From Oscillospiraceae bacterium (lineage in GTDB: Bacteria > Bacillota > Clostridia > Oscillospirales > Acutalibacteraceae), in the NCBI GenBank assembly GCA_015066295.1, contig SVOR01000008.1, positions 1-53,429 of the forward strand: a stretch of DNA of 53,429 nt, written 5' to 3'. This document shows positions 1 to 53,429 of the stretch, in pieces. A model generated the notes under the pieces. That model was not told the origin of the DNA and did no database searches. It saw nothing but the letters and a program-made list of their open reading frames with translations. The stretch's first letter is position 1. The number at the start of each line of letters is the position of its first letter. The translations under genes and the position numbers were made by a program.

Positions 1-5
1 AGCGG

Positions 6-45
6 AAATAAAAAAAGCGCATGGACTTGATTGATCCATGCGCTT
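6..45 (-). terminator. Rho-independent terminator downstream of ssrA
   Basis: A perfect 11-bp stem (15-25 with 35-45, 9-nt loop) is followed on the minus strand by a run of Ts (10-14). It has no T-run on the plus strand, so it works for leftward transcripts. It is the first convincing terminator downstream of the tmRNA gene. Confidence 0.75.
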
Positions 46-151
46 GACTGCGGATATTCGGTTGTGTGAGAGTTCAACTCATTTCAGAAAGGGAAAAGTA
101 TCTTTTTCACATCTACAAAATCGCTTGTTGTTTTTTCTGCCGTAGAAACGG

Positions 152-178
152 CGAAACCCCCGATAAAATCGGGGGTTT
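152..178. other. GC-rich hairpin between tmRNA and terminator
   Basis: An inverted repeat (GAAACCCCCGAT and its partner CGGGGGTTTC) with a short AT loop lies just past the tmRNA 3' end. A second small stem (183-188 with 198-203) sits between it and the tmRNA. Neither has a good T-run on the minus strand. They may be processing or 3'-protection structures of the ssrA transcript; that role is inference. Confidence 0.45.
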
Positions 179-209
179 CTTGGGCTACATCTTTTTTGTA
201 GCCTTTTGA

Positions 210-556
210 TGGTGGAGGCGAGGGGAGTCGAACCCCTGTCCAAAAATCTATTCCTAACGCTTTCTTCGGGTGGAGTTGCTTAAAAGAATTCCCAAAACTA
301 CAAATTAAGCAACAAATCGGTAGTTTTATTAGCCTTTAATGCGTGACGTACTACAAGGCACTCATACGTTCACGTTCACCGCTAAATGACACCCTTCCAC
401 CGCCGCGGTACTCAGTGGTCGGATGAGCCGCCTAATTAGGCAGCTAAAGCAACTGTATTTTTGTCAGTTATTTTTAAAGTTGTGAGTTTTAAAGCGGTCC
501 CACACCGCTACCCGCTTACATTAGTTCAAAACCCCTGTCGAAACCTTTACGCCCCC
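210..556 (-). ncRNA. ssrA: tmRNA (ssrA)
   Basis: Transfer-messenger RNA for trans-translation, which frees stalled ribosomes and tags the nascent peptide for proteolysis. The 5' end GGGGGCG (550-556 read leftward) pairs with CGCCUCC before an encoded CCA (210-212), forming the tRNA-like acceptor stem. A T-arm with GGUUCGACUCC precedes it. The mRNA-like part ends in codons for VALAA followed by UAA (stop at 436-438), the typical hydrophobic degradation tag ending. Reading back in frame, the tag is probably DKNTVALAA, with the resume codon GAC at 463-465; the exact resume codon is not certain. smpB lies immediately upstream on the same strand, the usual pairing of partner genes. Confidence 0.95.
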
Positions 557-595
557 GGATATTGAAGTAATAGGTAAGAAGTAAGAGGTAAGAAG

Positions 596-1054
596 TTAGC
601 GATTACCTTCTTTGATTGCACGCTGGATGTCGCGATTGGCAGATTTTTGCGCTTCAACGGCGCGCTTATCATAAAGCTTTTTACCCTTGCACACGCCAAG
701 CTGCACCTTAACGAGCGAGCCCTTAAAATAAAGCGACAAGGGGATAAGCGAAATGCCCTGTTGTTGCACAAGACCCAAAAGTCGCATAATCTCCTTTTTA
801 TGAAGCAATAATTTGCGATTCCTAGCAGGCGGCTTATTAAATATGTTGCCCTGCTCGTAAGGGCTTATGTGCATCTGCTTTACAATCATTTCACCGTCGT
901 CGACACTGCACCAGGCATCCTTAAGATTTACGCCACCGCGCCTTATCGACTTAATTTCGGTGCCCGAAAGAGCAATACCGGCTTCATACGATTCAAGCAC
1001 AAAGTAATCGTGAAATGCTTTTTTATTTGTTGCTATGGTTTTTGTGTTATCCAC
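596..1054 (-). CDS. smpB: SsrA-binding protein SmpB
   Basis: Small beta-barrel RNA-binding protein that delivers tmRNA to stalled ribosomes. The sequence shows the family's core: the [11 protein letters not shown] opening, the [10 protein letters not shown] loop, the YEQGN motif, and a basic C-terminal tail beginning KKLYDKR that occupies the empty mRNA channel. A longer frame opens at GTG 1063, but its ribosome site would abut the start. The GTG at 1052-1054 lies 8 nt after a GGGAG and gives 152 residues, the normal length, so I prefer it. The gene ends 40 bp before the tmRNA 5' end, and the two are probably co-transcribed from the promoter at 1088-1116. Confidence 0.95.
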
Positions 1055-1087
1055 CGATATCACTCCCTTCTTTTATTATGGGTAGTT

Positions 1088-1116
1088 AGTATAACATAAA
1101 TTCCCCTTGCGGTCAA
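1088..1116 (-). promoter_or_regulatory. smpB-ssrA sigma-A promoter
   Basis: On the minus strand TTGACC (1111-1116) and TATACT (1088-1093) are separated by exactly 17 nt, placing initiation just upstream of the smpB ribosome site. The -35 box lies inside a 10-bp inverted repeat (1099-1108 with 1115-1124) after the amidase stop codon, so the weak amidase terminator hairpin and the smpB promoter share the same DNA. Confidence 0.75.
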
Positions 1117-1129
1117 GGGGAATTATGTT

Positions 1130-3121
1130 TTACTGAATAGACTTAAAGTAATCTAAAGCACCTGCAACAATTGCGTCGGCCTTTTTATCGGTTACAGCAT
1201 CACTTATAATTCCTTCATAGTCGGCGGCATTGCTCATAAATCCGTTCTCGGTAAGCACTATGGGGCAGCAGGTGGCTCGCGCCACGTAGTAATAATGTGA
1301 TTCGAGCGCCCACATTTTCTTATATATGTTGGCCGAAGCCGTTTGCTGCCAAACATAGTTGGCGGCGCTATACGAAAATGGTGTATAATATGCCCCCAAA
1401 AAGCCGTTTGGCGATGCGCTGGTGCTTTTATCGTGGTGAATTGCAATACAAATATTGGCGTTTGCCGCAATTAGCTTTTCAATGCGGTCGGGGGGATTTA
1501 TGGTGGTGCTGTCATTTGTCCTGTTCATTATAACGGTAGCATTTTTAGCTTCAAGCCGTTCCTTCACCTTTTTAGCCAAGACAAGATTTATCTTTCGTTC
1601 CTGCAACGAGCCTGCCGTAGCACCAACGTCGCTTCCGCCGTGACCGACGTCAAGGTATACCGTAATGCCATTAAGAGAATCGGTGTTTTCCATTTTGGCG
1701 GGGTTTAGGAATTTGAAAACGAGGTTGTCTTTACTGTCATAATAACAGTCCCAGCCGTAAAATCCACCCGTTTTCTTTAGTTTTAATCTAAGAGTTGTGT
1801 CGTATTTATTCTTTATTATTTCTGCACTCTTAAAAATTGGGTGGTCATCGGGGATGGTGATTTCGCCCTCGAAAACCGTGGCATAGCAGAAGGTAATATC
1901 CACGTATGAGAAGGTAACTGCGGATATCGAGTAGGCAAAGCGTCCTTTTTTGTAGGACTGATTTTTAAGCTCGAAATAAAACGGTGCCTTCCAATCACTG
2001 TCGAGTGTCAGTGTGGTATATTTACCGTTATTATCAAACGAAACAACCGATAATTCATTATGGTCGGGCAGGGTGCCTACCGACGTTTTGGCAACTGTTT
2101 GCTCATAACTCTTGCCTAAATAGGTCTTGGTATAAATACGACGGCCACAGCGCAATTTATAGTATTCCTTGCCCTGATAGGTTACGGTACCCTCGGCACA
2201 GTAGTCCTGAGTTCCTTCGGGCAGATAGCAGTTATAGGGACGGGAGTCATCATCAATAACCTTGCCGCTAAAGGTCTCGGCTCTGTTTGCCACAACCGTT
2301 GCAATAAGTCCCGAGCCTACGTTTATGTAGTCGCCGCCTGTGGGCGTAACCGATGGGTCATCATTATTTATAATGGAGCTTTTTTTAACCGTTATGGTTC
2401 CCGAGTATTTTTTCTCGGTGACACCGTTGCAGGTCGCCTTAAAGGTGATTTTGCCGAGGCTTAACTGCGATTTATTATTCGAGGGAAGGGTAAAGGTGGC
2501 GGTATAATTAACAAAGGTGCTGTCAACCTCGGCACCGCCGTCCTCGTCATCCTTAACGGTTGCTTTTTTGCAGCTCACCGTCTTGCCGTTAAAGGTTGCC
2601 GACACAAGACTGCCGTTTCGCGCCATAACGTTTACCGAAACAACCGAGCCGCTGTTATAGGTCTTATTACCTGAGGGCGAATAAGATTTAATAACAACAT
2701 ATTTATAGTTTATGGTCTTGGTTACCGTTTTGCCCTTATGCTCAAATTTAAATGTATTTTTGCCAACCTTTAATTCCTTTACAACGTTAAAACTGCCATC
2801 GGAATTTCGTTTTACAACCTCACCGTTAATTTTAAGTTCACTCGCGGGGTCTGAAGTGCCGCTTAAGGTATAGGTAGGGTTGGTGGTTGTAATACCGTCT
2901 TTATTTGGCGCCGTTATTTGTAGGTTGATTTCGGGTGGAGTCGATGACTCGGGCTCGCTCGAAGGGATTGACGATACAATGGTATCTATAATAGAGGATG
3001 AGCCCTGCTTGTCATCATCGTTGTTTTTTGGATTTGTAAATACAAACAGAAAGATAACTACCGCTATTAAAACAAGACAAACGGCGGCGGTTATTATATT
3101 TTTTTTGTTAAATAAACGCAT
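1130..3121 (-). CDS. Membrane-anchored N-acetylmuramoyl-L-alanine amidase
   Basis: Cell-wall hydrolase that cuts the bond between N-acetylmuramic acid and the stem-peptide L-alanine. Residues about 8-30 form one hydrophobic segment after a basic start, an uncleaved anchor or signal. An S/P/N-rich linker and Ig-like beta domains (about 60-250) follow, then a Thr/Lys-rich middle region. The last 175 residues are an Amidase_3 domain with the zinc His in LDVGHGG, the Glu in LQERKIN, a second His in AIHHDKS and the catalytic Glu in LTENGF. All expected metal and catalytic positions are visible. The ATG follows GAGGTG by 6 nt. The N-terminal domains probably bind wall polymer or serve as stalks; that is inference. 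Confidence 0.88.
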   Translation of the reverse strand: MRLFNKKNIITAAVCLVLIAVVIFLFVFTNPKNNDDDKQGSSSIIDTIVSSIPSSEPESSTPPEINLQITAPNKDGITTTNPTYTLSGTSDPASELKINGEVVKRNSDGSFNVVKELKVGKNTFKFEHKGKTVTKTINYKYVVIKSYSPSGNKTYNSGSVVSVNVMARNGSLVSATFNGKTVSCKKATVKDDEDGGAEVDSTFVNYTATFTLPSNNKSQLSLGKITFKATCNGVTEKKYSGTITVKKSSIINNDDPSVTPTGGDYINVGSGLIATVVANRAETFSGKVIDDDSRPYNCYLPEGTQDYCAEGTVTYQGKEYYKLRCGRRIYTKTYLGKSYEQTVAKTSVGTLPDHNELSVVSFDNNGKYTTLTLDSDWKAPFYFELKNQSYKKGRFAYSISAVTFSYVDITFCYATVFEGEITIPDDHPIFKSAEIIKNKYDTTLRLKLKKTGGFYGWDCYYDSKDNLVFKFLNPAKMENTDSLNGITVYLDVGHGGSDVGATAGSLQERKINLVLAKKVKERLEAKNATVIMNRTNDSTTINPPDRIEKLIAANANICIAIHHDKSTSASPNGFLGAYYTPFSYSAANYVWQQTASANIYKKMWALESHYYYVARATCCPIVLTENGFMSNAADYEGIISDAVTDKKADAIVAGALDYFKSIQ

Positions 3122-3149
3122 AAAAGCACCTCATATATAATATACATTT

Positions 3150-3178
3150 ATGTTACCACAACAAATTGAATTTGTCAA
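3150..3178 (-). promoter_or_regulatory. Candidate promoter for the amidase gene
   Basis: On the minus strand a consensus TTGACA (3173-3178) lies 17 nt from TAACAT (3150-3155), about 30 bp before the amidase start. The -10 box is poor, so confidence is moderate. Confidence 0.45.
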
Positions 3179-3200
3179 AAGCAAAAATATGCACAAATTA

Positions 3201-3268
3201 ACGCATAAAAATTACAAATTAGGATATATTTTGCATAAAAACTCAAAAAATAAAGAATTTTTATGCAA
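3201..3268. promoter_or_regulatory. Repeated TTGCATAAAAA boxes, candidate operator
   Basis: A perfect 11-bp inverted repeat, TTGCATAAAAA (3231-3241) and TTTTTATGCAA (3258-3268), sits just upstream of the -35 box of the ABC importer promoter. A further GCATAAAAA copy lies at 3203-3211, and the promoter itself starts in a partial copy (TTGCATTTTTATG). Clustered AT-rich dyads upstream of an amino-acid transporter resemble operator arrays of amino-acid-responsive regulators such as ArgR, but the cognate protein cannot be named from this window. Confidence 0.5.
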
Positions 3269-3273
3269 AACAC

Positions 3274-3302
3274 TTGCATTTTTATGAAAGGTGTGTTATA
3301 GT
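3274..3302 (+). promoter_or_regulatory. Promoter of the ABC importer operon
   Basis: TTGCAT (3274-3279) and TATAGT (3297-3302) with a 17-nt spacer, about 37 bp before the binding-protein start codon. Confidence 0.75.
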
Positions 3303-3338
3303 ATATGCACAACATTTTTTCTTGAGGAGGAAAAAACA

Positions 3339-4187
3339 ATGAAAAAGATTTTAGCTTTAACATTAGCACTTTTAATGGTAGTTGCTTGCTTTGCCGGTTG
3401 TGGCAATAAGCCTGCAGCAGCAAAGGTAAAGATTATTGACATCAATCTTACCGAGGAAGATTACGCATTCGGTGTTGACAAAAATCAGCCTGAGCTTCTC
3501 GCAAAGGTAAACGAGTTTGTTGACAAGATTAAGAAGGATGGCACATTCGACACAATTTGCGACAAGTACTTTGGTGATGGCGAGCCCACAGCAGTAGTTT
3601 CTGCTAAAGAGGATGCTTCAAAAGAGCAGCTCGTTGTTGCAACAAACGCACAGTTTGCTCCCTTCGAGTACAAAGAGGGCGACAGCTACTACGGTATCGA
3701 TATGGAAATTGCAAAGCTTTTAGCCGACTATCTTGGTCAGGAGCTTGTAATTAAGGATATGGAATTCGATGCTGTTTGCTTAACCGTTGGTCAGCACAAG
3801 TGTGACATCGCTATGGCAGGTCTTACCGTTAATCCTGAGAGAGAAGAGTACGTTACATTCTCAACCTCTTACTACAAGGCTAACCAGAAGCTTATCGTTA
3901 AGGGTGACGACACAACCTTCGATGCTTGCAAGACAACAGACGACGTTGTTGCTATTTTAAAGACCTTCGATAAGTCAACCAAAATCGGTTACCAAAACGG
4001 TACAACAGGCGGCCTTTATGTAGAGGGCGACGCTGATTGGGGATTTGACGGCTACAACGTAGAGGGCAAGGGCTACGGTTCAGGCTCACTCGCTGTTCAG
4101 GACCTTATCAATGGTAACATCAAATACGTTATCATCGACTCTGACCCCGCTAAGTTTATTGTTGACGCTATAAACGAAGTTGCATAA
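3339..4187 (+). CDS. ABC transporter substrate-binding lipoprotein, circularly permuted family-3 type
   Basis: Extracellular receptor of a polar amino-acid importer. The ATG at 3339 follows GAGGAGG and gives a 282-residue lipoprotein with lipobox FAGC (Cys about 21). The main fold starts near residue 80 (QLVVATNAQFAPFEY, then YYGIDMEIAKLLADYLGQ and CDIAMAGLTV), normally the N-terminus of family-3 binding proteins. The piece that normally ends these proteins (LTEEDYAFGV through DTICDKYFGDG) instead lies at residues about 30-75, and the protein stops just after the YVIIDSDPAKF strand. The order of segments is therefore permuted while none appears missing. The ligand is probably a polar amino acid but cannot be fixed from sequence. 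A hairpin after the gene probably keeps downstream expression lower. Confidence 0.9.
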   Translation: MKKILALTLALLMVVACFAGCGNKPAAAKVKIIDINLTEEDYAFGVDKNQPELLAKVNEFVDKIKKDGTFDTICDKYFGDGEPTAVVSAKEDASKEQLVVATNAQFAPFEYKEGDSYYGIDMEIAKLLADYLGQELVIKDMEFDAVCLTVGQHKCDIAMAGLTVNPEREEYVTFSTSYYKANQKLIVKGDDTTFDACKTTDDVVAILKTFDKSTKIGYQNGTTGGLYVEGDADWGFDGYNVEGKGYGSGSLAVQDLINGNIKYVIIDSDPAKFIVDAINEVA

Positions 4188-4210
4188 TTTAAAGTAAATT
4201 ATATTTTTAG

Positions 4211-4248
4211 CAATAACCTCGCCGTAAGGCGAGGCTATTGTGTCTTTT
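4211..4248 (+). terminator. Intra-operon terminator/attenuator after the binding-protein gene
   Basis: CCTCGCC (4217-4223) pairs with GGCGAGG (4228-4234) around a GTAA loop, extended by CAATA/TATTG, and is followed by TGTCTTTT. It lies between the receptor and permease genes, where partial termination commonly produces excess receptor over membrane components. Confidence 0.65.
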
Positions 4249-4261
4249 AAGGAAAAAAGTT

Positions 4262-4972
4262 ATGGGTAATTTTGGTTTAAAAATTGAACGCTTTATTGAG
4301 GTTTTTATCGATAAGGGCGGCTATAAAGAGGTTTTAACAGGTCTTCAAAACACCCTGCAAATTGCTGTTTTAGGTCTTATTATCGGTATCGTTATCGGTA
4401 CGCTTATTGCGGTTGTAAGGGTGCTGCCTAAATATAAATTATTGCCGAGAATTTTAAACGGTATATGTACCTTCTACGTTGCCTTTTTCAGAGGCACACC
4501 TATGGTTGTGCAGCTGCTTTTATCATATTATGTTGCGCTACCGCTAATGGGTATAAATCTGCCGTCGGTAACGGTTGCAACTGCGGTATTTGGACTTAAC
4601 TCAGGTGCATACATATCGGAAATTATGCGTGGCGGTATTCTTTCGGTTGACCCCGGTCAAATGGAGGGCGGCAGAGCAATGGGTCTGCCTTTCTCAAAAA
4701 CAATGTTGTCAATAGTAATTCCGCAGGCCATTAAAAACATATTGCCAACACTCGGTAACGAGTTTATAACCCTCATTAAAGAGACCTCGGTTGTAAGCTT
4801 TGTAGGTGCGCTTGACCTATACGTTGCCTTTAACCGTATCGGTTCAAACAGTTATGAATTTATGGTACCGTATCTTGTTATGGCACTCATTTACATCGTG
4901 CTTGTACTTATTATAAGCGGTCTTGTAAAGCTAATGGAAAGGAGTCTAAGAAAAAGTGATTCAGGTCGTTAA
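4262..4972 (+). CDS. Amino-acid ABC transporter permease
   Basis: Membrane subunit of the importer, HisM/GlnP-type. The ATG at 4262 follows AAGGA by about 9 nt and gives 236 residues, the usual size; an upstream in-frame start has no ribosome site. The amphipathic start leads to [16 protein letters not shown] and about five hydrophobic segments. [10 protein letters not shown] is the classic polar amino-acid permease signature, and the EMEGGRAMG-like coupling helix appears here as [14 protein letters not shown], followed by the [12 protein letters not shown] loop that docks on the ATPase. The 3' end overlaps the ATPase gene by 17 nt, so translation is probably coupled. Confidence 0.93.
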
Positions 4973-5738
4973 TCTTAAAAAATCATTTGGCTCCCTCGAG
5001 GTGCTTAAGGGCATAAATATTGATATTAAAAAGGGCGAGAAGGTCGTTGTTATCGGCGCATCAGGCTCGGGTAAATCCACCTTCCTTCGTTGCCTTAACT
5101 GTATGGAGGACCCAACCTCGGGCAACATTATTTTTAATGGTGTAGATATTGCCGATATGAAGGTTGACATCAACATCCATCGTCAAAAAATGGGTATGGT
5201 GTTTCAGCATTTTAATCTTTTTAACAATAAAACCGTTATTCAAAATATTATGTTAGCGCCCATATACGTTGAGAAAAAGCGTATGCGCAAGCTCAAAAGA
5301 AAAAATCCCGACGGTGAGGTTATAAAGACAAGCAAGCAAATTAAAGAGGAAGCCTACCAAAAGGCAATGGAATTGTTAGAGCGAATAGGACTCCAGGAAA
5401 AGGCCGATTCCTACCCGTCACAGCTGTCGGGCGGTCAAAAGCAGCGTGTTGCCATTGTTAGAGCATTAGCTATGAATCCCGACGTAATCCTTTTTGATGA
5501 GCCGACAAGCGCGCTTGACCCCGAAATGGTTGGCGAGGTTTTGGAGCTTATGAAGGAGCTTGCAAATTCGGGTATGACCATGGTTGTTGTTACTCACGAA
5601 ATGGGCTTCGCACGTGAGGTTGCCGATAGGGTAATCTTTGTTGACGAGGGTGTTATCGCCGAGGAGGCACCACCCGAGGAGTTCTTTAACAACCCCAAAA
5701 GCCCAAGACTTAAAGAATTTTTATCAAAGGTATTATAA
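4956..5738 (+). CDS. Amino-acid ABC transporter ATP-binding protein
   Basis: Cytoplasmic ATPase powering the importer encoded just upstream. Visible motifs are Walker A GASGSGKS (residues about 34-41), the Q-loop in MVFQHFNLF, the ABC signature LSGGQKQR, Walker [14 protein letters not shown] and the switch His in [10 protein letters not shown]. Compared with typical GlnQ/HisP there is a basic insertion of about 25 residues after the Q-loop (around [15 protein letters not shown]), which is seen in Clostridial relatives. The GTG start has an AAAGGAG ribosome site 11 nt upstream. The 260-residue length is normal. Confidence 0.95.
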
Positions 5739-5743
5739 AAAAC

Positions 5744-5775
5744 GCCCCAACGGAGCTTCCGTTGGGGCATTCTTT
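5744..5775 (+). terminator. Terminator of the ABC importer operon
   Basis: A perfect 11-bp GC-rich stem (5744-5754 with 5758-5768, 3-nt loop) followed by ATTCTTT. It sits 5 bp after the ATPase stop. A-rich sequence on the other side could let it also stop leftward transcripts. Confidence 0.85.
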
Positions 5776-5777
5776 AA

Positions 5778-5873
5778 TTAGTCGTTTTTCTTGTTCTGGT
5801 TATTTTTATTCTGGTTATTCTTGTTTTGGTCGTTCTTATTCTGATTATTGTTTTTGTTCTGATTGTTATCCAC
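5778..5873 (-). CDS. Small Asn/Gln/Lys-repeat peptide, 31 residues
   Basis: A 31-codon ORF starting at GTG 5873, preceded by a near-perfect GGAGGTGA ribosome site 5 nt away. The peptide has 16 Asn, 6 Lys, 5 Gln and 3 Asp and is essentially a QNKNN repeat with Gln at residues 5, 11, 16, 21 and 26. I do not assign a function; short QN/K-rich ORFs occur in related Clostridia from my general knowledge, and such a peptide would be disordered and hydrophilic. The ribosome site is part of the right arm of the tatD terminator hairpin (5881-5920), so translation from read-through transcripts should be blocked by RNA folding. No own promoter was recognised. Confidence 0.55.
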   Translation of the reverse strand: MDNNQNKNNNQNKNDQNKNNQNKNNQNKKND

Positions 5874-5920
5874 AAAAATCACCTCCGATTTCGCTATTAT
5901 TGTTTGTCGAAATCGGAGGT
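5874..5920 (-). terminator. tatD terminator that also contains the ribosome site of the 31-residue ORF
   Basis: A perfect 13-bp stem (5881-5893 with 5908-5920) lies 9 bp after the tatD stop and is followed on the minus strand by GATTTTT. The downstream arm contains GGAGGT of the small ORF's ribosome site, so the same hairpin can act as terminator and as translational shield. Confidence 0.75.
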
Positions 5921-5929
5921 TTATTCGTT

Positions 5930-6691
5930 TTAAATATTAAACAGTTTTTTTGTGTTTTCGGTCGTCTGCAAAAGCACCTGCTCGTAGTCAACGTTTTTAA
6001 TTTCGGCAATTTTTTTCGCCACAAATTCAATATAGTCCGAGCGATTTAGCTTGCCGCGAAACGGCTCCGGTGCCAAATACGGCGCATCGGTTTCAAGCAA
6101 AATGCGCTCTAACGGAATTTCTTTTATAACCTCAACAATTTTTTTGGAATTTTTAAAGGTTACAACACCGCCAACGCCAATATAAAGCCCTAGTCCCACA
6201 ACCTCTTTTGCCATCTCTACACTACCCGAAAAGCAGTGCAAGACGCCCTTAGGTTTATGCTTTTTAATAAGCTGTAGGGTGTCGGCGTGTGCCTCGCGGT
6301 CATGTATAATTACGGGAAGTGAATGTGCGGCGGCAAACTGTAGCTGTCTTTCAAACATTTCAATTTGGTTTTCCTTAAAGGTAGTATCCCAATAGTAATC
6401 AAGCCCTATTTCGCCAATAGCAACAACTTTGTTTTCCTTTATTAGCTTTAGCATCTGCCTTTCATCAAAGCAGGTGCCGTTATCAACCGATTCGGGATGA
6501 TAGCCGACAGCCGCATAAACAAAATCGTATTTTTTAGCAAGTGAAATTGCAAAGAGGGAAGTATCAATATCGGTGCCGCAATTTATAATGCCGCAAACGT
6601 TGTTTTTTTGCATTTGGCCGAGAATTTCATCACGGCATTCATCAAATCGCGCATCATCGTAATGCGCGTGAGAATCAAAAATCATCCCCAT
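5930..6691 (-). CDS. tatD: TatD-family metal-dependent DNase
   Basis: Cytoplasmic amidohydrolase-fold nuclease implicated in 3'-5' DNA trimming and repair. It shows the metal-binding FDSHAHYDD near the start, GEIGLDYYWD with the catalytic Glu, PVIIHDREAHAD, LHCFSGS and the terminal LLETDAPYLAPEPFRGK. The 253-residue length fits the family. The start overlaps the metG stop by one base (TAATG), so the two genes are translationally coupled, a common metG-tatD order in Firmicutes. A second ATG two codons in (MIFDSHAH) is an equally possible start. Confidence 0.93.
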   Translation of the reverse strand: MGMIFDSHAHYDDARFDECRDEILGQMQKNNVCGIINCGTDIDTSLFAISLAKKYDFVYAAVGYHPESVDNGTCFDERQMLKLIKENKVVAIGEIGLDYYWDTTFKENQIEMFERQLQFAAAHSLPVIIHDREAHADTLQLIKKHKPKGVLHCFSGSVEMAKEVVGLGLYIGVGGVVTFKNSKKIVEVIKEIPLERILLETDAPYLAPEPFRGKLNRSDYIEFVAKKIAEIKNVDYEQVLLQTTENTKKLFNI

Positions 6692-8613
6692 TAGCGCACC
6701 TTACTGCCGGCGGGTACGTCATCAACAAAGATAACCTTAACGTCATCGCCCGCATCAGCGGCTAAAATCATACCGTTAGATTCAACACCGCAAAGCACAG
6801 CGGGTTTAAGATTTGATACAACGATTACGCTTTTGCCAATAAGTGCATCGGGCGTATACCACTTAGCAATGCCCGAAGCCACGATGCGCTCTTTGCCGCT
6901 ACCATCATCAAGCGTTAACTTCAAAAGCTTTTTGGCCTTGGGTATAGGCTCGCAGTTTACAATTTTTGCAACCGTAAGTTCGACCTTTGCAAAGTCCTCG
7001 ATGCCGATTTGTGCTACGGTAGTAACGTTTTCGGCAGGTGTGTTTGCCTTAGCGGCGGCCTCGAGCTCTTTTGCAATTTCATCCAAAACCTTGGCGGTAT
7101 CAATTCTTGCAAAGAGTGCTACAGCTTCGTTTACGCTGTATTCCTTAACTGCGAATAATTCGGCAGTTTTATTGTCTGTTCCAAGCTGAGCTGCAATCTT
7201 TTCACAGCTTTCGGGTATAAATGGTGTGAGAAGAATTGAAAGCAAACGGATGCATTCAAGCAGGTTGTAAAGCACAGCCTCAAGGCGCGGCTTATTAGTT
7301 TCATCCTTAGCGAGCGCCCAAGGTGTAGTTTCATCAATGTATTTATTACAGCGCTTAGCAAAATTCATAATAAGCTCGGCACAGTCGGCATTGTGGTATG
7401 AATCCATAAGCTCGTAATACTTTTTAAGTGTTTCGTTAGCGGTAGCAACTAAATCCTTGTCACATTCTTCAGTAATTGTGTTTTCGCCCTTAACAGTGCC
7501 GCCAAAATACTTGTTGGTCATTGCAATGCTGCGGTTAACAAGGTTGCCGAGTGTGTTTGCCAAATCACTGTTGAAGCGATTTATAAACATTTCGTAGGTA
7601 ATAGTACCGTCCTGAGCATAGGGGATTTCACTGAGTAGATAATATCTAACTGCATCAACACCGAAGCGCTTAACAAGGTCGTCGGCATAAAGTACGTTGC
7701 CCTTCGATTTGCTCATCTTATCGTCGCCCGAAAGCACCCAAGGATGACCAAGCACCTGCTTGGGTAACGGCTCGCCCAGTGCCATAAGGATAATCGGCCA
7801 ATAAATAGTGTGGAAACGCACAATATCCTTACCGATAACGTGCAGGTCGGCAGGCCAATTCTTTTTGTAATGCTCACTGCTGCCGTCAGGGTCGTAACCG
7901 ATACCCGTAATATAGTTAGAAAGTGCATCTATCCAAACGTAGATAATGTGCTTGTCGTCAAAGTCAATCGGCACACCCCACGTGAATGATGAGCGCGAAA
8001 CACAAAGGTCTGAAAGGCCCGGTTTTAAGAAGTTGTTAATCATCTCATTTTTGCGAGATTCAGGCTTAATAAAATCGGGGTTTTCCTCATAATATTTCAA
8101 AAGCTTATCCTGATATTTGCTAAGCTTTAAGAAGTATGCTTCTTCTTTTGAGTCTATAACGTCACGTCCACAGTCGGGGCATTTGCCGTCGATTAACTGT
8201 GATGGGGTAAAGAAGGACTCACAGGGCACGCAGTATTTGCCCTCGTAGTGACCCTTGTAAATATCACCCTGTTCATAAAGTTTTTTGAAAATCTTTTTAA
8301 CCACATTGACGTGGTCGTCATCGGTGGTACGAATAAATTTATCGTAAGAGGTGTTAAGGCAGTTCCAAACATCCTTAATCTGCTGTGACACACCGTCAAC
8401 ATACTCTTTTGGAGATATGCCTGCCTCTTTTGCTGCCTCTTCGATTTTCTGTCCGTGCTCGTCAGAGCCGGTCATAAAATACACGTCATAGCCCATCATT
8501 CTCTTGTATCTAGCAATCATATCGGCCAAAACAATATCATAGGAATTGCCGATGTGAGGCTTGCGTGAAGTGTAGGCGATGGCGGTTGTTAAATAGAATT
8601 TTTTGTTATCCAT
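6691..8613 (-). CDS. metG: Methionyl-tRNA synthetase
   Basis: Charges tRNA-Met with methionine in the cytoplasm. The Rossmann catalytic core carries HIGN (residues 20-23, the HIGH motif) and KMSKS near residue 300. A zinc knuckle is formed by four cysteines in YCVPCESFF and KCPDCGRD. The anticodon helical bundle follows, and the last 105 residues are an appended OB-fold tRNA-binding (EMAP/Trbp111-like) domain beginning IEDFAKVELTVAKI. This is the 640-residue Firmicutes architecture. It lies between the Wzy-like gene (1-bp gap) and tatD (1-base overlap). Confidence 0.97.
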   Translation of the reverse strand: MDNKKFYLTTAIAYTSRKPHIGNSYDIVLADMIARYKRMMGYDVYFMTGSDEHGQKIEEAAKEAGISPKEYVDGVSQQIKDVWNCLNTSYDKFIRTTDDDHVNVVKKIFKKLYEQGDIYKGHYEGKYCVPCESFFTPSQLIDGKCPDCGRDVIDSKEEAYFLKLSKYQDKLLKYYEENPDFIKPESRKNEMINNFLKPGLSDLCVSRSSFTWGVPIDFDDKHIIYVWIDALSNYITGIGYDPDGSSEHYKKNWPADLHVIGKDIVRFHTIYWPIILMALGEPLPKQVLGHPWVLSGDDKMSKSKGNVLYADDLVKRFGVDAVRYYLLSEIPYAQDGTITYEMFINRFNSDLANTLGNLVNRSIAMTNKYFGGTVKGENTITEECDKDLVATANETLKKYYELMDSYHNADCAELIMNFAKRCNKYIDETTPWALAKDETNKPRLEAVLYNLLECIRLLSILLTPFIPESCEKIAAQLGTDNKTAELFAVKEYSVNEAVALFARIDTAKVLDEIAKELEAAAKANTPAENVTTVAQIGIEDFAKVELTVAKIVNCEPIPKAKKLLKLTLDDGSGKERIVASGIAKWYTPDALIGKSVIVVSNLKPAVLCGVESNGMILAADAGDDVKVIFVDDVPAGSKVR

Positions 8614-8614
8614 A

Positions 8615-9862
8615 TTACTCCTCCGTAAAAGTATGTTTTTTATTTCTTAAATGACGACGACGCCGTTTGAATATCGAATAGAAGGTTCGCTCATCTGCAC
8701 CGATACCACCAAATATAACACAGTATAAAAGTGAGGTTTGCATCCAGAGCATCGTCATATCAATTATTGAATGTATTAAAATGCCGGCAGTCAGCGCAAA
8801 AATAAGGTGCGTAATATAACTTTTTCGCAAAAAGTTTTTGCACAGCACAACCTTTTCAAACAAAATAAATATGCTGATGAAAAGTATAAGTGAGCCGACA
8901 ACACCGAAGCTAAGCAAAGGCTCGATAAATATATTGTGGGCGTGGGTTGTCACGTATGAGCCTTCGGTTGCGAGCGAAACCTTATAGTAGGTGAAGAAGC
9001 CCTGCCCAAACCATGGTGACTTTGAAAGCGAGTTAACGGCCAAATCCCAAATTTGCACACGATTGTCGGTGGTGCCGCCAATGTGTAAAACTCTTGGGAA
9101 GAGTTCGGGCACGTTAAGTAAAACGAAAATGCCGAGCGCAGTCGCTATAAACAGTATGCTTAAAAGCAGATGTCTTTTTTGCAGAATAAGCAATACCGAA
9201 AGTCCTAAGAACACCACAACCCAGGCAAACATACTCTCGGTCAAGAACATAGAGATTGCCGAGAATGCGGCGACAATGTAGTAGTGAAGTTTGTTTTGCT
9301 TATTCACAATAACCTTGTAGGCACAAATTATTATTACCGCGGCGAGTATAGAGCCGATATAGTTTGGATGGAAATAGAACGAGAAATACATATTTCCAAA
9401 CAGATTACCAAAACAACGGTATTCCTTAATGTTTGGATATATTGGGAACCAATATTCGTGACAGAGGTATAAAAGTCGCTCAATAAATATAATAATTGAA
9501 GCAAAAACACCACCGACACAGCATATATCGAGTGCCTTTTCAAAAACGTCCTTGGTCATAACGGTGCGGATATAAAAACCGATGGTCATGATAATGAAAA
9601 ATACAAGCGAGCAAAGCGCACCCAACCAGTTTTTAAAGCAGACCGCCGTTATAAGGGTTATAAAAGAGAAAATAGGTATAAGGGATGAGCCAAAATGACA
9701 GAAAACTGTTTTCTTTATATCGGTTTTAAAGAGTATATAAAAGCCTAATATCGCCATAACAATGCAGGTGAGATAGTATGGCAAAAAAGCACTTACAGCC
9801 GTCAAATAAACAATATTGCGGCTTGACTTTAAATCACAGTGCTTTGTTAAAAATTCCTTCAT
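8615..9862 (-). CDS. O-antigen ligase/polymerase-like (Wzy_C) membrane protein
   Basis: An integral membrane protein with about ten hydrophobic segments. The region around residues 290-320 has WFGQGFFTYY and HAHNIFIEPLLSFGVVG, the Wzy_C-type periplasmic loop motif with its conserved His and Asn. The family joins or polymerises lipid-linked glycans outside the membrane, so here it may act on a teichoic-acid-like or capsular polymer, but no glycosyltransferase cluster is nearby to identify it. The C-terminus is strongly basic (RRRRHLRNKK) and presumably cytoplasmic. Start ATG with GAGGTGAG upstream. It lies in the rlmB-to-tatD run, 32 bp after the P-type-ATPase-like gene. Confidence 0.75.
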   Translation of the reverse strand: MKEFLTKHCDLKSSRNIVYLTAVSAFLPYYLTCIVMAILGFYILFKTDIKKTVFCHFGSSLIPIFSFITLITAVCFKNWLGALCSLVFFIIMTIGFYIRTVMTKDVFEKALDICCVGGVFASIIIFIERLLYLCHEYWFPIYPNIKEYRCFGNLFGNMYFSFYFHPNYIGSILAAVIIICAYKVIVNKQNKLHYYIVAAFSAISMFLTESMFAWVVVFLGLSVLLILQKRHLLLSILFIATALGIFVLLNVPELFPRVLHIGGTTDNRVQIWDLAVNSLSKSPWFGQGFFTYYKVSLATEGSYVTTHAHNIFIEPLLSFGVVGSLILFISIFILFEKVVLCKNFLRKSYITHLIFALTAGILIHSIIDMTMLWMQTSLLYCVIFGGIGADERTFYSIFKRRRRHLRNKKHTFTEE

Positions 9863-9894
9863 TAGCTCACCTCACTTTAATTTTTTAAATAGTT

Positions 9895-12411
9895 TTAGGG
9901 TCTGTTAAACAGATAAATAATAAATGAAATCACCATAGACAAAGCAACGTATAGAAGGGCGAGTCCCGACGTCAACGTGTTTGCATCGCCCAACACAGTG
10001 CTGTAAATGTTGACGGCAAAGGTGCAAATAGATAAAATTATGTGCGCCACCGATAACGTGCGAACGGCGCGCTTAATTTTAGCGGCACAGTTAAATATTG
10101 CAAGATATCCATCTGCACTGCCCTTAAAGGCGGCGCCTGCCGACAGAGAGTCGGAATATTCTGTAGCGTCATTATAAAGCTGAACGCCTGAGCTGTTCAT
10201 TACCCTTACAGAATCGTTGTAAAGTCCAAAATAATCACAAATCATTTCGCTTGTGAGATTTGGGTCACAGCTTTCAACCAAAACGGTAACACCCGAATTA
10301 CATAGCTTTTGCAGTTCATAAGCGGTGCTTGCCTTAACGTTGTATTTAACTATAAGTAAAGCGCAGGGTTTATCGTTACAGGCAAGGTAAATGGGGAAGA
10401 AGCCGCTTTGCAATATTTTTTTATCAACCGCTATGGGCGGCACGCTAATACCGTGCGCCTCAAGCAACGTGCGGTTACCGATAAATATGTGGCGGTCCTT
10501 AACCCATCCGCTAACACCAAGCTGCTCCTCATACTTAACCGTATCGGCCTCGGGACGCTTTGTGTCTTGAGTTTTGGCAATACTCTCAAACAATGGGTAA
10601 AGGGGACTGCTGGTTTGTTTTGTTATTGCGGCGGCATCAATAAGTGTAGCATCAATTTGGTTAGCATCAAGAATTTTCATATTGTAAAGACTTATTGTGC
10701 CGGCAGGGAACAGGTAATTAGCCGATAAAGATACCGCATTGGCGTTTTCAATATTGGTGGCGGCAAGTGTGCCTGTAATCATCGCGCCATCCTTATTAAG
10801 ACGCTTTGCCGCACGCGATAAGGGTAATATATCGGTGAACAGTATTGTCGGCGCTAATAAAAATCCTAAATTCAAACATATTGATGAGGCAAACACCGAG
10901 AATTTAGCGGCATAAACAGCCGATAAAACCGACGTTGCAAGCGAAACGACAAGGGCGAAGATGAAGAATTTCGGCAGCATACCGTTCATAACGCTGCTAA
11001 TTGTCGAGTTCTTCATAAAATCGTCAATGTGATTTGTTTTGTTGGGACAACCTACAAGCACGTCACCCTCAATAGAGTTTTTAGCCATAGCGAAGGTAAC
11101 CTGACGGTCATCAATAAAGCGAACGGCGTATTTATCATTATTTGTTGCAATTACACGGAAATTATTTAAAATATATTTTTCTCGCATAAATACTGCTACA
11201 CATTTAAGGCAAACGGCATATACCGAGAACATAACGGTATAGAAGGGGTTAAAGCCGCTTAATAATCCAAATATACAGTAAAGCAGCGTAAATACGGCGG
11301 GAACGGCAATGGCCGCTTCGGGTTGGGTCTGCTTTTTAAAAAGGGTAGGCAGCTTTATAAACATATCAAGGTTTATAAGGCAAATAATTGCATAAATTAC
11401 GGTTACCGCAATATGAAAAACAGACGGGTTGCGATTAAGCGAAATATATACCGACGGAGCATAGCCAAGCGATAATATCGCGGCGAGCAAAAAGGTAAAG
11501 AACATTTTTGCCCTTGCCCCGTTTCGTTTAGCGGTTAATTTACCGCCAATGCGCCTTACGTCGTCAAACGACGTATACTCCTGTTCAACCTGAAATTCGT
11601 CCTCAAACAGATTGTTTTCGCTTGTCGGTATAGCGGTAGCGGGGGATATATCCTCGTCAAACATTTCAGACGATAAATCTATTATTTTTGTACCGCTGCT
11701 TATATCCTCAAATTCGGCGGTGTAGTTTATATTCACACTGGTCGCGTTGTCAATATCCGAAATGGTTGGTATAACACGGGTGGCCTCAAGCTCGGGCTCG
11801 TTCTCAACTGCTGCCTCCATAATAATTTCGGCAGGCTTTTCTTGTGGCTTTTCGGCAACGGGTTCTTTAACCTCGCTTACCTTTTCGGGCTGCTTTTTAC
11901 CAAGGTCATCAACCGTTACGGTGCCCATGTGACTTAACTGAGCGAGCAGCTCATCGGTCTTTTCACGAGTGGTGTTTAATATCGACTCAACACTGTCAAG
12001 CTGATATAGTGGTTCGGGTTTTTTAACCGGTCTGCCTGCATCCTTAATGTAGGGCATACACTTATCGAGCAAGGACACATTATCGTCGTTTTCAGTTACC
12101 TTTTCGGGCGCTTTAACGGTGGGAACGGCAGTGTTCTTCTTAACGGCGGCTTCCTTTGGCGCCTTTTTCTCGGCATTGCCGAGGGACTTTTGCCTTAATG
12201 CGTCGAGGGGAGATACCCCACCCGACATTTTTATATCCTTTGTTTTATGCTTAGGACCCGAGCCGATAACCTCTTCGGCTGTCAGGGCGTGCGGCGCCGT
12301 AAACGGCGAGCTTTGCCCTGCGGGGGTCATTTTAAATCCATCGATGCTTTTTTCAAATGGCAATATATTTTCTTCATCAGAATGCTTAGATTTCTTTGAA
12401 AATAATCCCAT
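9895..12411 (-). CDS. P-type ATPase-like membrane protein lacking the phosphorylation motif
   Basis: An 838-residue protein. The ATG at 12411 lies 5 nt after GGAGG and is preferred over a TTG four codons upstream. Residues 1 to about 300 are hydrophilic, Pro/Glu/Lys-rich and probably disordered. About six membrane segments follow. Around residues 550-680 the sequence follows the heavy-metal P-type ATPase pattern: PLSRAAKRLNKDGAMITG, then the strand where DKTGTL should be but reads SANYLF, then PAGTISL, and later a VSGWVKDRHIFIGNRTLLEAHGI segment resembling the nucleotide-binding domain. No TGES-like loop and no GDGxND hinge are seen. It cannot form the aspartyl-phosphate, so it is probably a pseudoenzyme with regulatory or structural role; that function is inference. 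Confidence 0.65.
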   Translation of the reverse strand: MGLFSKKSKHSDEENILPFEKSIDGFKMTPAGQSSPFTAPHALTAEEVIGSGPKHKTKDIKMSGGVSPLDALRQKSLGNAEKKAPKEAAVKKNTAVPTVKAPEKVTENDDNVSLLDKCMPYIKDAGRPVKKPEPLYQLDSVESILNTTREKTDELLAQLSHMGTVTVDDLGKKQPEKVSEVKEPVAEKPQEKPAEIIMEAAVENEPELEATRVIPTISDIDNATSVNINYTAEFEDISSGTKIIDLSSEMFDEDISPATAIPTSENNLFEDEFQVEQEYTSFDDVRRIGGKLTAKRNGARAKMFFTFLLAAILSLGYAPSVYISLNRNPSVFHIAVTVIYAIICLINLDMFIKLPTLFKKQTQPEAAIAVPAVFTLLYCIFGLLSGFNPFYTVMFSVYAVCLKCVAVFMREKYILNNFRVIATNNDKYAVRFIDDRQVTFAMAKNSIEGDVLVGCPNKTNHIDDFMKNSTISSVMNGMLPKFFIFALVVSLATSVLSAVYAAKFSVFASSICLNLGFLLAPTILFTDILPLSRAAKRLNKDGAMITGTLAATNIENANAVSLSANYLFPAGTISLYNMKILDANQIDATLIDAAAITKQTSSPLYPLFESIAKTQDTKRPEADTVKYEEQLGVSGWVKDRHIFIGNRTLLEAHGISVPPIAVDKKILQSGFFPIYLACNDKPCALLIVKYNVKASTAYELQKLCNSGVTVLVESCDPNLTSEMICDYFGLYNDSVRVMNSSGVQLYNDATEYSDSLSAGAAFKGSADGYLAIFNCAAKIKRAVRTLSVAHIILSICTFAVNIYSTVLGDANTLTSGLALLYVALSMVISFIIYLFNRP

Positions 12412-12427
12412 ACTATCCTCCAAAATT

Positions 12428-13183
12428 TTATGCGCGCTTTCGCACTACTTCATACATAAGCACACCGGCGGCAACCGACGCGTTAAGGGAGTTGATTTTA
12501 CCCTTCATCGGCAGGCTTATAATCTCATCACATTTTTCACTCACCAAGCGTCCAATACCCTTGCCTTCGTTACCAATTACAATGGCAACGGGTATAGAGT
12601 AATCAAAGCTTGTGTAGTCCTTGCCGTCCATATCGGCACCAAACACCCAAACGCCCTGCTTTTTAAGATTATCTATTTCGTTTGCAATGTTGGTAACACG
12701 CGCTACCTTCATATATTCAAGCGCACCGCTTGCGCTCTTAGCAACAGTAACGTTAAGTGAGGCAGAGCGTCTTTTAGGAATTATTATGCCATGCACACCG
12801 CACGCTTCGGCACTTCTGATAATTGCACCAAGATTGTGCGGGTCCTCAATTTCGTCGCAGATTATAATAAAGGGGTTTTCATTTCTTTCCTTTGCTAACG
12901 CAAGGATATCGGCAACCTCACAATATTCCTGAGTCGAGAACATAACCGCTACACCCTGGTGGTTGGCGCCAGCACAAAGATAGTCGAGCTTTTGTGCCGA
13001 AACCTCTTTTATAAGAATGCCCTTTGCCGAGCATTTGGCAATTATAGCGGCAACCGAACCGCCCGAGCAACCGTGAGCCACTAAAAGTCGGTCGATTTCT
13101 CTGTCTGAGCGCACGGCTTCAAGCACCGAATTACGTCCGCAAATTATATTGTTGTTGGTAAAATTTTCTTCTCTTTCAGGCAC
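12428..13183 (-). CDS. rlmB: TrmH/RlmB-family rRNA 2'-O-methyltransferase
   Basis: SAM-dependent SPOUT enzyme; the closest role is Gm2251 methylation of 23S rRNA. The N-terminal substrate-binding domain starts ICGRNSVLEAV. The SPOUT knot carries motif 1 DPHNLGAIIRSAE, motif 2 VIGNEGKGI and motif 3 INSLNASVAAGVLMYE, all intact. The 251-residue length is typical. It is the first gene of a leftward run (rlmB, P-type-like, Wzy-like, metG, tatD), with a candidate weak promoter containing a TATAAT about 40 bp upstream. The neighbouring enolase gene diverges from it. Confidence 0.92.
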   Translation of the reverse strand: MPEREENFTNNNIICGRNSVLEAVRSDREIDRLLVAHGCSGGSVAAIIAKCSAKGILIKEVSAQKLDYLCAGANHQGVAVMFSTQEYCEVADILALAKERNENPFIIICDEIEDPHNLGAIIRSAEACGVHGIIIPKRRSASLNVTVAKSASGALEYMKVARVTNIANEIDNLKKQGVWVFGADMDGKDYTSFDYSIPVAIVIGNEGKGIGRLVSEKCDEIISLPMKGKINSLNASVAAGVLMYEVVRKRA

Positions 13184-13322
13184 GGCATACTGCTCCTTTA
13201 TACATATTTTATCAATTTAATATTATATCATATAAGTAATAAAAAATGAAGTCCTTTTTTAATAATATAATAATATTTTCTTTGGTTTTGCAGATAATAG
13301 CAGAAAAAGGAAGTGTTTACAA

Positions 13323-14561
13323 ATGAAAAAGCTGATTAAGGAGATAAAAGGCTACGAGGTTTTAGATTCAAGGGGCAACCCAACCGTCGCCGCAAGGGTT
13401 ATTTTAAATGACTCGAGCGAGGGCTTTGCAATTAGCCCCTCGGGTGCGTCAACGGGTGCCTATGAAGCACACGAATTAAGGGATAACGATAAGTCACGCT
13501 ACGGCGGTAAGGGTGTTAGTGAGGCTGTCACCAATATTAACGATAAAATATATCCCGCCTTGGTGGGTATGGACTGTGAGAATCAGACCAAAATAGACGA
13601 AACCATAAATTCGCTTGACCCAACCGAGAGCAAAAAAGTGTTGGGCGCAAACGCAACGCTTGCGGTGTCACTCGCCGCTGCTAAAGCAGCGGCAAACCAT
13701 TTTAAAATGCCGCTTTTTAAGTATCTTGGCGGTGTAAATGCGACCGTTTTGCCACGACCTATGATGAATATTTTAAATGGTGGCGCACATGCCAAAAATA
13801 ATATCGATATTCAGGAATTTATGATTGTGCCGACCGCACAAATACCCTTTAGCGAGAATATACGGAAATGCACCGAAATTTACCATACACTCGGCAGTCT
13901 TCTTAAAAATTACGATATAACAGGCGTCGGGGACGAGGGCGGCTTTGCGCCGAATTTGAAGGATGACGAAACGGCAATCGAGCTTATATGCAGTGCGATA
14001 GAAAAGGCAGGCTATACCACCGATGAGTTTAAAATTGCACTCGACGTTGCGTCAAGTGAGTGGTATGATTCACGTGACGGATTTTACTATTTACCCAAAA
14101 GGCAAAAAAAGTTAGCATCAAGCGAGCTAATCGAATATTATGCTAATTTAACCCAAAAATACCCCATAATTTCGCTTGAGGACCCGCTTAGCGAGGACGA
14201 TTGGGGCTCGTGGAAAATTATGACCGAAAAAATGGGAAGTGAGCTACAATTGGTCGGTGACGACCTATTCGTAACCAATGCGACTCGTCTTGAAATCGGT
14301 TTTGATTATCGTGCTGCCAATGCCGTATTGATTAAGCCAAATCAGATTGGTACTTTAAGTGAAACCTTGGAGGTTATAAGGCTGGCGCAAAAAAATAATT
14401 ATAGTACAATTCTTTCACACCGTTCGGGCGAAACCGAGGATACAACCATCGCTGATATTGCTGTTGCAACAAACTGCGGACAAATAAAAACCGGTGCACC
14501 GTGTCGCACTGATAGAGTAGCTAAATATAACCGTTTACTAATGATAGAAAGTATGCTTTAA
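13323..14561 (+). CDS. eno: Enolase
   Basis: Converts 2-phosphoglycerate to phosphoenolpyruvate in glycolysis. Visible features are YEVLDSRGNPT at the start, the mobile loop SGASTGAYEA, the catalytic Glu in GVGDEGGFAPN, metal ligands in ALDVASSEWY, SLEDPLSEDDW and LVGDDLFVTN, the catalytic Lys in LIKPNQIGT and SHRSGETED. At 412 residues it is somewhat shorter than the usual 425-435. The normally conserved NGGEHA reads NGGAHA, so it could be a diverged paralogue, although every catalytic residue is present. The ribosome site is AAAGGAAG. It stands alone between divergent rlmB and convergent mscL. Confidence 0.95.
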   Translation: MKKLIKEIKGYEVLDSRGNPTVAARVILNDSSEGFAISPSGASTGAYEAHELRDNDKSRYGGKGVSEAVTNINDKIYPALVGMDCENQTKIDETINSLDPTESKKVLGANATLAVSLAAAKAAANHFKMPLFKYLGGVNATVLPRPMMNILNGGAHAKNNIDIQEFMIVPTAQIPFSENIRKCTEIYHTLGSLLKNYDITGVGDEGGFAPNLKDDETAIELICSAIEKAGYTTDEFKIALDVASSEWYDSRDGFYYLPKRQKKLASSELIEYYANLTQKYPIISLEDPLSEDDWGSWKIMTEKMGSELQLVGDDLFVTNATRLEIGFDYRAANAVLIKPNQIGTLSETLEVIRLAQKNNYSTILSHRSGETEDTTIADIAVATNCGQIKTGAPCRTDRVAKYNRLLMIESML

Positions 14562-14565
14562 ATAA

Positions 14566-14594
14566 AAAACTCCTGCCAAAAGGCAGGAGTTTTA
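14566..14594. terminator. Bidirectional terminator between eno and mscL
   Basis: AACTCCTGCC (14568-14577) pairs with GGCAGGAGTT (14582-14591), flanked by A-run and T-run on both sides. It serves the converging eno and mscL transcripts. Confidence 0.85.
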
Positions 14595-14607
14595 GACTAT
14601 GTAAAAC

Positions 14608-15084
14608 CTATTTATCAAGTTCTGAAGTACAGTGTGCACAACGTGTTGCCTCAATAGCAATTTCGCTCTTACAGAAGGGGCAAATCTTGGTTGTGGGAGC
14701 CTCGGCAGCTGCTTCCTCTTCCTTCTTCTTAGCGAGTGCGCGTCCAAGCTCGCCAACCTTGGCAACCAATTTTACCATAAGGAAAATGATGAGTGCCATA
14801 ATGAAGAAGTTGATAACAGCGGTGATAAATGCGCCATAGTTGATTGAATTTTCAACAACAGTTGTAGCACCGGTAGCGGCATCGACAACCTCTTTTGAGC
14901 CGATAATCCACTTGTATTCGCTGAAATCTACGCCACCGAAAATACCCAAAATGGGGGAGATGATGTTGTCGGTAAGACTTGTAACAATATCCTTGAAAGC
15001 AGTACCGATAATAACACCGATTGCCATGTCGAGTACGTTACCCTTGGTAATGAACTCTTTAAATTCTTGAATAAGCTTTTTCAT
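14608..15084 (-). CDS. mscL: Large-conductance mechanosensitive channel MscL with C-terminal zinc ribbon
   Basis: Pentameric membrane channel that opens under hypo-osmotic stress. The N-terminus has the family signature FKEFITKGNVLDMAIGVIIG (first helix, pore), then the FKDIVTSLTDNIISPI segment, a soluble loop and the second helix FFIMALIIFLMVKL. After the usual cytoplasmic helix there is an Ala/Glu linker and a CPFCKSEI...RCAHC zinc ribbon (residues about 137-153), an extension found in Clostridial MscL proteins but absent from E. coli MscL. The gene follows alr by 25 bp and is probably its distal operon partner. Confidence 0.95.
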   Translation of the reverse strand: MKKLIQEFKEFITKGNVLDMAIGVIIGTAFKDIVTSLTDNIISPILGIFGGVDFSEYKWIIGSKEVVDAATGATTVVENSINYGAFITAVINFFIMALIIFLMVKLVAKVGELGRALAKKKEEEAAAEAPTTKICPFCKSEIAIEATRCAHCTSELDK

Positions 15085-15109
15085 TTACATATCCTCCGTT
15101 TGCTTTATT

Positions 15110-16243
15110 TTATTTTTGTTTGCTTATTATTCTGGGAACTCTTGGGGAAATTCCGCAGACAATTTCATAATTTATGGTGTCGGCAAGTCGAGCCAATTCC
15201 TCAACGGGTAATTCCTTACCAAACAAGATAACCTCGTCACCCTCGTTTACGTTTTCTATATCGCTTACGTCAATTGTAAATTGGTCCATACAAACCCTGC
15301 CGATTACCTTGGCACGCTTACCGTTTACCAAAACCGATGCCTTGTTGGAAAGTGCGCGTGGGTATCCGTCGGCATAGCCCGCGGTTACCGTTGCAACCTT
15401 CATATCCTTTTCGGCAGTAAAGGTACGGCCATAGCTGACCGTATCACCGGCTTTAATGGTTTTTACCATAGAAACGACCGACTTAAAGGTCATAACAGGA
15501 TCCAAATTGAAGGGTAGTGTAAGCGAATCGTCGGGTGTAAGCCCGTAAAGAATGATGCCGGGACGCACAAAATCAAGATGCTTGTCCACACTCAGACTGC
15601 TGCCTGCAGAGTTACAGCAATGCTTGTATTTGGGCTTAAAGCCTGCCTTTTCAATTTGTTCTACACAGTTAATAAAACGTTCATACTGTTTGTTGGTAAA
15701 GTCGACACAGTCGGTCGCACAGCTGTCTGCAACACAAAAATGTGTGAAAACGCCTTCAAATTCGAGATTCGGCAGATGAAGTGTATTTAGCAATTCGTCT
15801 GATAATTTGCCACACTTATCTCGGCAGTCAAAGCCGAGCCTTGACATACCCGTATCAAGTTTAATATGTATTTTAACACTTATCTTTTTGCTTACGGCAC
15901 TGTCACTAAGCTTCTTAGCGAATTCATAGCTGAATACCGTCTGCGTAATATCATTTTCCGCTAAAATATCGGCGTTTTCGGTAGGTGTATAGCCAAGTAT
16001 CAGTATAGGTCTTGTTATTCCGTATTCCCTTAGCTGTAACGCTTCAACTAAATTCGAAACGGCAAAACTGTCGGCGCCAAGCTCCTGTAATTTCGGCGCA
16101 ATATCCATTACCGAATGACCGTAGGCATTAGCCTTAACAACCGCCATAATTTTAGTGTCAGCGCAGTGTTTTTTTATGGCAGCAAAATTATTCGTAATAG
16201 CGTCTAAATCAATTTCAACCCATGTTCTATGTAAAAAATTCAT
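15110..16243 (-). CDS. alr: Alanine racemase
   Basis: PLP enzyme interconverting L- and D-alanine for peptidoglycan. The PLP lysine is in VVKANAYGHS (residues about 36-45), the N-terminal barrel motif is LDTGMSRLGF, and the catalytic Tyr is in TVSYGRTFTAE of the C-terminal beta domain, followed by GYADGYPR and GRVCMDQF. The 377-residue length is normal. It sits downstream of pfkA, separated by a hairpin at 16258-16293, and upstream of mscL. Confidence 0.96.
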   Translation of the reverse strand: MNFLHRTWVEIDLDAITNNFAAIKKHCADTKIMAVVKANAYGHSVMDIAPKLQELGADSFAVSNLVEALQLREYGITRPILILGYTPTENADILAENDITQTVFSYEFAKKLSDSAVSKKISVKIHIKLDTGMSRLGFDCRDKCGKLSDELLNTLHLPNLEFEGVFTHFCVADSCATDCVDFTNKQYERFINCVEQIEKAGFKPKYKHCCNSAGSSLSVDKHLDFVRPGIILYGLTPDDSLTLPFNLDPVMTFKSVVSMVKTIKAGDTVSYGRTFTAEKDMKVATVTAGYADGYPRALSNKASVLVNGKRAKVIGRVCMDQFTIDVSDIENVNEGDEVILFGKELPVEELARLADTINYEIVCGISPRVPRIISKQK

Positions 16244-16257
16244 TTAATACACCTTGC

Positions 16258-16293
16258 TTAATCACGGCTCCCTTTTTTAAAAAGAAGCCGTGA
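16258..16293 (-). terminator. Hairpin between pfkA and alr
   Basis: An inverted repeat TAATCACGGCT ... AGCCGTGATTA with a poly-T/poly-A loop lies between the two genes. No clear T-run follows on the minus strand, so termination is likely partial. Confidence 0.45.
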
Positions 16294-16300
16294 TTAGTAA

Positions 16301-17269
16301 TTAAATAGAAATATTGGTAGCCATTTTGTAGGACTCAATGTCAAACGGCTTCTCCATTTTAAGTGCTTCGTAAATATCGAAGTTTACAATCTTGTTGTCG
16401 CGGTAGGCAATAACGCGGTTGCCGATACCATCCTTTAAAAGCTTTACAGCCTCGTAACCCATTTCACTTGCCATTACTCTGTCTCTAACAGTCGGGCTAC
16501 CGCCACGTTGTACGTGACCAAGAACGGTTGCACGGGTAACGATGCCGGTCTTTCCCTCAATTTCTTTAGCGATTTCGTGTACGTTACCAACACCCTCGGC
16601 AACGACTATGATGTAGTGCATTTTGCCCGTTGCTTGAGAAGCCTTAATGGCAGCGATAATATCCTTATCAAAATCATAAGGCACTTCGGGCACAAGAATT
16701 GTGGTTGCACCAACGGCAATACCTGTTTGAAGTGCCAACCAACCTGCATGTCTGCCCATAACCTCAACAACGCTGCAACGCTCGTGCGACTGTGTTGTAT
16801 CACGAAGCTTATCAACCATTTCCATAGCGGTATTCATAGCGGTATCAAAGCCGATTGTATATTCGGTAGAGGTGATGTCGTTATCAATTGTTCCCGGTAC
16901 ACCAATGCAGGGGATACCCTTTAAGGATAGGTCACGTGCGCCTCTAAAGGAACCGTCACCACCAATAACAACAATCCCGTCGATACCATGCTTTTTACAA
17001 TTTTCAACCGCTAAATTTATGCCCTCCTCGGTTTTAAAAAGGGGACTTCTTGCGGTATATAATACGGTACCGCCACGGTGAATTATATCCGAAACCGAGC
17101 GTACGTTCATATCAAAAATATCGCCCTCGATTAAGCCGTTATAACCGTGGTGAATACCCTTAACCTTTAATCCCATAGAGATAGCAGTTCTTACAACAGA
17201 GCGAACAGCCGCGTTCATACCCGGTGCGTCGCCGCCACTTGTTAAAACACCTATCGTTTTTATTGCCAT
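16301..17269 (-). CDS. pfkA: ATP-dependent 6-phosphofructokinase
   Basis: Committing step of glycolysis, fructose-6-phosphate to fructose-1,6-bisphosphate. It shows the ATP-site GVLTSGGDAPGMNAAVR at the start, GGDGSFRGA, the catalytic PGTIDNDI and substrate-binding EVMGRHAGWLA, then LGHVQRGGSPT. I take the ATG at 17269 because GGAG lies 9 nt upstream and it gives the standard 322 residues; a longer frame extends to 17332. It follows dnaE by 55 bp, the dnaE-pfkA order commonly seen in Firmicutes. Confidence 0.97.
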   Translation of the reverse strand: MAIKTIGVLTSGGDAPGMNAAVRSVVRTAISMGLKVKGIHHGYNGLIEGDIFDMNVRSVSDIIHRGGTVLYTARSPLFKTEEGINLAVENCKKHGIDGIVVIGGDGSFRGARDLSLKGIPCIGVPGTIDNDITSTEYTIGFDTAMNTAMEMVDKLRDTTQSHERCSVVEVMGRHAGWLALQTGIAVGATTILVPEVPYDFDKDIIAAIKASQATGKMHYIIVVAEGVGNVHEIAKEIEGKTGIVTRATVLGHVQRGGSPTVRDRVMASEMGYEAVKLLKDGIGNRVIAYRDNKIVNFDIYEALKMEKPFDIESYKMATNISI

Positions 17270-17324
17270 TAGACTCATCTCCAAAAATAAACTAATTAAA
17301 ATAATTATATAATATTCGTCGGAA

Positions 17325-20300
17325 TTATTCAACTGTTTTTACGTTATTATTTCCAACAATTGCCGAAATTTTTGCTAAAGTGTCGTTTTCACAGTTAATT
17401 TTCATATTATCGGGGGCCGCAAACTTCTTTTTGGTATCCTCTGCATACAGGAAAACGGGGCAGTTGCCCTTGCTTTGCAAAAATAGATTTTTAAGCTGTG
17501 CAACCTCGGGTGAATCGATAGATTTTACCTTAACGTACACGGTTGGTGCTTTTTTTGGTACGTCGCGCAGGGCCGTTTCATCAAGCTGCGATAATCTATC
17601 GCAAACAAGCTCAACGGGGCGGTCCTCACGCTCTGAAACGCGTCCCTTTAAAAGCACTATATTGTTTTCACTCAAAAAGCTTCGTGATGCCTGATAGGTA
17701 GCACCAAACATGGTGACGTCAATGCTGCCTGTCATATCCTCGGCGGTGAAGTTCACCATTGTTTGTCCGCTTTTAAGGGTGCGCACCTTTATGTTGCTTA
17801 TAAAGGCGACAACGGTTACCTTTCTGCCATCCGAATATTTCCCCGCACTAATATCTGCCAAACGGTCGGCACGAATATAGTCGGCGTATGCCGAATATTC
17901 CTCTAAAGGATGACCTGATAAAAACAAACCCGTAGCTTCTTTTTCGAGCAACAGCATCTCTTTTTTTGGCATTTCAGGCGTATCGGCAAGTGTGAATTCG
18001 TGGGTAGTTTCGCCCATATCAAATAGATTTATCTGACCCGCATCGGCAAATTTTTTCTCGCTGTCAACGGCTGATAAAACCGAATCAATTGAGTAAATCA
18101 TCTGCTTTCTTGTGTTTTCAAGCGAGTCCATAGCACCGCTTTTTATAAGCGTTTCAAGGGCGCGACGGTTAAAATCTCGACCTGCGCATCTAAGACAAAG
18201 GTCATACATAGAGGTAAAGGGACCGTTTGCCTCGCGCTCAGCTATTATCTTATTTATAAGGCCGTCGCCCATATTTTTAAGGGCCGACAAACCAAATCTG
18301 ATTTTGTTACCGCCGCCAACAAATTCGCCTACACTCTTGTTGACGTCGGGCGGTAATAACGTAAGTCCCAAACGCTTGCACTCGGGGTTATACTGTGCAA
18401 TCTTGCCTGTATCAATCATGCCCGAGAACATTGCCGCCATATATTCCGACGGGTAGTGGCATTTAAGATAAGCGGTTCGGTAGGCCACAACACCGTATGC
18501 GGCGGCGTGTCCCTTGTTGAAGGCATAGGATGCAAATGCCGACATATCGTCGAAAATTGCACTCGCAACCTCTTCGGGTACACCGCGTTTTATGGCGCCT
18601 TCGCAAATTACGTTGCCGTCACTGTCTTGTTCGCCAAAGATAAACGCCTTGCGTTCCTTTTGCATAACGTCGTGCTTTTTCTTAGACATAGCACGTCGCA
18701 CAATATCGGCACGACCGAGTGAGTATCCCGCAAGACTGCGGCAAATCTGCATAACCTGTTCTTGATAGACAATACATCCGTAGGTAACCTCTAAAATGGG
18801 CTTAAGTAGGGGATGTGCATAGGTTACGTCCTCGGGGTGATGGCGGTTGTGGATATATTTAGGAATAGAATCCATAGGTCCCGGTCGATATAGCGAAATA
18901 ATGGCTATAAGGTCCTCAAGACTCTCGGGTACAAACTGTCGAAGAACGCTTCGCATACCCTCAGATTCAAACTGAAAAACACCGTCGGTAAAGCCTTCAC
19001 CCATCATTTTAAGGGTTGCGGCATCGTCAAAGGGTATTTTTTCAATATCAAAGTCGGGGGTGTGACGTCTTACAGCCTTCTCGGTGTCGGAAATAATGGT
19101 AATATTTCTTAGTCCCAAGAAGTCCATTTTAAGCAGTCCCAATTCGTCAAGCGCCGTCATTGTGTACTGAGTAACAACGGCTTCATCGTTTTTCGAAAGG
19201 GGAACGTAATGTGCGATGGGCTTATCGGCAATAACAACACCTGCCGCGTGGGTAGAGGCGTTTCGCGGCGTGCCCTCAAGCTTAATCGCCATATCGAGCA
19301 CCGCCTTTGCAACCTCGTCACCCTCATAAAGATTTTTAAGGTCGGGGGTGCGCTTTATTGCATCGGGTATGGTGATTTTTAATTCCTGAGGTATCAGCTT
19401 TGCAATTTTATCGCAAAGGGCATAGGGCGCATCCATCGCTCTGCCAACGTCACGCACAGCGGCACGCGCCGCCATAGTACCAAAGGTTACTATCTGGGCC
19501 ACGTGGTCCTCACCATATTTGCCTATTACGTAGTCAATAACCTTATTTCTGTTTACATAGCAAAAATCTATATCAAAGTCGGGCATGGAAACCCTTTCGG
19601 GATTTAAAAATCTTTCAAACAAAAGGTTGTGCTTTATGGGGTCAATGCCCGTAATTCCTATGCAGTACGCCGCAATAGAGGCGGCACCGCTACCACGTCC
19701 GGGTCCTACGGGTATATCGTGAGTTTTAGCGTAGTTTACAAAGTCGGCAACTATCAAATAATAGTCGGTATAGCCCATTTTGTTTATAACGCCGAGCTCA
19801 TATTCGAGTCGGTCGACGGCGGCTTTATCGGGATTTTGTCCGTAGTTTTTATAAAGTCCCTCATAGCACTTCTCTTTAAAATATTCAAAATGGTCACGTT
19901 CGCCTATATCAAAAACGGGTAGCTTGATTTGACCAAAGGTAAAATCAAAATTACACATATCTGCGATTTTTTGTGTGTTGGAAATTGCCTCGGGACAGTT
20001 TTTAAATATCTGTGACATTTCGTTTTCGCTTTTTAAATAAAACTCGTCCGTTTTAAATTCAAGCGTGTCCTCGTCGGTTATTTTCTTGCCCGTTTGTATG
20101 CACAAAAGCACCTTGTGTGCTTCACTATCATCCTTGTTAATATAATGCACGTCGTTGGTGGCAACAAGACCTATTCCGGTTTCCTTTGCCAACCTTAAAA
20201 TATAATTATTTACCTGCTTTTGCTCGTAAATATCGTGGTCTTGTATTTCGAGATAGTAGTTATCCTTGCCAAAAACCTTACTATACCAAAGTGCCGTATT

Positions 20301-20765
20301 TTTAGCACCCTCATAGTCGTTTTTAAGCAGTAATTTGGGTATTTCACCCGCAAGACAGGCAGAAAGCGCAACAAGCCCCTCGCTGTGCTTTTCCAGTAGC
20401 TCCTTATCAACTCTCGGCTTCGAGTAAAAACCCTCGGTAAAGCCTAAAGACACAAGTTTAATAAGATTTTGGTAGCCTACTTCGTTTTTGCACAAAAGCA
20501 CGAGGTGGGAATAGTCGCTATCGTAAAATTTTTCCTTATTATGTCGCGAGCGTGGAGCAACGTATACCTCACAACCGATAATCGGCTTTAGTCCTTCTTT
20601 TTTAGCGGCTTTGTAAAACTCAACCGCGCCGTACATAACGCCGTGGTCGGTTATGGCAATTGCGGTTTGTCCCATCTGCTTTGCAGCATCAATAAGCCTG
20701 CCAATACGGCAACAGCCGTCAAGCAAGCTATATTCAGTATGCACGTGCAGATGAACAAAACTCAT
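17325..20765 (-). CDS. dnaE: DNA polymerase III subunit alpha, DnaE type
   Basis: Replicative DNA polymerase catalytic subunit. The PHP domain is at the N-terminus (HLHVHTEYSLLDG, ITDHGVMYGA). The polymerase palm carries the metal-binding DFDIDF near residue 395 and GRGSGAASI before it; HhH and beta-binding regions follow, with a C-terminal OB fold (VTVVAFISNIKVR) near residues 980-1060. The 1146-residue size fits DnaE1/DnaE3-type enzymes of Firmicutes; the polC-type polymerase is not in this window. The start ATG follows AAGGAG located in the end of whiA, with a 1-bp gap, so the genes are coupled. Confidence 0.96.
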   Translation of the reverse strand: MSFVHLHVHTEYSLLDGCCRIGRLIDAAKQMGQTAIAITDHGVMYGAVEFYKAAKKEGLKPIIGCEVYVAPRSRHNKEKFYDSDYSHLVLLCKNEVGYQNLIKLVSLGFTEGFYSKPRVDKELLEKHSEGLVALSACLAGEIPKLLLKNDYEGAKNTALWYSKVFGKDNYYLEIQDHDIYEQKQVNNYILRLAKETGIGLVATNDVHYINKDDSEAHKVLLCIQTGKKITDEDTLEFKTDEFYLKSENEMSQIFKNCPEAISNTQKIADMCNFDFTFGQIKLPVFDIGERDHFEYFKEKCYEGLYKNYGQNPDKAAVDRLEYELGVINKMGYTDYYLIVADFVNYAKTHDIPVGPGRGSGAASIAAYCIGITGIDPIKHNLLFERFLNPERVSMPDFDIDFCYVNRNKVIDYVIGKYGEDHVAQIVTFGTMAARAAVRDVGRAMDAPYALCDKIAKLIPQELKITIPDAIKRTPDLKNLYEGDEVAKAVLDMAIKLEGTPRNASTHAAGVVIADKPIAHYVPLSKNDEAVVTQYTMTALDELGLLKMDFLGLRNITIISDTEKAVRRHTPDFDIEKIPFDDAATLKMMGEGFTDGVFQFESEGMRSVLRQFVPESLEDLIAIISLYRPGPMDSIPKYIHNRHHPEDVTYAHPLLKPILEVTYGCIVYQEQVMQICRSLAGYSLGRADIVRRAMSKKKHDVMQKERKAFIFGEQDSDGNVICEGAIKRGVPEEVASAIFDDMSAFASYAFNKGHAAAYGVVAYRTAYLKCHYPSEYMAAMFSGMIDTGKIAQYNPECKRLGLTLLPPDVNKSVGEFVGGGNKIRFGLSALKNMGDGLINKIIAEREANGPFTSMYDLCLRCAGRDFNRRALETLIKSGAMDSLENTRKQMIYSIDSVLSAVDSEKKFADAGQINLFDMGETTHEFTLADTPEMPKKEMLLLEKEATGLFLSGHPLEEYSAYADYIRADRLADISAGKYSDGRKVTVVAFISNIKVRTLKSGQTMVNFTAEDMTGSIDVTMFGATYQASRSFLSENNIVLLKGRVSEREDRPVELVCDRLSQLDETALRDVPKKAPTVYVKVKSIDSPEVAQLKNLFLQSKGNCPVFLYAEDTKKKFAAPDNMKINCENDTLAKISAIVGNNNVKTVE

Positions 20766-20766
20766 T

Positions 20767-21657
20767 TTATTTCTCCTTGTAACCGTATTTTTGAGCCGTT
20801 TCTATTATTCGGCTAAGTCTGTGATTTAGCCCCGAGCGTGTAAGCGGAAAGCTTGAAAGCTTGCACAATTCACTAAGGGTGGCCTCCTTGTTCGCCATAC
20901 GAAGGAGTGCGACCTCCTGTAATTCGGGTGGTAAAATTTCAAATTTTTCTTTTTTAATTAAAAAGGAAATAGCGGCACGCTGCTTAATGGAGGCCTCAAC
21001 CATTTTAGCGGTGTTGGCAACCTCGGCATTATTGCGGCGGTTTATATTGTTTCGTACTTCCTTAATTATTTTTAGGTCCATTAGCTCGAGCGTTATGTTG
21101 CCCGCACCCATAATGGTTATTAAATCTTCAACCGTTTCGCTTTTTTTAAAGTAAATAACACTCTTGCGAGAGCGAGCGCCCAAATTGGGCTCAATCTCGA
21201 CGTCATTTAAAATGCCGAGCAGGGTGGGGACAAGCGACTCGTTTTTTATATTAAGGTCTATTCGGGGACTTTTCGTGGGGTCGGTGCATTGGCCACAGCT
21301 TAAAAAAGCTCCTCTGATAAAGGCCGAGCGGCAACAGTCCTTGTTTAATATATCCGAATCTAATATATTGGGACCCAGCCTATCCAATATTTTTTGTCGG
21401 TCGGCATTATTTGATACCGAAACCTTGTGCATTGGGCGCTTGCCCGACGATGATATTACCTTTTCGACAATACCGAAGCATTTTTTAAGTAAAAAGCAAA
21501 AATTTTGCGCAACGGCTTCGTTTTCGGTAAGTATATCGATTTTTTCTGCACAAAAAGAGCGCCCGAACAGCATAATGCCATAGCACTCAGCCATTCGGCA
21601 ACATTCGGACGTTCTTAAATTACATAATTCAGTTTTAAGCTTTGTGCAGAACGACAT
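20767..21657 (-). CDS. whiA: Sporulation/cell-division regulator WhiA
   Basis: DNA-binding protein with a LAGLIDADG-homing-endonuclease-like N-terminal fold and a C-terminal helix-turn-helix. The start MSFCTKLKTELC is typical, and the C-terminus LSELCKLSSFPLTRSGLNHRLSRI is the HTH signature. The 296-residue length is normal. It follows rapZ directly; the yvcK gene that usually sits between rapZ and whiA in Bacilli is not here. Confidence 0.94.
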   Translation of the reverse strand: MSFCTKLKTELCNLRTSECCRMAECYGIMLFGRSFCAEKIDILTENEAVAQNFCFLLKKCFGIVEKVISSSGKRPMHKVSVSNNADRQKILDRLGPNILDSDILNKDCCRSAFIRGAFLSCGQCTDPTKSPRIDLNIKNESLVPTLLGILNDVEIEPNLGARSRKSVIYFKKSETVEDLITIMGAGNITLELMDLKIIKEVRNNINRRNNAEVANTAKMVEASIKQRAAISFLIKKEKFEILPPELQEVALLRMANKEATLSELCKLSSFPLTRSGLNHRLSRIIETAQKYGYKEK

Positions 21658-21672
21658 AAATTTGCTCCTAAA

Positions 21673-22530
21673 TTAGTTTTTATTTATATCCCTGTGAAAC
21701 TTTGAAACGTTAAAGCCTTTGTCGGCTAAATGTTTAGCCGTTTTTTCGGCAAAGGTGACCGAGCGATGATGACCGCCCGTACAACCAAACGCAATTACTA
21801 ACTGCGATTTTCCCTCTTTAATATAAAGCGGAAGCGAAAAATCAAGCAGAGAAACTATACGATTTAGCAGTGTGACACTTTCTTCACTTGCTAAAACGTA
21901 GTCCTGAACAACACCTTCGAGTCCCGTTTTATTTTTGAGATTATCCACGTAAAACGGGTTTGGCAAACAGCGTACGTCAAACACCAAGTCGGCATCCTTG
22001 GGGATACCATATTTGTAGCCAAAGGATACGCACTGAACGGCGAATGTGCCCTCCGACTTCAAAAAAATACTGTTAATATGCTGCTTTAACTGTGCTGCCG
22101 AAAAATCGGTTGTGTCGATTATATAATCGGCACGTTTGTAAATATCACTAAGCAGCTCGCGCTCCCTAATAAGTGCCTGCTCAATGCTTAAATTTTCGGT
22201 AAGTGACAACGGGTGGCGTCTCCGATTTTCTTTATAACGGTTAATAAGTCGGTCGTTGGTGGCATCAAGGAATAAAATGTTATAATTTATATTGCGCTTT
22301 TTAAGTAGGTCGAGCACGTCAACGATATCGCTGAAAAGCTGACCGCCGCGCACGTCGGTACCGATGGCAAGCTTATTAAAGCCCTTATCCTTAAAGGCAA
22401 AGAGCTCAATAAAAGAGGGGATAATACTTGGCGGAATGTTATCCACACAGTAGTAGCCCATATCCTCAAGCGCGTTTGTTGCTTGGGTTTTGCCTGCGCC
22501 CGACATACCCGTAATAATTAAAACTTCCAT
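21673..22530 (-). CDS. rapZ: RNase adapter RapZ/YvcJ family nucleotide-binding protein
   Basis: P-loop NTPase that in other bacteria senses metabolites and binds RNA (YvcJ in Bacillus). Walker A GMSGAGKT is at residues about 8-15. The family's C-terminal signature appears as VIAFGCTGGHHRSVTFAE with CTGGxHRSV. The 285-residue length is typical. Its start codon overlaps the murB stop by one base. Confidence 0.94.
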   Translation of the reverse strand: MEVLIITGMSGAGKTQATNALEDMGYYCVDNIPPSIIPSFIELFAFKDKGFNKLAIGTDVRGGQLFSDIVDVLDLLKKRNINYNILFLDATNDRLINRYKENRRRHPLSLTENLSIEQALIRERELLSDIYKRADYIIDTTDFSAAQLKQHINSIFLKSEGTFAVQCVSFGYKYGIPKDADLVFDVRCLPNPFYVDNLKNKTGLEGVVQDYVLASEESVTLLNRIVSLLDFSLPLYIKEGKSQLVIAFGCTGGHHRSVTFAEKTAKHLADKGFNVSKFHRDINKN

Positions 22531-23435
22531 TATTCTCGTCCTAAATATATAACCTCGCGTTCAAGCGTAACACCGTTATTTTGCTTAACGGTTGCCTGCA
22601 CGTGTGAAATTAAATCCTTTACGTCCTTAGCGGTGGCGTCCTTGTAGTTAATAACAAAGCCCGCATGCTTTTCACTCACCATTGCGCCGCCGACAGAAAA
22701 GCCCTTTAAGGAATTCTGCTCAATAAGCGCACCCGCAAAATAACCCTCGGGTCGCTTAAAGGTGCTGCCTGCACTTGGAAATTCAAGCGGTTGCTTTGCC
22801 TTTCTGCGCGACATAAAATCTGACATTTTTGCCATAATGTTATCCTTATTATCACTTTGAAGAACAAAGCTTGCCGATAATATTATAAGCCCCTTTTGTT
22901 TAAAGAGGCTTGTGCGGTAGCCAAGCTGCATTTCATCCTTGCCGATGGTTTTTATAAGTCCGTCTGCATCGATATAGCGCACACTCTCGATTACGTCCTT
23001 GATTTCGCCGCCGTAGGCACCTGCATTCATAATAACGGCGCCGCCAACAGCACCCGGAATACCAAAGGCAAATTCAAGTCCCGATAAACCCTTTTGTTGC
23101 GCTAAGGTGCAAAGCGTGATGAGGTTTAGCCCCGCTCCACAGGTTACGGTATTGCCGTCAAAGGTAATATCATCAAGTCCTGCTGTGAGCAAAACAATAC
23201 CCTCAATGCCGCCATCCGATACAAGCACGTTTGAGCCTTTACCAAGAACGGTTAAAGGTATAGAACTATTTTTACAAAATTCATAAACCTTTAAGACCTG
23301 TGCTTCATCGGTCGCTTCGGCCAAAAAGTCGGCATCGCCACCAATTTTAAAGGTGGTGTACTGTGCCATATTCTCTTTTTCTCTAAAAGGGATTTGATTT
23401 TCCTTAAAAAAAGAACAAATCATTTCGCGGTTCAT
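22530..23435 (-). CDS. murB: UDP-N-acetylenolpyruvoylglucosamine reductase
   Basis: Flavoenzyme making UDP-MurNAc in peptidoglycan synthesis. It has the FAD-binding TTFKIGGDADF and LGKGSNVLVSDGG, FGIPGAVGGAVIMNAGAYG, the substrate loop YRTSLF, the proton donor Ser in PSAGSTFKRP and the C-terminal Glu in VTLEREVIYLG. Size 301 residues, type II MurB as in Bacillus. It lies between glcK (17-bp gap) and rapZ. Confidence 0.97.
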   Translation of the reverse strand: MNREMICSFFKENQIPFREKENMAQYTTFKIGGDADFLAEATDEAQVLKVYEFCKNSSIPLTVLGKGSNVLVSDGGIEGIVLLTAGLDDITFDGNTVTCGAGLNLITLCTLAQQKGLSGLEFAFGIPGAVGGAVIMNAGAYGGEIKDVIESVRYIDADGLIKTIGKDEMQLGYRTSLFKQKGLIILSASFVLQSDNKDNIMAKMSDFMSRRKAKQPLEFPSAGSTFKRPEGYFAGALIEQNSLKGFSVGGAMVSEKHAGFVINYKDATAKDVKDLISHVQATVKQNNGVTLEREVIYLGRE

Positions 23436-23452
23436 ATAAAAACTCCCGATGA

Positions 23453-24409
23453 TTATTTATAGAGGTTGCAAAGGAAAGCGGCACCTATAATGCCTGCATC
23501 GTTGCCAAGCTCTGCCGTTTTAATTTCGGTCTGCGTAGCAACGTTTTTAGAATAGCGGTCAAGACGGGCATAGCTCTTAATAGGTTTAATAAGTGTGTCA
23601 CCCTCTTTAGAAACACCGCCACCTATACATATTACTTCGGGCTGGAAAATATTTATCATATTAACAAGACCTACGGCTATATATTCGATATACTGGTCAA
23701 CAACCTTTTTAGCGGTCTCGTCTTGACGGCGCATAGCGTCAAAGGCGGTAAGACCGTTTACGTTTTCAATGGTACCTGCAATTTCCCACATAACACTTGT
23801 GGGGTCTTTAATCATAGCGAATTTTGTCTGACGGATAAGTGCGCTTGCCGAAGCATAAGCCTCCCAACATCCCTGACGGCCACAAGCACACTGCTCGCCG
23901 TTTTGAACGATAACGGTGTGACCAACCTCGCCGCCTGCATGGTTGAAGCCTGAGAATATTTTACCGTCGATGATAATACCACCGCCAACACCGGTACCAA
24001 GCGTAATGGCAACAAAGTTCTTTTTGCCTCTGCCTGCACCTGCAAGCAATTCGCCGTAAGCGGCAGCGTTTGCGTCGTTTTCAATGTAAAAATCAAAGCC
24101 TGTGCGGTCTTTTAACATCTGGCACAAGGGTAGATTTTTAAAGCCTAAATTGTTAGCAACAGCAACTGTGCCCGTCTCGGGTACAATTGAACCGGGCGAG
24201 CCGATACCCATTGCAACAATTTCACTTTTATCAATGCCGGCATCCTCAATTGCCATGAAAACAGCCTTAGCCATATCGTCGGCAATATCGTCGGGAGTAC
24301 GTCCTGCACGGTTGGTTTTAACCTTGCCGCGACCAATTATATTATAGTTTTCATCAACAACACCGGTTGCGATGTTTGTTCCACCTAAATCAATTCCTAA
24401 CCAATACAT
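23453..24409 (-). CDS. glcK: ROK-family glucokinase
   Basis: Phosphorylates glucose with ATP. The start has the phosphate-binding GIDLGGTNIA, the active-site Asp in YIENDANAAA, the ATP loop TLGTGVGGGIII and the ROK zinc-binding CACGRQGCWE. The 318-residue length matches Clostridial GlcK. Sitting between hprK and murB, it places sugar-phosphate entry and its control beside wall synthesis. Confidence 0.94.
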   Translation of the reverse strand: MYWLGIDLGGTNIATGVVDENYNIIGRGKVKTNRAGRTPDDIADDMAKAVFMAIEDAGIDKSEIVAMGIGSPGSIVPETGTVAVANNLGFKNLPLCQMLKDRTGFDFYIENDANAAAYGELLAGAGRGKKNFVAITLGTGVGGGIIIDGKIFSGFNHAGGEVGHTVIVQNGEQCACGRQGCWEAYASASALIRQTKFAMIKDPTSVMWEIAGTIENVNGLTAFDAMRRQDETAKKVVDQYIEYIAVGLVNMINIFQPEVICIGGGVSKEGDTLIKPIKSYARLDRYSKNVATQTEIKTAELGNDAGIIGAAFLCNLYK

Positions 24410-24419
24410 AATTTACCTC

Positions 24420-25382
24420 CTAAAAAATATCAACAACTGCGTCGTCGTTTGAATTCGTATCATCCTGCATACCGAGCTTTTTAAGTAAATCCTGTGCCGC
24501 ATTGTAGCCGAGCTTTTTCTGTCGGTTATTCATAGCGGCAACCTCGATTATAATTGCGAGGTTACGACCCGGCTTAATCGGTATGGTAAGCGACGGAATT
24601 TGAAGACCTAAAATCTCGGTCATTTCATTTTCGAGTCCCATTCGGTCGTAAACCTTATTAGCATCCCAATGCTCCATATTTATAACAAGGTCGATTTTCT
24701 CGGTAAGCTTAACCGCACCGACACCGAAAATACGGCTTATGTTTATAATACCAATGCCGCGAAGCTCAATAAAGTGGCGTATGTTGTCGGGGGCCGAGCC
24801 TACGAGTGATTTGCTCGAAACCTTGCGGATTTCAACCGCATCGTCGGCAATAAGGCGGTGACCTCTTTTTACAAGCTCAATGGCGGTCTCACTTTTACCA
24901 ACACCGCTTTCACCAAGCAGAAGTATACCTTCGCCGTAAACCTCAACCAAAACGCCGTGGCGTGTAATTCGGGGCGCCAATTGAAGATTTAAAAAGGCAA
25001 TAAGCGAAGCCATAAATTCACTCGTACCCACATTGCTTAAAAGCAGCGGCACCTTGTGCTTTTCGGCATAGGGCTTAATGCGCTTCGAAATTTCGAGTCC
25101 GCGTGTTACAACAATAGCGGCGGGCGAATATTCGCAGAATTTGTTTATTATTTTATTAAATTCGGCATCGCTCAGCTTTTCAAGATATGACGATTCAACC
25201 TTGCCGATTATTTGAATACGGCGGTTGTCGAAAAACTCGTAATAGTCAATCATCGGAAGTCCCGGACGGCTTACGTCCGAGCTTTCAATAAGAATTTCGT
25301 CAGCATCGGTTGGCAGATAAAGTGCCTCGAGGCTTAACTCCTTCATAATCTTTGAAAGGGAAACGGTATATGCCTGTTTCAT
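24420..25382 (-). CDS. hprK: HPr kinase/phosphorylase
   Basis: Phosphorylates and dephosphorylates Ser-46 of HPr, controlling carbon catabolite repression. The N-terminal domain (1-130) precedes the kinase domain with Walker A GESGVGKS, the catalytic LIADDAVEI, and the C-terminal family signature GRNLAIIIEVAAMNNRQKKLG. The 320-residue length is normal. It is the first gene of a long leftward run that includes glucokinase and phosphofructokinase, both in the sugar pathway it regulates. A TATAAT at 25418-25423 (minus strand) is a likely -10 box, but its -35 is weak. Confidence 0.97.
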   Translation of the reverse strand: MKQAYTVSLSKIMKELSLEALYLPTDADEILIESSDVSRPGLPMIDYYEFFDNRRIQIIGKVESSYLEKLSDAEFNKIINKFCEYSPAAIVVTRGLEISKRIKPYAEKHKVPLLLSNVGTSEFMASLIAFLNLQLAPRITRHGVLVEVYGEGILLLGESGVGKSETAIELVKRGHRLIADDAVEIRKVSSKSLVGSAPDNIRHFIELRGIGIINISRIFGVGAVKLTEKIDLVINMEHWDANKVYDRMGLENEMTEILGLQIPSLTIPIKPGRNLAIIIEVAAMNNRQKKLGYNAAQDLLKKLGMQDDTNSNDDAVVDIF

Positions 25383-25476
25383 TTAACCACATCCTTAAAC
25401 AGATTTGTTCAGAATATATTATACAATATTACCCGCTAAAATAAAAGATATTTTTATATTTATATTAAAAAATTTA

Positions 25477-25505
25477 TTGAAAAATGGGTGGGCAGGTTGT
25501 ATAAT
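25477..25505 (+). promoter_or_regulatory. Promoter of the MBL-fold gene
   Basis: TTGAAA (25477-25482) and TATAAT (25500-25505) with a 17-nt spacer. It lies downstream of a GTG that would open a longer reading frame, which supports the ATG at 25539 as the true start. Confidence 0.8.
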
Positions 25506-25538
25506 CGGCTTAGAAAAGCAGGTTTAGGAGATGTAGTT

Positions 25539-27107
25539 ATGTTGAGTTTACCGTTATTTGCACAAAAAGAGCCGTTTGTAAGCCCCGTTAATCGCAACGC
25601 GCAGATTGCAAAATTAACCGAGGTATCGGTAGATAGCTTTGATTTCTATCTAAACTTTTTTAAAGGTCAAGGCTACGAGCAAAAGCAGTCGCACGATAAC
25701 GGCGTTTACCGTTTTGCAGGTTTAACCGCAAACAATGAGGGTGTTTTCATAAATTATTTTTACCGCACACGTGCGCTTCATATCGTAGCCGAACAAAACT
25801 GCAATTACTTTAGCTTTAAGGACGCATGCGGCGAGAAAATATGTGAGCCGCAGATAACTCAACTCTCCTTGGTTGATTACGGTATGTCCTACGTAATTCG
25901 TCTTAGTGACGGCCGCTTTATACTTATTGACGGCGGTAATAATTACGAGCGCGACGTTGATAGACTTATGGCGTTTTTAAAGGAGAGCAGTCCTTTACAT
26001 AAGCCCGTAATTGCCTGTTGGATTATGACCCACGCGCATCACGACCACTTCCACGCATATTTTGGTATGGAGGACAAGTATGAGGGCGAGTATGAGATTC
26101 AGTCCTTTATGCTTAATTTTATGGAGGTTGATGATGAGCGTTTCCCTGGTATGGAAAAGGCCAGCAACGCCTTCGGTTACGATAATTCAAACTTGGTAAA
26201 CATCCCAATTCTTTTCGATAGAATGAAAAAGACAGGCGCACCGATTTATATGGCGCACACAGGTCAAATATACAATTTTGGAGATGCTAAAATCGAGCTT
26301 TTATCAACCCTTGATGAAATGATTGATTTTATGAGGGCCAACATCAATGCAACCTCACTTGTCTTTAAAATGGAGCTTGGCGGACAGACAATTTTATGGA
26401 CGGGGGACGCCACACTTAGCGAGGCGAGCCTTCCGCAACGCTATGGCGATTATATTAAAAGCGATATTTTTCAGGTGCCGCACCACGGCTTTGAAGGACC
26501 TATTAACCCGAAGGTAGAGCTTGAAGGCTATATAATCAACTCTGCCAAGGTTTGCTTCTTGCCCGTTTCCAAGAATAATGCCTATACGGCTATTGATACC
26601 TTCCACGTGGGCCCACGCTATTTGTTCCAATATGCCGATGCAGAGGTAATCGTGGGCGACGATAACAAGACCATTACATTGCCGTACACACCTTCGCCGC
26701 ATAGAATACTCGAAAATCGCTACAACTTCCGCGAAGGGCTTTCAAGAAGCGGCGCTACGGTATGGACCTTTACGGGTCTTAAATACGAAAATGCCGACGA
26801 CGTAGAATTTGAAGTTTTAAAATCTGCGGGTTGGGTAGATGCAACCATTACCGCACAGCTTTATTTTTTTGATAAAGCAAAGAATATCAGCAATATAAGA
26901 TTTTCGCTGAAAACCGGCTATCACCGAATAAACATAGCAGATTTTTCCAACCACGTAATCGACGGCGTTTGGCATAGCGGCAGAACACTTGCCGAAAAGG
27001 GCTTTGAGAGTGAGGGTGAATTTGCGATAAAATTCATAAGCAGTATGCCCGTTGTTATATCCAACAAAAACCACCAAGCCACTTACAAAAACGAATTAAA
27101 CGTATAA
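25539..27107 (+). CDS. Metallo-beta-lactamase-fold hydrolase of unknown substrate
   Basis: A 522-residue protein, ATG 8 nt after AGGAG. Residues about 130-350 form an MBL fold: DGRFILIDGGNNYERD, the di-metal motif THAHHDH, ILWTGDATLSEA with the bridging Asp, and QVPHHGFEGP with the last His. The pattern is closest to ComEC-type or related MBL hydrolases without a membrane domain. There is no signal peptide, so it is probably cytoplasmic. The N-terminal 120 and C-terminal 130 residues were not recognised; the tail looks beta-rich. It stands alone between its own promoter and a terminator. Substrate not known. Confidence 0.75.
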   Translation: MLSLPLFAQKEPFVSPVNRNAQIAKLTEVSVDSFDFYLNFFKGQGYEQKQSHDNGVYRFAGLTANNEGVFINYFYRTRALHIVAEQNCNYFSFKDACGEKICEPQITQLSLVDYGMSYVIRLSDGRFILIDGGNNYERDVDRLMAFLKESSPLHKPVIACWIMTHAHHDHFHAYFGMEDKYEGEYEIQSFMLNFMEVDDERFPGMEKASNAFGYDNSNLVNIPILFDRMKKTGAPIYMAHTGQIYNFGDAKIELLSTLDEMIDFMRANINATSLVFKMELGGQTILWTGDATLSEASLPQRYGDYIKSDIFQVPHHGFEGPINPKVELEGYIINSAKVCFLPVSKNNAYTAIDTFHVGPRYLFQYADAEVIVGDDNKTITLPYTPSPHRILENRYNFREGLSRSGATVWTFTGLKYENADDVEFEVLKSAGWVDATITAQLYFFDKAKNISNIRFSLKTGYHRINIADFSNHVIDGVWHSGRTLAEKGFESEGEFAIKFISSMPVVISNKNHQATYKNELNV

Positions 27108-27117
27108 TGTTTTAAAG

Positions 27118-27151
27118 CACCCGAGTTTTGCAAATAAGCTCGGGTGTTTTT
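27118..27151 (+). terminator. Terminator after the MBL-fold gene
   Basis: CACCCGAG (27118-27125) pairs with CTCGGGTG (27139-27146), then TTTTT. Confidence 0.8.
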
Positions 27152-27156
27152 AACTA

Positions 27157-27185
27157 TTGAAATAAATCTTAAAGTGTATTATAAT
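27157..27185 (+). promoter_or_regulatory. ychF promoter
   Basis: TTGAAA (27157-27162) and TATAAT (27180-27185), 17-nt spacer, about 37 bp before the ychF start. Confidence 0.82.
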
Positions 27186-27221
27186 AAAAAAGTATGTAAA
27201 TAAAAGGAGATTTGAGAATAG

Positions 27222-28331
27222 ATGAAACTCGGTATCGTAGGTTTGCCAAACGTCGGCAAATCAACACTTTTTAATGCTATAACCAATGCAGGCGCAGGTG
27301 CCGCTAACTATCCGTTTTGCACCATCGACCCCAACGTTGGCGTTGTGTCGGTGCCCGACAGCCGCCTTGATATGCTCTGCAAAATGTATACCGTCGGCGA
27401 CAAGGTGCCGCCAATAGTGCCCGCAGTTATCGAATTCGTTGATATTGCAGGTCTTGTTAAGGGCGCCTCAAAGGGCGAGGGACTTGGCAATAAATTTCTT
27501 GGCAATATTCGTGAGGTTGACGCAATAGTTCACGTTGTTCGTTGCTTTGAGAACGATGATATTATTCACGTTGAGGGCTCAATTGACCCAATTCGTGACA
27601 TTGAAACTATTGACCTTGAGCTCATTTTCTCGGATATGGAGATGGTGGAGCGCCGTATAGCCAAGGTCACTAAGGATTTAAAGGGTGATAAATCACTTCA
27701 AAGCGAGCTTGATTTCTTAAAGGAATTATACAGTGTGCTCGAGTCGGGCAAATCTGCACGTACCGTCGAGACCACCGAAGAAACACAGGCAATGATGGAC
27801 GTTATGAATTTACTTACATCAAAGCCCATCATCTATGCCGCAAATATGAGTGAGGATGACTTTGCAGGCGGCAATGCAGACAGCAACCCATTTTTTAAAC
27901 AGGTTGAGGAATTAGCTAAAAAAGAGGGCGCCGAGGTATTACCCATTTGCGCTCAGTTAGAGGCCGATATTGCCGATATGGACGAGGAAGAGAAGCTTAT
28001 GTTTTTAAGCGAGCTCGGCCTTGAGAGCTCGGGTCTTGACCGACTTATTAAGAAAAGCTACAGCCTTTTAGGTCTTATTTCGTATCTTACCGCAGGCGAA
28101 AAAGAGGTTCGCGCTTGGACAATACGCGACGGACTTAAAGCACCGCAGGCGGCAGGTAAAATACATAGTGACTTTGAGCGCGGCTTTATTCGCGCACAGG
28201 TTATAGCCTACGCCGACCTTGAGGAGTGCGGCAGTATGGTAAACGCAAGAGCTAAGGGACTCGTGCGTACTGAGGGTAAGGAATACGTCATGAAGGATGG
28301 CGACATCGTAGAATTTCTCTTTAACGTATAA
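27222..28331 (+). CDS. ychF: Ribosome-binding ATPase YchF (Obg family)
   Basis: Universally conserved P-loop NTPase that binds ribosomes and prefers ATP over GTP. It starts [17 protein letters not shown] (G1), with [24 protein letters not shown] (G3 plus switch; Gln-to-hydrophobic type), and the C-terminal TGS domain ends [16 protein letters not shown]. Length 369 is normal. The NKxD motif is replaced by the expected ATP-type AANMSEDD. The HPr-kinase-like gene follows 21 bp later and may be co-transcribed. Confidence 0.96.
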
Positions 28332-28352
28332 TAAATTTTAGGAGTAAACGAT

Positions 28353-29078
28353 ATGTCTTTATATGATATCGCAGGTTTAAAGGTGAATATGGATTTGCGC
28401 TTCCCCTTTACTCTTGATAGGGCAAAGGCGTATCTCGTCGGTGAGGATGCCGAAAAACCCGATATAACGGTTGAGGTTAGCGACGAAGAGCTGGAAAGAT
28501 GGATAAAGCGCTTTAAATCGGATGAGTTTTCCGACCAGTACGAGTATATGCTGGCGGGCGGCTCGTTCTATCGTCAGTTACTCGATTTTGACGGTATGAT
28601 GCTTCATTCCTCGGCAGTTGTTGTCGATGGCAACGCCTATCTTTTTTCGGCAAAAAGCGGTACGGGTAAATCAACCCATACTGAGCTGTGGTTAAAGCTG
28701 TTTGGCGACAAAGCGTATATATTAAATGACGATAAGCCGGCCATTCGTTATGTTGACGGCTCTCTTTATGCCTACGGCACACCCTTTAGCGGCAAGCACG
28801 ATATTAGCTCCAACACACGCGCAAAGGTTAAGGGTATATGCTTTATCGAGCGTGCCAAGGAAAACCGAATAGAAAAAATAGCTCCTTCAAAGTCAATTCC
28901 GCTAATGCTCGAGCAGACACTTCGCAGCAGCGATATCGGCTATATGGACAAATTACTCTTTGTTATGGATAAACTGCTTAATAACGTTAACGTTTATAAG
29001 CTTTACTGTAATATGGATATATCGGCGGCGCGCCTTTCTTACGAAACTATGAGTAATGCGGAGGAGCCAAATGCCTAA
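28353..29078 (+). CDS. HPr-kinase-like P-loop protein
   Basis: A 241-residue protein with a hydrophilic N-terminus and a PEPCK/HprK-type P-loop domain: SSAVVVDGNAYLFSAKSGTGKSTHTELW (read as VVVDGNAYLF then Walker A SAKSGTGKST), ILNDDKPAIR with paired Asp, and a FSGKHD segment. It lacks the HprK C-terminal signature, so it is not the HPr kinase, which is encoded at 24420-25382. Small kinases of this fold act on peptides in some RiPP pathways and are also found as orphans in Clostridia. It overlaps the S26 peptidase gene by 8 nt. No precursor peptide was found nearby. Target unknown. Confidence 0.7.
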   Translation: MSLYDIAGLKVNMDLRFPFTLDRAKAYLVGEDAEKPDITVEVSDEELERWIKRFKSDEFSDQYEYMLAGGSFYRQLLDFDGMMLHSSAVVVDGNAYLFSAKSGTGKSTHTELWLKLFGDKAYILNDDKPAIRYVDGSLYAYGTPFSGKHDISSNTRAKVKGICFIERAKENRIEKIAPSKSIPLMLEQTLRSSDIGYMDKLLFVMDKLLNNVNVYKLYCNMDISAARLSYETMSNAEEPNA

Positions 29079-29529
29079 CAGAGTTAAACTTGAAGACCTT
29101 TTAGACGTGCTCGAAACGGTGCTTGCTGACGGCGGTGAAATTTCCTTTACGCCACACGGCAACAGTATGAGGCCAATGCTTATAAGCGGCAGGGATGAGA
29201 TAACCCTAAAAAAACCGCAGGGCACGCTTAAAAAATACGATTTACCGCTTTACCGCCGAGCAAACGGACATTTTGTATTACATCGTGTTATCGGTAAAAA
29301 TAAAGACGGATATATTATGCGCGGCGATAATCAGCTTTATAAGGAATACGGTATTAAGGACGAGAACATCGTCGGTGTAGTCGTTGCCTTTGTGCGCGAT
29401 GGCAAGCGATATAAGGTCACCGATTTTTCCTATAAGCTTTATTGCCTTGCAAGGTGCAATTTTGTAACAATTTTGCTTAGAAAAATTAAGAATAAAATAG
29501 TTAGAATAATTAAAAAAAGCAAGGCATAA
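29071..29529 (+). CDS. S26-family signal peptidase-like protein, Ser/His type
   Basis: A 152-residue protein; ATG 29071 is chosen because GGAGGAG precedes it, inside the end of the kinase-like gene. It has the nucleophile Ser in HGNSMRPML (residue about 33), DLPLYRR (the DIVLYR box), VLHRVIG with a His where SPase I has Lys, and MRGDNQL (the TKGDxN box). The His arrangement is that of ER/SipW-type signal peptidases. The membrane segment expected at the end is weak; the C-terminus is basic with a short hydrophobic stretch (NFVTILL). Pairing with the HprK-like protein suggests both act on one peptide, but the substrate is not visible. Confidence 0.7.
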   Translation: MPNRVKLEDLLDVLETVLADGGEISFTPHGNSMRPMLISGRDEITLKKPQGTLKKYDLPLYRRANGHFVLHRVIGKNKDGYIMRGDNQLYKEYGIKDENIVGVVVAFVRDGKRYKVTDFSYKLYCLARCNFVTILLRKIKNKIVRIIKKSKA

Positions 29530-29637
29530 GGGTTGTACTGTTAAGGACAGTTTTAAGATTGTTTTTATAGCTCGACCTATTGCACCACAGGCCGCAATTA
29601 AGGAATCTAAGTAATTTAGATTTATAAAGCAAAATTA

Positions 29638-29671
29638 TCGCCCTGCCGGTTGTTCGTCAGGGGGATTTTTC
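29638..29671 (+). terminator. Terminator after the kinase-like/peptidase pair
   Basis: CCCTGCCG (29641-29648) pairs, with one mismatch, with CGTCAGGG (29655-29662), followed by GGATTTTT. The 110 bp before it holds a small AATCTAA/TTAGATT palindrome (29606-29624) and no ORF. Confidence 0.65.
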
Positions 29672-29739
29672 TATCACTTTACTGTTTGTTTCTTTCCTAA
29701 TATCATCAGAAACTATTATTAAAAAGGAAATATAATTGA

Positions 29740-29769
29740 TTGAAAAATAAACCTTTGATGTGTTATACT
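29740..29769 (+). promoter_or_regulatory. Candidate vanW-like gene promoter
   Basis: TTGAAA (29740-29745) and TATACT (29764-29769), 18-nt spacer, 40 bp before the VanW-family start. Confidence 0.65.
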
Positions 29770-29810
29770 AAATTTATTGAATATTTTCCAAAAAACTTAG
29801 GTGGTTACGT

Positions 29811-30632
29811 ATGCCCAGAAAACTGTTTTGTGAAATTTCACCGCTGACTTACAAAATATCAACTTTTAAATGCCGAGCTATTCGAAACATCAAAAATATG
29901 TTTGTTAGCGGTCATTTTTCCAAGGTCAAAGAAGAGGAATTACTACCATTTGTTATTTACAAACACAATTCACTTATTAGACGAAAACTTGGAAACACAC
30001 AAATGGAACTCCAAGAAAATAAAGCCGTAAATCTATCGATAAGTGCCCCGAAGATCAACGGCATTTTAATTCGTCCTGGTGAAACCTTTTCATTTTGGAA
30101 TTTGGTAGGAAGCATAACCACAGCCAAAGGATATAAGGAAGGCGTAACCATCTCTAATGCGCAGGCCAAAGCAGGTGTTGGTGGTGGATTGTGTCAATTT
30201 ACGAATTTAATTCATTGGATGGTTTTACACACACCCTTGACAATCGTCGAACATCATCATCACGATGGTATTGATTTATTTCCTGATTATAATAGGCAAG
30301 TACCCTTTGGAACGGGAACCTCTATTGTATACAATTATCTTGACTACCGTTTTAAAAATGAATCCGATATAACGTATCAATTGATTACATATGTTACAGA
30401 CACACATTTATGTGGCGAGCTTCGTGCTTCAGACAAATTACCTATAAAATATCACATAACAACTGAAAACGAACGTTTCGTTCGCGTTGGTGATACTGTT
30501 TATCGAAGAGGTCAAGTATATAGGACTTGTATTGATAAAACCACAGGCAATGAATTATCACACGAACTAATACGTGATAATGATGCACGGGTTATGTATG
30601 ATACAAGTCATCTTATTGTGGAAAACATTTAA
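29811..30632 (+). CDS. VanW-family protein
   Basis: A 273-residue protein with a VanW domain: RPGETFSFWNLVGSITTAKGY (read as GETFSFWNLVG), a GYKEGVTI strand, GVGGGLCQFTNLIHW and the HHHHDG segment. It is the short form, similar in size to VanW of vanB operons, without the peptidoglycan-binding domains of larger relatives. No other van gene is nearby, so it is not evidence of vancomycin resistance; the biochemical role of VanW is unknown. Codon choice looks different from the neighbours (several CGA, GGA and CCA codons), and the gene sits beside a hairpin array, so horizontal acquisition is plausible. Ribosome site AGGTGG is modest. Confidence 0.85.
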   Translation: MPRKLFCEISPLTYKISTFKCRAIRNIKNMFVSGHFSKVKEEELLPFVIYKHNSLIRRKLGNTQMELQENKAVNLSISAPKINGILIRPGETFSFWNLVGSITTAKGYKEGVTISNAQAKAGVGGGLCQFTNLIHWMVLHTPLTIVEHHHHDGIDLFPDYNRQVPFGTGTSIVYNYLDYRFKNESDITYQLITYVTDTHLCGELRASDKLPIKYHITTENERFVRVGDTVYRRGQVYRTCIDKTTGNELSHELIRDNDARVMYDTSHLIVENI

Positions 30633-31070
30633 AGTCGGTGGTCGTTTCTGTGTTTTTAAATACCGATTCCCTCTTTTGTGCATATCGCGATCAGCAACTA
30701 TTAGTTGTGAGTGGGGTAAGGGTTTTAGGTTCTCTTAACAAGTGACATTTGGCGCCAAAATGTCCTGCTTGTTATGGTATTAGACAAAATTTTAAACGGA
30801 TGTGCAGAATTTCTACACATCCGTTTTACTATCTCAAGAGAAAATATTTTAATAGTGATATTGTGAGACAAGTCTCACAGTAATATTTTTGATAAATCAA
30901 AAGTGATATTAAAACCTAACGGTTTTAGTGATATTTTATTCGCCCTTAAACTCGCGAAGCGAATATCACTCGGCTTTTAGCCGAATATAACTGCGAAGCA
31001 ATAAAACTCGCCGCAAGGCGAATAAAACTGGCGTTGTATCCGTAAGGATACAACGCCTAAGCCTTGCTTT
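30633..31070. repeat. Gene-free region with tandem small hairpins separated by AGTGATAT/ATATCACT spacers
   Basis: No ORF is supported here. A terminator-like stem (30794-30804 with 30816-30826) comes first. Then the octamer AGTGATAT occurs at 30854, 30902 and 30927, alternating with hairpins TGTGAGA/TCTCACA (30862-30879) and AAAACC/GGTTTT. From 30950 the orientation flips to ATATCACT (30963-30970) and AATAxAACT spacers between stems of 3-5 bp (TCGC-GAA-GCGA, TCGGCT-TTT-AGCCGA, TCGCC-GCAA-GGCGA). The array ends at the feoB terminator. The two halves therefore mirror each other. It looks like a mobile or structured-RNA repeat; identity not known. Confidence 0.65.
31032..31058 (-). terminator. 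feoB terminator
   Basis: A perfect 12-bp stem, GGCGTTGTATCC with its complement around a 4-nt loop, followed on the minus strand by AGTTTTATT. It lies just past the feoB stop and forms the right edge of the hairpin array. Confidence 0.75.
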
Positions 31071-33101
31071 TTATTTTACAATATTCCATATAGCGGTAGT
31101 TATTAGGCACAGCAGAATGCCTATAATGGTTGGCAAAATAACTGCAAATGCCGTCCAAAGCGTGCTGCCCGTTTCCTTTTTTATGGTCTGTACAGTGGTG
31201 GCACAGGGCCAATGGAAAAGCGAGAAAATCATTACGTTTATGGCGGTCAGCAGCGACCATCCGTTTGAAATAAAAATATCCTTTAAAACACCTAAGTTGC
31301 CGATTTCGGTTAAATTTGCGTTGGCGGTGTATGCCATAACCATTATGGGTATTACGATTTCGTTGGCAGGGAAGCCCAAGATAAACGCAAGAAGTATAAC
31401 ACCGTCAAGCCCCATTGCTTTTCCTAATGGGTCAAGAAAGCGGGAGGCTATATTTAAAAGAGATGCCCCGTCAATCGTCACGTTTGCCATAAGCCAAATT
31501 ATTAGTCCGGCAGGCGCTGCGGCAATAAGAGCGCGACCAAGTACGAACAGTGTGCGGTCAAAAACCGAACGAACGATTACCTTTAAAATTTGGGGGCGGC
31601 GGTAGGGCGGCAATTCGAGGGTAAAGGATGAGGGCATACCTTTAAGCACCGTCTTTGAAAGCAAAAAAGATACCGCAAAGGTCATAAGAAAACTGAGCAT
31701 TATAAATAAACAAAGCAAAAGTGCGGCGCCAATGCTCGAGGTGGCGCCATAACTACCCACGAAAAATATAGTTATAACGGTAATAAGGGTGGGAAAGCGT
31801 CCATTACAGGGAATAAACGAGTTGGTAAGTATGGCAATTAGCCTTTCGCGTGGCGAATCGATAATTCGGCAACCCGTCACCCCAACCGCATTACAACCGA
31901 AGCCCATACACATTGTGAGCGCCTGCTTGCCGCAGGTGTGACATTTATGGAAGCACCTATCAAGATTAAAGGCAATTCTCGGCAAAAAGCCCAAATCCTC
32001 AAGCAAGGTGAAAAGCGGGAAAAATATTGCCATGGGCGGCAACATAACCGAGACTATCCAGGTTACAACCCTATAAATGCCGTGCACCAAAACCTCGCAT
32101 ATCGTGTTTGGTAAACCGATTCTTATTAGAAGGTCGAAAATACCGCCCTCAAGAGAGGTGAAAAACGAATTTAACAGATTTGACGGGTAGTTTGCGCCGC
32201 TTATGGTAATCCAAAAAATTAGCGCTAACATACAAAAAATTATAAGTGGACCGAATAGCTTATGGGTGATGATTTTATCAATTTTTCGGTCGCGATTATC
32301 CTTTTTACCCCTATGTACTGCATTTTTGCAAATTCGTTCCGATTCATCCATTATTCCGCTGACCAAAGCCTTCGAGATTTCTTCGTTTTTATTTTCCGCA
32401 AGCTCGTTTAAATCAGTGCCCACGTTTTTTCTTAAGGACGCAAAAAAAGCCGTATCATTTTCGAGCACGCGAAGCTTTAAAAAGCGTGTCGGTAGCCCAC
32501 TAAGGCCTGCTGCCTCATCAATTATAGACGAGTTAATTTTAGCAAGCTTTTGCTCGATTTCGTCATTGTATTTAAGTGTGAAACCGATGCCGCTTTTTTT
32601 AAGCGTTGCCATTTTTACGATTTCGTCTTTTAGTGTATCAAGCCCCTTGCCGCTTCTCGCAGCTGTGGTTACAACGGGTATTTTAAGATGTTTTTGCAGG
32701 GCGTTTTTATCAACTGTGATGCCCCTTTTTGCCGCCTCGTCAATAAGGTTTATGCACAAAATTACGTTGGGTGTTATCTCTAAAATTTGCAAAAGCAAAT
32801 TAAGGTTGCGCTCTAAACAGGTGGCGTCACAGACCACCACGTTTACGTCGCATCTGCCAAAACAAATATAGTCCCTTGCGATGTCCTCTTCGCCCGAGTG
32901 GGAGAGGAGCGAATAACTGCCCGGTAGGTCGGTTATATTTATTTTGTAAGCACCCACTCTGCAAACGCCGGCCGCCAAATCAACCGTTTTACCCGCCCAG
33001 TTGCCCGTATGCTGTTTAAGACCCGTAAGGGCATTGAAAATGGTGCTTTTCCCTACGTTGGGGTTGCCCGAAAGGGCTACCGAAATTGTGTTTTCAACCA
33101 T
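31071..33101 (-). CDS. feoB: Ferrous iron transporter FeoB
   Basis: Membrane iron(II) importer with an N-terminal GTPase. ATG 33101 follows GAGGGGG by about 8 nt and gives 676 residues; a longer frame to 33206 is a read-through of feoA. G1 is SGNPNVGKSTIFNAL, G3 is DLPGSYSL, and G4 NLIDEA is present (NxxD type). The C-terminal half has the two Gate repeats with RIAFNLDRCFHKC, GFGCNAVG and FPANEIVIPI motifs across about 8-10 membrane helices. It overlaps feoA by 8 nt and is translationally coupled. Confidence 0.96.
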   Translation of the reverse strand: MVENTISVALSGNPNVGKSTIFNALTGLKQHTGNWAGKTVDLAAGVCRVGAYKINITDLPGSYSLLSHSGEEDIARDYICFGRCDVNVVVCDATCLERNLNLLLQILEITPNVILCINLIDEAAKRGITVDKNALQKHLKIPVVTTAARSGKGLDTLKDEIVKMATLKKSGIGFTLKYNDEIEQKLAKINSSIIDEAAGLSGLPTRFLKLRVLENDTAFFASLRKNVGTDLNELAENKNEEISKALVSGIMDESERICKNAVHRGKKDNRDRKIDKIITHKLFGPLIIFCMLALIFWITISGANYPSNLLNSFFTSLEGGIFDLLIRIGLPNTICEVLVHGIYRVVTWIVSVMLPPMAIFFPLFTLLEDLGFLPRIAFNLDRCFHKCHTCGKQALTMCMGFGCNAVGVTGCRIIDSPRERLIAILTNSFIPCNGRFPTLITVITIFFVGSYGATSSIGAALLLCLFIMLSFLMTFAVSFLLSKTVLKGMPSSFTLELPPYRRPQILKVIVRSVFDRTLFVLGRALIAAAPAGLIIWLMANVTIDGASLLNIASRFLDPLGKAMGLDGVILLAFILGFPANEIVIPIMVMAYTANANLTEIGNLGVLKDIFISNGWSLLTAINVMIFSLFHWPCATTVQTIKKETGSTLWTAFAVILPTIIGILLCLITTAIWNIVK

Positions 33102-33342
33102 GATATTTACCCCCTCGTTCAATAGGCTCAACAAAGATTTTTTCGGCTTCCTCGCGTCTGAGCGCAACAACTGCGCCGCGTATAAAATATGCCGTCGGCT
33201 CGCCAAGAAAGCTTTTAAAAAGCGGGACTACGTGACTGCCGTCAACGAGTCCTATATCATAAATTCGGCGCTTGATATTATTCGATACCCGAATTTCGGT
33301 TACCATATATTTTTTACCAAGCTCCGTTTCATACAAGGTCAT
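33094..33342 (-). CDS. feoA: Ferrous iron transport protein FeoA
   Basis: Small cytoplasmic SH3-like partner of FeoB. The ATG at 33342 lies 8 nt after GGAG and gives 82 residues; a GTG three codons earlier is less likely. The fold signature is visible as RRIYDIGLVDGSHV and a C-terminal VVALRREEAEKIFVE. It precedes feoB in the same operon, which is commonly repressed by Fur or DtxR-type regulators; no operator was confidently identified here. Confidence 0.93.
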   Translation of the reverse strand: MTLYETELGKKYMVTEIRVSNNIKRRIYDIGLVDGSHVVPLFKSFLGEPTAYFIRGAVVALRREEAEKIFVEPIERGGKYHG

Positions 33343-33385
33343 AATTTTCACTCCAATTCAGTATATGAAATGAAGGTTAATTGCG

Positions 33386-33416
33386 TTAAAAAAAGACGTG
33401 CTGTTTAGCACGTCTT
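33386..33416 (-). terminator. bioY terminator enclosing the bioY stop codon
   Basis: AAGACGTGCT (33393-33402) pairs with AGCACGTCTT (33407-33416), loop GTTT, followed on the minus strand by seven Ts. The bioY stop codon (33405-33407) lies in the loop, so the last BioY codons form one arm of the terminator. Confidence 0.85.
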
Positions 33417-33923
33417 AATTCGTTTTTTTATTAAATTTGATACACCCAAGGCGGCGTATACAAGTATTAAATCTTTAAGTAAAAATGGTGCCGAGCATAC
33501 CACAAACGCTTCAAAAAAGCCTTGCTTCCAAATAAGTGAAAATTGCACTATACCGCAAAGGTGACACAAAATTACACTCATAAAAATAATGCTTATTTTT
33601 AGCAGTTTATTCTGAGATTTTTGGGATAGCGAGCAGGCGCACGCAAGCAGTAAAAAGCCGAAAATAAAACCACCCGTTTGACCGAATAATACACTTGGTC
33701 CTGCGCCAAAATGTGAGAAAACAGGTGCGCCGATGAGCCCTAACAAGATGTAGGTTGCCACCGACAACACGCCGTACCATTTAAGCCAAAATCCACATAG
33801 CGCCACCGCAAAAATTTGTAGGGTTAGCGGTATGCCGGAGGGCAGAGGGAAAGAGACTTGCGCAAGCACCGCAATTATGGCGGTAAAAAGCGCCGCCAAA
33901 ACGTATTTAGTTGTCCTTTTCAA
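33405..33923 (-). CDS. bioY: Biotin transporter substrate-binding subunit BioY
   Basis: S-component of an ECF-type biotin importer. The 172-residue protein has about six hydrophobic helices, with FPLPSGIPLTLQ near the start and the GLIGAPVF and GPSVLFGQTGGFIFGF motifs typical of BioY. The ATPase and T-component are not here, so it presumably uses shared ECF module genes elsewhere. It overlaps birA by 17 nt and completes a biotin uptake-and-attachment pair. Confidence 0.95.
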   Translation of the reverse strand: MKRTTKYVLAALFTAIIAVLAQVSFPLPSGIPLTLQIFAVALCGFWLKWYGVLSVATYILLGLIGAPVFSHFGAGPSVLFGQTGGFIFGFLLLACACSLSQKSQNKLLKISIIFMSVILCHLCGIVQFSLIWKQGFFEAFVVCSAPFLLKDLILVYAALGVSNLIKKRIKTC

Positions 33924-34677
33924 GCCTTAAAGACACCTCGCCTGCATATAAGTTTTTAATGTTGCCGTCATCGGTCTTTACAATCAGATGGGCATGGTCA
34001 TCAATATCTATGACCGTCGCGTTGAAGTCCCCACCGTTACCGACACATACAACCCTTTTGCCAATCAAAATAGAGCGGCTTCTGTACTCATCCAAAAACT
34101 CTCGTTTTTCTAAGTTTTTATAAAGAGTAAAGAAATTATCCAGAATTTCTGAAATTAGGTTTTCTTTTATTTTACTGTCGGTACTTTTTTCATAAATAAA
34201 GCCCGCAATATCCTTTATGTCTTCGGGTAATTCGTTGGCAGAACCACTAAAATTTATACCAATACCAAGCACGGCGTATTCGAGTCGCTCCTCGTTCGGT
34301 CTTAGCGCCGATTCACACAAAATTCCGCAGATTTTTTTGCCGTCTAAAAATATATCGTTCACCCATTTAATGCCCGTTTTTTTGTCGCATATTTTATCAA
34401 TGGCGCGACTTACCGCAACGGCGGCACAGGTGGTAATAAAAAGCGAATTGGTGGGTGATATTTCAGGGCGTAAAATAACACTCATATAAATGCCGTCAGC
34501 GTCTGAAAAAAAGCTCCTGTTTTTACTGCCTTTGCCCTTAGTTTGACGCTCGGCAATAATTACGGTAGCCTCTTTTGCGCCCGATACGGCGCATTTTTTG
34601 GCATATTCGTTGGTGGAATCTACCGTTTCAAGCCGCAAAAAACCATATTCAGTTTTGTTTTTAAAATCAAAACTCAT
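33907..34677 (-). CDS. birA: Biotin--protein ligase, monofunctional BirA
   Basis: Attaches biotin to carboxylase carrier proteins. The ATG at 34677 gives 256 residues; the upstream extension of the frame is not supported because the promoter lies in it. The catalytic domain shows ETVDSTNEYAK, the biotinoyl-AMP loop TKGKGSKNRSF, GIYMSVILRP, and KWVNDIFLDGKKICGIL. There is no N-terminal winged helix, so unlike E. coli or Bacillus BirA it cannot act as DNA-binding repressor. The C-terminal SH3-like cap is present (residues about 205-250). Confidence 0.95.
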   Translation of the reverse strand: MSFDFKNKTEYGFLRLETVDSTNEYAKKCAVSGAKEATVIIAERQTKGKGSKNRSFFSDADGIYMSVILRPEISPTNSLFITTCAAVAVSRAIDKICDKKTGIKWVNDIFLDGKKICGILCESALRPNEERLEYAVLGIGINFSGSANELPEDIKDIAGFIYEKSTDSKIKENLISEILDNFFTLYKNLEKREFLDEYRSRSILIGKRVVCVGNGGDFNATVIDIDDHAHLIVKTDDGNIKNLYAGEVSLRLEKDN

Positions 34678-34693
34678 AATATTCACCACAAAA

Positions 34694-34722
34694 ATTATAT
34701 ACCGAGAGTTATACTCTGTCAA
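34694..34722 (-). promoter_or_regulatory. birA-bioY consensus promoter
   Basis: TTGACA (34717-34722 on the minus strand) and TATAAT (34694-34699), 17-nt spacer: a perfect sigma-A consensus immediately upstream of birA. Confidence 0.88.
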
Positions 34723-34730
34723 ACTAATTA

Positions 34731-34759
34731 TTGAAAAATATACCATTTAGTGATATAAA
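34731..34759 (+). promoter_or_regulatory. Promoter of the beta-helix gene
   Basis: TTGAAA (34731-34736) and TATAAA (34754-34759), 17-nt spacer, divergent from the birA promoter 8 bp away. Confidence 0.65.
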
Positions 34760-34791
34760 TAAAATAGAATAATATATTGGGAGAGGTTAAA

Positions 34792-36477
34792 ATGTCAAAT
34801 AAATTCTTTTCAAGAAAAAATGCACCGGTCATTGCTTTAGTAAGTGTTTCTCTTGCTATCGTTATTGCGCTGGTTTCAGTTCTTACGGTGTTTTTAGTAA
34901 AATCGGGCAAGGATAAGGGTGGCTCCTCTTCAAATGGCAACAGTGATATATCGGGTAATAATTCGTCGACACAAGGAGAGGATAACGGGCTTCTCAATAA
35001 AGGCAGTTACGAGAAGGTACCTTATGTACCGATGCCAACGGGCCTTAACGGTAAGACCCTCAGTGAAAGCGAAATGCTTTCTAAATACCGCGGTTATACC
35101 GATTGGCGCATATATACCATTCGCACTACGAAGGATGAAATTAAGCCCGCGGCGGGTGGTACTGCCTATTACCTTTCAAATAGGGGAAGCAGTCGTAATG
35201 ACGGCAGCAGTCCCGAAAAGGCATTTAAAAACCTCAATGACCTTGGTAAAATAAAAAGCAAGCTAAAGGCAGGCGACGTTATCTATTTAGAGCGCGGAAG
35301 TATTTTCAGAGGTCAACTGGTGGCCGACGTCGAGGGTGTTACCTATGCGGCATACGGCGAGGGTAAAAAGCCCACCATTTATGCGTCCCCCGGTAATGCG
35401 GCGGAACGAGGAGAATGGAAGCAAACTAAGGAAAATAAAAACATTTATAGATATTCTATTGCATTTAAAGATGATATAGGAACGATTGTATTTAACGAGG
35501 GTGAAAAGCACGCAATTAAGTGTATCATACGTACTGAGGCGGACGGCAAAACCTATAATAATACAACGGGTAAGGAATTTGAAACCTATGCGGATTTAGA
35601 CGAAAATCTGCATTTTTATCACGATTATAGTGGCTCGGGTGCACTCTATCTCTATTGTAAGGGCGGCAACCCCGCCGACCTTTTTGATAGCATTGAATTT
35701 AACGTAAAAAAACATATAATTTCTGTTAAGGCCGACAATATACATATCGATAATTTATGTCTTAAATACGGCGGCGCACATGGCATTGCAGGAGGTACGA
35801 GAAGCGGCCTCACCGTTACCAACTGCGAATTTCAGTGGATAGGCGGCTCTATTCAGGCTGAGGGTATCTTTGGTAGAAACTATGCCACACGCTACGGTAA
35901 TGCGGTGGAAATTTACGGTGGTTGCAACGGCTATAAGATAAGCAACTGCTATTTTAATCAGGTGTACGATGCCGCAACTACCTTCCAGTATAGTACCGAC
36001 GGTTCATCGGATAAGGTTATGCAAAACGTAGATATCAGCGATAATGTAATGGAAAACTGCAATTATTCCTTTGAGTATTTTCTTTCGGGCGGTCTTGAGA
36101 CCACAAGCTATATGAAGGATATTAAAATTAAAAACAACCTTATGTGGTATGCAGGCTATGGACTTTGCGAGCAGCGTCCCGACAAAACCCAAGACGCCCA
36201 TATAAAATCTTGGAATCATACCAATGCACGACAGGGTACATTCCAGATAACCGACAACCTGTTTGCAATTGCTAGAAACGACCTCGTTCAGTCAAACGCA
36301 AGAACGGGCTCACATTCACCCGATTACAGCAATAATACTTACATTCAGTTCAAGGGCGGCAATCTCGGTACAAGCAGAGATGCTACACTAAAGGTGGAGT
36401 TTGGCAATATGGTGGCGCAGATGCTTCTCGATATGTTAGGCGACGCAGAGCCGACAATAGTTTATGTTAAAAAATAG
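34792..36477 (+). CDS. Membrane-anchored right-handed beta-helix protein
   Basis: A 561-residue exported protein. ATG 34792 follows GGGAGAGG. Residues about 12-40 form one hydrophobic helix after a basic tip, and a Ser/Asn/Gly-rich linker follows, so the bulk is outside the membrane. Residues about 125-480 have pectate-lyase-like strands: YYLSNRGSSRNDG, AGDVIYLERGSIFRGQL, then repeated VTNCEF, ISNCYF, ISDNVMENC, IKNNLMWY and ITDNLF turns typical of parallel beta-helices. This suggests binding or cleavage of a polysaccharide, but no catalytic triad could be assigned. The gene is followed after 11 bp by a macro-domain-like gene. Confidence 0.72.
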   Translation: MSNKFFSRKNAPVIALVSVSLAIVIALVSVLTVFLVKSGKDKGGSSSNGNSDISGNNSSTQGEDNGLLNKGSYEKVPYVPMPTGLNGKTLSESEMLSKYRGYTDWRIYTIRTTKDEIKPAAGGTAYYLSNRGSSRNDGSSPEKAFKNLNDLGKIKSKLKAGDVIYLERGSIFRGQLVADVEGVTYAAYGEGKKPTIYASPGNAAERGEWKQTKENKNIYRYSIAFKDDIGTIVFNEGEKHAIKCIIRTEADGKTYNNTTGKEFETYADLDENLHFYHDYSGSGALYLYCKGGNPADLFDSIEFNVKKHIISVKADNIHIDNLCLKYGGAHGIAGGTRSGLTVTNCEFQWIGGSIQAEGIFGRNYATRYGNAVEIYGGCNGYKISNCYFNQVYDAATTFQYSTDGSSDKVMQNVDISDNVMENCNYSFEYFLSGGLETTSYMKDIKIKNNLMWYAGYGLCEQRPDKTQDAHIKSWNHTNARQGTFQITDNLFAIARNDLVQSNARTGSHSPDYSNNTYIQFKGGNLGTSRDATLKVEFGNMVAQMLLDMLGDAEPTIVYVKK

Positions 36478-36488
36478 GGGGTAGTCGC

Positions 36489-37127
36489 TTGAAATTAGCA
36501 GGTCTTTTAATAGGCTATCTCGCAAAGCTTAATAATGAAAAAGCAGTGCAGTGCGGCACACCCGAACAGTGTTTTGACGAGTATTTAAGACTTGTTACCA
36601 AAACCGACCCAAAGCTACTTAATGCTGCATATTTTAAAAGTGAGGAAAACTACCTGTCCGAGCTTATTGAAGCACGCGAAATCAGTGACGTTATGTCCTT
36701 TTCAAACCGTCTTTCAAGTGTAAATACCTCACCCGTAAATTTAAAGGCAGAACTGCTTGTAAATCCCGTTGTTGACACCGAGGGTGAGCTGTATATTTAC
36801 GGTGGTTCAAGGTTTAGAATTGCATCACACAGCGTAACTAAGGATACCGTTTTATCGGGCTATCCGCTTAAATATGAGTACATTTATAATGCGGTAGCAC
36901 CTAAAATTTTAAATAAGCTTACCAGCGCCGACGTGTCGGCAATACGTACGCTCTATAATAAAGCGGCAGATTACGCCGTAGAAAAAAGTATTAAAAGCGT
37001 CGTTTTTATGCCCATAAAGGTCGAAAATAAGCTTTTAGCCGCACAGGTGCAAAAAATCGCCGTCGATACAATTCTTTTCAGAAAAGATATGAATTTCATT
37101 AAAAAGGTATTCGTCACGAATATATAA
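36489..37127 (+). CDS. Uncharacterised protein with macro-domain-like C-terminus
   Basis: A 212-residue protein starting at TTG, preceded by GGGGGG and located 11 bp after the beta-helix gene. The middle segment DTVLSGYPLKYEYIYNAVAP resembles the macro-domain turn in which the chain reads GYxLPAKYVIHTVGP. The later VVFMPIKVENKLLAAQVQKIA resembles the end strand and helix FPKEEAAEIA of ADP-ribose hydrolases. The N-terminal ADP-ribose loop NAAN is not seen, so it is degenerate or only distantly related. I do not assign an enzyme activity. No signal peptide, so cytoplasmic. Operon partner of the beta-helix gene. Confidence 0.5.
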   Translation: MKLAGLLIGYLAKLNNEKAVQCGTPEQCFDEYLRLVTKTDPKLLNAAYFKSEENYLSELIEAREISDVMSFSNRLSSVNTSPVNLKAELLVNPVVDTEGELYIYGGSRFRIASHSVTKDTVLSGYPLKYEYIYNAVAPKILNKLTSADVSAIRTLYNKAADYAVEKSIKSVVFMPIKVENKLLAAQVQKIAVDTILFRKDMNFIKKVFVTNI

Positions 37128-37129
37128 AT

Positions 37130-37159
37130 AAAAGCTCGGCTTTAAAACCGAGCTTTTTA
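37130..37159. terminator. Bidirectional terminator after the macro-like and acetyltransferase genes
   Basis: AAAAGCTCGG (37130-37139) pairs with CCGAGCTTTT (37148-37157), with A/T runs on both sides between two converging genes. Confidence 0.8.
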
Positions 37160-37170
37160 ATATGCTGTAT

Positions 37171-37773
37171 TTAAAATTCCATTTTATCTTCATCGGTAAT
37201 TTTTCTAATTACTCTGCAAGGATTACCAACGGCCAAGCTGTATGGCGGTATATCACGAGTTACAACGCTGCCCGCACCGATAACCGAGCCTTCGCCGATG
37301 GTTACGCCACCGCATACTACTACGTTGGAGGCCAACCAACAATTACTTTCAATGGTGATGGGCTTTGCATATTCTAAATTATAATAACTGCCGTCTTGAC
37401 GCTTGCGAAGGTTTCTTTCCTCGGGTAATAGGGGGTGCATTGGCGTTGCCAATGTGACGTTGGGTCCAAACATTACGTTGTCGCCAACAGTAACGGGACA
37501 CACGTCGAGACAGGTAAAGTTAAAATTTGTACCGCAAAATTTACCGAAGGTCGTGTTGCAGCCGTAATCAAAGTATATCGGTGCCTGCATTTGCGGCAGG
37601 TTGGGACTGCCAACGAGCAGCTCGCGTAAAATACCTTCTCGCTCTTCGGTTTGGTCCTCGTCAATTGTATTATATCTGCGGGCAAGCTTTCTCGCTTTTA
37701 AAAGTAGCTCGCTTAATTCTTTATCCGATGGGTCGTATAATAACCCTGCAAGCATTTTTTCTTTCTCTGTCAT
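37171..37773 (-). CDS. Sugar O-acetyltransferase, maltose/galactoside type
   Basis: Transfers acetyl from acetyl-CoA to sugars. ATG 37773 is 7 nt after AGAGG and gives 200 residues. The N-terminal helical Mac domain (EKEKMLAGLLYDPSD) precedes a left-handed beta-helix with hexapeptide repeats: FGKFCGTNFNF, TVGDNVMFGPNV, WLASNVVVCGGVTIGEGSVIGAGSVVTRDIPP (read as VTIGEGSVIGAGSV then TRDIPP). The catalytic His is in TPMHPL. It has its own promoter (37791-37819). Confidence 0.93.
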   Translation of the reverse strand: MTEKEKMLAGLLYDPSDKELSELLLKARKLARRYNTIDEDQTEEREGILRELLVGSPNLPQMQAPIYFDYGCNTTFGKFCGTNFNFTCLDVCPVTVGDNVMFGPNVTLATPMHPLLPEERNLRKRQDGSYYNLEYAKPITIESNCWLASNVVVCGGVTIGEGSVIGAGSVVTRDIPPYSLAVGNPCRVIRKITDEDKMEF

Positions 37774-37790
37774 AATCACACCTCTGCTTA

Positions 37791-37819
37791 ATTATACCAT
37801 TAGTCGCGTTGCAAATCAA
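37791..37819 (-). promoter_or_regulatory. Acetyltransferase promoter
   Basis: TTGATT (37814-37819 on the minus strand) and TATAAT (37791-37796), 17-nt spacer, 18 bp before the start codon. Confidence 0.7.
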
Positions 37820-37825
37820 TATAAC

Positions 37826-37854
37826 TTGAAAAATACAATAAAAAATGGTATTAT
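37826..37854 (+). promoter_or_regulatory. Promoter ahead of the DUF559 element and the ptp-cysK run
   Basis: TTGAAA (37826-37831) and TATTAT (37849-37854), 17-nt spacer. It lies 12 bp outside the left end of the repeat element. It may be the original promoter of the downstream ptp-DUF5662-cysK genes into whose leader the element inserted. Confidence 0.65.
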
Positions 37855-37866
37855 ATTGGAAAAGGT

Positions 37867-38314
37867 GCCTCCCTCTGACGAGGGAGGGGGACCGCTTGCG
37901 GTGGAGGGAGAGAAAATGAAAGAATATAATAAAGATAATATCCCTCTTGCAAAAACACTCCGAAAAAATATGAAGCCTTGGGAAAGAAAACTCTGGTATG
38001 AATTTTTAAGGAATTACCCATTGCGTTTTCAAAGGCAAAAGGCCATTGGCGATTATATAGTAGATTTTTATTGCGCAAAAGCAAGACTTGTTATTGAGCT
38101 TGACGGCGGTGGACATTACACCTTCGAACAAATCAAAAAAGATACTATTCGCACAAAAGAATTAGAGAGTATGAATTTGACAGTGTTAAGAATTTGTAAT
38201 TTAGATGTAGACCGTAATTTTAACGGCGTATGTGAATATATAGATTCAGAAATTAAAAATTCTCTCCCTCAGTCTTTTGCTTCGCAAAATCCAGCTCCCT
38301 CGTCAGCGGGAGCC
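37867..38314 (+). mobile_element. Inverted-repeat element carrying a DUF559 gene
   Basis: The left end has CTCCCTCTGACGAGGGAG (37869-37886) and the right end, read in reverse, CTCCCGCTGACGAGGGAG (38294-38313 region): imperfect terminal inverted repeats, each itself a small palindrome. Inside each end is a second small stem (ACCGC-TT-GCGGT at left, TTTTGC-TTC-GCAAAA at right) and then GGAGGGAGA or TCTCTCCCTC. The DUF559 ORF fills the middle. The same ends with a 30-nt filler instead of the gene occur at 43727-43863 and 53304-53429. Confidence 0.72.
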
Positions 38315-38332
38315 GAAGATAATTCTCTTTAA
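37916..38332 (+). CDS. DUF559-family PD-(D/E)XK-like endonuclease domain protein
   Basis: A 138-residue protein whose fold is related to very-short-patch-repair (Vsr) type nucleases. Visible motifs are LRKNMKPWERKLWYEFLR with a conserved Glu, FQRQKAIGDYIVDFYC with the active-site Asp, and LVIELDGGGHY with the ExD pair, then TVLRICNLDV. The ATG 37916 uses GGAGGGAGA of the surrounding repeat as ribosome site. The last about 24 residues (from SLPQSFASQ) are encoded by the right repeat arm, so the gene is built into the element. The stop lies 12 bp before the phosphatase gene. DUF559 proteins have no proven function; the nuclease call is from motif similarity. Confidence 0.85.
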   Translation: MKEYNKDNIPLAKTLRKNMKPWERKLWYEFLRNYPLRFQRQKAIGDYIVDFYCAKARLVIELDGGGHYTFEQIKKDTIRTKELESMNLTVLRICNLDVDRNFNGVCEYIDSEIKNSLPQSFASQNPAPSSAGAEDNSL

Positions 38333-38344
38333 AGGGGTATAATT

Positions 38345-38809
38345 ATGACAAAGGTTATGTTCGTCTGTCACGGCAATATCTGCCGTTCACCAATGGCGGA
38401 GTTTGTCTTTAAGGATATAGTTGCAAAACAAAATTTAAGCAATGAATTTATAATAGATTCGTCGGCAACAAGTCGTGAAGAAATAGGCAACGGTATCCAT
38501 TACGGCACACGCGCCAAGCTTATAGAGAAAAATATCCCCTTTGATGATCACCACGCAGTTCAGTTCACCAAAAAAGACTATAACGACTACGATTATATAC
38601 TTTTAATGGATAGAAACAATTTGCGAAACATAACCCGTATAATCGGGGAAGATACCGAAAATAAAATTCATCTGTTGCTCGATTTCGCAAGTGGCGGTGA
38701 TATCGCCGACCCGTGGTATACAGGTAATTTTGATGATACCTATCGAGATATTGTCGAGGGCTGTGCCGCATTTTTAGAATATTTGAGGAATAATAAATGC
38801 ATCCGATAA
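38345..38809 (+). CDS. Low-molecular-weight protein-tyrosine phosphatase
   Basis: Cytoplasmic phosphatase of the arsenate-reductase-like fold. The P-loop CHGNICRSPMAE (nucleophile Cys at residue 8, Arg at 14) is complete and the general acid Asp is in IADPWYTGNFDDTY. The 154-residue length is normal. It could reverse BY-kinase signalling or act on small phosphates; no tyrosine kinase is in the window. AAAGGGG precedes the ATG. It overlaps the DUF5662 gene by 13 nt, forming a run with cysK. Confidence 0.93.
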   Translation: MTKVMFVCHGNICRSPMAEFVFKDIVAKQNLSNEFIIDSSATSREEIGNGIHYGTRAKLIEKNIPFDDHHAVQFTKKDYNDYDYILLMDRNNLRNITRIIGEDTENKIHLLLDFASGGDIADPWYTGNFDDTYRDIVEGCAAFLEYLRNNKCIR

Positions 38810-39336
38810 AACATTTTTTAACAATTACACATCATAGGCACAAGGTTATTGCCCATTGTTTTCGTGCAGGCATAGGTTTTCAGGGGCTATTTCACGATTT
38901 ATCAAAATACACATTAACCGAGTTTATCCCGGGAGCTAAATACTACCAAGGTGACCGCAGCCCAAATGAAAAGGAAAGGGAATTGTACGGATATTCTTCG
39001 GCTTGGATACACCACAAGGGCAGAAACCGTCACCACTTTGAATATTGGAATGACTATAACCCCAAAACCAAACGCATAGAGGCTGTGCGTATGCCCGTAA
39101 AATACGTCAAGGAAATGTTTTGCGACCGCGTTGCCGCAAGCAAGATTTATCAGGGCAAGAATTTTAATATAGCTCATCCGATTAAGTATTTCGAAAAGGG
39201 TAAAGCGACAAGATTTATCCATAAGGATACCTCCGATTTGCTTGAAGGTTGGCTTATAATGCTTGCCGAAAAAGGTGAAAAGGAAACCTTTAAATACATT
39301 AGAAAAGTAAAGGATTACGGTAATGAAAATTTATAA
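38797..39336 (+). CDS. DUF5662-family protein
   Basis: A 179-residue hydrophilic protein rich in His. It contains HRHKVIAHCF, FHDLSKYTLTEF, WIHHKGRNRHHFEYW and DRVAASKIYQG. The His and Asp positions (HD, HH, HH) resemble a metal-dependent helical HD-like fold, and the family is recorded as DUF5662 from memory; function unknown. GAGGA lies 7 nt before the ATG. It overlaps both neighbours (13 nt and 14 nt), so it is translated with the phosphatase and cysteine synthase. Confidence 0.75.
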   Translation: MHPIKHFLTITHHRHKVIAHCFRAGIGFQGLFHDLSKYTLTEFIPGAKYYQGDRSPNEKERELYGYSSAWIHHKGRNRHHFEYWNDYNPKTKRIEAVRMPVKYVKEMFCDRVAASKIYQGKNFNIAHPIKYFEKGKATRFIHKDTSDLLEGWLIMLAEKGEKETFKYIRKVKDYGNENL

Positions 39337-40234
39337 TTCATTTACACAACTAATAGGCAACACACCGCTTTTAAAATTAAAATTTTCGGGCGACGCCAAT
39401 GTTTTTGCCAAGCTTGAGTATTTTAACCCCGCAGGCAGTGCTAAGGACAGAGTTGCCAAAAGCATAATTGAAACAGCCGAAAAAGATGGGCTTCTAACCA
39501 AGGACTCGGTAATACTCGAGTCAACAAGCGGCAACACAGGAATAGGGCTTTGTGCTGTGGCAGCGGCAAAGGGATATAAGACTATAATCGTAATGCCCGA
39601 GAGTATGTCAGAAGAGCGCAAAAAGATGATGAAGGTCTACGGCGCCGAGCTTGTTTTGACCGAAGCCGTCCTCGGTATGAAGGGCGCAAACGATAAGTGT
39701 GAGCAGTTAGCAAAGGAAATACCAAATTCCTTTATTGCAGGCCAGTTTGTAAATAAGGCTAACCCACAAGCCCATTACGAAACGACGGGACCCGAAATAT
39801 GGGCGGATACCGACGGCACAGTCGATATATTTGTTGCAGGCGTCGGCACAGGCGGTACCGTTACGGGTGTTGGCAGATTTTTAAAGGAACAAAAAAAGGA
39901 TATAAAAATTGTGGCGGTTGAGCCTGCCTCGTCACCGCTTTTATCGGGCGGCACCGCAGCGCCCCACAAAATACAGGGTATAGGCGCTAACTTTATCCCC
40001 GATGTTTTAGATACCGAAATTTTGGATGAGATAATTACCGTTAGCGATGATGATGCGATAAATACCGCCAAGCAGTTTGTAAAGGACGAGGGCGCATTTG
40101 TCGGCATCTCGTCGGGTGCGGCACTTTTTGCGGCATATAGCCTAGCGAGTCGTCCCGAAAACAAGGGCAAAAATATAGTTGTGCTTTTGGCAGATACAGG
40201 CGAAAGATATTTGTCAACAGATTTATGCAAATAA
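39323..40234 (+). CDS. cysK: Cysteine synthase
   Basis: PLP enzyme forming L-cysteine from O-acetylserine and sulfide. The PLP Lys is in NPAGSAKDRVAKS (residue about 42), the substrate loop is ESTSGNTGIGL, and PLP phosphate contacts are in GVGTGGTVTGVGRFL; VGISSGAAL is at the end. At 303 residues it is CysK-length. Last gene of the phosphatase-DUF5662-cysK run. Confidence 0.95.
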   Translation: MKIYNSFTQLIGNTPLLKLKFSGDANVFAKLEYFNPAGSAKDRVAKSIIETAEKDGLLTKDSVILESTSGNTGIGLCAVAAAKGYKTIIVMPESMSEERKKMMKVYGAELVLTEAVLGMKGANDKCEQLAKEIPNSFIAGQFVNKANPQAHYETTGPEIWADTDGTVDIFVAGVGTGGTVTGVGRFLKEQKKDIKIVAVEPASSPLLSGGTAAPHKIQGIGANFIPDVLDTEILDEIITVSDDDAINTAKQFVKDEGAFVGISSGAALFAAYSLASRPENKGKNIVVLLADTGERYLSTDLCK

Positions 40235-40235
40235 A

Positions 40236-40268
40236 AAAATCCCGATAAGCATTGCTTATCGGGATTTT
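40236..40268. terminator. Bidirectional terminator after cysK
   Basis: AAATCCCGATAAGC pairs with GCTTATCGGGATTT around a 3-nt loop, with A-run and T-run flanks, between converging cysK and the coiled-coil gene. Confidence 0.88.
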
Positions 40269-40280
40269 TATGTAATTTAA

Positions 40281-40748
40281 TTAGTCGTTCTTTGCTGCTG
40301 GGTGGGGAACCTGTGATTTAAGTGATGCGCGAGTCTTTCTAATCTCACCGAGGTTAGCGGTAAGACCCTCGTCAGCTCTGCGCATAATGTCGTCAACAAA
40401 TTCCTGTGCGGCCTTGCGCATCTCTCTGCTCTTAGCTTGTGCGTTAGCGATAATCTCGCTTGCCTTTTCCTGAGCTAATTTTGTGATAGCTTCCTGAGTA
40501 ATCATTGCGTTAGCGCGCTCCTCAGCACTGCGGATAATACCGTCAGCCTCACGCTTAGCATTGGTGATAATGTCGGCACGGTCGGCAACAATACCGCGAG
40601 CCTGCTTAATTTCACTCGGGATGTTAAGACGGATTTCGTCAATAACAACTCTTAAATTTTCTGCATTAACAACTCTGCGGTTGCCGGGCATTTTAAGACC
40701 GCCCTCTAATGCTTCGTCCAACTGTTCAAGTAATTCTTCGATACTCAT
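40281..40748 (-). CDS. Coiled-coil protein, DivIVA/ATP-synthase-b-like
   Basis: A 155-residue, highly charged protein predicted to be almost all alpha-helix. It opens SIEELLEQLDEAL, has a short NRRVVNAENLRVVIDEIRLNIP hinge (read as VVNAENLRVVIDEI), then a long heptad-rich stretch from about 45 to 145 (AKREADGIIRSAEERANAM and following). There is no membrane segment. It resembles DivIVA-type or stator-like coiled coils only in general shape; function is unknown. It follows coaD by 27 bp and is probably the third gene of rsmD-coaD-this gene, a conserved Clostridial neighbour from my general knowledge. Confidence 0.65.
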   Translation of the reverse strand: MSIEELLEQLDEALEGGLKMPGNRRVVNAENLRVVIDEIRLNIPSEIKQARGIVADRADIITNAKREADGIIRSAEERANAMITQEAITKLAQEKASEIIANAQAKSREMRKAAQEFVDDIMRRADEGLTANLGEIRKTRASLKSQVPHPAAKND

Positions 40749-40775
40749 ATTAAATACATCCTTTCAGTTTTAGGC

Positions 40776-41282
40776 TCAGTTTTGGTCTGTGCCCAATCGT
40801 TCTATAATATCCTTGTGAATTTGCTTCGGCACAAAAGCCGAGATGTCGCCACCCATACTCGCTATCTGCTTAACCATGCTTGAGCTTAAATACATAAACT
40901 CGGCATTTGTGGTTAAAAACAGGGTTTCAATTTGGGGATTAAGTTTTTTATTAGCAAGTGCCATCTGGAATTCATACTCGAAGTCCGACATAGCACGTAA
41001 GCCCTTAACAATTGCGTATGCATTGTGTTGTCTTGCATAGTCCGACAACAATCCGTCGTAGGATGCAACCTCAACGTTGCTAAGGTGCGATACGCATTTT
41101 TTAATCATGCTGACGCGTTCCTCAACGCTAAAGCTGTAATGCTTTTTGTAGTTTATCATCACAACAACAATAACCTTATCAAAAAGCGAGGAAGCACGCT
41201 CGATTATATCTATATGGCCGTGGGTTATGGGGTCATAACTACCGGGGCATATAACAGTTTTATTCAATTTCTTCACGCTCAT
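40776..41282 (-). CDS. coaD: Phosphopantetheine adenylyltransferase
   Basis: Penultimate step of coenzyme A synthesis. It has the nucleotidyltransferase motif PGSYDPITHGHIDII (the T/HxGH motif), VKGLRAMSDFEYEFQMA and SSSMVKQIASMGGD. The reading frame allows starts from ATG 41282, which lies inside rsmD with no clear ribosome site; a TTG five codons in is also possible, so the N-terminus is uncertain. Overlaps rsmD by up to 23 nt, the common rsmD-coaD arrangement. Confidence 0.95.
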   Translation of the reverse strand: MSVKKLNKTVICPGSYDPITHGHIDIIERASSLFDKVIVVVMINYKKHYSFSVEERVSMIKKCVSHLSNVEVASYDGLLSDYARQHNAYAIVKGLRAMSDFEYEFQMALANKKLNPQIETLFLTTNAEFMYLSSSMVKQIASMGGDISAFVPKQIHKDIIERLGTDQN

Positions 41283-41811
41283 TTCTGTAAAAAGAGACCG
41301 CTATTTTGCCGTAGCGCGCACATTTGTATTTTTTAAATGCGCCTGCATTTTCAGGCAATTCGATATCGGTTGGGTGCTCGCAAATTATAATGCCGTAGTC
41401 ACTCATAATACCGCTTACCGAGTTTAGTGCCTTCTCAAGCAGTCCCTCGCGGTAGGGTGGGTCTAAAAAGGCGATGTCAAAGCTGTCACGAGTAGATGCG
41501 CAGAAGGAAAAATAATCTGCACGAACTATTCTTGCTTCTTCCAAAAATCCCGTAGCCTTAACGTTGCGCTCAATAACCCTGATAGCCTCGGTGTTAAGGT
41601 CGACAAAGGTAGCACACTCGGCACCGCGGCTGAGTGCCTCAATACCAAGCTGACCGCTGCCTGCAAAAAGGTCGAGAATTCTTCTGCCCTCAATATCAAA
41701 TTGAATAGAGCTGAAAATAGCCTCTTTAACCTTGTCGGTAGTAGGTCTTACGTCATTGCCACTGAGTGTTTCAAGTTTTCTGCCACGGGCAATACCTGTA
41801 ATAACTCTCAT
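41260..41811 (-). CDS. rsmD: 16S rRNA guanine-966 N2-methyltransferase
   Basis: SAM-dependent Rossmann methyltransferase acting on the small ribosomal subunit. It shows MRVITGIARGRKL, RPTTDKVKEAIFSSI, the SAM loop LDLFAGSGQLGIEALSRG and the catalytic DPPY in IAFLDPPYREGLL. The 183-residue length is normal. First gene of a leftward run transcribed from the promoter at 41834-41863. Confidence 0.96.
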   Translation of the reverse strand: MRVITGIARGRKLETLSGNDVRPTTDKVKEAIFSSIQFDIEGRRILDLFAGSGQLGIEALSRGAECATFVDLNTEAIRVIERNVKATGFLEEARIVRADYFSFCASTRDSFDIAFLDPPYREGLLEKALNSVSGIMSDYGIIICEHPTDIELPENAGAFKKYKCARYGKIAVSFYRNEREEIE

Positions 41812-41833
41812 TTTTACACCACCTATTTATAAT

Positions 41834-41863
41834 ATTATCACACGAAACAGGGTATTTTGTCAA
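41834..41863 (-). promoter_or_regulatory. rsmD promoter
   Basis: TTGACA (41858-41863 on the minus strand) and GATAAT (41834-41839), 18-nt spacer. Confidence 0.7.
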
Positions 41864-41900
41864 TATTTATTTTATATATTGTCATATTTAAGTGTTTTAA

Positions 41901-41929
41901 TTGACTTTTTTGTTCTTGCTTGATAATAT
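41901..41929 (+). promoter_or_regulatory. Promoter of the sugar isomerase-like gene
   Basis: TTGACT (41901-41906) and TAATAT (41924-41929), 17-nt spacer, with an extended TGA just before the -10 box. Confidence 0.72.
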
Positions 41930-41948
41930 AAAAATATGAGGTGATATT

Positions 41949-42785
41949 ATGGATTTGTCAATCAATGCCGAACATTTTTTGCATAAGCGTTGCAGTGACC
42001 AAAAGCGCAGTCTTTACGAATGTGTAGATATTGCTTATGCTGCAGGTTTTAGAGTTATAGACCTTAACGCCCGAGAGGCGTCACCCTATGAAATTGCCAA
42101 ATTATCCGATTATATTGGCGGCAAGGGAATGAGGGTGAATCAGTCGCACCTTCCTTTTAACCGATATAAAAAGGAGAATTTTGAGGATTTTAGCAAGTCA
42201 CTTAAAAAATGCGCCGAAAACGCCTGTGGGCTTGGCAGTAAAATATTGGTAATCCATGGCGACGAGTTTGATTTTAAAACAAAAGAGTTTTCGCGTGAAG
42301 CGGCAATCGAGTTTAATTACGAGCTTTTTGCACCAATAGCCGAATATGCCGAAAAGCATGATATGAAAATAGCGTTCGAAAACGTTTTTGAGGATAACTT
42401 CGATGGTCACCCTCGTTTTTGCAGTATTACCGAGGATTTAATCGACCTTTGTGACCGCTTCCAAAGTGAAAACGTCGGCATCTGTTGGGACTTCGGTCAC
42501 GGCCGTGTCCAGTATGAAAAGGGTGAGGGCTATTTGAATGAATTGCCCAAGCTTGGCGACCGTCTAATTGCAACCCACGTGCACGATAATTATTATGGTA
42601 ACGATATTCATTGCTTCCCGTTTTTAGGCATGATGAGGTGGGAAGAATGTATGCAAATTTTAAAGGACCTAAACTATAAGGGCGACTTCACATTTGAATT
42701 TGTATATGACCGCATCCCCGATGAGCTTTTGGTTGATTATATGAAGTTAATCTATAAAACCGGCGAGTATCTTATAAATTTGTAA
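41949..42785 (+). CDS. Sugar phosphate isomerase/epimerase family TIM-barrel protein
   Basis: A 278-residue xylose-isomerase-like barrel (AP_endonuc_2 type). Metal ligands of the family are visible in LVIHGDEFDF, IAFENVFEDN (Glu), ICWDFGHGRV (Asp and His), THVHDNYYGND (His and Asp) and FTFEFVYDRI (Glu). The divalent-metal site is complete. The substrate is not identifiable; relatives epimerise or isomerise sugars, inositols or hydroxypyruvate. GAGGTGAT lies 5 nt before ATG. It is a single-gene unit bounded by its promoter and a bidirectional terminator. Confidence 0.88.
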   Translation: MDLSINAEHFLHKRCSDQKRSLYECVDIAYAAGFRVIDLNAREASPYEIAKLSDYIGGKGMRVNQSHLPFNRYKKENFEDFSKSLKKCAENACGLGSKILVIHGDEFDFKTKEFSREAAIEFNYELFAPIAEYAEKHDMKIAFENVFEDNFDGHPRFCSITEDLIDLCDRFQSENVGICWDFGHGRVQYEKGEGYLNELPKLGDRLIATHVHDNYYGNDIHCFPFLGMMRWEECMQILKDLNYKGDFTFEFVYDRIPDELLVDYMKLIYKTGEYLINL

Positions 42786-42818
42786 AAAAATAAAGGGCAA
42801 TATTGCCCTTTATTTTTT
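42785..42818. terminator. Bidirectional terminator between isomerase-like and phosphoesterase genes
   Basis: AAAAATAAAGGGCAA pairs with TTGCCCTTTATTTTT. The phosphoesterase stop codon (42810-42812) lies inside the right arm. Confidence 0.88.
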
Positions 42819-43352
42819 GCAGTTTTTAATTAAATTTCCCTCAAGGTCATACCAACTAAACACACCGTTTTCATATATCATATATCCGTGATGGCTGTTT
42901 TCTTTAGGTATTGAAACGGAACCCGGATTTATATAAGTGTAGTCCTTATGTTCGTTACAAGCGGGGATATGGGTGTGTCCGTGAAGCAGGATATCACCTT
43001 TTTGTAATGGTGGCAAATTATTTTCGTTATAGTTGTGACCATGAGTTGCATAAATAGTCGTGTTACCATCGTATATTACGGCATAGTCGGCGAGCACGGG
43101 GAAGCCGAGCACCATTTGGTCAACCTCGGTGTCACAGTTGCCGCGAACACAAAGAATTTTGTCTTTTATGTTATTAAGCATTTCTATAACGGCCTTGGGG
43201 TTATAGCCTTTTGGCAAATCATTTCTCGGTCCGTGGTAGAGAATATCGCCGAGAAGCAGTATTTTGTCGGCGCCTGTTCTGCCGAATTCCGCAAGCAATT
43301 TTTCGCAGTAATGGGCAGAGCCGTGTATGTCCGATGCAATAAATAATTTCAT
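42810..43352 (-). CDS. yfcE: YfcE/MJ0936-type metallophosphoesterase
   Basis: Calcineurin-like phosphodiesterase. ATG 43352 starts directly with KLFIASDIHGS; four upstream codons without a better ribosome site are excluded. Metal motifs: ASDIHG, LLLGDILYHG, VRGNCDTE, YATHGHNY and LLHGHTHIP. The 180-residue length matches YfcE. It probably hydrolyses small phosphodiesters; the physiological substrate is unknown. Promoter TTGACA (43393-43398) with TATCAT (43370-43375) on the minus strand. Confidence 0.93.
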   Translation of the reverse strand: MKLFIASDIHGSAHYCEKLLAEFGRTGADKILLLGDILYHGPRNDLPKGYNPKAVIEMLNNIKDKILCVRGNCDTEVDQMVLGFPVLADYAVIYDGNTTIYATHGHNYNENNLPPLQKGDILLHGHTHIPACNEHKDYTYINPGSVSIPKENSHHGYMIYENGVFSWYDLEGNLIKNCKK

Positions 43353-43369
43353 AATAATCACCACAAATA

Positions 43370-43398
43370 ATGATAAAGGAAGTATGAATTTTTGTCAA
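43370..43398 (-). promoter_or_regulatory. yfcE promoter
   Basis: TTGACA (43393-43398 on the minus strand) and TATCAT (43370-43375), 17-nt spacer. Confidence 0.75.
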
Positions 43399-43431
43399 CA
43401 AAGATATTTTGAAAAATTTTTAAAAAAAGTG

Positions 43432-43460
43432 TTGACAAAGATAACCGCTTGTGATATACT
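43432..43460 (+). promoter_or_regulatory. 5S rRNA promoter
   Basis: Consensus TTGACA (43432-43437) and TATACT (43455-43460), 17-nt spacer, 33 bp before the 5S gene. A small hairpin in the leader (43468-43482) may be a processing signal. Confidence 0.85.
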
Positions 43461-43492
43461 ATCAAAGTCGCCTAAAGGTGACAACAAAAAAA

Positions 43493-43608
<116 letters not shown>

Positions 43609-43612
43609 ACAA

Positions 43613-43643
43613 AAAACACACAACGTAAGTTGTGTGTTTTTTT
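43613..43643 (+). terminator. 5S rRNA terminator
   Basis: ACACACAAC (43616-43624) pairs with GTTGTGTGT around GTAA, followed by seven Ts. The 208-bp repeat begins directly after it. Confidence 0.9.
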
Positions 43644-43644
43644 A

Positions 43645-43852
43645 TTGTATAACGAAAACCACGCGATAGTCGCGTGGTTCTATAGAGGTTAACCGATGAA
43701 CAAGGAAAAATCTTGATATATGACTTGCCTCCCTCTGACGAGGGAGGTGGATTTTGCAGAGCAAAAGACGGAGGGAGAGAAGAAGCATAAATTATATCAA
43801 TGCTTTACTATTTCTCTCCCTCAGTTTCGCTAACGCTCAACAGCTCCCTCGT
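43645..43852 (+). repeat. Long repeat copy 1, matching 53222-53429
   Basis: 208 bp identical to 53222-53429 except for T at 43725 versus C at 53302, offset 9577 with no gaps. The first part holds a perfect AACCACGCGA/TCGCGTGGTT hairpin (43657-43679) and AGAGGTTAACCG. The second part is a gene-free version of the DUF559 element, which continues to 43863. The two copies both start right after the T-run of a terminator. The other copy reaches the window end, so the full repeat may be longer. Confidence 0.92.
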
Positions 43853-43863
43853 CAGAGGGAGCC
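43727..43863 (+). mobile_element. Gene-free derivative of the DUF559 element
   Basis: Left end CTCCCTCTGACGAGGGAG, a TTTTGC-AGA-GCAAAA stem, GGAGGGAGAGAAG, a filler of about 30 nt, TCTCTCCCTCAG, a TTTCGCTAACGCT segment and the right end CTCCCTCGTCAGAGGGAG. This is the same order of parts as at 37867-38314 but with the ORF replaced by the filler. It is MITE-like. Confidence 0.7.
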
Positions 43864-44005
43864 AAGCATCTTAATATACCTGTTTACAGGTGGCAAGTAA
43901 TACCTGCATGGCTGGCAGGCCAATTTAAAAACGCACTTGTGCACCGCCAGTATCGGTTAGGGCTATGCCCGAAAATGAAAAACCACCCGCTATGCGGGTG
44001 GATAT
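43864..44005. other. Gene-free stretch with several short hairpins
   Basis: No ORF. Small stems at ACCTG-TTTA-CAGGT (about 43880-43893), CCTGC...GCAGG (about 43902-43919), GCAC-TT-GTGC and GGGC-TAT-GCCC, then the rhaM terminator. It may be a degenerate continuation of the repeat region. Confidence 0.4.
43981..44004 (-). terminator. rhaM/FAD-oxidoreductase terminator
   Basis: CCACCCGC-TAT-GCGGGTGG stem, followed on the minus strand by TTTTT; it begins a few bases after the rhaM stop. Confidence 0.85.
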
Positions 44006-44329
44006 TTATTTCTCATCAAAGGAAAAAACCTTTTTTAGTAGTGGTTGTGCGCCCGTTACGGGGTCTTTTTCCATAATCAGTATATCCGACATATATTCGT
44101 CCCAGCGGGCGACAATTTCGCTTTCACTCTGCACCTTTGCGGCGAAGTCTACGCCTTTTTCACATTCATAATAGCCGAAAAGCTCGTTTCCTGTGTTCCA
44201 AATGGTGTAGTTGGTAATACCTGCATCGCGCAACAGCTTCGCCATATCCTCGGGCAGATTATCGTGACGACGTATATATTCCTCAATACAGCCTTCCTTA
44301 ACGGTGGCCTTCCAAGCATATTTTTCCAT
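44006..44329 (-). CDS. rhaM: L-rhamnose mutarotase family protein
   Basis: A 107-residue alpha+beta-barrel protein of the RhaM/DUF718 family, which interconverts alpha and beta anomers of L-rhamnose. It shows the start KYAWKATVKEGCIEEYIRRHDN with the catalytic His, ITNYTIWNTGNELFGYYEC and VARWDEYMSDIL with Trp. It follows the FAD oxidoreductase gene by 4 bp, so it is the second gene of that pair. No other rhamnose genes are near, so the natural sugar could differ. Confidence 0.88.
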   Translation of the reverse strand: MEKYAWKATVKEGCIEEYIRRHDNLPEDMAKLLRDAGITNYTIWNTGNELFGYYECEKGVDFAAKVQSESEIVARWDEYMSDILIMEKDPVTGAQPLLKKVFSFDEK

Positions 44330-44333
44330 AACG

Positions 44334-45629
44334 TTACCTCTTTAAATAGGCGCCTGCCTGTTTTAGCAGATTTTGGATTTCTTTTACGTCGGCGTTAGCG
44401 GCGGTAGTATTATTATCAACACAAACCGATGCTGCAACGCCTGCCGCCTGACCAGTTATGTAGCAACAGGGGATAACGCGAATTGTGGCCTGCATTGTAT
44501 GGTCCGCACCAATACACTTACCCGCAACAAGCACGTTTTTAATACCCTTCGGCACAAGGCTACGGTAGGGGATGCTGTAACTCTGTCCTCTTTCGTGACG
44601 CATAGAAATATGTTTTTGGAAACCGTCCATACCTTTTTTATCGGCGGTTATCGGGTGCATATCAATGGGATAAGAATATCTACCGATTTCATCGGTAAAA
44701 GGTGTGTCACTGAAAAAGGTCTCACCCGTTAGGGTGTATTCGCAAGTAATTCTGCGGGACTCTCTAATACCAATAAAATCGGCGCTTTTAATAATGGTTG
44801 CATTTTCGCAGCCCTCAAGATAACCACGGTAATAGGTTTCATATTCAGGCAAAATTTTTCTGCCCTCAAACATAGCGTTGGTAAGGCTTTTAACGTCGCG
44901 GTCGTCAACCTTAAAGCAGTGACCAACGTTTCCAAAACCAACCCCTATATCCTTATAGGTTCTTCTAATACCGGGTAAAAGGGTGTCGTACTGTGAGAAA
45001 ACGCCGTCCTTATAGGCTTTATCAATATGTCTGCCGTCACCGGGGAGTTTTCTTTCAAAATCAACACCGCCCCAAAGTGTGCATATGGTAGCACTCATGG
45101 TGTTGCCGTTTTCATCGCCGTAGCCATATTCTGCGCCTGCAAAATCAGCGAGGATACCGCTACCTGTACAGTCAATAAACATTTTAGCCTCAACAGTTTG
45201 AAGTCCTGACGGGGTGGATAATACCGCATATTTAACAAGTCCGTCCTCAGTTATTACGTCGACAATTTTGGTGTAAAACATAACCTCAACACCCGCACTC
45301 AAAACAAGCTCGTCATAAACTCGCTTAAGCTCTTCATAGCGAATGCCGTAGGAAATGCGATTATAGACGTGGCTAAACTTAAATTTATCAAAAACCTCAC
45401 GACCGATGCCGCCCGAAAGGAAGTTTTCGCCATCGTCAAAGGTCATAAATTCGGCGACCATACAAAGTATGCTGGCACCGCCAAGCACACCTGTTTGTTC
45501 AACGAGTACAACCCTTTTGCCAAGCCTTGCGGCAGAAACTGCGGCGGCAATACCCGAAGGACCGCCACCTGCAACAAAAACGTCGGCAGACGTATATAAA
45601 GATAATGTTTTAGAATAGGAAATTTCCAT
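44334..45629 (-). CDS. FAD-dependent oxidoreductase (FixC-like, FAD_oxidored)
   Basis: A 431-residue flavoprotein. ATG 45629 is 8 nt after AAGGGG; a ten-codon extension upstream is not supported. The dinucleotide site DVFVAGGGPSGIAAAVSAARLG starts at residue about 17 (GGGPSG), with a second strand motif MFIDCTGSGILADFAGAEYGYG (read as IDCTGSG) and the C-terminal VLVAGKCIGADHTMQATIR and GQAAGVAAS. This family includes enzymes acting on sugars and acids linked to plant glycans; the substrate here is not known. It is paired with an L-rhamnose mutarotase-like gene, hinting at a deoxysugar or related sugar acid. Confidence 0.85.
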   Translation of the reverse strand: MEISYSKTLSLYTSADVFVAGGGPSGIAAAVSAARLGKRVVLVEQTGVLGGASILCMVAEFMTFDDGENFLSGGIGREVFDKFKFSHVYNRISYGIRYEELKRVYDELVLSAGVEVMFYTKIVDVITEDGLVKYAVLSTPSGLQTVEAKMFIDCTGSGILADFAGAEYGYGDENGNTMSATICTLWGGVDFERKLPGDGRHIDKAYKDGVFSQYDTLLPGIRRTYKDIGVGFGNVGHCFKVDDRDVKSLTNAMFEGRKILPEYETYYRGYLEGCENATIIKSADFIGIRESRRITCEYTLTGETFFSDTPFTDEIGRYSYPIDMHPITADKKGMDGFQKHISMRHERGQSYSIPYRSLVPKGIKNVLVAGKCIGADHTMQATIRVIPCCYITGQAAGVAASVCVDNNTTAANADVKEIQNLLKQAGAYLKR

Positions 45630-45649
45630 AATTACACCCCTTTTAAAGA

Positions 45650-45678
45650 AGTATAACATTTATTTATTTGCTTGTAAA
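45650..45678 (-). promoter_or_regulatory. Promoter of the FAD oxidoreductase-rhaM pair
   Basis: TTTACA (45673-45678 on the minus strand) and TATACT (45650-45655), 17-nt spacer. Confidence 0.68.
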
Positions 45679-45759
45679 CACAAATAACGATTTTTCTTCC
45701 GAATATTTTAAATAAATTGGCCGACAATAAGTTAAAAATGAATTAAAGGGGAATTTATA

Positions 45760-46764
45760 ATGGCGGGTAAAACCATAGTGTTAAAGAGATGCCCATCAAT
45801 ACTTTCGTACGCCTCAATTGTTGGTAAAAAAGAGGGCGAGGGTCCACTCGGCAATGAATTTGATATCAAGGTGACCGATTCGCTTCTTGGTGAGGATACC
45901 TTCGAGAAGGCTGAGATGAAGCTGCAACAAACGGCGACCGATTTAGCGCTTCAAAAGGCGGGCCTCGAACACGATGATATCGACTGCATTTTTGCGGGCG
46001 ACCTATTAAATCAGTGTATCGGTAGTTCCTTTGGTCTCAGACAAACCAATATGCCCTTTGTCGGACTATATGGTGCCTGCTCAACAATGGCGCTATCCTT
46101 GGCGGTAGCGGCAATTTTTATCGAGAGTGGCGTTGCAAAACACACCATTTCGGTTACATCGTCGCACTTCTGCTCGGCAGAGCGACAATATCGCTTTCCG
46201 CTTGAATACGGCTCACAGCGCACCCCAACGGCACAGTGGACGGTGACGGGCTCGGGTGCGGTAATTCTAACCGATACACCGCAAAAGGCATATATTGATA
46301 AAATAACAATAGGTGCAGTAAAGGACCTTGGCGTCAAGGATGCCAACAATATGGGTGCGGCAATGGCACCTGCGGCGGCTGATACCATAAAGAGATTTTT
46401 AACCGATACCGGCACCGCGCCCGACGATTATGATAAAATTTTTACGGGCGACCTTGGTACAGTCGGCAGTGAATTATTATATGAAATTTTAGAAAAACAA
46501 AATATTGATATAAAAAAACAACACACCGACTGTGGTATGCTTATTTTCGATATAGAAAAGCAGGATGCCCACGCAGGTGCCTCTGGTTGCGGTTGCTCGG
46601 CTTCGGTTTTAGCTTCATATATTTTAAAGAGGGTAGAGTCGGGCGAGTACAAAAACATCCTATTTTGTGCGACAGGTGCTCTTTTATCACCAACCTCTAC
46701 CCAGCAGGGCGAAAGTATACCGTCGGTCGCTCACCTAATAAATATTAAGTATAGTGAAAAATAA
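45760..46764 (+). CDS. spoVAD: Stage V sporulation protein AD
   Basis: Thiolase-fold protein of the SpoVA channel complex, which moves dipicolinic acid into the forespore. It shows PSILSYASIVGKKEGEGPLG, DIDCIFAGDLLNQC, GLYGACSTMALSLAVA and a C-terminal HAGASGCGCSASVL. The 334-residue length is normal. In this organism it is alone: spoVAC and spoVAE, usually its neighbours, are not in the window. Ribosome site AAAGGGG. A forespore-specific promoter is expected, but I could not fix one (a GAATA at 45701 is a weak candidate). The gene implies a spore-forming host. Confidence 0.95.
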   Translation: MAGKTIVLKRCPSILSYASIVGKKEGEGPLGNEFDIKVTDSLLGEDTFEKAEMKLQQTATDLALQKAGLEHDDIDCIFAGDLLNQCIGSSFGLRQTNMPFVGLYGACSTMALSLAVAAIFIESGVAKHTISVTSSHFCSAERQYRFPLEYGSQRTPTAQWTVTGSGAVILTDTPQKAYIDKITIGAVKDLGVKDANNMGAAMAPAAADTIKRFLTDTGTAPDDYDKIFTGDLGTVGSELLYEILEKQNIDIKKQHTDCGMLIFDIEKQDAHAGASGCGCSASVLASYILKRVESGEYKNILFCATGALLSPTSTQQGESIPSVAHLINIKYSEK

Positions 46765-46789
46765 AAAAGTCCCTTGTGGGACTTTTTTA
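46763..46789. terminator. Bidirectional terminator between spoVAD and the AraC gene
   Basis: AAAAGTCCC-TTGT-GGGACTTTT with A and T runs on the two sides. The AraC stop codon (46787-46789) lies in the T-run. Confidence 0.85.
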
Positions 46790-47641
46790 TATTCTGAAAT
46801 CCTTTGGTGAGTGACCTGTGATTTTTTTAAAGAACTGCGAAAAATAACTTGTATCGCGAAAGCCTACCTGCGTAGCAATTTGATTTATGGGTAGGTCGGT
46901 CGTTTCAAGCAGAAGCACCGCTTGTCTAATTCTTACGTTAAGCAGATATTGGTGTAGAGAAACACCCGTATGTTTTTTTATAAATTGGCTTATGTAATTT
47001 GGGTGATAGTTAAATATCTCGGCCAGTTTTTTATTATCAAGCTCTTCAAAATAGTTAGAGTGGATATAGTTGATAATCTTATTGTATTTTTTGCTGCTTT
47101 TTACCTGCTGTGTTTTGGTTAAGGCACGACAAATAAGGTTAAACACAATGGATATAAGATTGGCTATTTGTATATCCCAAAAATCGCGGTGTCGCTCAAA
47201 TTCGTCTATTGCACTTTTTAAATAGGTGTATACACTCATCATATCACTTAGCACAATTGGGGAGTTAAGCGCATCAAAATCTGTGAAATTTACTATTTCG
47301 GTGCGAAGTGAGGGGTCGAATTGCGAAGGGGTAGAAAGCTTTATAAAGGGCACCTCATTTGAGGTGTTTTGCAAAAAGTCAAAGTTTACACAGATTAAGC
47401 GTAAATCGTCGGTGTCGTCGGGATATATTGCGTAGGGCGTGCCCGACATAAGATAGACAACCGACCCAGCAGATACGGCGTATTCGGTGTTTTCTATAAT
47501 AAGTTTTCCGCTTCCCTTTACTATGTAAAACAGTCGGTGGTCGTAGGTTATAATTTTTCGCCTTATTAGATTTTTCGGCAATTCAATCTCACCGATATAT
47601 CTCACAATAGGCTTAATTTCAGATAAGGTTATTTGAAACAT
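46787..47641 (-). CDS. AraC-family transcriptional regulator
   Basis: A 284-residue regulator. Residues about 15-130 form a cupin-like sensory domain (LFYIVKGSGKLIIENTEYAV, then VVYLMSGTPYAIYPDD). The C-terminal 100 residues contain two helix-turn-helix units: LAEIFNYHPNYISQFIKKHTGVS and INQIATQVGFRDTSYFSQFFKK ending GHSPKDFR. It diverges from the U32-QueG-like operon across 112 bp. A shared palindrome (47695-47704) overlaps both -35 boxes. It probably controls that operon and itself in response to a small ligand bound by the cupin domain. GAGGGTG lies 8 nt before the ATG. Confidence 0.93.
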   Translation of the reverse strand: MFQITLSEIKPIVRYIGEIELPKNLIRRKIITYDHRLFYIVKGSGKLIIENTEYAVSAGSVVYLMSGTPYAIYPDDTDDLRLICVNFDFLQNTSNEVPFIKLSTPSQFDPSLRTEIVNFTDFDALNSPIVLSDMMSVYTYLKSAIDEFERHRDFWDIQIANLISIVFNLICRALTKTQQVKSSKKYNKIINYIHSNYFEELDNKKLAEIFNYHPNYISQFIKKHTGVSLHQYLLNVRIRQAVLLLETTDLPINQIATQVGFRDTSYFSQFFKKITGHSPKDFRI

Positions 47642-47674
47642 TGCGAAACACCCTCAAAATCTTTATTTTACAAT

Positions 47675-47724
47675 ATTATATCTTATATTTTTTGCTTGCG
47701 CAAGTGCTAAATAATTATTATACT
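47675..47724. promoter_or_regulatory. Symmetric divergent promoters sharing a CTTGCGCAAG palindrome
   Basis: On the plus strand TTGCGC (47696-47701) is 17 nt from TATACT (47719-47724), driving the U32-QueG-like operon. On the minus strand TTGCGC (47698-47703) is 17 nt from TATAAT (47675-47680), driving the AraC gene. The two -35 boxes overlap in the 10-bp palindrome 47695-47704, so the polymerases should exclude one another. Confidence 0.7.
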
Positions 47725-47753
47725 ATAATTGTATGGTTGGGAGGTGTCCAAGT

Positions 47754-48806
47754 ATGAAATATACCGTCGGTTATCAGTGGCAACAAAGCGGCGCATTTAT
47801 TGATGAGATAATTCGCAATATGGAAAGCATCTACGAGGTGTATTTTTCTTACGGACAAAGCCCAAGCGGCAGAGGTCTTGGTACGTCTATTGCCGCAGGA
47901 GACGAGCAGGAGTACATAAATTACCAGCTTGCCGATTTAGAAAGACTTAGTAAAAACGGCATCAACTTAAATCTTCTGCTTAACGCCAACTGCTATGGTG
48001 TTAACAGCCTGTCAAGTGAGTTTTTAATGTCTATCGGTGATTTAATTGATGACCTGTCGTCACGCTTTTCGCTTTCGTCGGTAACAACAACCTCACCCGT
48101 AATTGCACGCTTTATTAAAGAGAATTTCCCCAACATAAAAACAAGGGCATCGGTTAATATGGAAATCGGTACCGTTGAGGGTATGGAATATTTGGCCGAC
48201 GTTTTTGACGGATATTATTATAAGCGAGAGCTTAACTGTGATATTGAGAGTTTGGCAAGGCTTAAAAATTGGTGCGATAATAATGGTAAGGAATTATTTA
48301 TGCTGGCCAACAGCGGTTGCCTTAACTTCTGCTCGAGCCGACAGTTCCACGATAATCTTGTGGCGCACGAAAACGAGATTGCGGCGGCGCCCGACAGCGT
48401 AAAGTTCAGAAGTGTTTGCTCTGCCTTTTTAAGCAGTGATAAAAACAAGCCTAATATTTTAAGGCATTTAAATTTTGTGCGACCCGAGGAGATAGAGCTT
48501 TTTGCACCCTACGTCACCGCCGCAAAATTAGCGACGAGAATAAGTCTTAACCCCGTGCAGATTTTAAAGGCATACGTGGATGGTAGGTTTGAGGGCAACG
48601 TTTTGGATTTATTAGAGCCTAATCATTCGGCTCAAATTTATCCTTACATAATTGACAATTCTAAATTGCCAAACGATTTTAGTGATTTCAGGTCAAAATG
48701 CAACAAAAGGTGTGACGAGTGCCTGCGTTGTGTAAAGGCTTATAATAATGCATTGGTAAAACTTGATTTTGGAGGTATTATAGATGCTAACAAGTGCGAT
48801 GATTAA
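47754..48806 (+). CDS. U32-peptidase-family-like TIM-barrel protein with C-terminal Cys cluster
   Basis: A 350-residue protein; ATG 47754 is 7 nt after GGGAGGTG. The barrel resembles the U32 (YhbU/RlhA/UbiU/V) family: NLLLNANCYG, TRASVNMEIGTVEGMEYL, and YYYKRELNCDIESLARL. Cysteines occur in ANSGCLNFCSSRQFH and in a terminal KCNKRCDECLRC motif (residues about 320-333), suggesting iron-sulfur binding as in UbiU/UbiV. U32 members support hydroxylation or RNA modification rather than proteolysis in several cases. It overlaps the first QueG-like gene by 23 nt, so it belongs to the same system. Activity not known. Confidence 0.7.
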   Translation: MKYTVGYQWQQSGAFIDEIIRNMESIYEVYFSYGQSPSGRGLGTSIAAGDEQEYINYQLADLERLSKNGINLNLLLNANCYGVNSLSSEFLMSIGDLIDDLSSRFSLSSVTTTSPVIARFIKENFPNIKTRASVNMEIGTVEGMEYLADVFDGYYYKRELNCDIESLARLKNWCDNNGKELFMLANSGCLNFCSSRQFHDNLVAHENEIAAAPDSVKFRSVCSAFLSSDKNKPNILRHLNFVRPEEIELFAPYVTAAKLATRISLNPVQILKAYVDGRFEGNVLDLLEPNHSAQIYPYIIDNSKLPNDFSDFRSKCNKRCDECLRCVKAYNNALVKLDFGGIIDANKCDD

Positions 48807-49854
48807 ACAGGCTGCCTTGGCAGCAGGCGCCGATATGTGCGGTATCGGTAGTATGGACCGCTTCGGCGAGGGTTGTCCCGATGATATGAATCCGAAGTTC
48901 CTATTTCCCGAGGCCAAGAGTGTTATCGGCTTTGTTTTCAGAATTCCGCGCGGTGTTCAGCGTGGTATTGAGGAGGGCACACAGTTCTATCAGTACCCCT
49001 CAATGGCATACGGCGGCATAAACGAGATTTTTGCTCCGTCGGTGCTTTATACCGTCGGTAAAATGATTGAAAACAACGGCTATGAGGCTATGGTATACCG
49101 TAATACAGGCGCCCGTGGCAGCGTTTCAGATATGGATGGCGCCCCAGGTAACACGTTATCACCTGAGGAGCAGATTGAGGCTAACGAGCGCGAGTCGAGC
49201 AAAACGGGACATCACAGAAGCGTACAGTTTACACGCGCTACAAGGGATGAAAACGTAGCGCCCGATTTACAGTTCCATTTCCGTTTGGCAGCCGTTGCTT
49301 GCGGACTTGGTGAAATGGGTTGGAGTAAAATGTTCTTAACCAAGGAGTTTGGTCCGCTTCAGCGTGTGGCATTTATCTTTACCGATGCCGAGTTAGAGCC
49401 CGACCCGTTATATAGCGGCGAGCCGCTTTGCCGCAGATGTATGGCATGCGTTCGCGAATGCCCCGGCGGTTGCATTAGCGATAAGGAAAGTATTACCGTA
49501 TACGTAGGCGACAAAAAGTGTGAGTGGGGTGCGATTGACGAGTGGAAGTGTTACGCCTTCTATACTCACGGTGGCAGATACTATAATCCCTTTGTACCAA
49601 AGTCTGTATTTGATGAAAATAAAAACGGTGACCTTGATATACTTGAAAAGGGTGTCAAGGCTGAGGAACAGGGCATTACAAGGCTTTACGGCGCACTCGA
49701 GCAGTATTTTCCGTCGTGGGTTGGCTACAATATGGCAAAATGCGGCGGCTGTATCAGAGCGTGCGTAAGTATGCTTGAGAAAAAGGGCGGTTGTATGGAA
49801 GACCGCTTTAAAGCACCGCTTCGCAAGGGTAAGCCTTGGAAGCTCGACAGATAA
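48784..49854 (+). CDS. QueG/RdhA-superfamily Fe-S reductase-like protein, paralogue 1
   Basis: A 356-residue soluble protein. The N-terminal half resembles the cobalamin-binding domain of epoxyqueuosine reductases and reductive dehalogenases, with CGLGEMGWSKMFLTKEFGPL (the GxGxxG-type loop) near residues 175-195. Two 4Fe-4S sites are seen: CRRCMACVRECPGGC and then single Cys in WKCYAFYTHGG plus CGGCIRACVSML. Compared with paralogues 2 and 3 it carries an insertion of about 50 residues around SDMDGAPGNTLSPEEQ. There is no Tat signal or membrane anchor, unlike respiratory dehalogenases. GGAGGTATT precedes the ATG. Substrate unknown. Confidence 0.75.
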   Translation: MLTSAMIKQAALAAGADMCGIGSMDRFGEGCPDDMNPKFLFPEAKSVIGFVFRIPRGVQRGIEEGTQFYQYPSMAYGGINEIFAPSVLYTVGKMIENNGYEAMVYRNTGARGSVSDMDGAPGNTLSPEEQIEANERESSKTGHHRSVQFTRATRDENVAPDLQFHFRLAAVACGLGEMGWSKMFLTKEFGPLQRVAFIFTDAELEPDPLYSGEPLCRRCMACVRECPGGCISDKESITVYVGDKKCEWGAIDEWKCYAFYTHGGRYYNPFVPKSVFDENKNGDLDILEKGVKAEEQGITRLYGALEQYFPSWVGYNMAKCGGCIRACVSMLEKKGGCMEDRFKAPLRKGKPWKLDR

Positions 49855-49866
49855 GGAGGGGACAGT

Positions 49867-50772
49867 ATGCTGACAAGTGAAATTATTAAACAAAAAGCAA
49901 AGCTTTTCGGCGCCGATATATGCGGTATTGCCGATATAAAATGCTTTGAGGGTGTTGACGTTCAGCGTGACCCCAAAAGCATTTTACCAAATGCTAAATG
50001 TGTTATAGGCTGCGGCTTCCGTGTACCGCAGGGACTTTATTATTGTATGGATAACGAAACACAGTACAATAACTACGTGTCCTTAGGTGTAAAGTATATT
50101 GATGAGGAATTTTCCGAAATATTCCTACTTAAAATGGCAGGTGTTATTGAAAACGAGGGCTATGATGCCTGCGTACAGCGTAACGTTTCTAACCTTAAAA
50201 TAAAGGGCGATAAGTCCCAAAATCCCGAGCTTATAGATACATATGAGTTAGCCCTTGCCGAACCCGTAGCCGAGGGTAAACCTGCCCCCGACGTTATAAT
50301 GGACTTTTCCTTTGCGGCAAAGGCTTGCGGTCTTGGTGACATTGGTCTTAAGGGCAACGTTATAAACGAAAAATTCGGCCCTTACGTTAGATTTGTATTT
50401 ATCGTTACCGATGCACCGCTCGAGTGCGATGCACCCTATGAGGAGAGCCTTTGTGATAAATGCGGCAAGTGTATAGCCGCTTGCCCAGGCAATGCTATTG
50501 ATGAAAACGGGCTTGATAGTTGGCAGTGCAGCGTTTATTACCGCGGCGCACATAAATCAAACCCATATATGAACGATGACGTGCTAAAGGATTACCCCAA
50601 CCGTCAAGAGATTTTAAACGGTGAATATCGTTTCGATGCAAACAGCGCCAGAGCAATTTATCCACACCTTAAATTTATGCCAAGCAATTCGACGGGTTAT
50701 GCACCCTGCCTTTGCGGTAAAAAGTGTGATATCGTTTGCTTTAAACACCTTAAAGATAAGGGGGTACTATAA
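49867..50772 (+). CDS. QueG/RdhA-superfamily Fe-S reductase-like protein, paralogue 2
   Basis: A 301-residue paralogue of the preceding gene, 12 bp downstream, with GGAGGGG before ATG. Same order of parts: SEIIKQKAKLFGADICGIAD opening (residues about 3-22), CGLGDIGLKGNVINEKFGPYV core, first cluster CDKCGKCIAACPGNAID, then WQCSVYYRGAH and a second set CLCGKKCDIVC. It is shorter than QueG and lacks HEAT-like C-terminal repeats. The stop overlaps the next start by one base (TAATG). Confidence 0.75.
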   Translation: MLTSEIIKQKAKLFGADICGIADIKCFEGVDVQRDPKSILPNAKCVIGCGFRVPQGLYYCMDNETQYNNYVSLGVKYIDEEFSEIFLLKMAGVIENEGYDACVQRNVSNLKIKGDKSQNPELIDTYELALAEPVAEGKPAPDVIMDFSFAAKACGLGDIGLKGNVINEKFGPYVRFVFIVTDAPLECDAPYEESLCDKCGKCIAACPGNAIDENGLDSWQCSVYYRGAHKSNPYMNDDVLKDYPNRQEILNGEYRFDANSARAIYPHLKFMPSNSTGYAPCLCGKKCDIVCFKHLKDKGVL

Positions 50773-51707
50773 TGAGTAATTTACGTGAACAAATAATAAA
50801 TGCTGCCATTACCTATGGTGCCGATTTTGTTTGCTTCGGCTCGGCAGACCGTTTCGAGAATACCAATGCACTCAAGATTTTCGACAAAACAAAAACCGTT
50901 ATCTGCCTTGGCTTTAGGGTGCTTCGCGGTTCCTTGCGTGGTGTTGAAGAGGGTACGACCTATTATCAGTACACAACAACGGGTATTGAAACCATCGAGG
51001 AAACAGTAATGCCGATGGCGCTATTAAAGGTCTGCGGCGTTATTGAGGATGCAGGCTTTATGGGTGTACCGCAAAAGAAAAATCAACTTATTATGGAAAC
51101 TATGGGCGAGACAAACCCCGAAGTAAACCATAATGAAATTTTTACAGGTATGCGTGAGCCTCAGTTAGATTTCTCGAAGAGTGCCGTTCTTTGCGGTGCA
51201 GGTGAAATGGGACTTTCGGGTGCAGTATTGACCGAGCAAAACGGCCCCTTCCAGCGCTTTGGTTTTATCTTAACCGATGCCGAAATCGAGCCGACCCCCA
51301 TTAAAGAAAAGAGCCTTTGCGACAACTGCGGTGAGTGTGTGAAAGCGTGCCCCGGTAATGCCATTGATGCGGATGGTACAATAAATAAATGGCAGTGCGC
51401 TGTTTATTATAGAGGTGCCAATATGTCCAAGAACCCCTTTATGCCGTCTGATGCTTATGAGGGATTTGAAAACCGCGAGGCAATTGTAACGGGCGAGGCT
51501 AGATTTGATAAGGACTCAGCCCCCGAGGTTATGGATCATACGTACTTCTATCCGCCAATTAAACACGCTTACGTTTCATCTATCTGTGGCAGAGCGTGTG
51601 ATAGAGCCTGCTATATCCATTTAGAAAACGAGGGCAAGCTCAAAACTGCCTTTAAGTCACAGTTCAGAAAACGTGATGACTGGAAGTTATCCAATATCCT
51701 TAAATAA
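50772..51707 (+). CDS. QueG/RdhA-superfamily Fe-S reductase-like protein, paralogue 3
   Basis: A 311-residue third paralogue, translationally coupled to the second. The core is CGAGEMGLSGAVLTEQNGPF, the first cluster CDNCGECVKACPGNAID, then WQCAVYYRGANM and the second set ICGRACDRACYIH. It is closest to paralogue 2 in architecture and ends with a tail (FRKRDDWKLS) resembling that of paralogue 1 (LRKGKPWKLD). Three active-looking copies with conserved Cys suggest either a heteromer or sequential reductions. Last gene of the operon, closed by a terminator. Confidence 0.75.
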   Translation: MSNLREQIINAAITYGADFVCFGSADRFENTNALKIFDKTKTVICLGFRVLRGSLRGVEEGTTYYQYTTTGIETIEETVMPMALLKVCGVIEDAGFMGVPQKKNQLIMETMGETNPEVNHNEIFTGMREPQLDFSKSAVLCGAGEMGLSGAVLTEQNGPFQRFGFILTDAEIEPTPIKEKSLCDNCGECVKACPGNAIDADGTINKWQCAVYYRGANMSKNPFMPSDAYEGFENREAIVTGEARFDKDSAPEVMDHTYFYPPIKHAYVSSICGRACDRACYIHLENEGKLKTAFKSQFRKRDDWKLSNILK

Positions 51708-51737
51708 AAATAAAAGCACCGAGAGGTGCTTTTATTT
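51708..51737 (+). terminator. Terminator of the U32-QueG-like operon
   Basis: AAATAAAAGCACC-GAGA-GGTGCTTTTATTT, a 13-bp perfect stem with T-rich end, directly after paralogue 3. Confidence 0.85.
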
Positions 51738-51745
51738 ATTTAAAC

Positions 51746-51774
51746 TTGCAAAATTAAAGTAATGTGTATATAAT
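51746..51774 (+). promoter_or_regulatory. argH promoter
   Basis: TTGCAA (51746-51751) and TATAAT (51769-51774), 17-nt spacer, 33 bp before argH. Confidence 0.8.
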
Positions 51775-51806
51775 ATTTATATTATTAAAAATTAGAGGTT
51801 TTATTT

Positions 51807-53177
51807 ATGGCAAAAATGTGGGAAGGCAGATTTACAAAGGAGTTAGACCGCGAGGCAGATGATTTTAACTCGTCACTTCACTTCGATTGTAAAATGTACA
51901 AGCAGGATATTAAAGGCTCGATGGCTCACGCGGCTATGTTGGCGGCTCAAAATATAATAAGCAAATCGGATGCCGATACAATTATCGATACACTATCCGC
52001 AATACTCGGTGATATTGATTCGGGCGCGCTCGATTTTTCGGCAGGCGGCGAGGATATACATATGTTTGTCGAGGCTGAGCTTACAAAGCGCATCGGCGAT
52101 ATTGGTAAACGACTTCATACCGCAAGAAGCCGTAACGACCAGGTGGCACTCGATATAAGACTTTATCTGCGTGACGAAACAAACGAGATAATTGAACTCT
52201 TAAAAACGCTCATTTCGGCAATTGCCGAGCAGGCGACACAGCACAAATCAACCATTATGTCGGGTTATACACACCTGCAACGTGCCCAACCCATAACCTT
52301 TGCCCATCAAATTTTAGCCTACGCTATGATGTTTACTCGTGATATAACACGCCTTAAAGACGCCATATCACATATGAACTATTCACCGCTCGGCTCCTGC
52401 GCATTGGCAGGCACCACATTTAATACCGATAGGTATATGGTCGCCGAGGCACTCGGCTTTGACGGTATAACCCTTAACAGTATCGATGGCGTGTCTGACC
52501 GAGATTTCTGCATTGAGCTAATGGCGGCATATTCAACCATTATGATGCACCTCTCACGTTTTTCGGAGGAGATTATACTCTGGTCAAGCTGGGAATTTAA
52601 GTTTATCGAGCTTGACGATAGCTATACCACGGGTTCAAGCATTATGCCGCAGAAAAAGAATTCCGATATGGCAGAGCTTGTGCGCGGCAAAACGGGTAGG
52701 GTGTACGGCAATTTAATGGCAACACTCACAATGCTAAAGGGACTCCCCCTCGCATACAACAAGGATATGCAGGAGGACAAGGAAGCAATTTTCGACAGTA
52801 TAGAAACCGTTAAAAAGTGTCTTTCAATTTTCGCCCCGATGATAGCCACCATGAAGGTTAAAAAGGATAATATGTATCGTGCAGCAGGCGAGGGCTTTAT
52901 AAATGCTACCGACCTTGCCGATTACCTTGTTCGCAAGGGCTTGCCCTTTAGAAGCGCATATAAAATTGTCGGTCAGATTGTCGGTTACTGTATCGAAAAC
53001 GCTCAGGTGCTCGAAACCTTACCGCTTAATAAATACAAGGAATTCAGCGAACTGTTTGATACCGACCTATATGACGAAATAAGCCTTGAGGCATGTGTCG
53101 AAAAGCGCATCTCGGCAGGCGGCACGGGTAAAGCATCAATCGAAAAACAAATTGAATACGTAAAAAGCTTTTGCTAA
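51807..53177 (+). CDS. argH: Argininosuccinate lyase
   Basis: Last step of arginine synthesis, cleaving argininosuccinate to arginine and fumarate. It shows KMWEGRF at the start, the HTARSRNDQVALD loop, TPQ-like GYTHLQRAQP with the active His, and the superfamily signature GSSIMPQKKNSD with the catalytic Ser. The 456-residue length is normal for this superfamily member. argG is not in the window; the gene has its own promoter and terminator. Confidence 0.97.
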   Translation: MAKMWEGRFTKELDREADDFNSSLHFDCKMYKQDIKGSMAHAAMLAAQNIISKSDADTIIDTLSAILGDIDSGALDFSAGGEDIHMFVEAELTKRIGDIGKRLHTARSRNDQVALDIRLYLRDETNEIIELLKTLISAIAEQATQHKSTIMSGYTHLQRAQPITFAHQILAYAMMFTRDITRLKDAISHMNYSPLGSCALAGTTFNTDRYMVAEALGFDGITLNSIDGVSDRDFCIELMAAYSTIMMHLSRFSEEIILWSSWEFKFIELDDSYTTGSSIMPQKKNSDMAELVRGKTGRVYGNLMATLTMLKGLPLAYNKDMQEDKEAIFDSIETVKKCLSIFAPMIATMKVKKDNMYRAAGEGFINATDLADYLVRKGLPFRSAYKIVGQIVGYCIENAQVLETLPLNKYKEFSELFDTDLYDEISLEACVEKRISAGGTGKASIEKQIEYVKSFC

Positions 53178-53189
53178 TATTTAAAAATA

Positions 53190-53220
53190 AAAAGGAGATA
53201 CGAAACGTATCTCCTTTTTT
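53190..53220 (+). terminator. argH terminator
   Basis: AAAAGGAGATACG (53190-53202) pairs with CGTATCTCCTTTT (53206-53218), loop AAA, then further Ts. The second long-repeat copy starts at 53222. Confidence 0.9.
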
Positions 53221-53221
53221 G

Positions 53222-53429
53222 TTGTATAACGAAAACCACGCGATAGTCGCGTGGTTCTATAGAGGTTAACCGATGAACAAGGAAAAATCTTGATATATGA
53301 CCTGCCTCCCTCTGACGAGGGAGGTGGATTTTGCAGAGCAAAAGACGGAGGGAGAGAAGAAGCATAAATTATATCAATGCTTTACTATTTCTCTCCCTCA
53401 GTTTCGCTAACGCTCAACAGCTCCCTCGT
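53222..53429 (+). repeat. Long repeat copy 2, cut by the window end
   Basis: Same 208 bp as 43645-43852 with one substitution (53302). It includes the AACCACGCGA/TCGCGTGGTT hairpin and, from 53304, the gene-free DUF559-element derivative. It starts directly after the argH terminator T-run, as copy 1 does after the 5S terminator. Truncated by the window edge. Confidence 0.92.

Follow-up and report, generated by a model that had tools for sequence, protein, structure and literature searches.

The window analysed here, the whole 53,429-nt stretch of contig SVOR01000008.1 from an Oscillospiraceae bacterium, contains an element at positions 37867-38314 in which two inverted palindromic units surround one small gene. 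The left unit (37868..37910, + strand; 'Z' flavour) was delimited by its sequence, by a repeat search and by a layout recurring in many elements. It is composed of an outer hairpin, CCTCCCTC-TGAC-GAGGGAGG (37868-37887), an inner hairpin, ACCGC-TT-GCGGT (37891-37902), and a mirror purine arm, GGAGGGAG (37903-37910), which doubles as the ribosome site of the DUF559 ORF. This ORF (37916..38332, + strand), annotated with hmmscan, AlphaFold2 and Foldseek, encodes a DUF559 (PF04480) nuclease of 138 residues. The inverted right unit (38262..38314, - strand; 'Y' flavour), recognised by its sequence and the inverted repeat, carries CTCTCCCTCAG, an inner hairpin TTTTGC-TTC-GCAAAA (38275-38289) and an outer hairpin GCTCCCTC-GTCA-GCGGGAGC (38294-38313). 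The terminal repeat CTCCCTCTGACGAGGGAG at 37869-37886 has its inverted partner, with one mismatch, at 38295-38312. The coding frame includes the right unit, which supplies the final ~24 codons (38260-38332). The original prediction had placed a DUF559 gene within a palindromic repeat whose arms provide the ribosome site and the last ~24 codons, and both its coordinates and its parts were correct. A search of the window with Rfam returned a tmRNA and a 5S RNA and no family covering the palindromic repeats. At the element, a Pfam scan found no transposase domain; DUF559 is the only gene between the units.

DUF559 proteins are common and, to our knowledge, have no settled role; they adopt a PD-(D/E)XK/Vsr-like fold. 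The window ORF matches the Pfam DUF559 family at 4.2e-27 with 94.6 bits (curated cut-off 20.6), the domain spanning residues 11-113. With its AlphaFold2 model (pLDDT 88), the top Foldseek match was NGO0050, a Neisseria DUF559 structure, followed by the homing endonuclease I-Bth0305I (3r3p; E 5e-4; TM-score about 0.6 on the query and 0.8 on the target), with Vsr lower down. A profile search agreed on NGO0050 and I-Bth0305I (3.5e-4 for the latter). Of the solved structures whose activity is known, this homing endonuclease and Vsr are the nearest. Residues E23, D50, E61 and D63 are among those invariant over 20 diverse DUF559 proteins, and the median dN/dS of 0.07 (147 non-independent pairs) shows that the protein is under strong purifying selection. 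The HMM relationship between YcjD, the E. coli DUF559 protein, and Vsr was already known (PMC1189080), and a Caulobacter DUF559 protein has been described as a Vsr-like factor linked to cytosine methylation (PMC12907096).

The palindromic units follow a fixed order: a pyrimidine arm, a loop, a purine arm, a short linker, the inner hairpin, and a second purine arm mirroring the first. One flavour (GGTGG...hairpin...ACGGAGGG) normally lies upstream of the gene, and the other (GCTG...hairpin...CTGAGGG) normally lies downstream in inverted orientation. The earlier observation that the inner stems vary among copies yet still pair holds on a wider scale. Among 81 distinct inner segments of one flavour, the mean stem was 5.7 bp versus 2.8 bp after shuffling, and a stem of at least 6 bp occurred in 60% versus 0.6%; the 73 distinct segments of the other flavour behaved similarly, pairing far above the shuffled expectation. 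For the third arm, a mirror fitted better than a direct copy in 208 of 362 units and worse in 29, a layout which, judged from the sequence, is that of intrastrand triplex motifs. In 49 of 82 elements of the first sample (shuffled mean 11, maximum 22), the upstream and downstream hairpins have loops that are reverse complements of each other; in a more divergent second sample only 11 of 56 do.

The same parts also occur without the gene. Two gene-free pairs, in which both inverted units surround a filler of ~30 nt, lie on the + strand of the window at 43727..43864 and at 53304..53429, the second cut by the contig end. The original prediction described their parts properly, but they are not bare copies: the two have at least 230 nt in common (96% identity), including ~104 nt upstream, and so belong to a larger composite repeat. 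This repeat (43623..43990, + strand; right end approximate) was delimited by the 230-nt, 96% direct repeat and loci L010 and L012; its left flank is common to 53200-53303 and its right flank to contig C25. The composite repeat (window 43623-43990 and 53200-53429; L010, L012) starts with TTGTATAACGAAAACCACGCG, ends near CCACCCGCTATGCGGGTGGATATTTATTT, and is inserted right behind terminator T-tracts with the gene-free pair in its middle. Bare gene-free pairs occur elsewhere in the same genome (contigs C23 and C26). In that genome (1.54 Mb in 44 contigs) there are additional gene-free pairs as well as single units; several lie where a contig ends, as would be expected of repeats, which break assemblies. 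The terminal palindrome, with up to two mismatches, has 15 matches in the 1.54-Mb genome, 10 of them outside the three places in the window, and a backwards control gave 0. In another genome, G019 (L210-L221), gene-free pairs lie within a larger, IS30-like MITE of ~210 nt with the ends GCTGTTGCA...TGCGACAGC, and an IS30-like transposase gene is close to another copy (L223); here one repeat family is carried by another. Since the gene-free copies of both genomes are partly within larger repeats, not every one of them is a simple MITE of a filled element.

The association of the gene with the units is general within the order. Of 79 relatives, 29 have PF04480. A first set comprised 134 unique DUF559 copies, of which 120 had enough flank; hairpins with a pyrimidine arm were found on both sides of 82 of these 120 genes and on at least one side of 116; distant 270-nt windows, the control for this set, had such a hairpin in 2.9%. 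Because the first set was partly found by similarity to the window protein, the less biased number comes from an even sample of 99 further copies, taken from genomes spread evenly across the order: of 97 genes, 55 had hairpins on both sides and 91 on at least one. DUF559 genes outside any such repeat, which would have spoken against the original prediction, were thus rare, yet they exist, since 6 of 97 in the even sample lacked units entirely. When the samples were pooled, Py/Pu hairpins flanked 137 of 217 DUF559 genes on both sides versus 4 of 214 other ORFs in the loci of the first set (p 6e-49). This result contradicts the reading of the hairpins as ordinary transcription terminators or regulatory hairpins that flank a small gene by chance, as do the position of the right unit within the coding frame and the insertion of whole elements described below. 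Many units are located at gene 3' ends, and similar repeats in Enterobacter have been interpreted as terminators (PMC2869309); we nevertheless consider chance flanking by such hairpins highly improbable. At one further locus (L080), a remnant of a second DUF559 3' end lies upstream of an intact DUF559 gene, which suggests a tandem insertion or gene conversion.

The ends of the elements vary with the protein that they enclose. We labelled the end types CTCCCTT, CTCCCTC, CTTCCCC, CTCTCCC, CCCTCTTT and others, and placed them on a DUF559 tree with few resolved branches. For the first set, end type changed 15 times versus a shuffled mean of 44.9, and 0 of 200 shuffles were as low; the anticipated tracking of end sequence by DUF559 phylogeny was therefore borne out. 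Three genomes (the window's own, L001/L002, and those of L050 and L124) have two DUF559 genes each with ends that differ by protein clade, and because the two genes share one genome this contrast is independent of host history. The second gene of the window's genome, on contig C9, is likewise preceded by a left unit and followed by an inverted right unit, and its element has different ends (CTCCCTTGTAAAGGGAG) and two additional tandem left units.

Across 79 genomes, the presence of at least three units of any type was associated with any DUF559 gene (18/6/4/51, odds ratio 38, p 2e-9). Type-matched associations were the strongest (A2 with A2, odds ratio 210; B with B, p 2e-4; C with C, p 1e-4), with type A1 the least specific; these p-values are optimistic because genomes were treated as independent. 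The expectation that gene-free copies would occur only alongside a filled copy failed: many units were found in three genomes in which DUF559 was undetected (G049, G062 and G017, with 41, 12 and 12 pattern matches). This abundance counts against DUF559 as the mobiliser and might suggest that the gene is a passenger, i.e. cargo or a nearby host nuclease, with the units being spread by IS30-like transposases, RAYT-like enzymes or repeat recombination. The IS30-like MITE of G019 with its neighbouring transposase gene would fit such an origin, as would the Vsr-like factor of Caulobacter (PMC12907096). A passenger role poorly explains the matching of end types to protein clades, the fact that inverted units enclose the gene in at least five phyla (see below) or the purifying selection, and we regard it as unlikely, though a little less so than the homing scenario considered next.

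Empty sites, which the original prediction had proposed to look for, were found at orthologous positions. In G050 and its close relative G079, an element lies in the 3' end of an MmcQ/YjbR-like gene, bordered on either side by a 40-nt direct copy of this gene end, CTCGGCGCGAGCTTCGCGCTCACCGCGCCGAAGATAAAGA; the sister species G080 has a single copy (one base different) with nothing inserted. In G002, the gene whose 3' end contains an element encodes a polysaccharide deacetylase; the duplication here is of ~64 nt and is old because its copies have clearly diverged, and G000, G001 and G003 have one copy and no element at this site. Palindromic units are wholly absent from both orthologous empty sites, so the element arrived whole at their filled counterparts. 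A gene-free pair of G050 is likewise missing at the orthologous intergenic site in G080. Most elements have no recognisable duplication, and only the two of 40 and ~64 nt are backed by an empty site. From a direct-repeat search alone, L020 has a 56-nt direct repeat with 98% identity at a gene 3' end. Ten other long direct repeats were rejected as target duplications, as they are arrays of, or run into, other palindromic units (L018, L093, L101, L118, L136, L376, L381, L389, L392 and L401). The direct repeat of L068 was left out since it continues into another unit, and that of L124 was also left out, the counted cases being those with an empty site. At the locus in the window itself, no clean insertion is visible because in the related genome G002 the two outer genes are adjacent, with the acetyltransferase gene missing together with the DUF559 element. 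We dropped phages as a route to empty sites, since phage and viral contigs rarely carry DUF559 elements (2 phage records and about 5 close viral matches).

These sites bear on another possible origin, by homing, in which the palindromic pairs would be older and independent, and DUF559 would cut gene-free pairs into which its gene is then copied by double-strand-break repair. The fold is nearest to that of the homing endonuclease I-Bth0305I, the outer parts are the same in the filled and gene-free versions, and in G019 a duplicated flank contains a filled copy next to a gene-free one. Homing into pre-existing pairs is at odds with the two empty sites, and with ends that differ among DUF559 clades within one genome; we think it improbable.

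The pairing of gene and units extends beyond Clostridia. DUF559 elements of Bifidobacterium have near-identical inverted arms of 70-120 nt, which in L090 and L107 are accompanied by longer inverted flanks. Among ten non-Clostridial DUF559 genes drawn from plasmid-collection records, from Deinococcus, alphaproteobacteria, cyanobacteria and Photobacterium, seven had inverted palindromic arms above the 99% null; in Sphingomonas and Novosphingobium the unit grammar is the same as in the window. DUF559 elements with inverted arms are thus found in four phyla besides that of the window, hence in at least five. On two cyanobacterial plasmids (L291, L292), the DUF559 gene adjoins a DUF1156-domain gene.

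The DUF559 gene of E. coli, ycjD, is followed by BoxC, a repeat known in this species since the 1990s and, in its G/C-rich form, from more than 260 genomes (PMC4666352). BoxC #9 of MG1655 adjoins ycjD; on the reverse strand (L207, MG1655 1351204-1351760), a BoxC-like unit at the ycjD 3' end has on each side a 39-nt direct copy of this gene end (the two 90% identical) and looks like a gene-free insertion with a target duplication. BoxC pairs are polymorphic among strains: strain 25POL lacks the lldD-trmL pair, and at the alx-sstT site K-12 has two units where p11A has one. Of 5426 complete E. coli genomes, 3333 have the sapF-fabI interval filled by ycjD and BoxC (L207, L208/L209). In the ycjD-less strains examined it holds the eefRABCD efflux operon, with homology ending about 60 nt from BoxC. 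We rejected this interval as a clean insertion, since it is a replacement; the replacement was known, and the part of that report available to us does not mention BoxC at the junction (PMC12817139). According to the main study of BoxC, no mobility gene has ever been found near these repeats (PMC4666352), and CGTC-type REPs are likewise without a known enzyme (PMC3733652). For DUF559, ycjD and COG2852, we found no report of a link to palindromic repeats in the open literature (subscription papers and preprints were outside this scope).

Gene and ends occur together across genera and phyla, the ends co-vary with the protein clade, and insertion takes place near gene 3' ends. Sequence comparison thus gives good support to the first part of the original prediction, that the gene and its repeat ends are one mobile unit; for the second part, mobilisation by DUF559, we infer the nuclease to be the mobilising enzyme as the most economical reading. 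Altogether, an element of two inverted palindromic units around one DUF559 gene, mobilised by its product, is the explanation that we consider probable. The Vsr/homing-endonuclease-like protein would recognise folded ends of its own type, both on its own copy and, in trans, on gene-free copies. It might nick donor and target DNA at separated positions of the two strands, and host repair synthesis would copy the element into the gap, leaving long target duplications of variable length. Only two features led us to propose this nick-and-copy step: the verified duplications are both long and differ in length, and the protein has a fold of nickase or homing type. Gene-free pairs would be deletion derivatives on which the enzyme acts in trans, as RAYT transposases are thought to do on REP elements, and some of these pairs may have been amplified later inside other repeats.

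The comparison with REP/RAYT systems (REPtrons, BIMEs) was apt in its logic. Both combine a nuclease-type gene, set between inverted palindromic units of two flavours, with numerous gene-free pairs and single units dispersed through intergenic DNA; a genome has several types, each matched to its own enzyme, and the repeats can outlive the gene. However, the enzyme here is the PD-(D/E)XK/Vsr-like DUF559 instead of a Y1 HUH tyrosine transposase, the GTAG foot is absent, by reading, from both window units, the units have an extra inner hairpin and a mirror purine arm, and insertion is accompanied by long direct duplications. The BoxC/PIT/TM triplex repeats of E. coli share the pyrimidine arm, loop, purine arm and mirror purine arm (PMC4666352), and are intergenic, either solo or as inverted pairs of about 80-110 nt. 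The window units are unlike the E. coli consensus, the Clostridial inner hairpin precedes the mirror arm, and the triplex is here predicted from layout. EDxHD/Vsr-like homing endonucleases such as I-Bth0305I have the same catalytic fold, but the DUF559 gene is not in an intron or intein, is flanked by inverted palindromes, and has entered sites with no prior copy. The very-short-patch repair endonuclease Vsr also has this fold, whereas the window DUF559 gene has no adjoining methyltransferase gene and is enclosed by its own repeat ends. As with MITEs and insertion sequences, autonomous and gene-free versions have common ends and the target is duplicated; in contrast to them, a DDE transposase is absent, and the duplication is long (40 and ~64 nt verified) instead of short and fixed.

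The wider proposal is of a pan-bacterial class of mobile elements whose sole enzyme is a Vsr-like PD-(D/E)XK nuclease recognising triplex- or hairpin-forming ends and leaving long target duplications. This nuclease might be the missing mobiliser of the E. coli BoxC-type repeats and of similar repeats across Bacillota, Actinomycetota, Deinococcota, Pseudomonadota and Cyanobacteriota, for which we see about even chances. If true, it would add a class of nucleases not known to spread palindromic repeats. The two puzzles of how BoxC spreads and what DUF559 does would become one testable hypothesis, and E. coli K-12 has both ycjD and BoxC.
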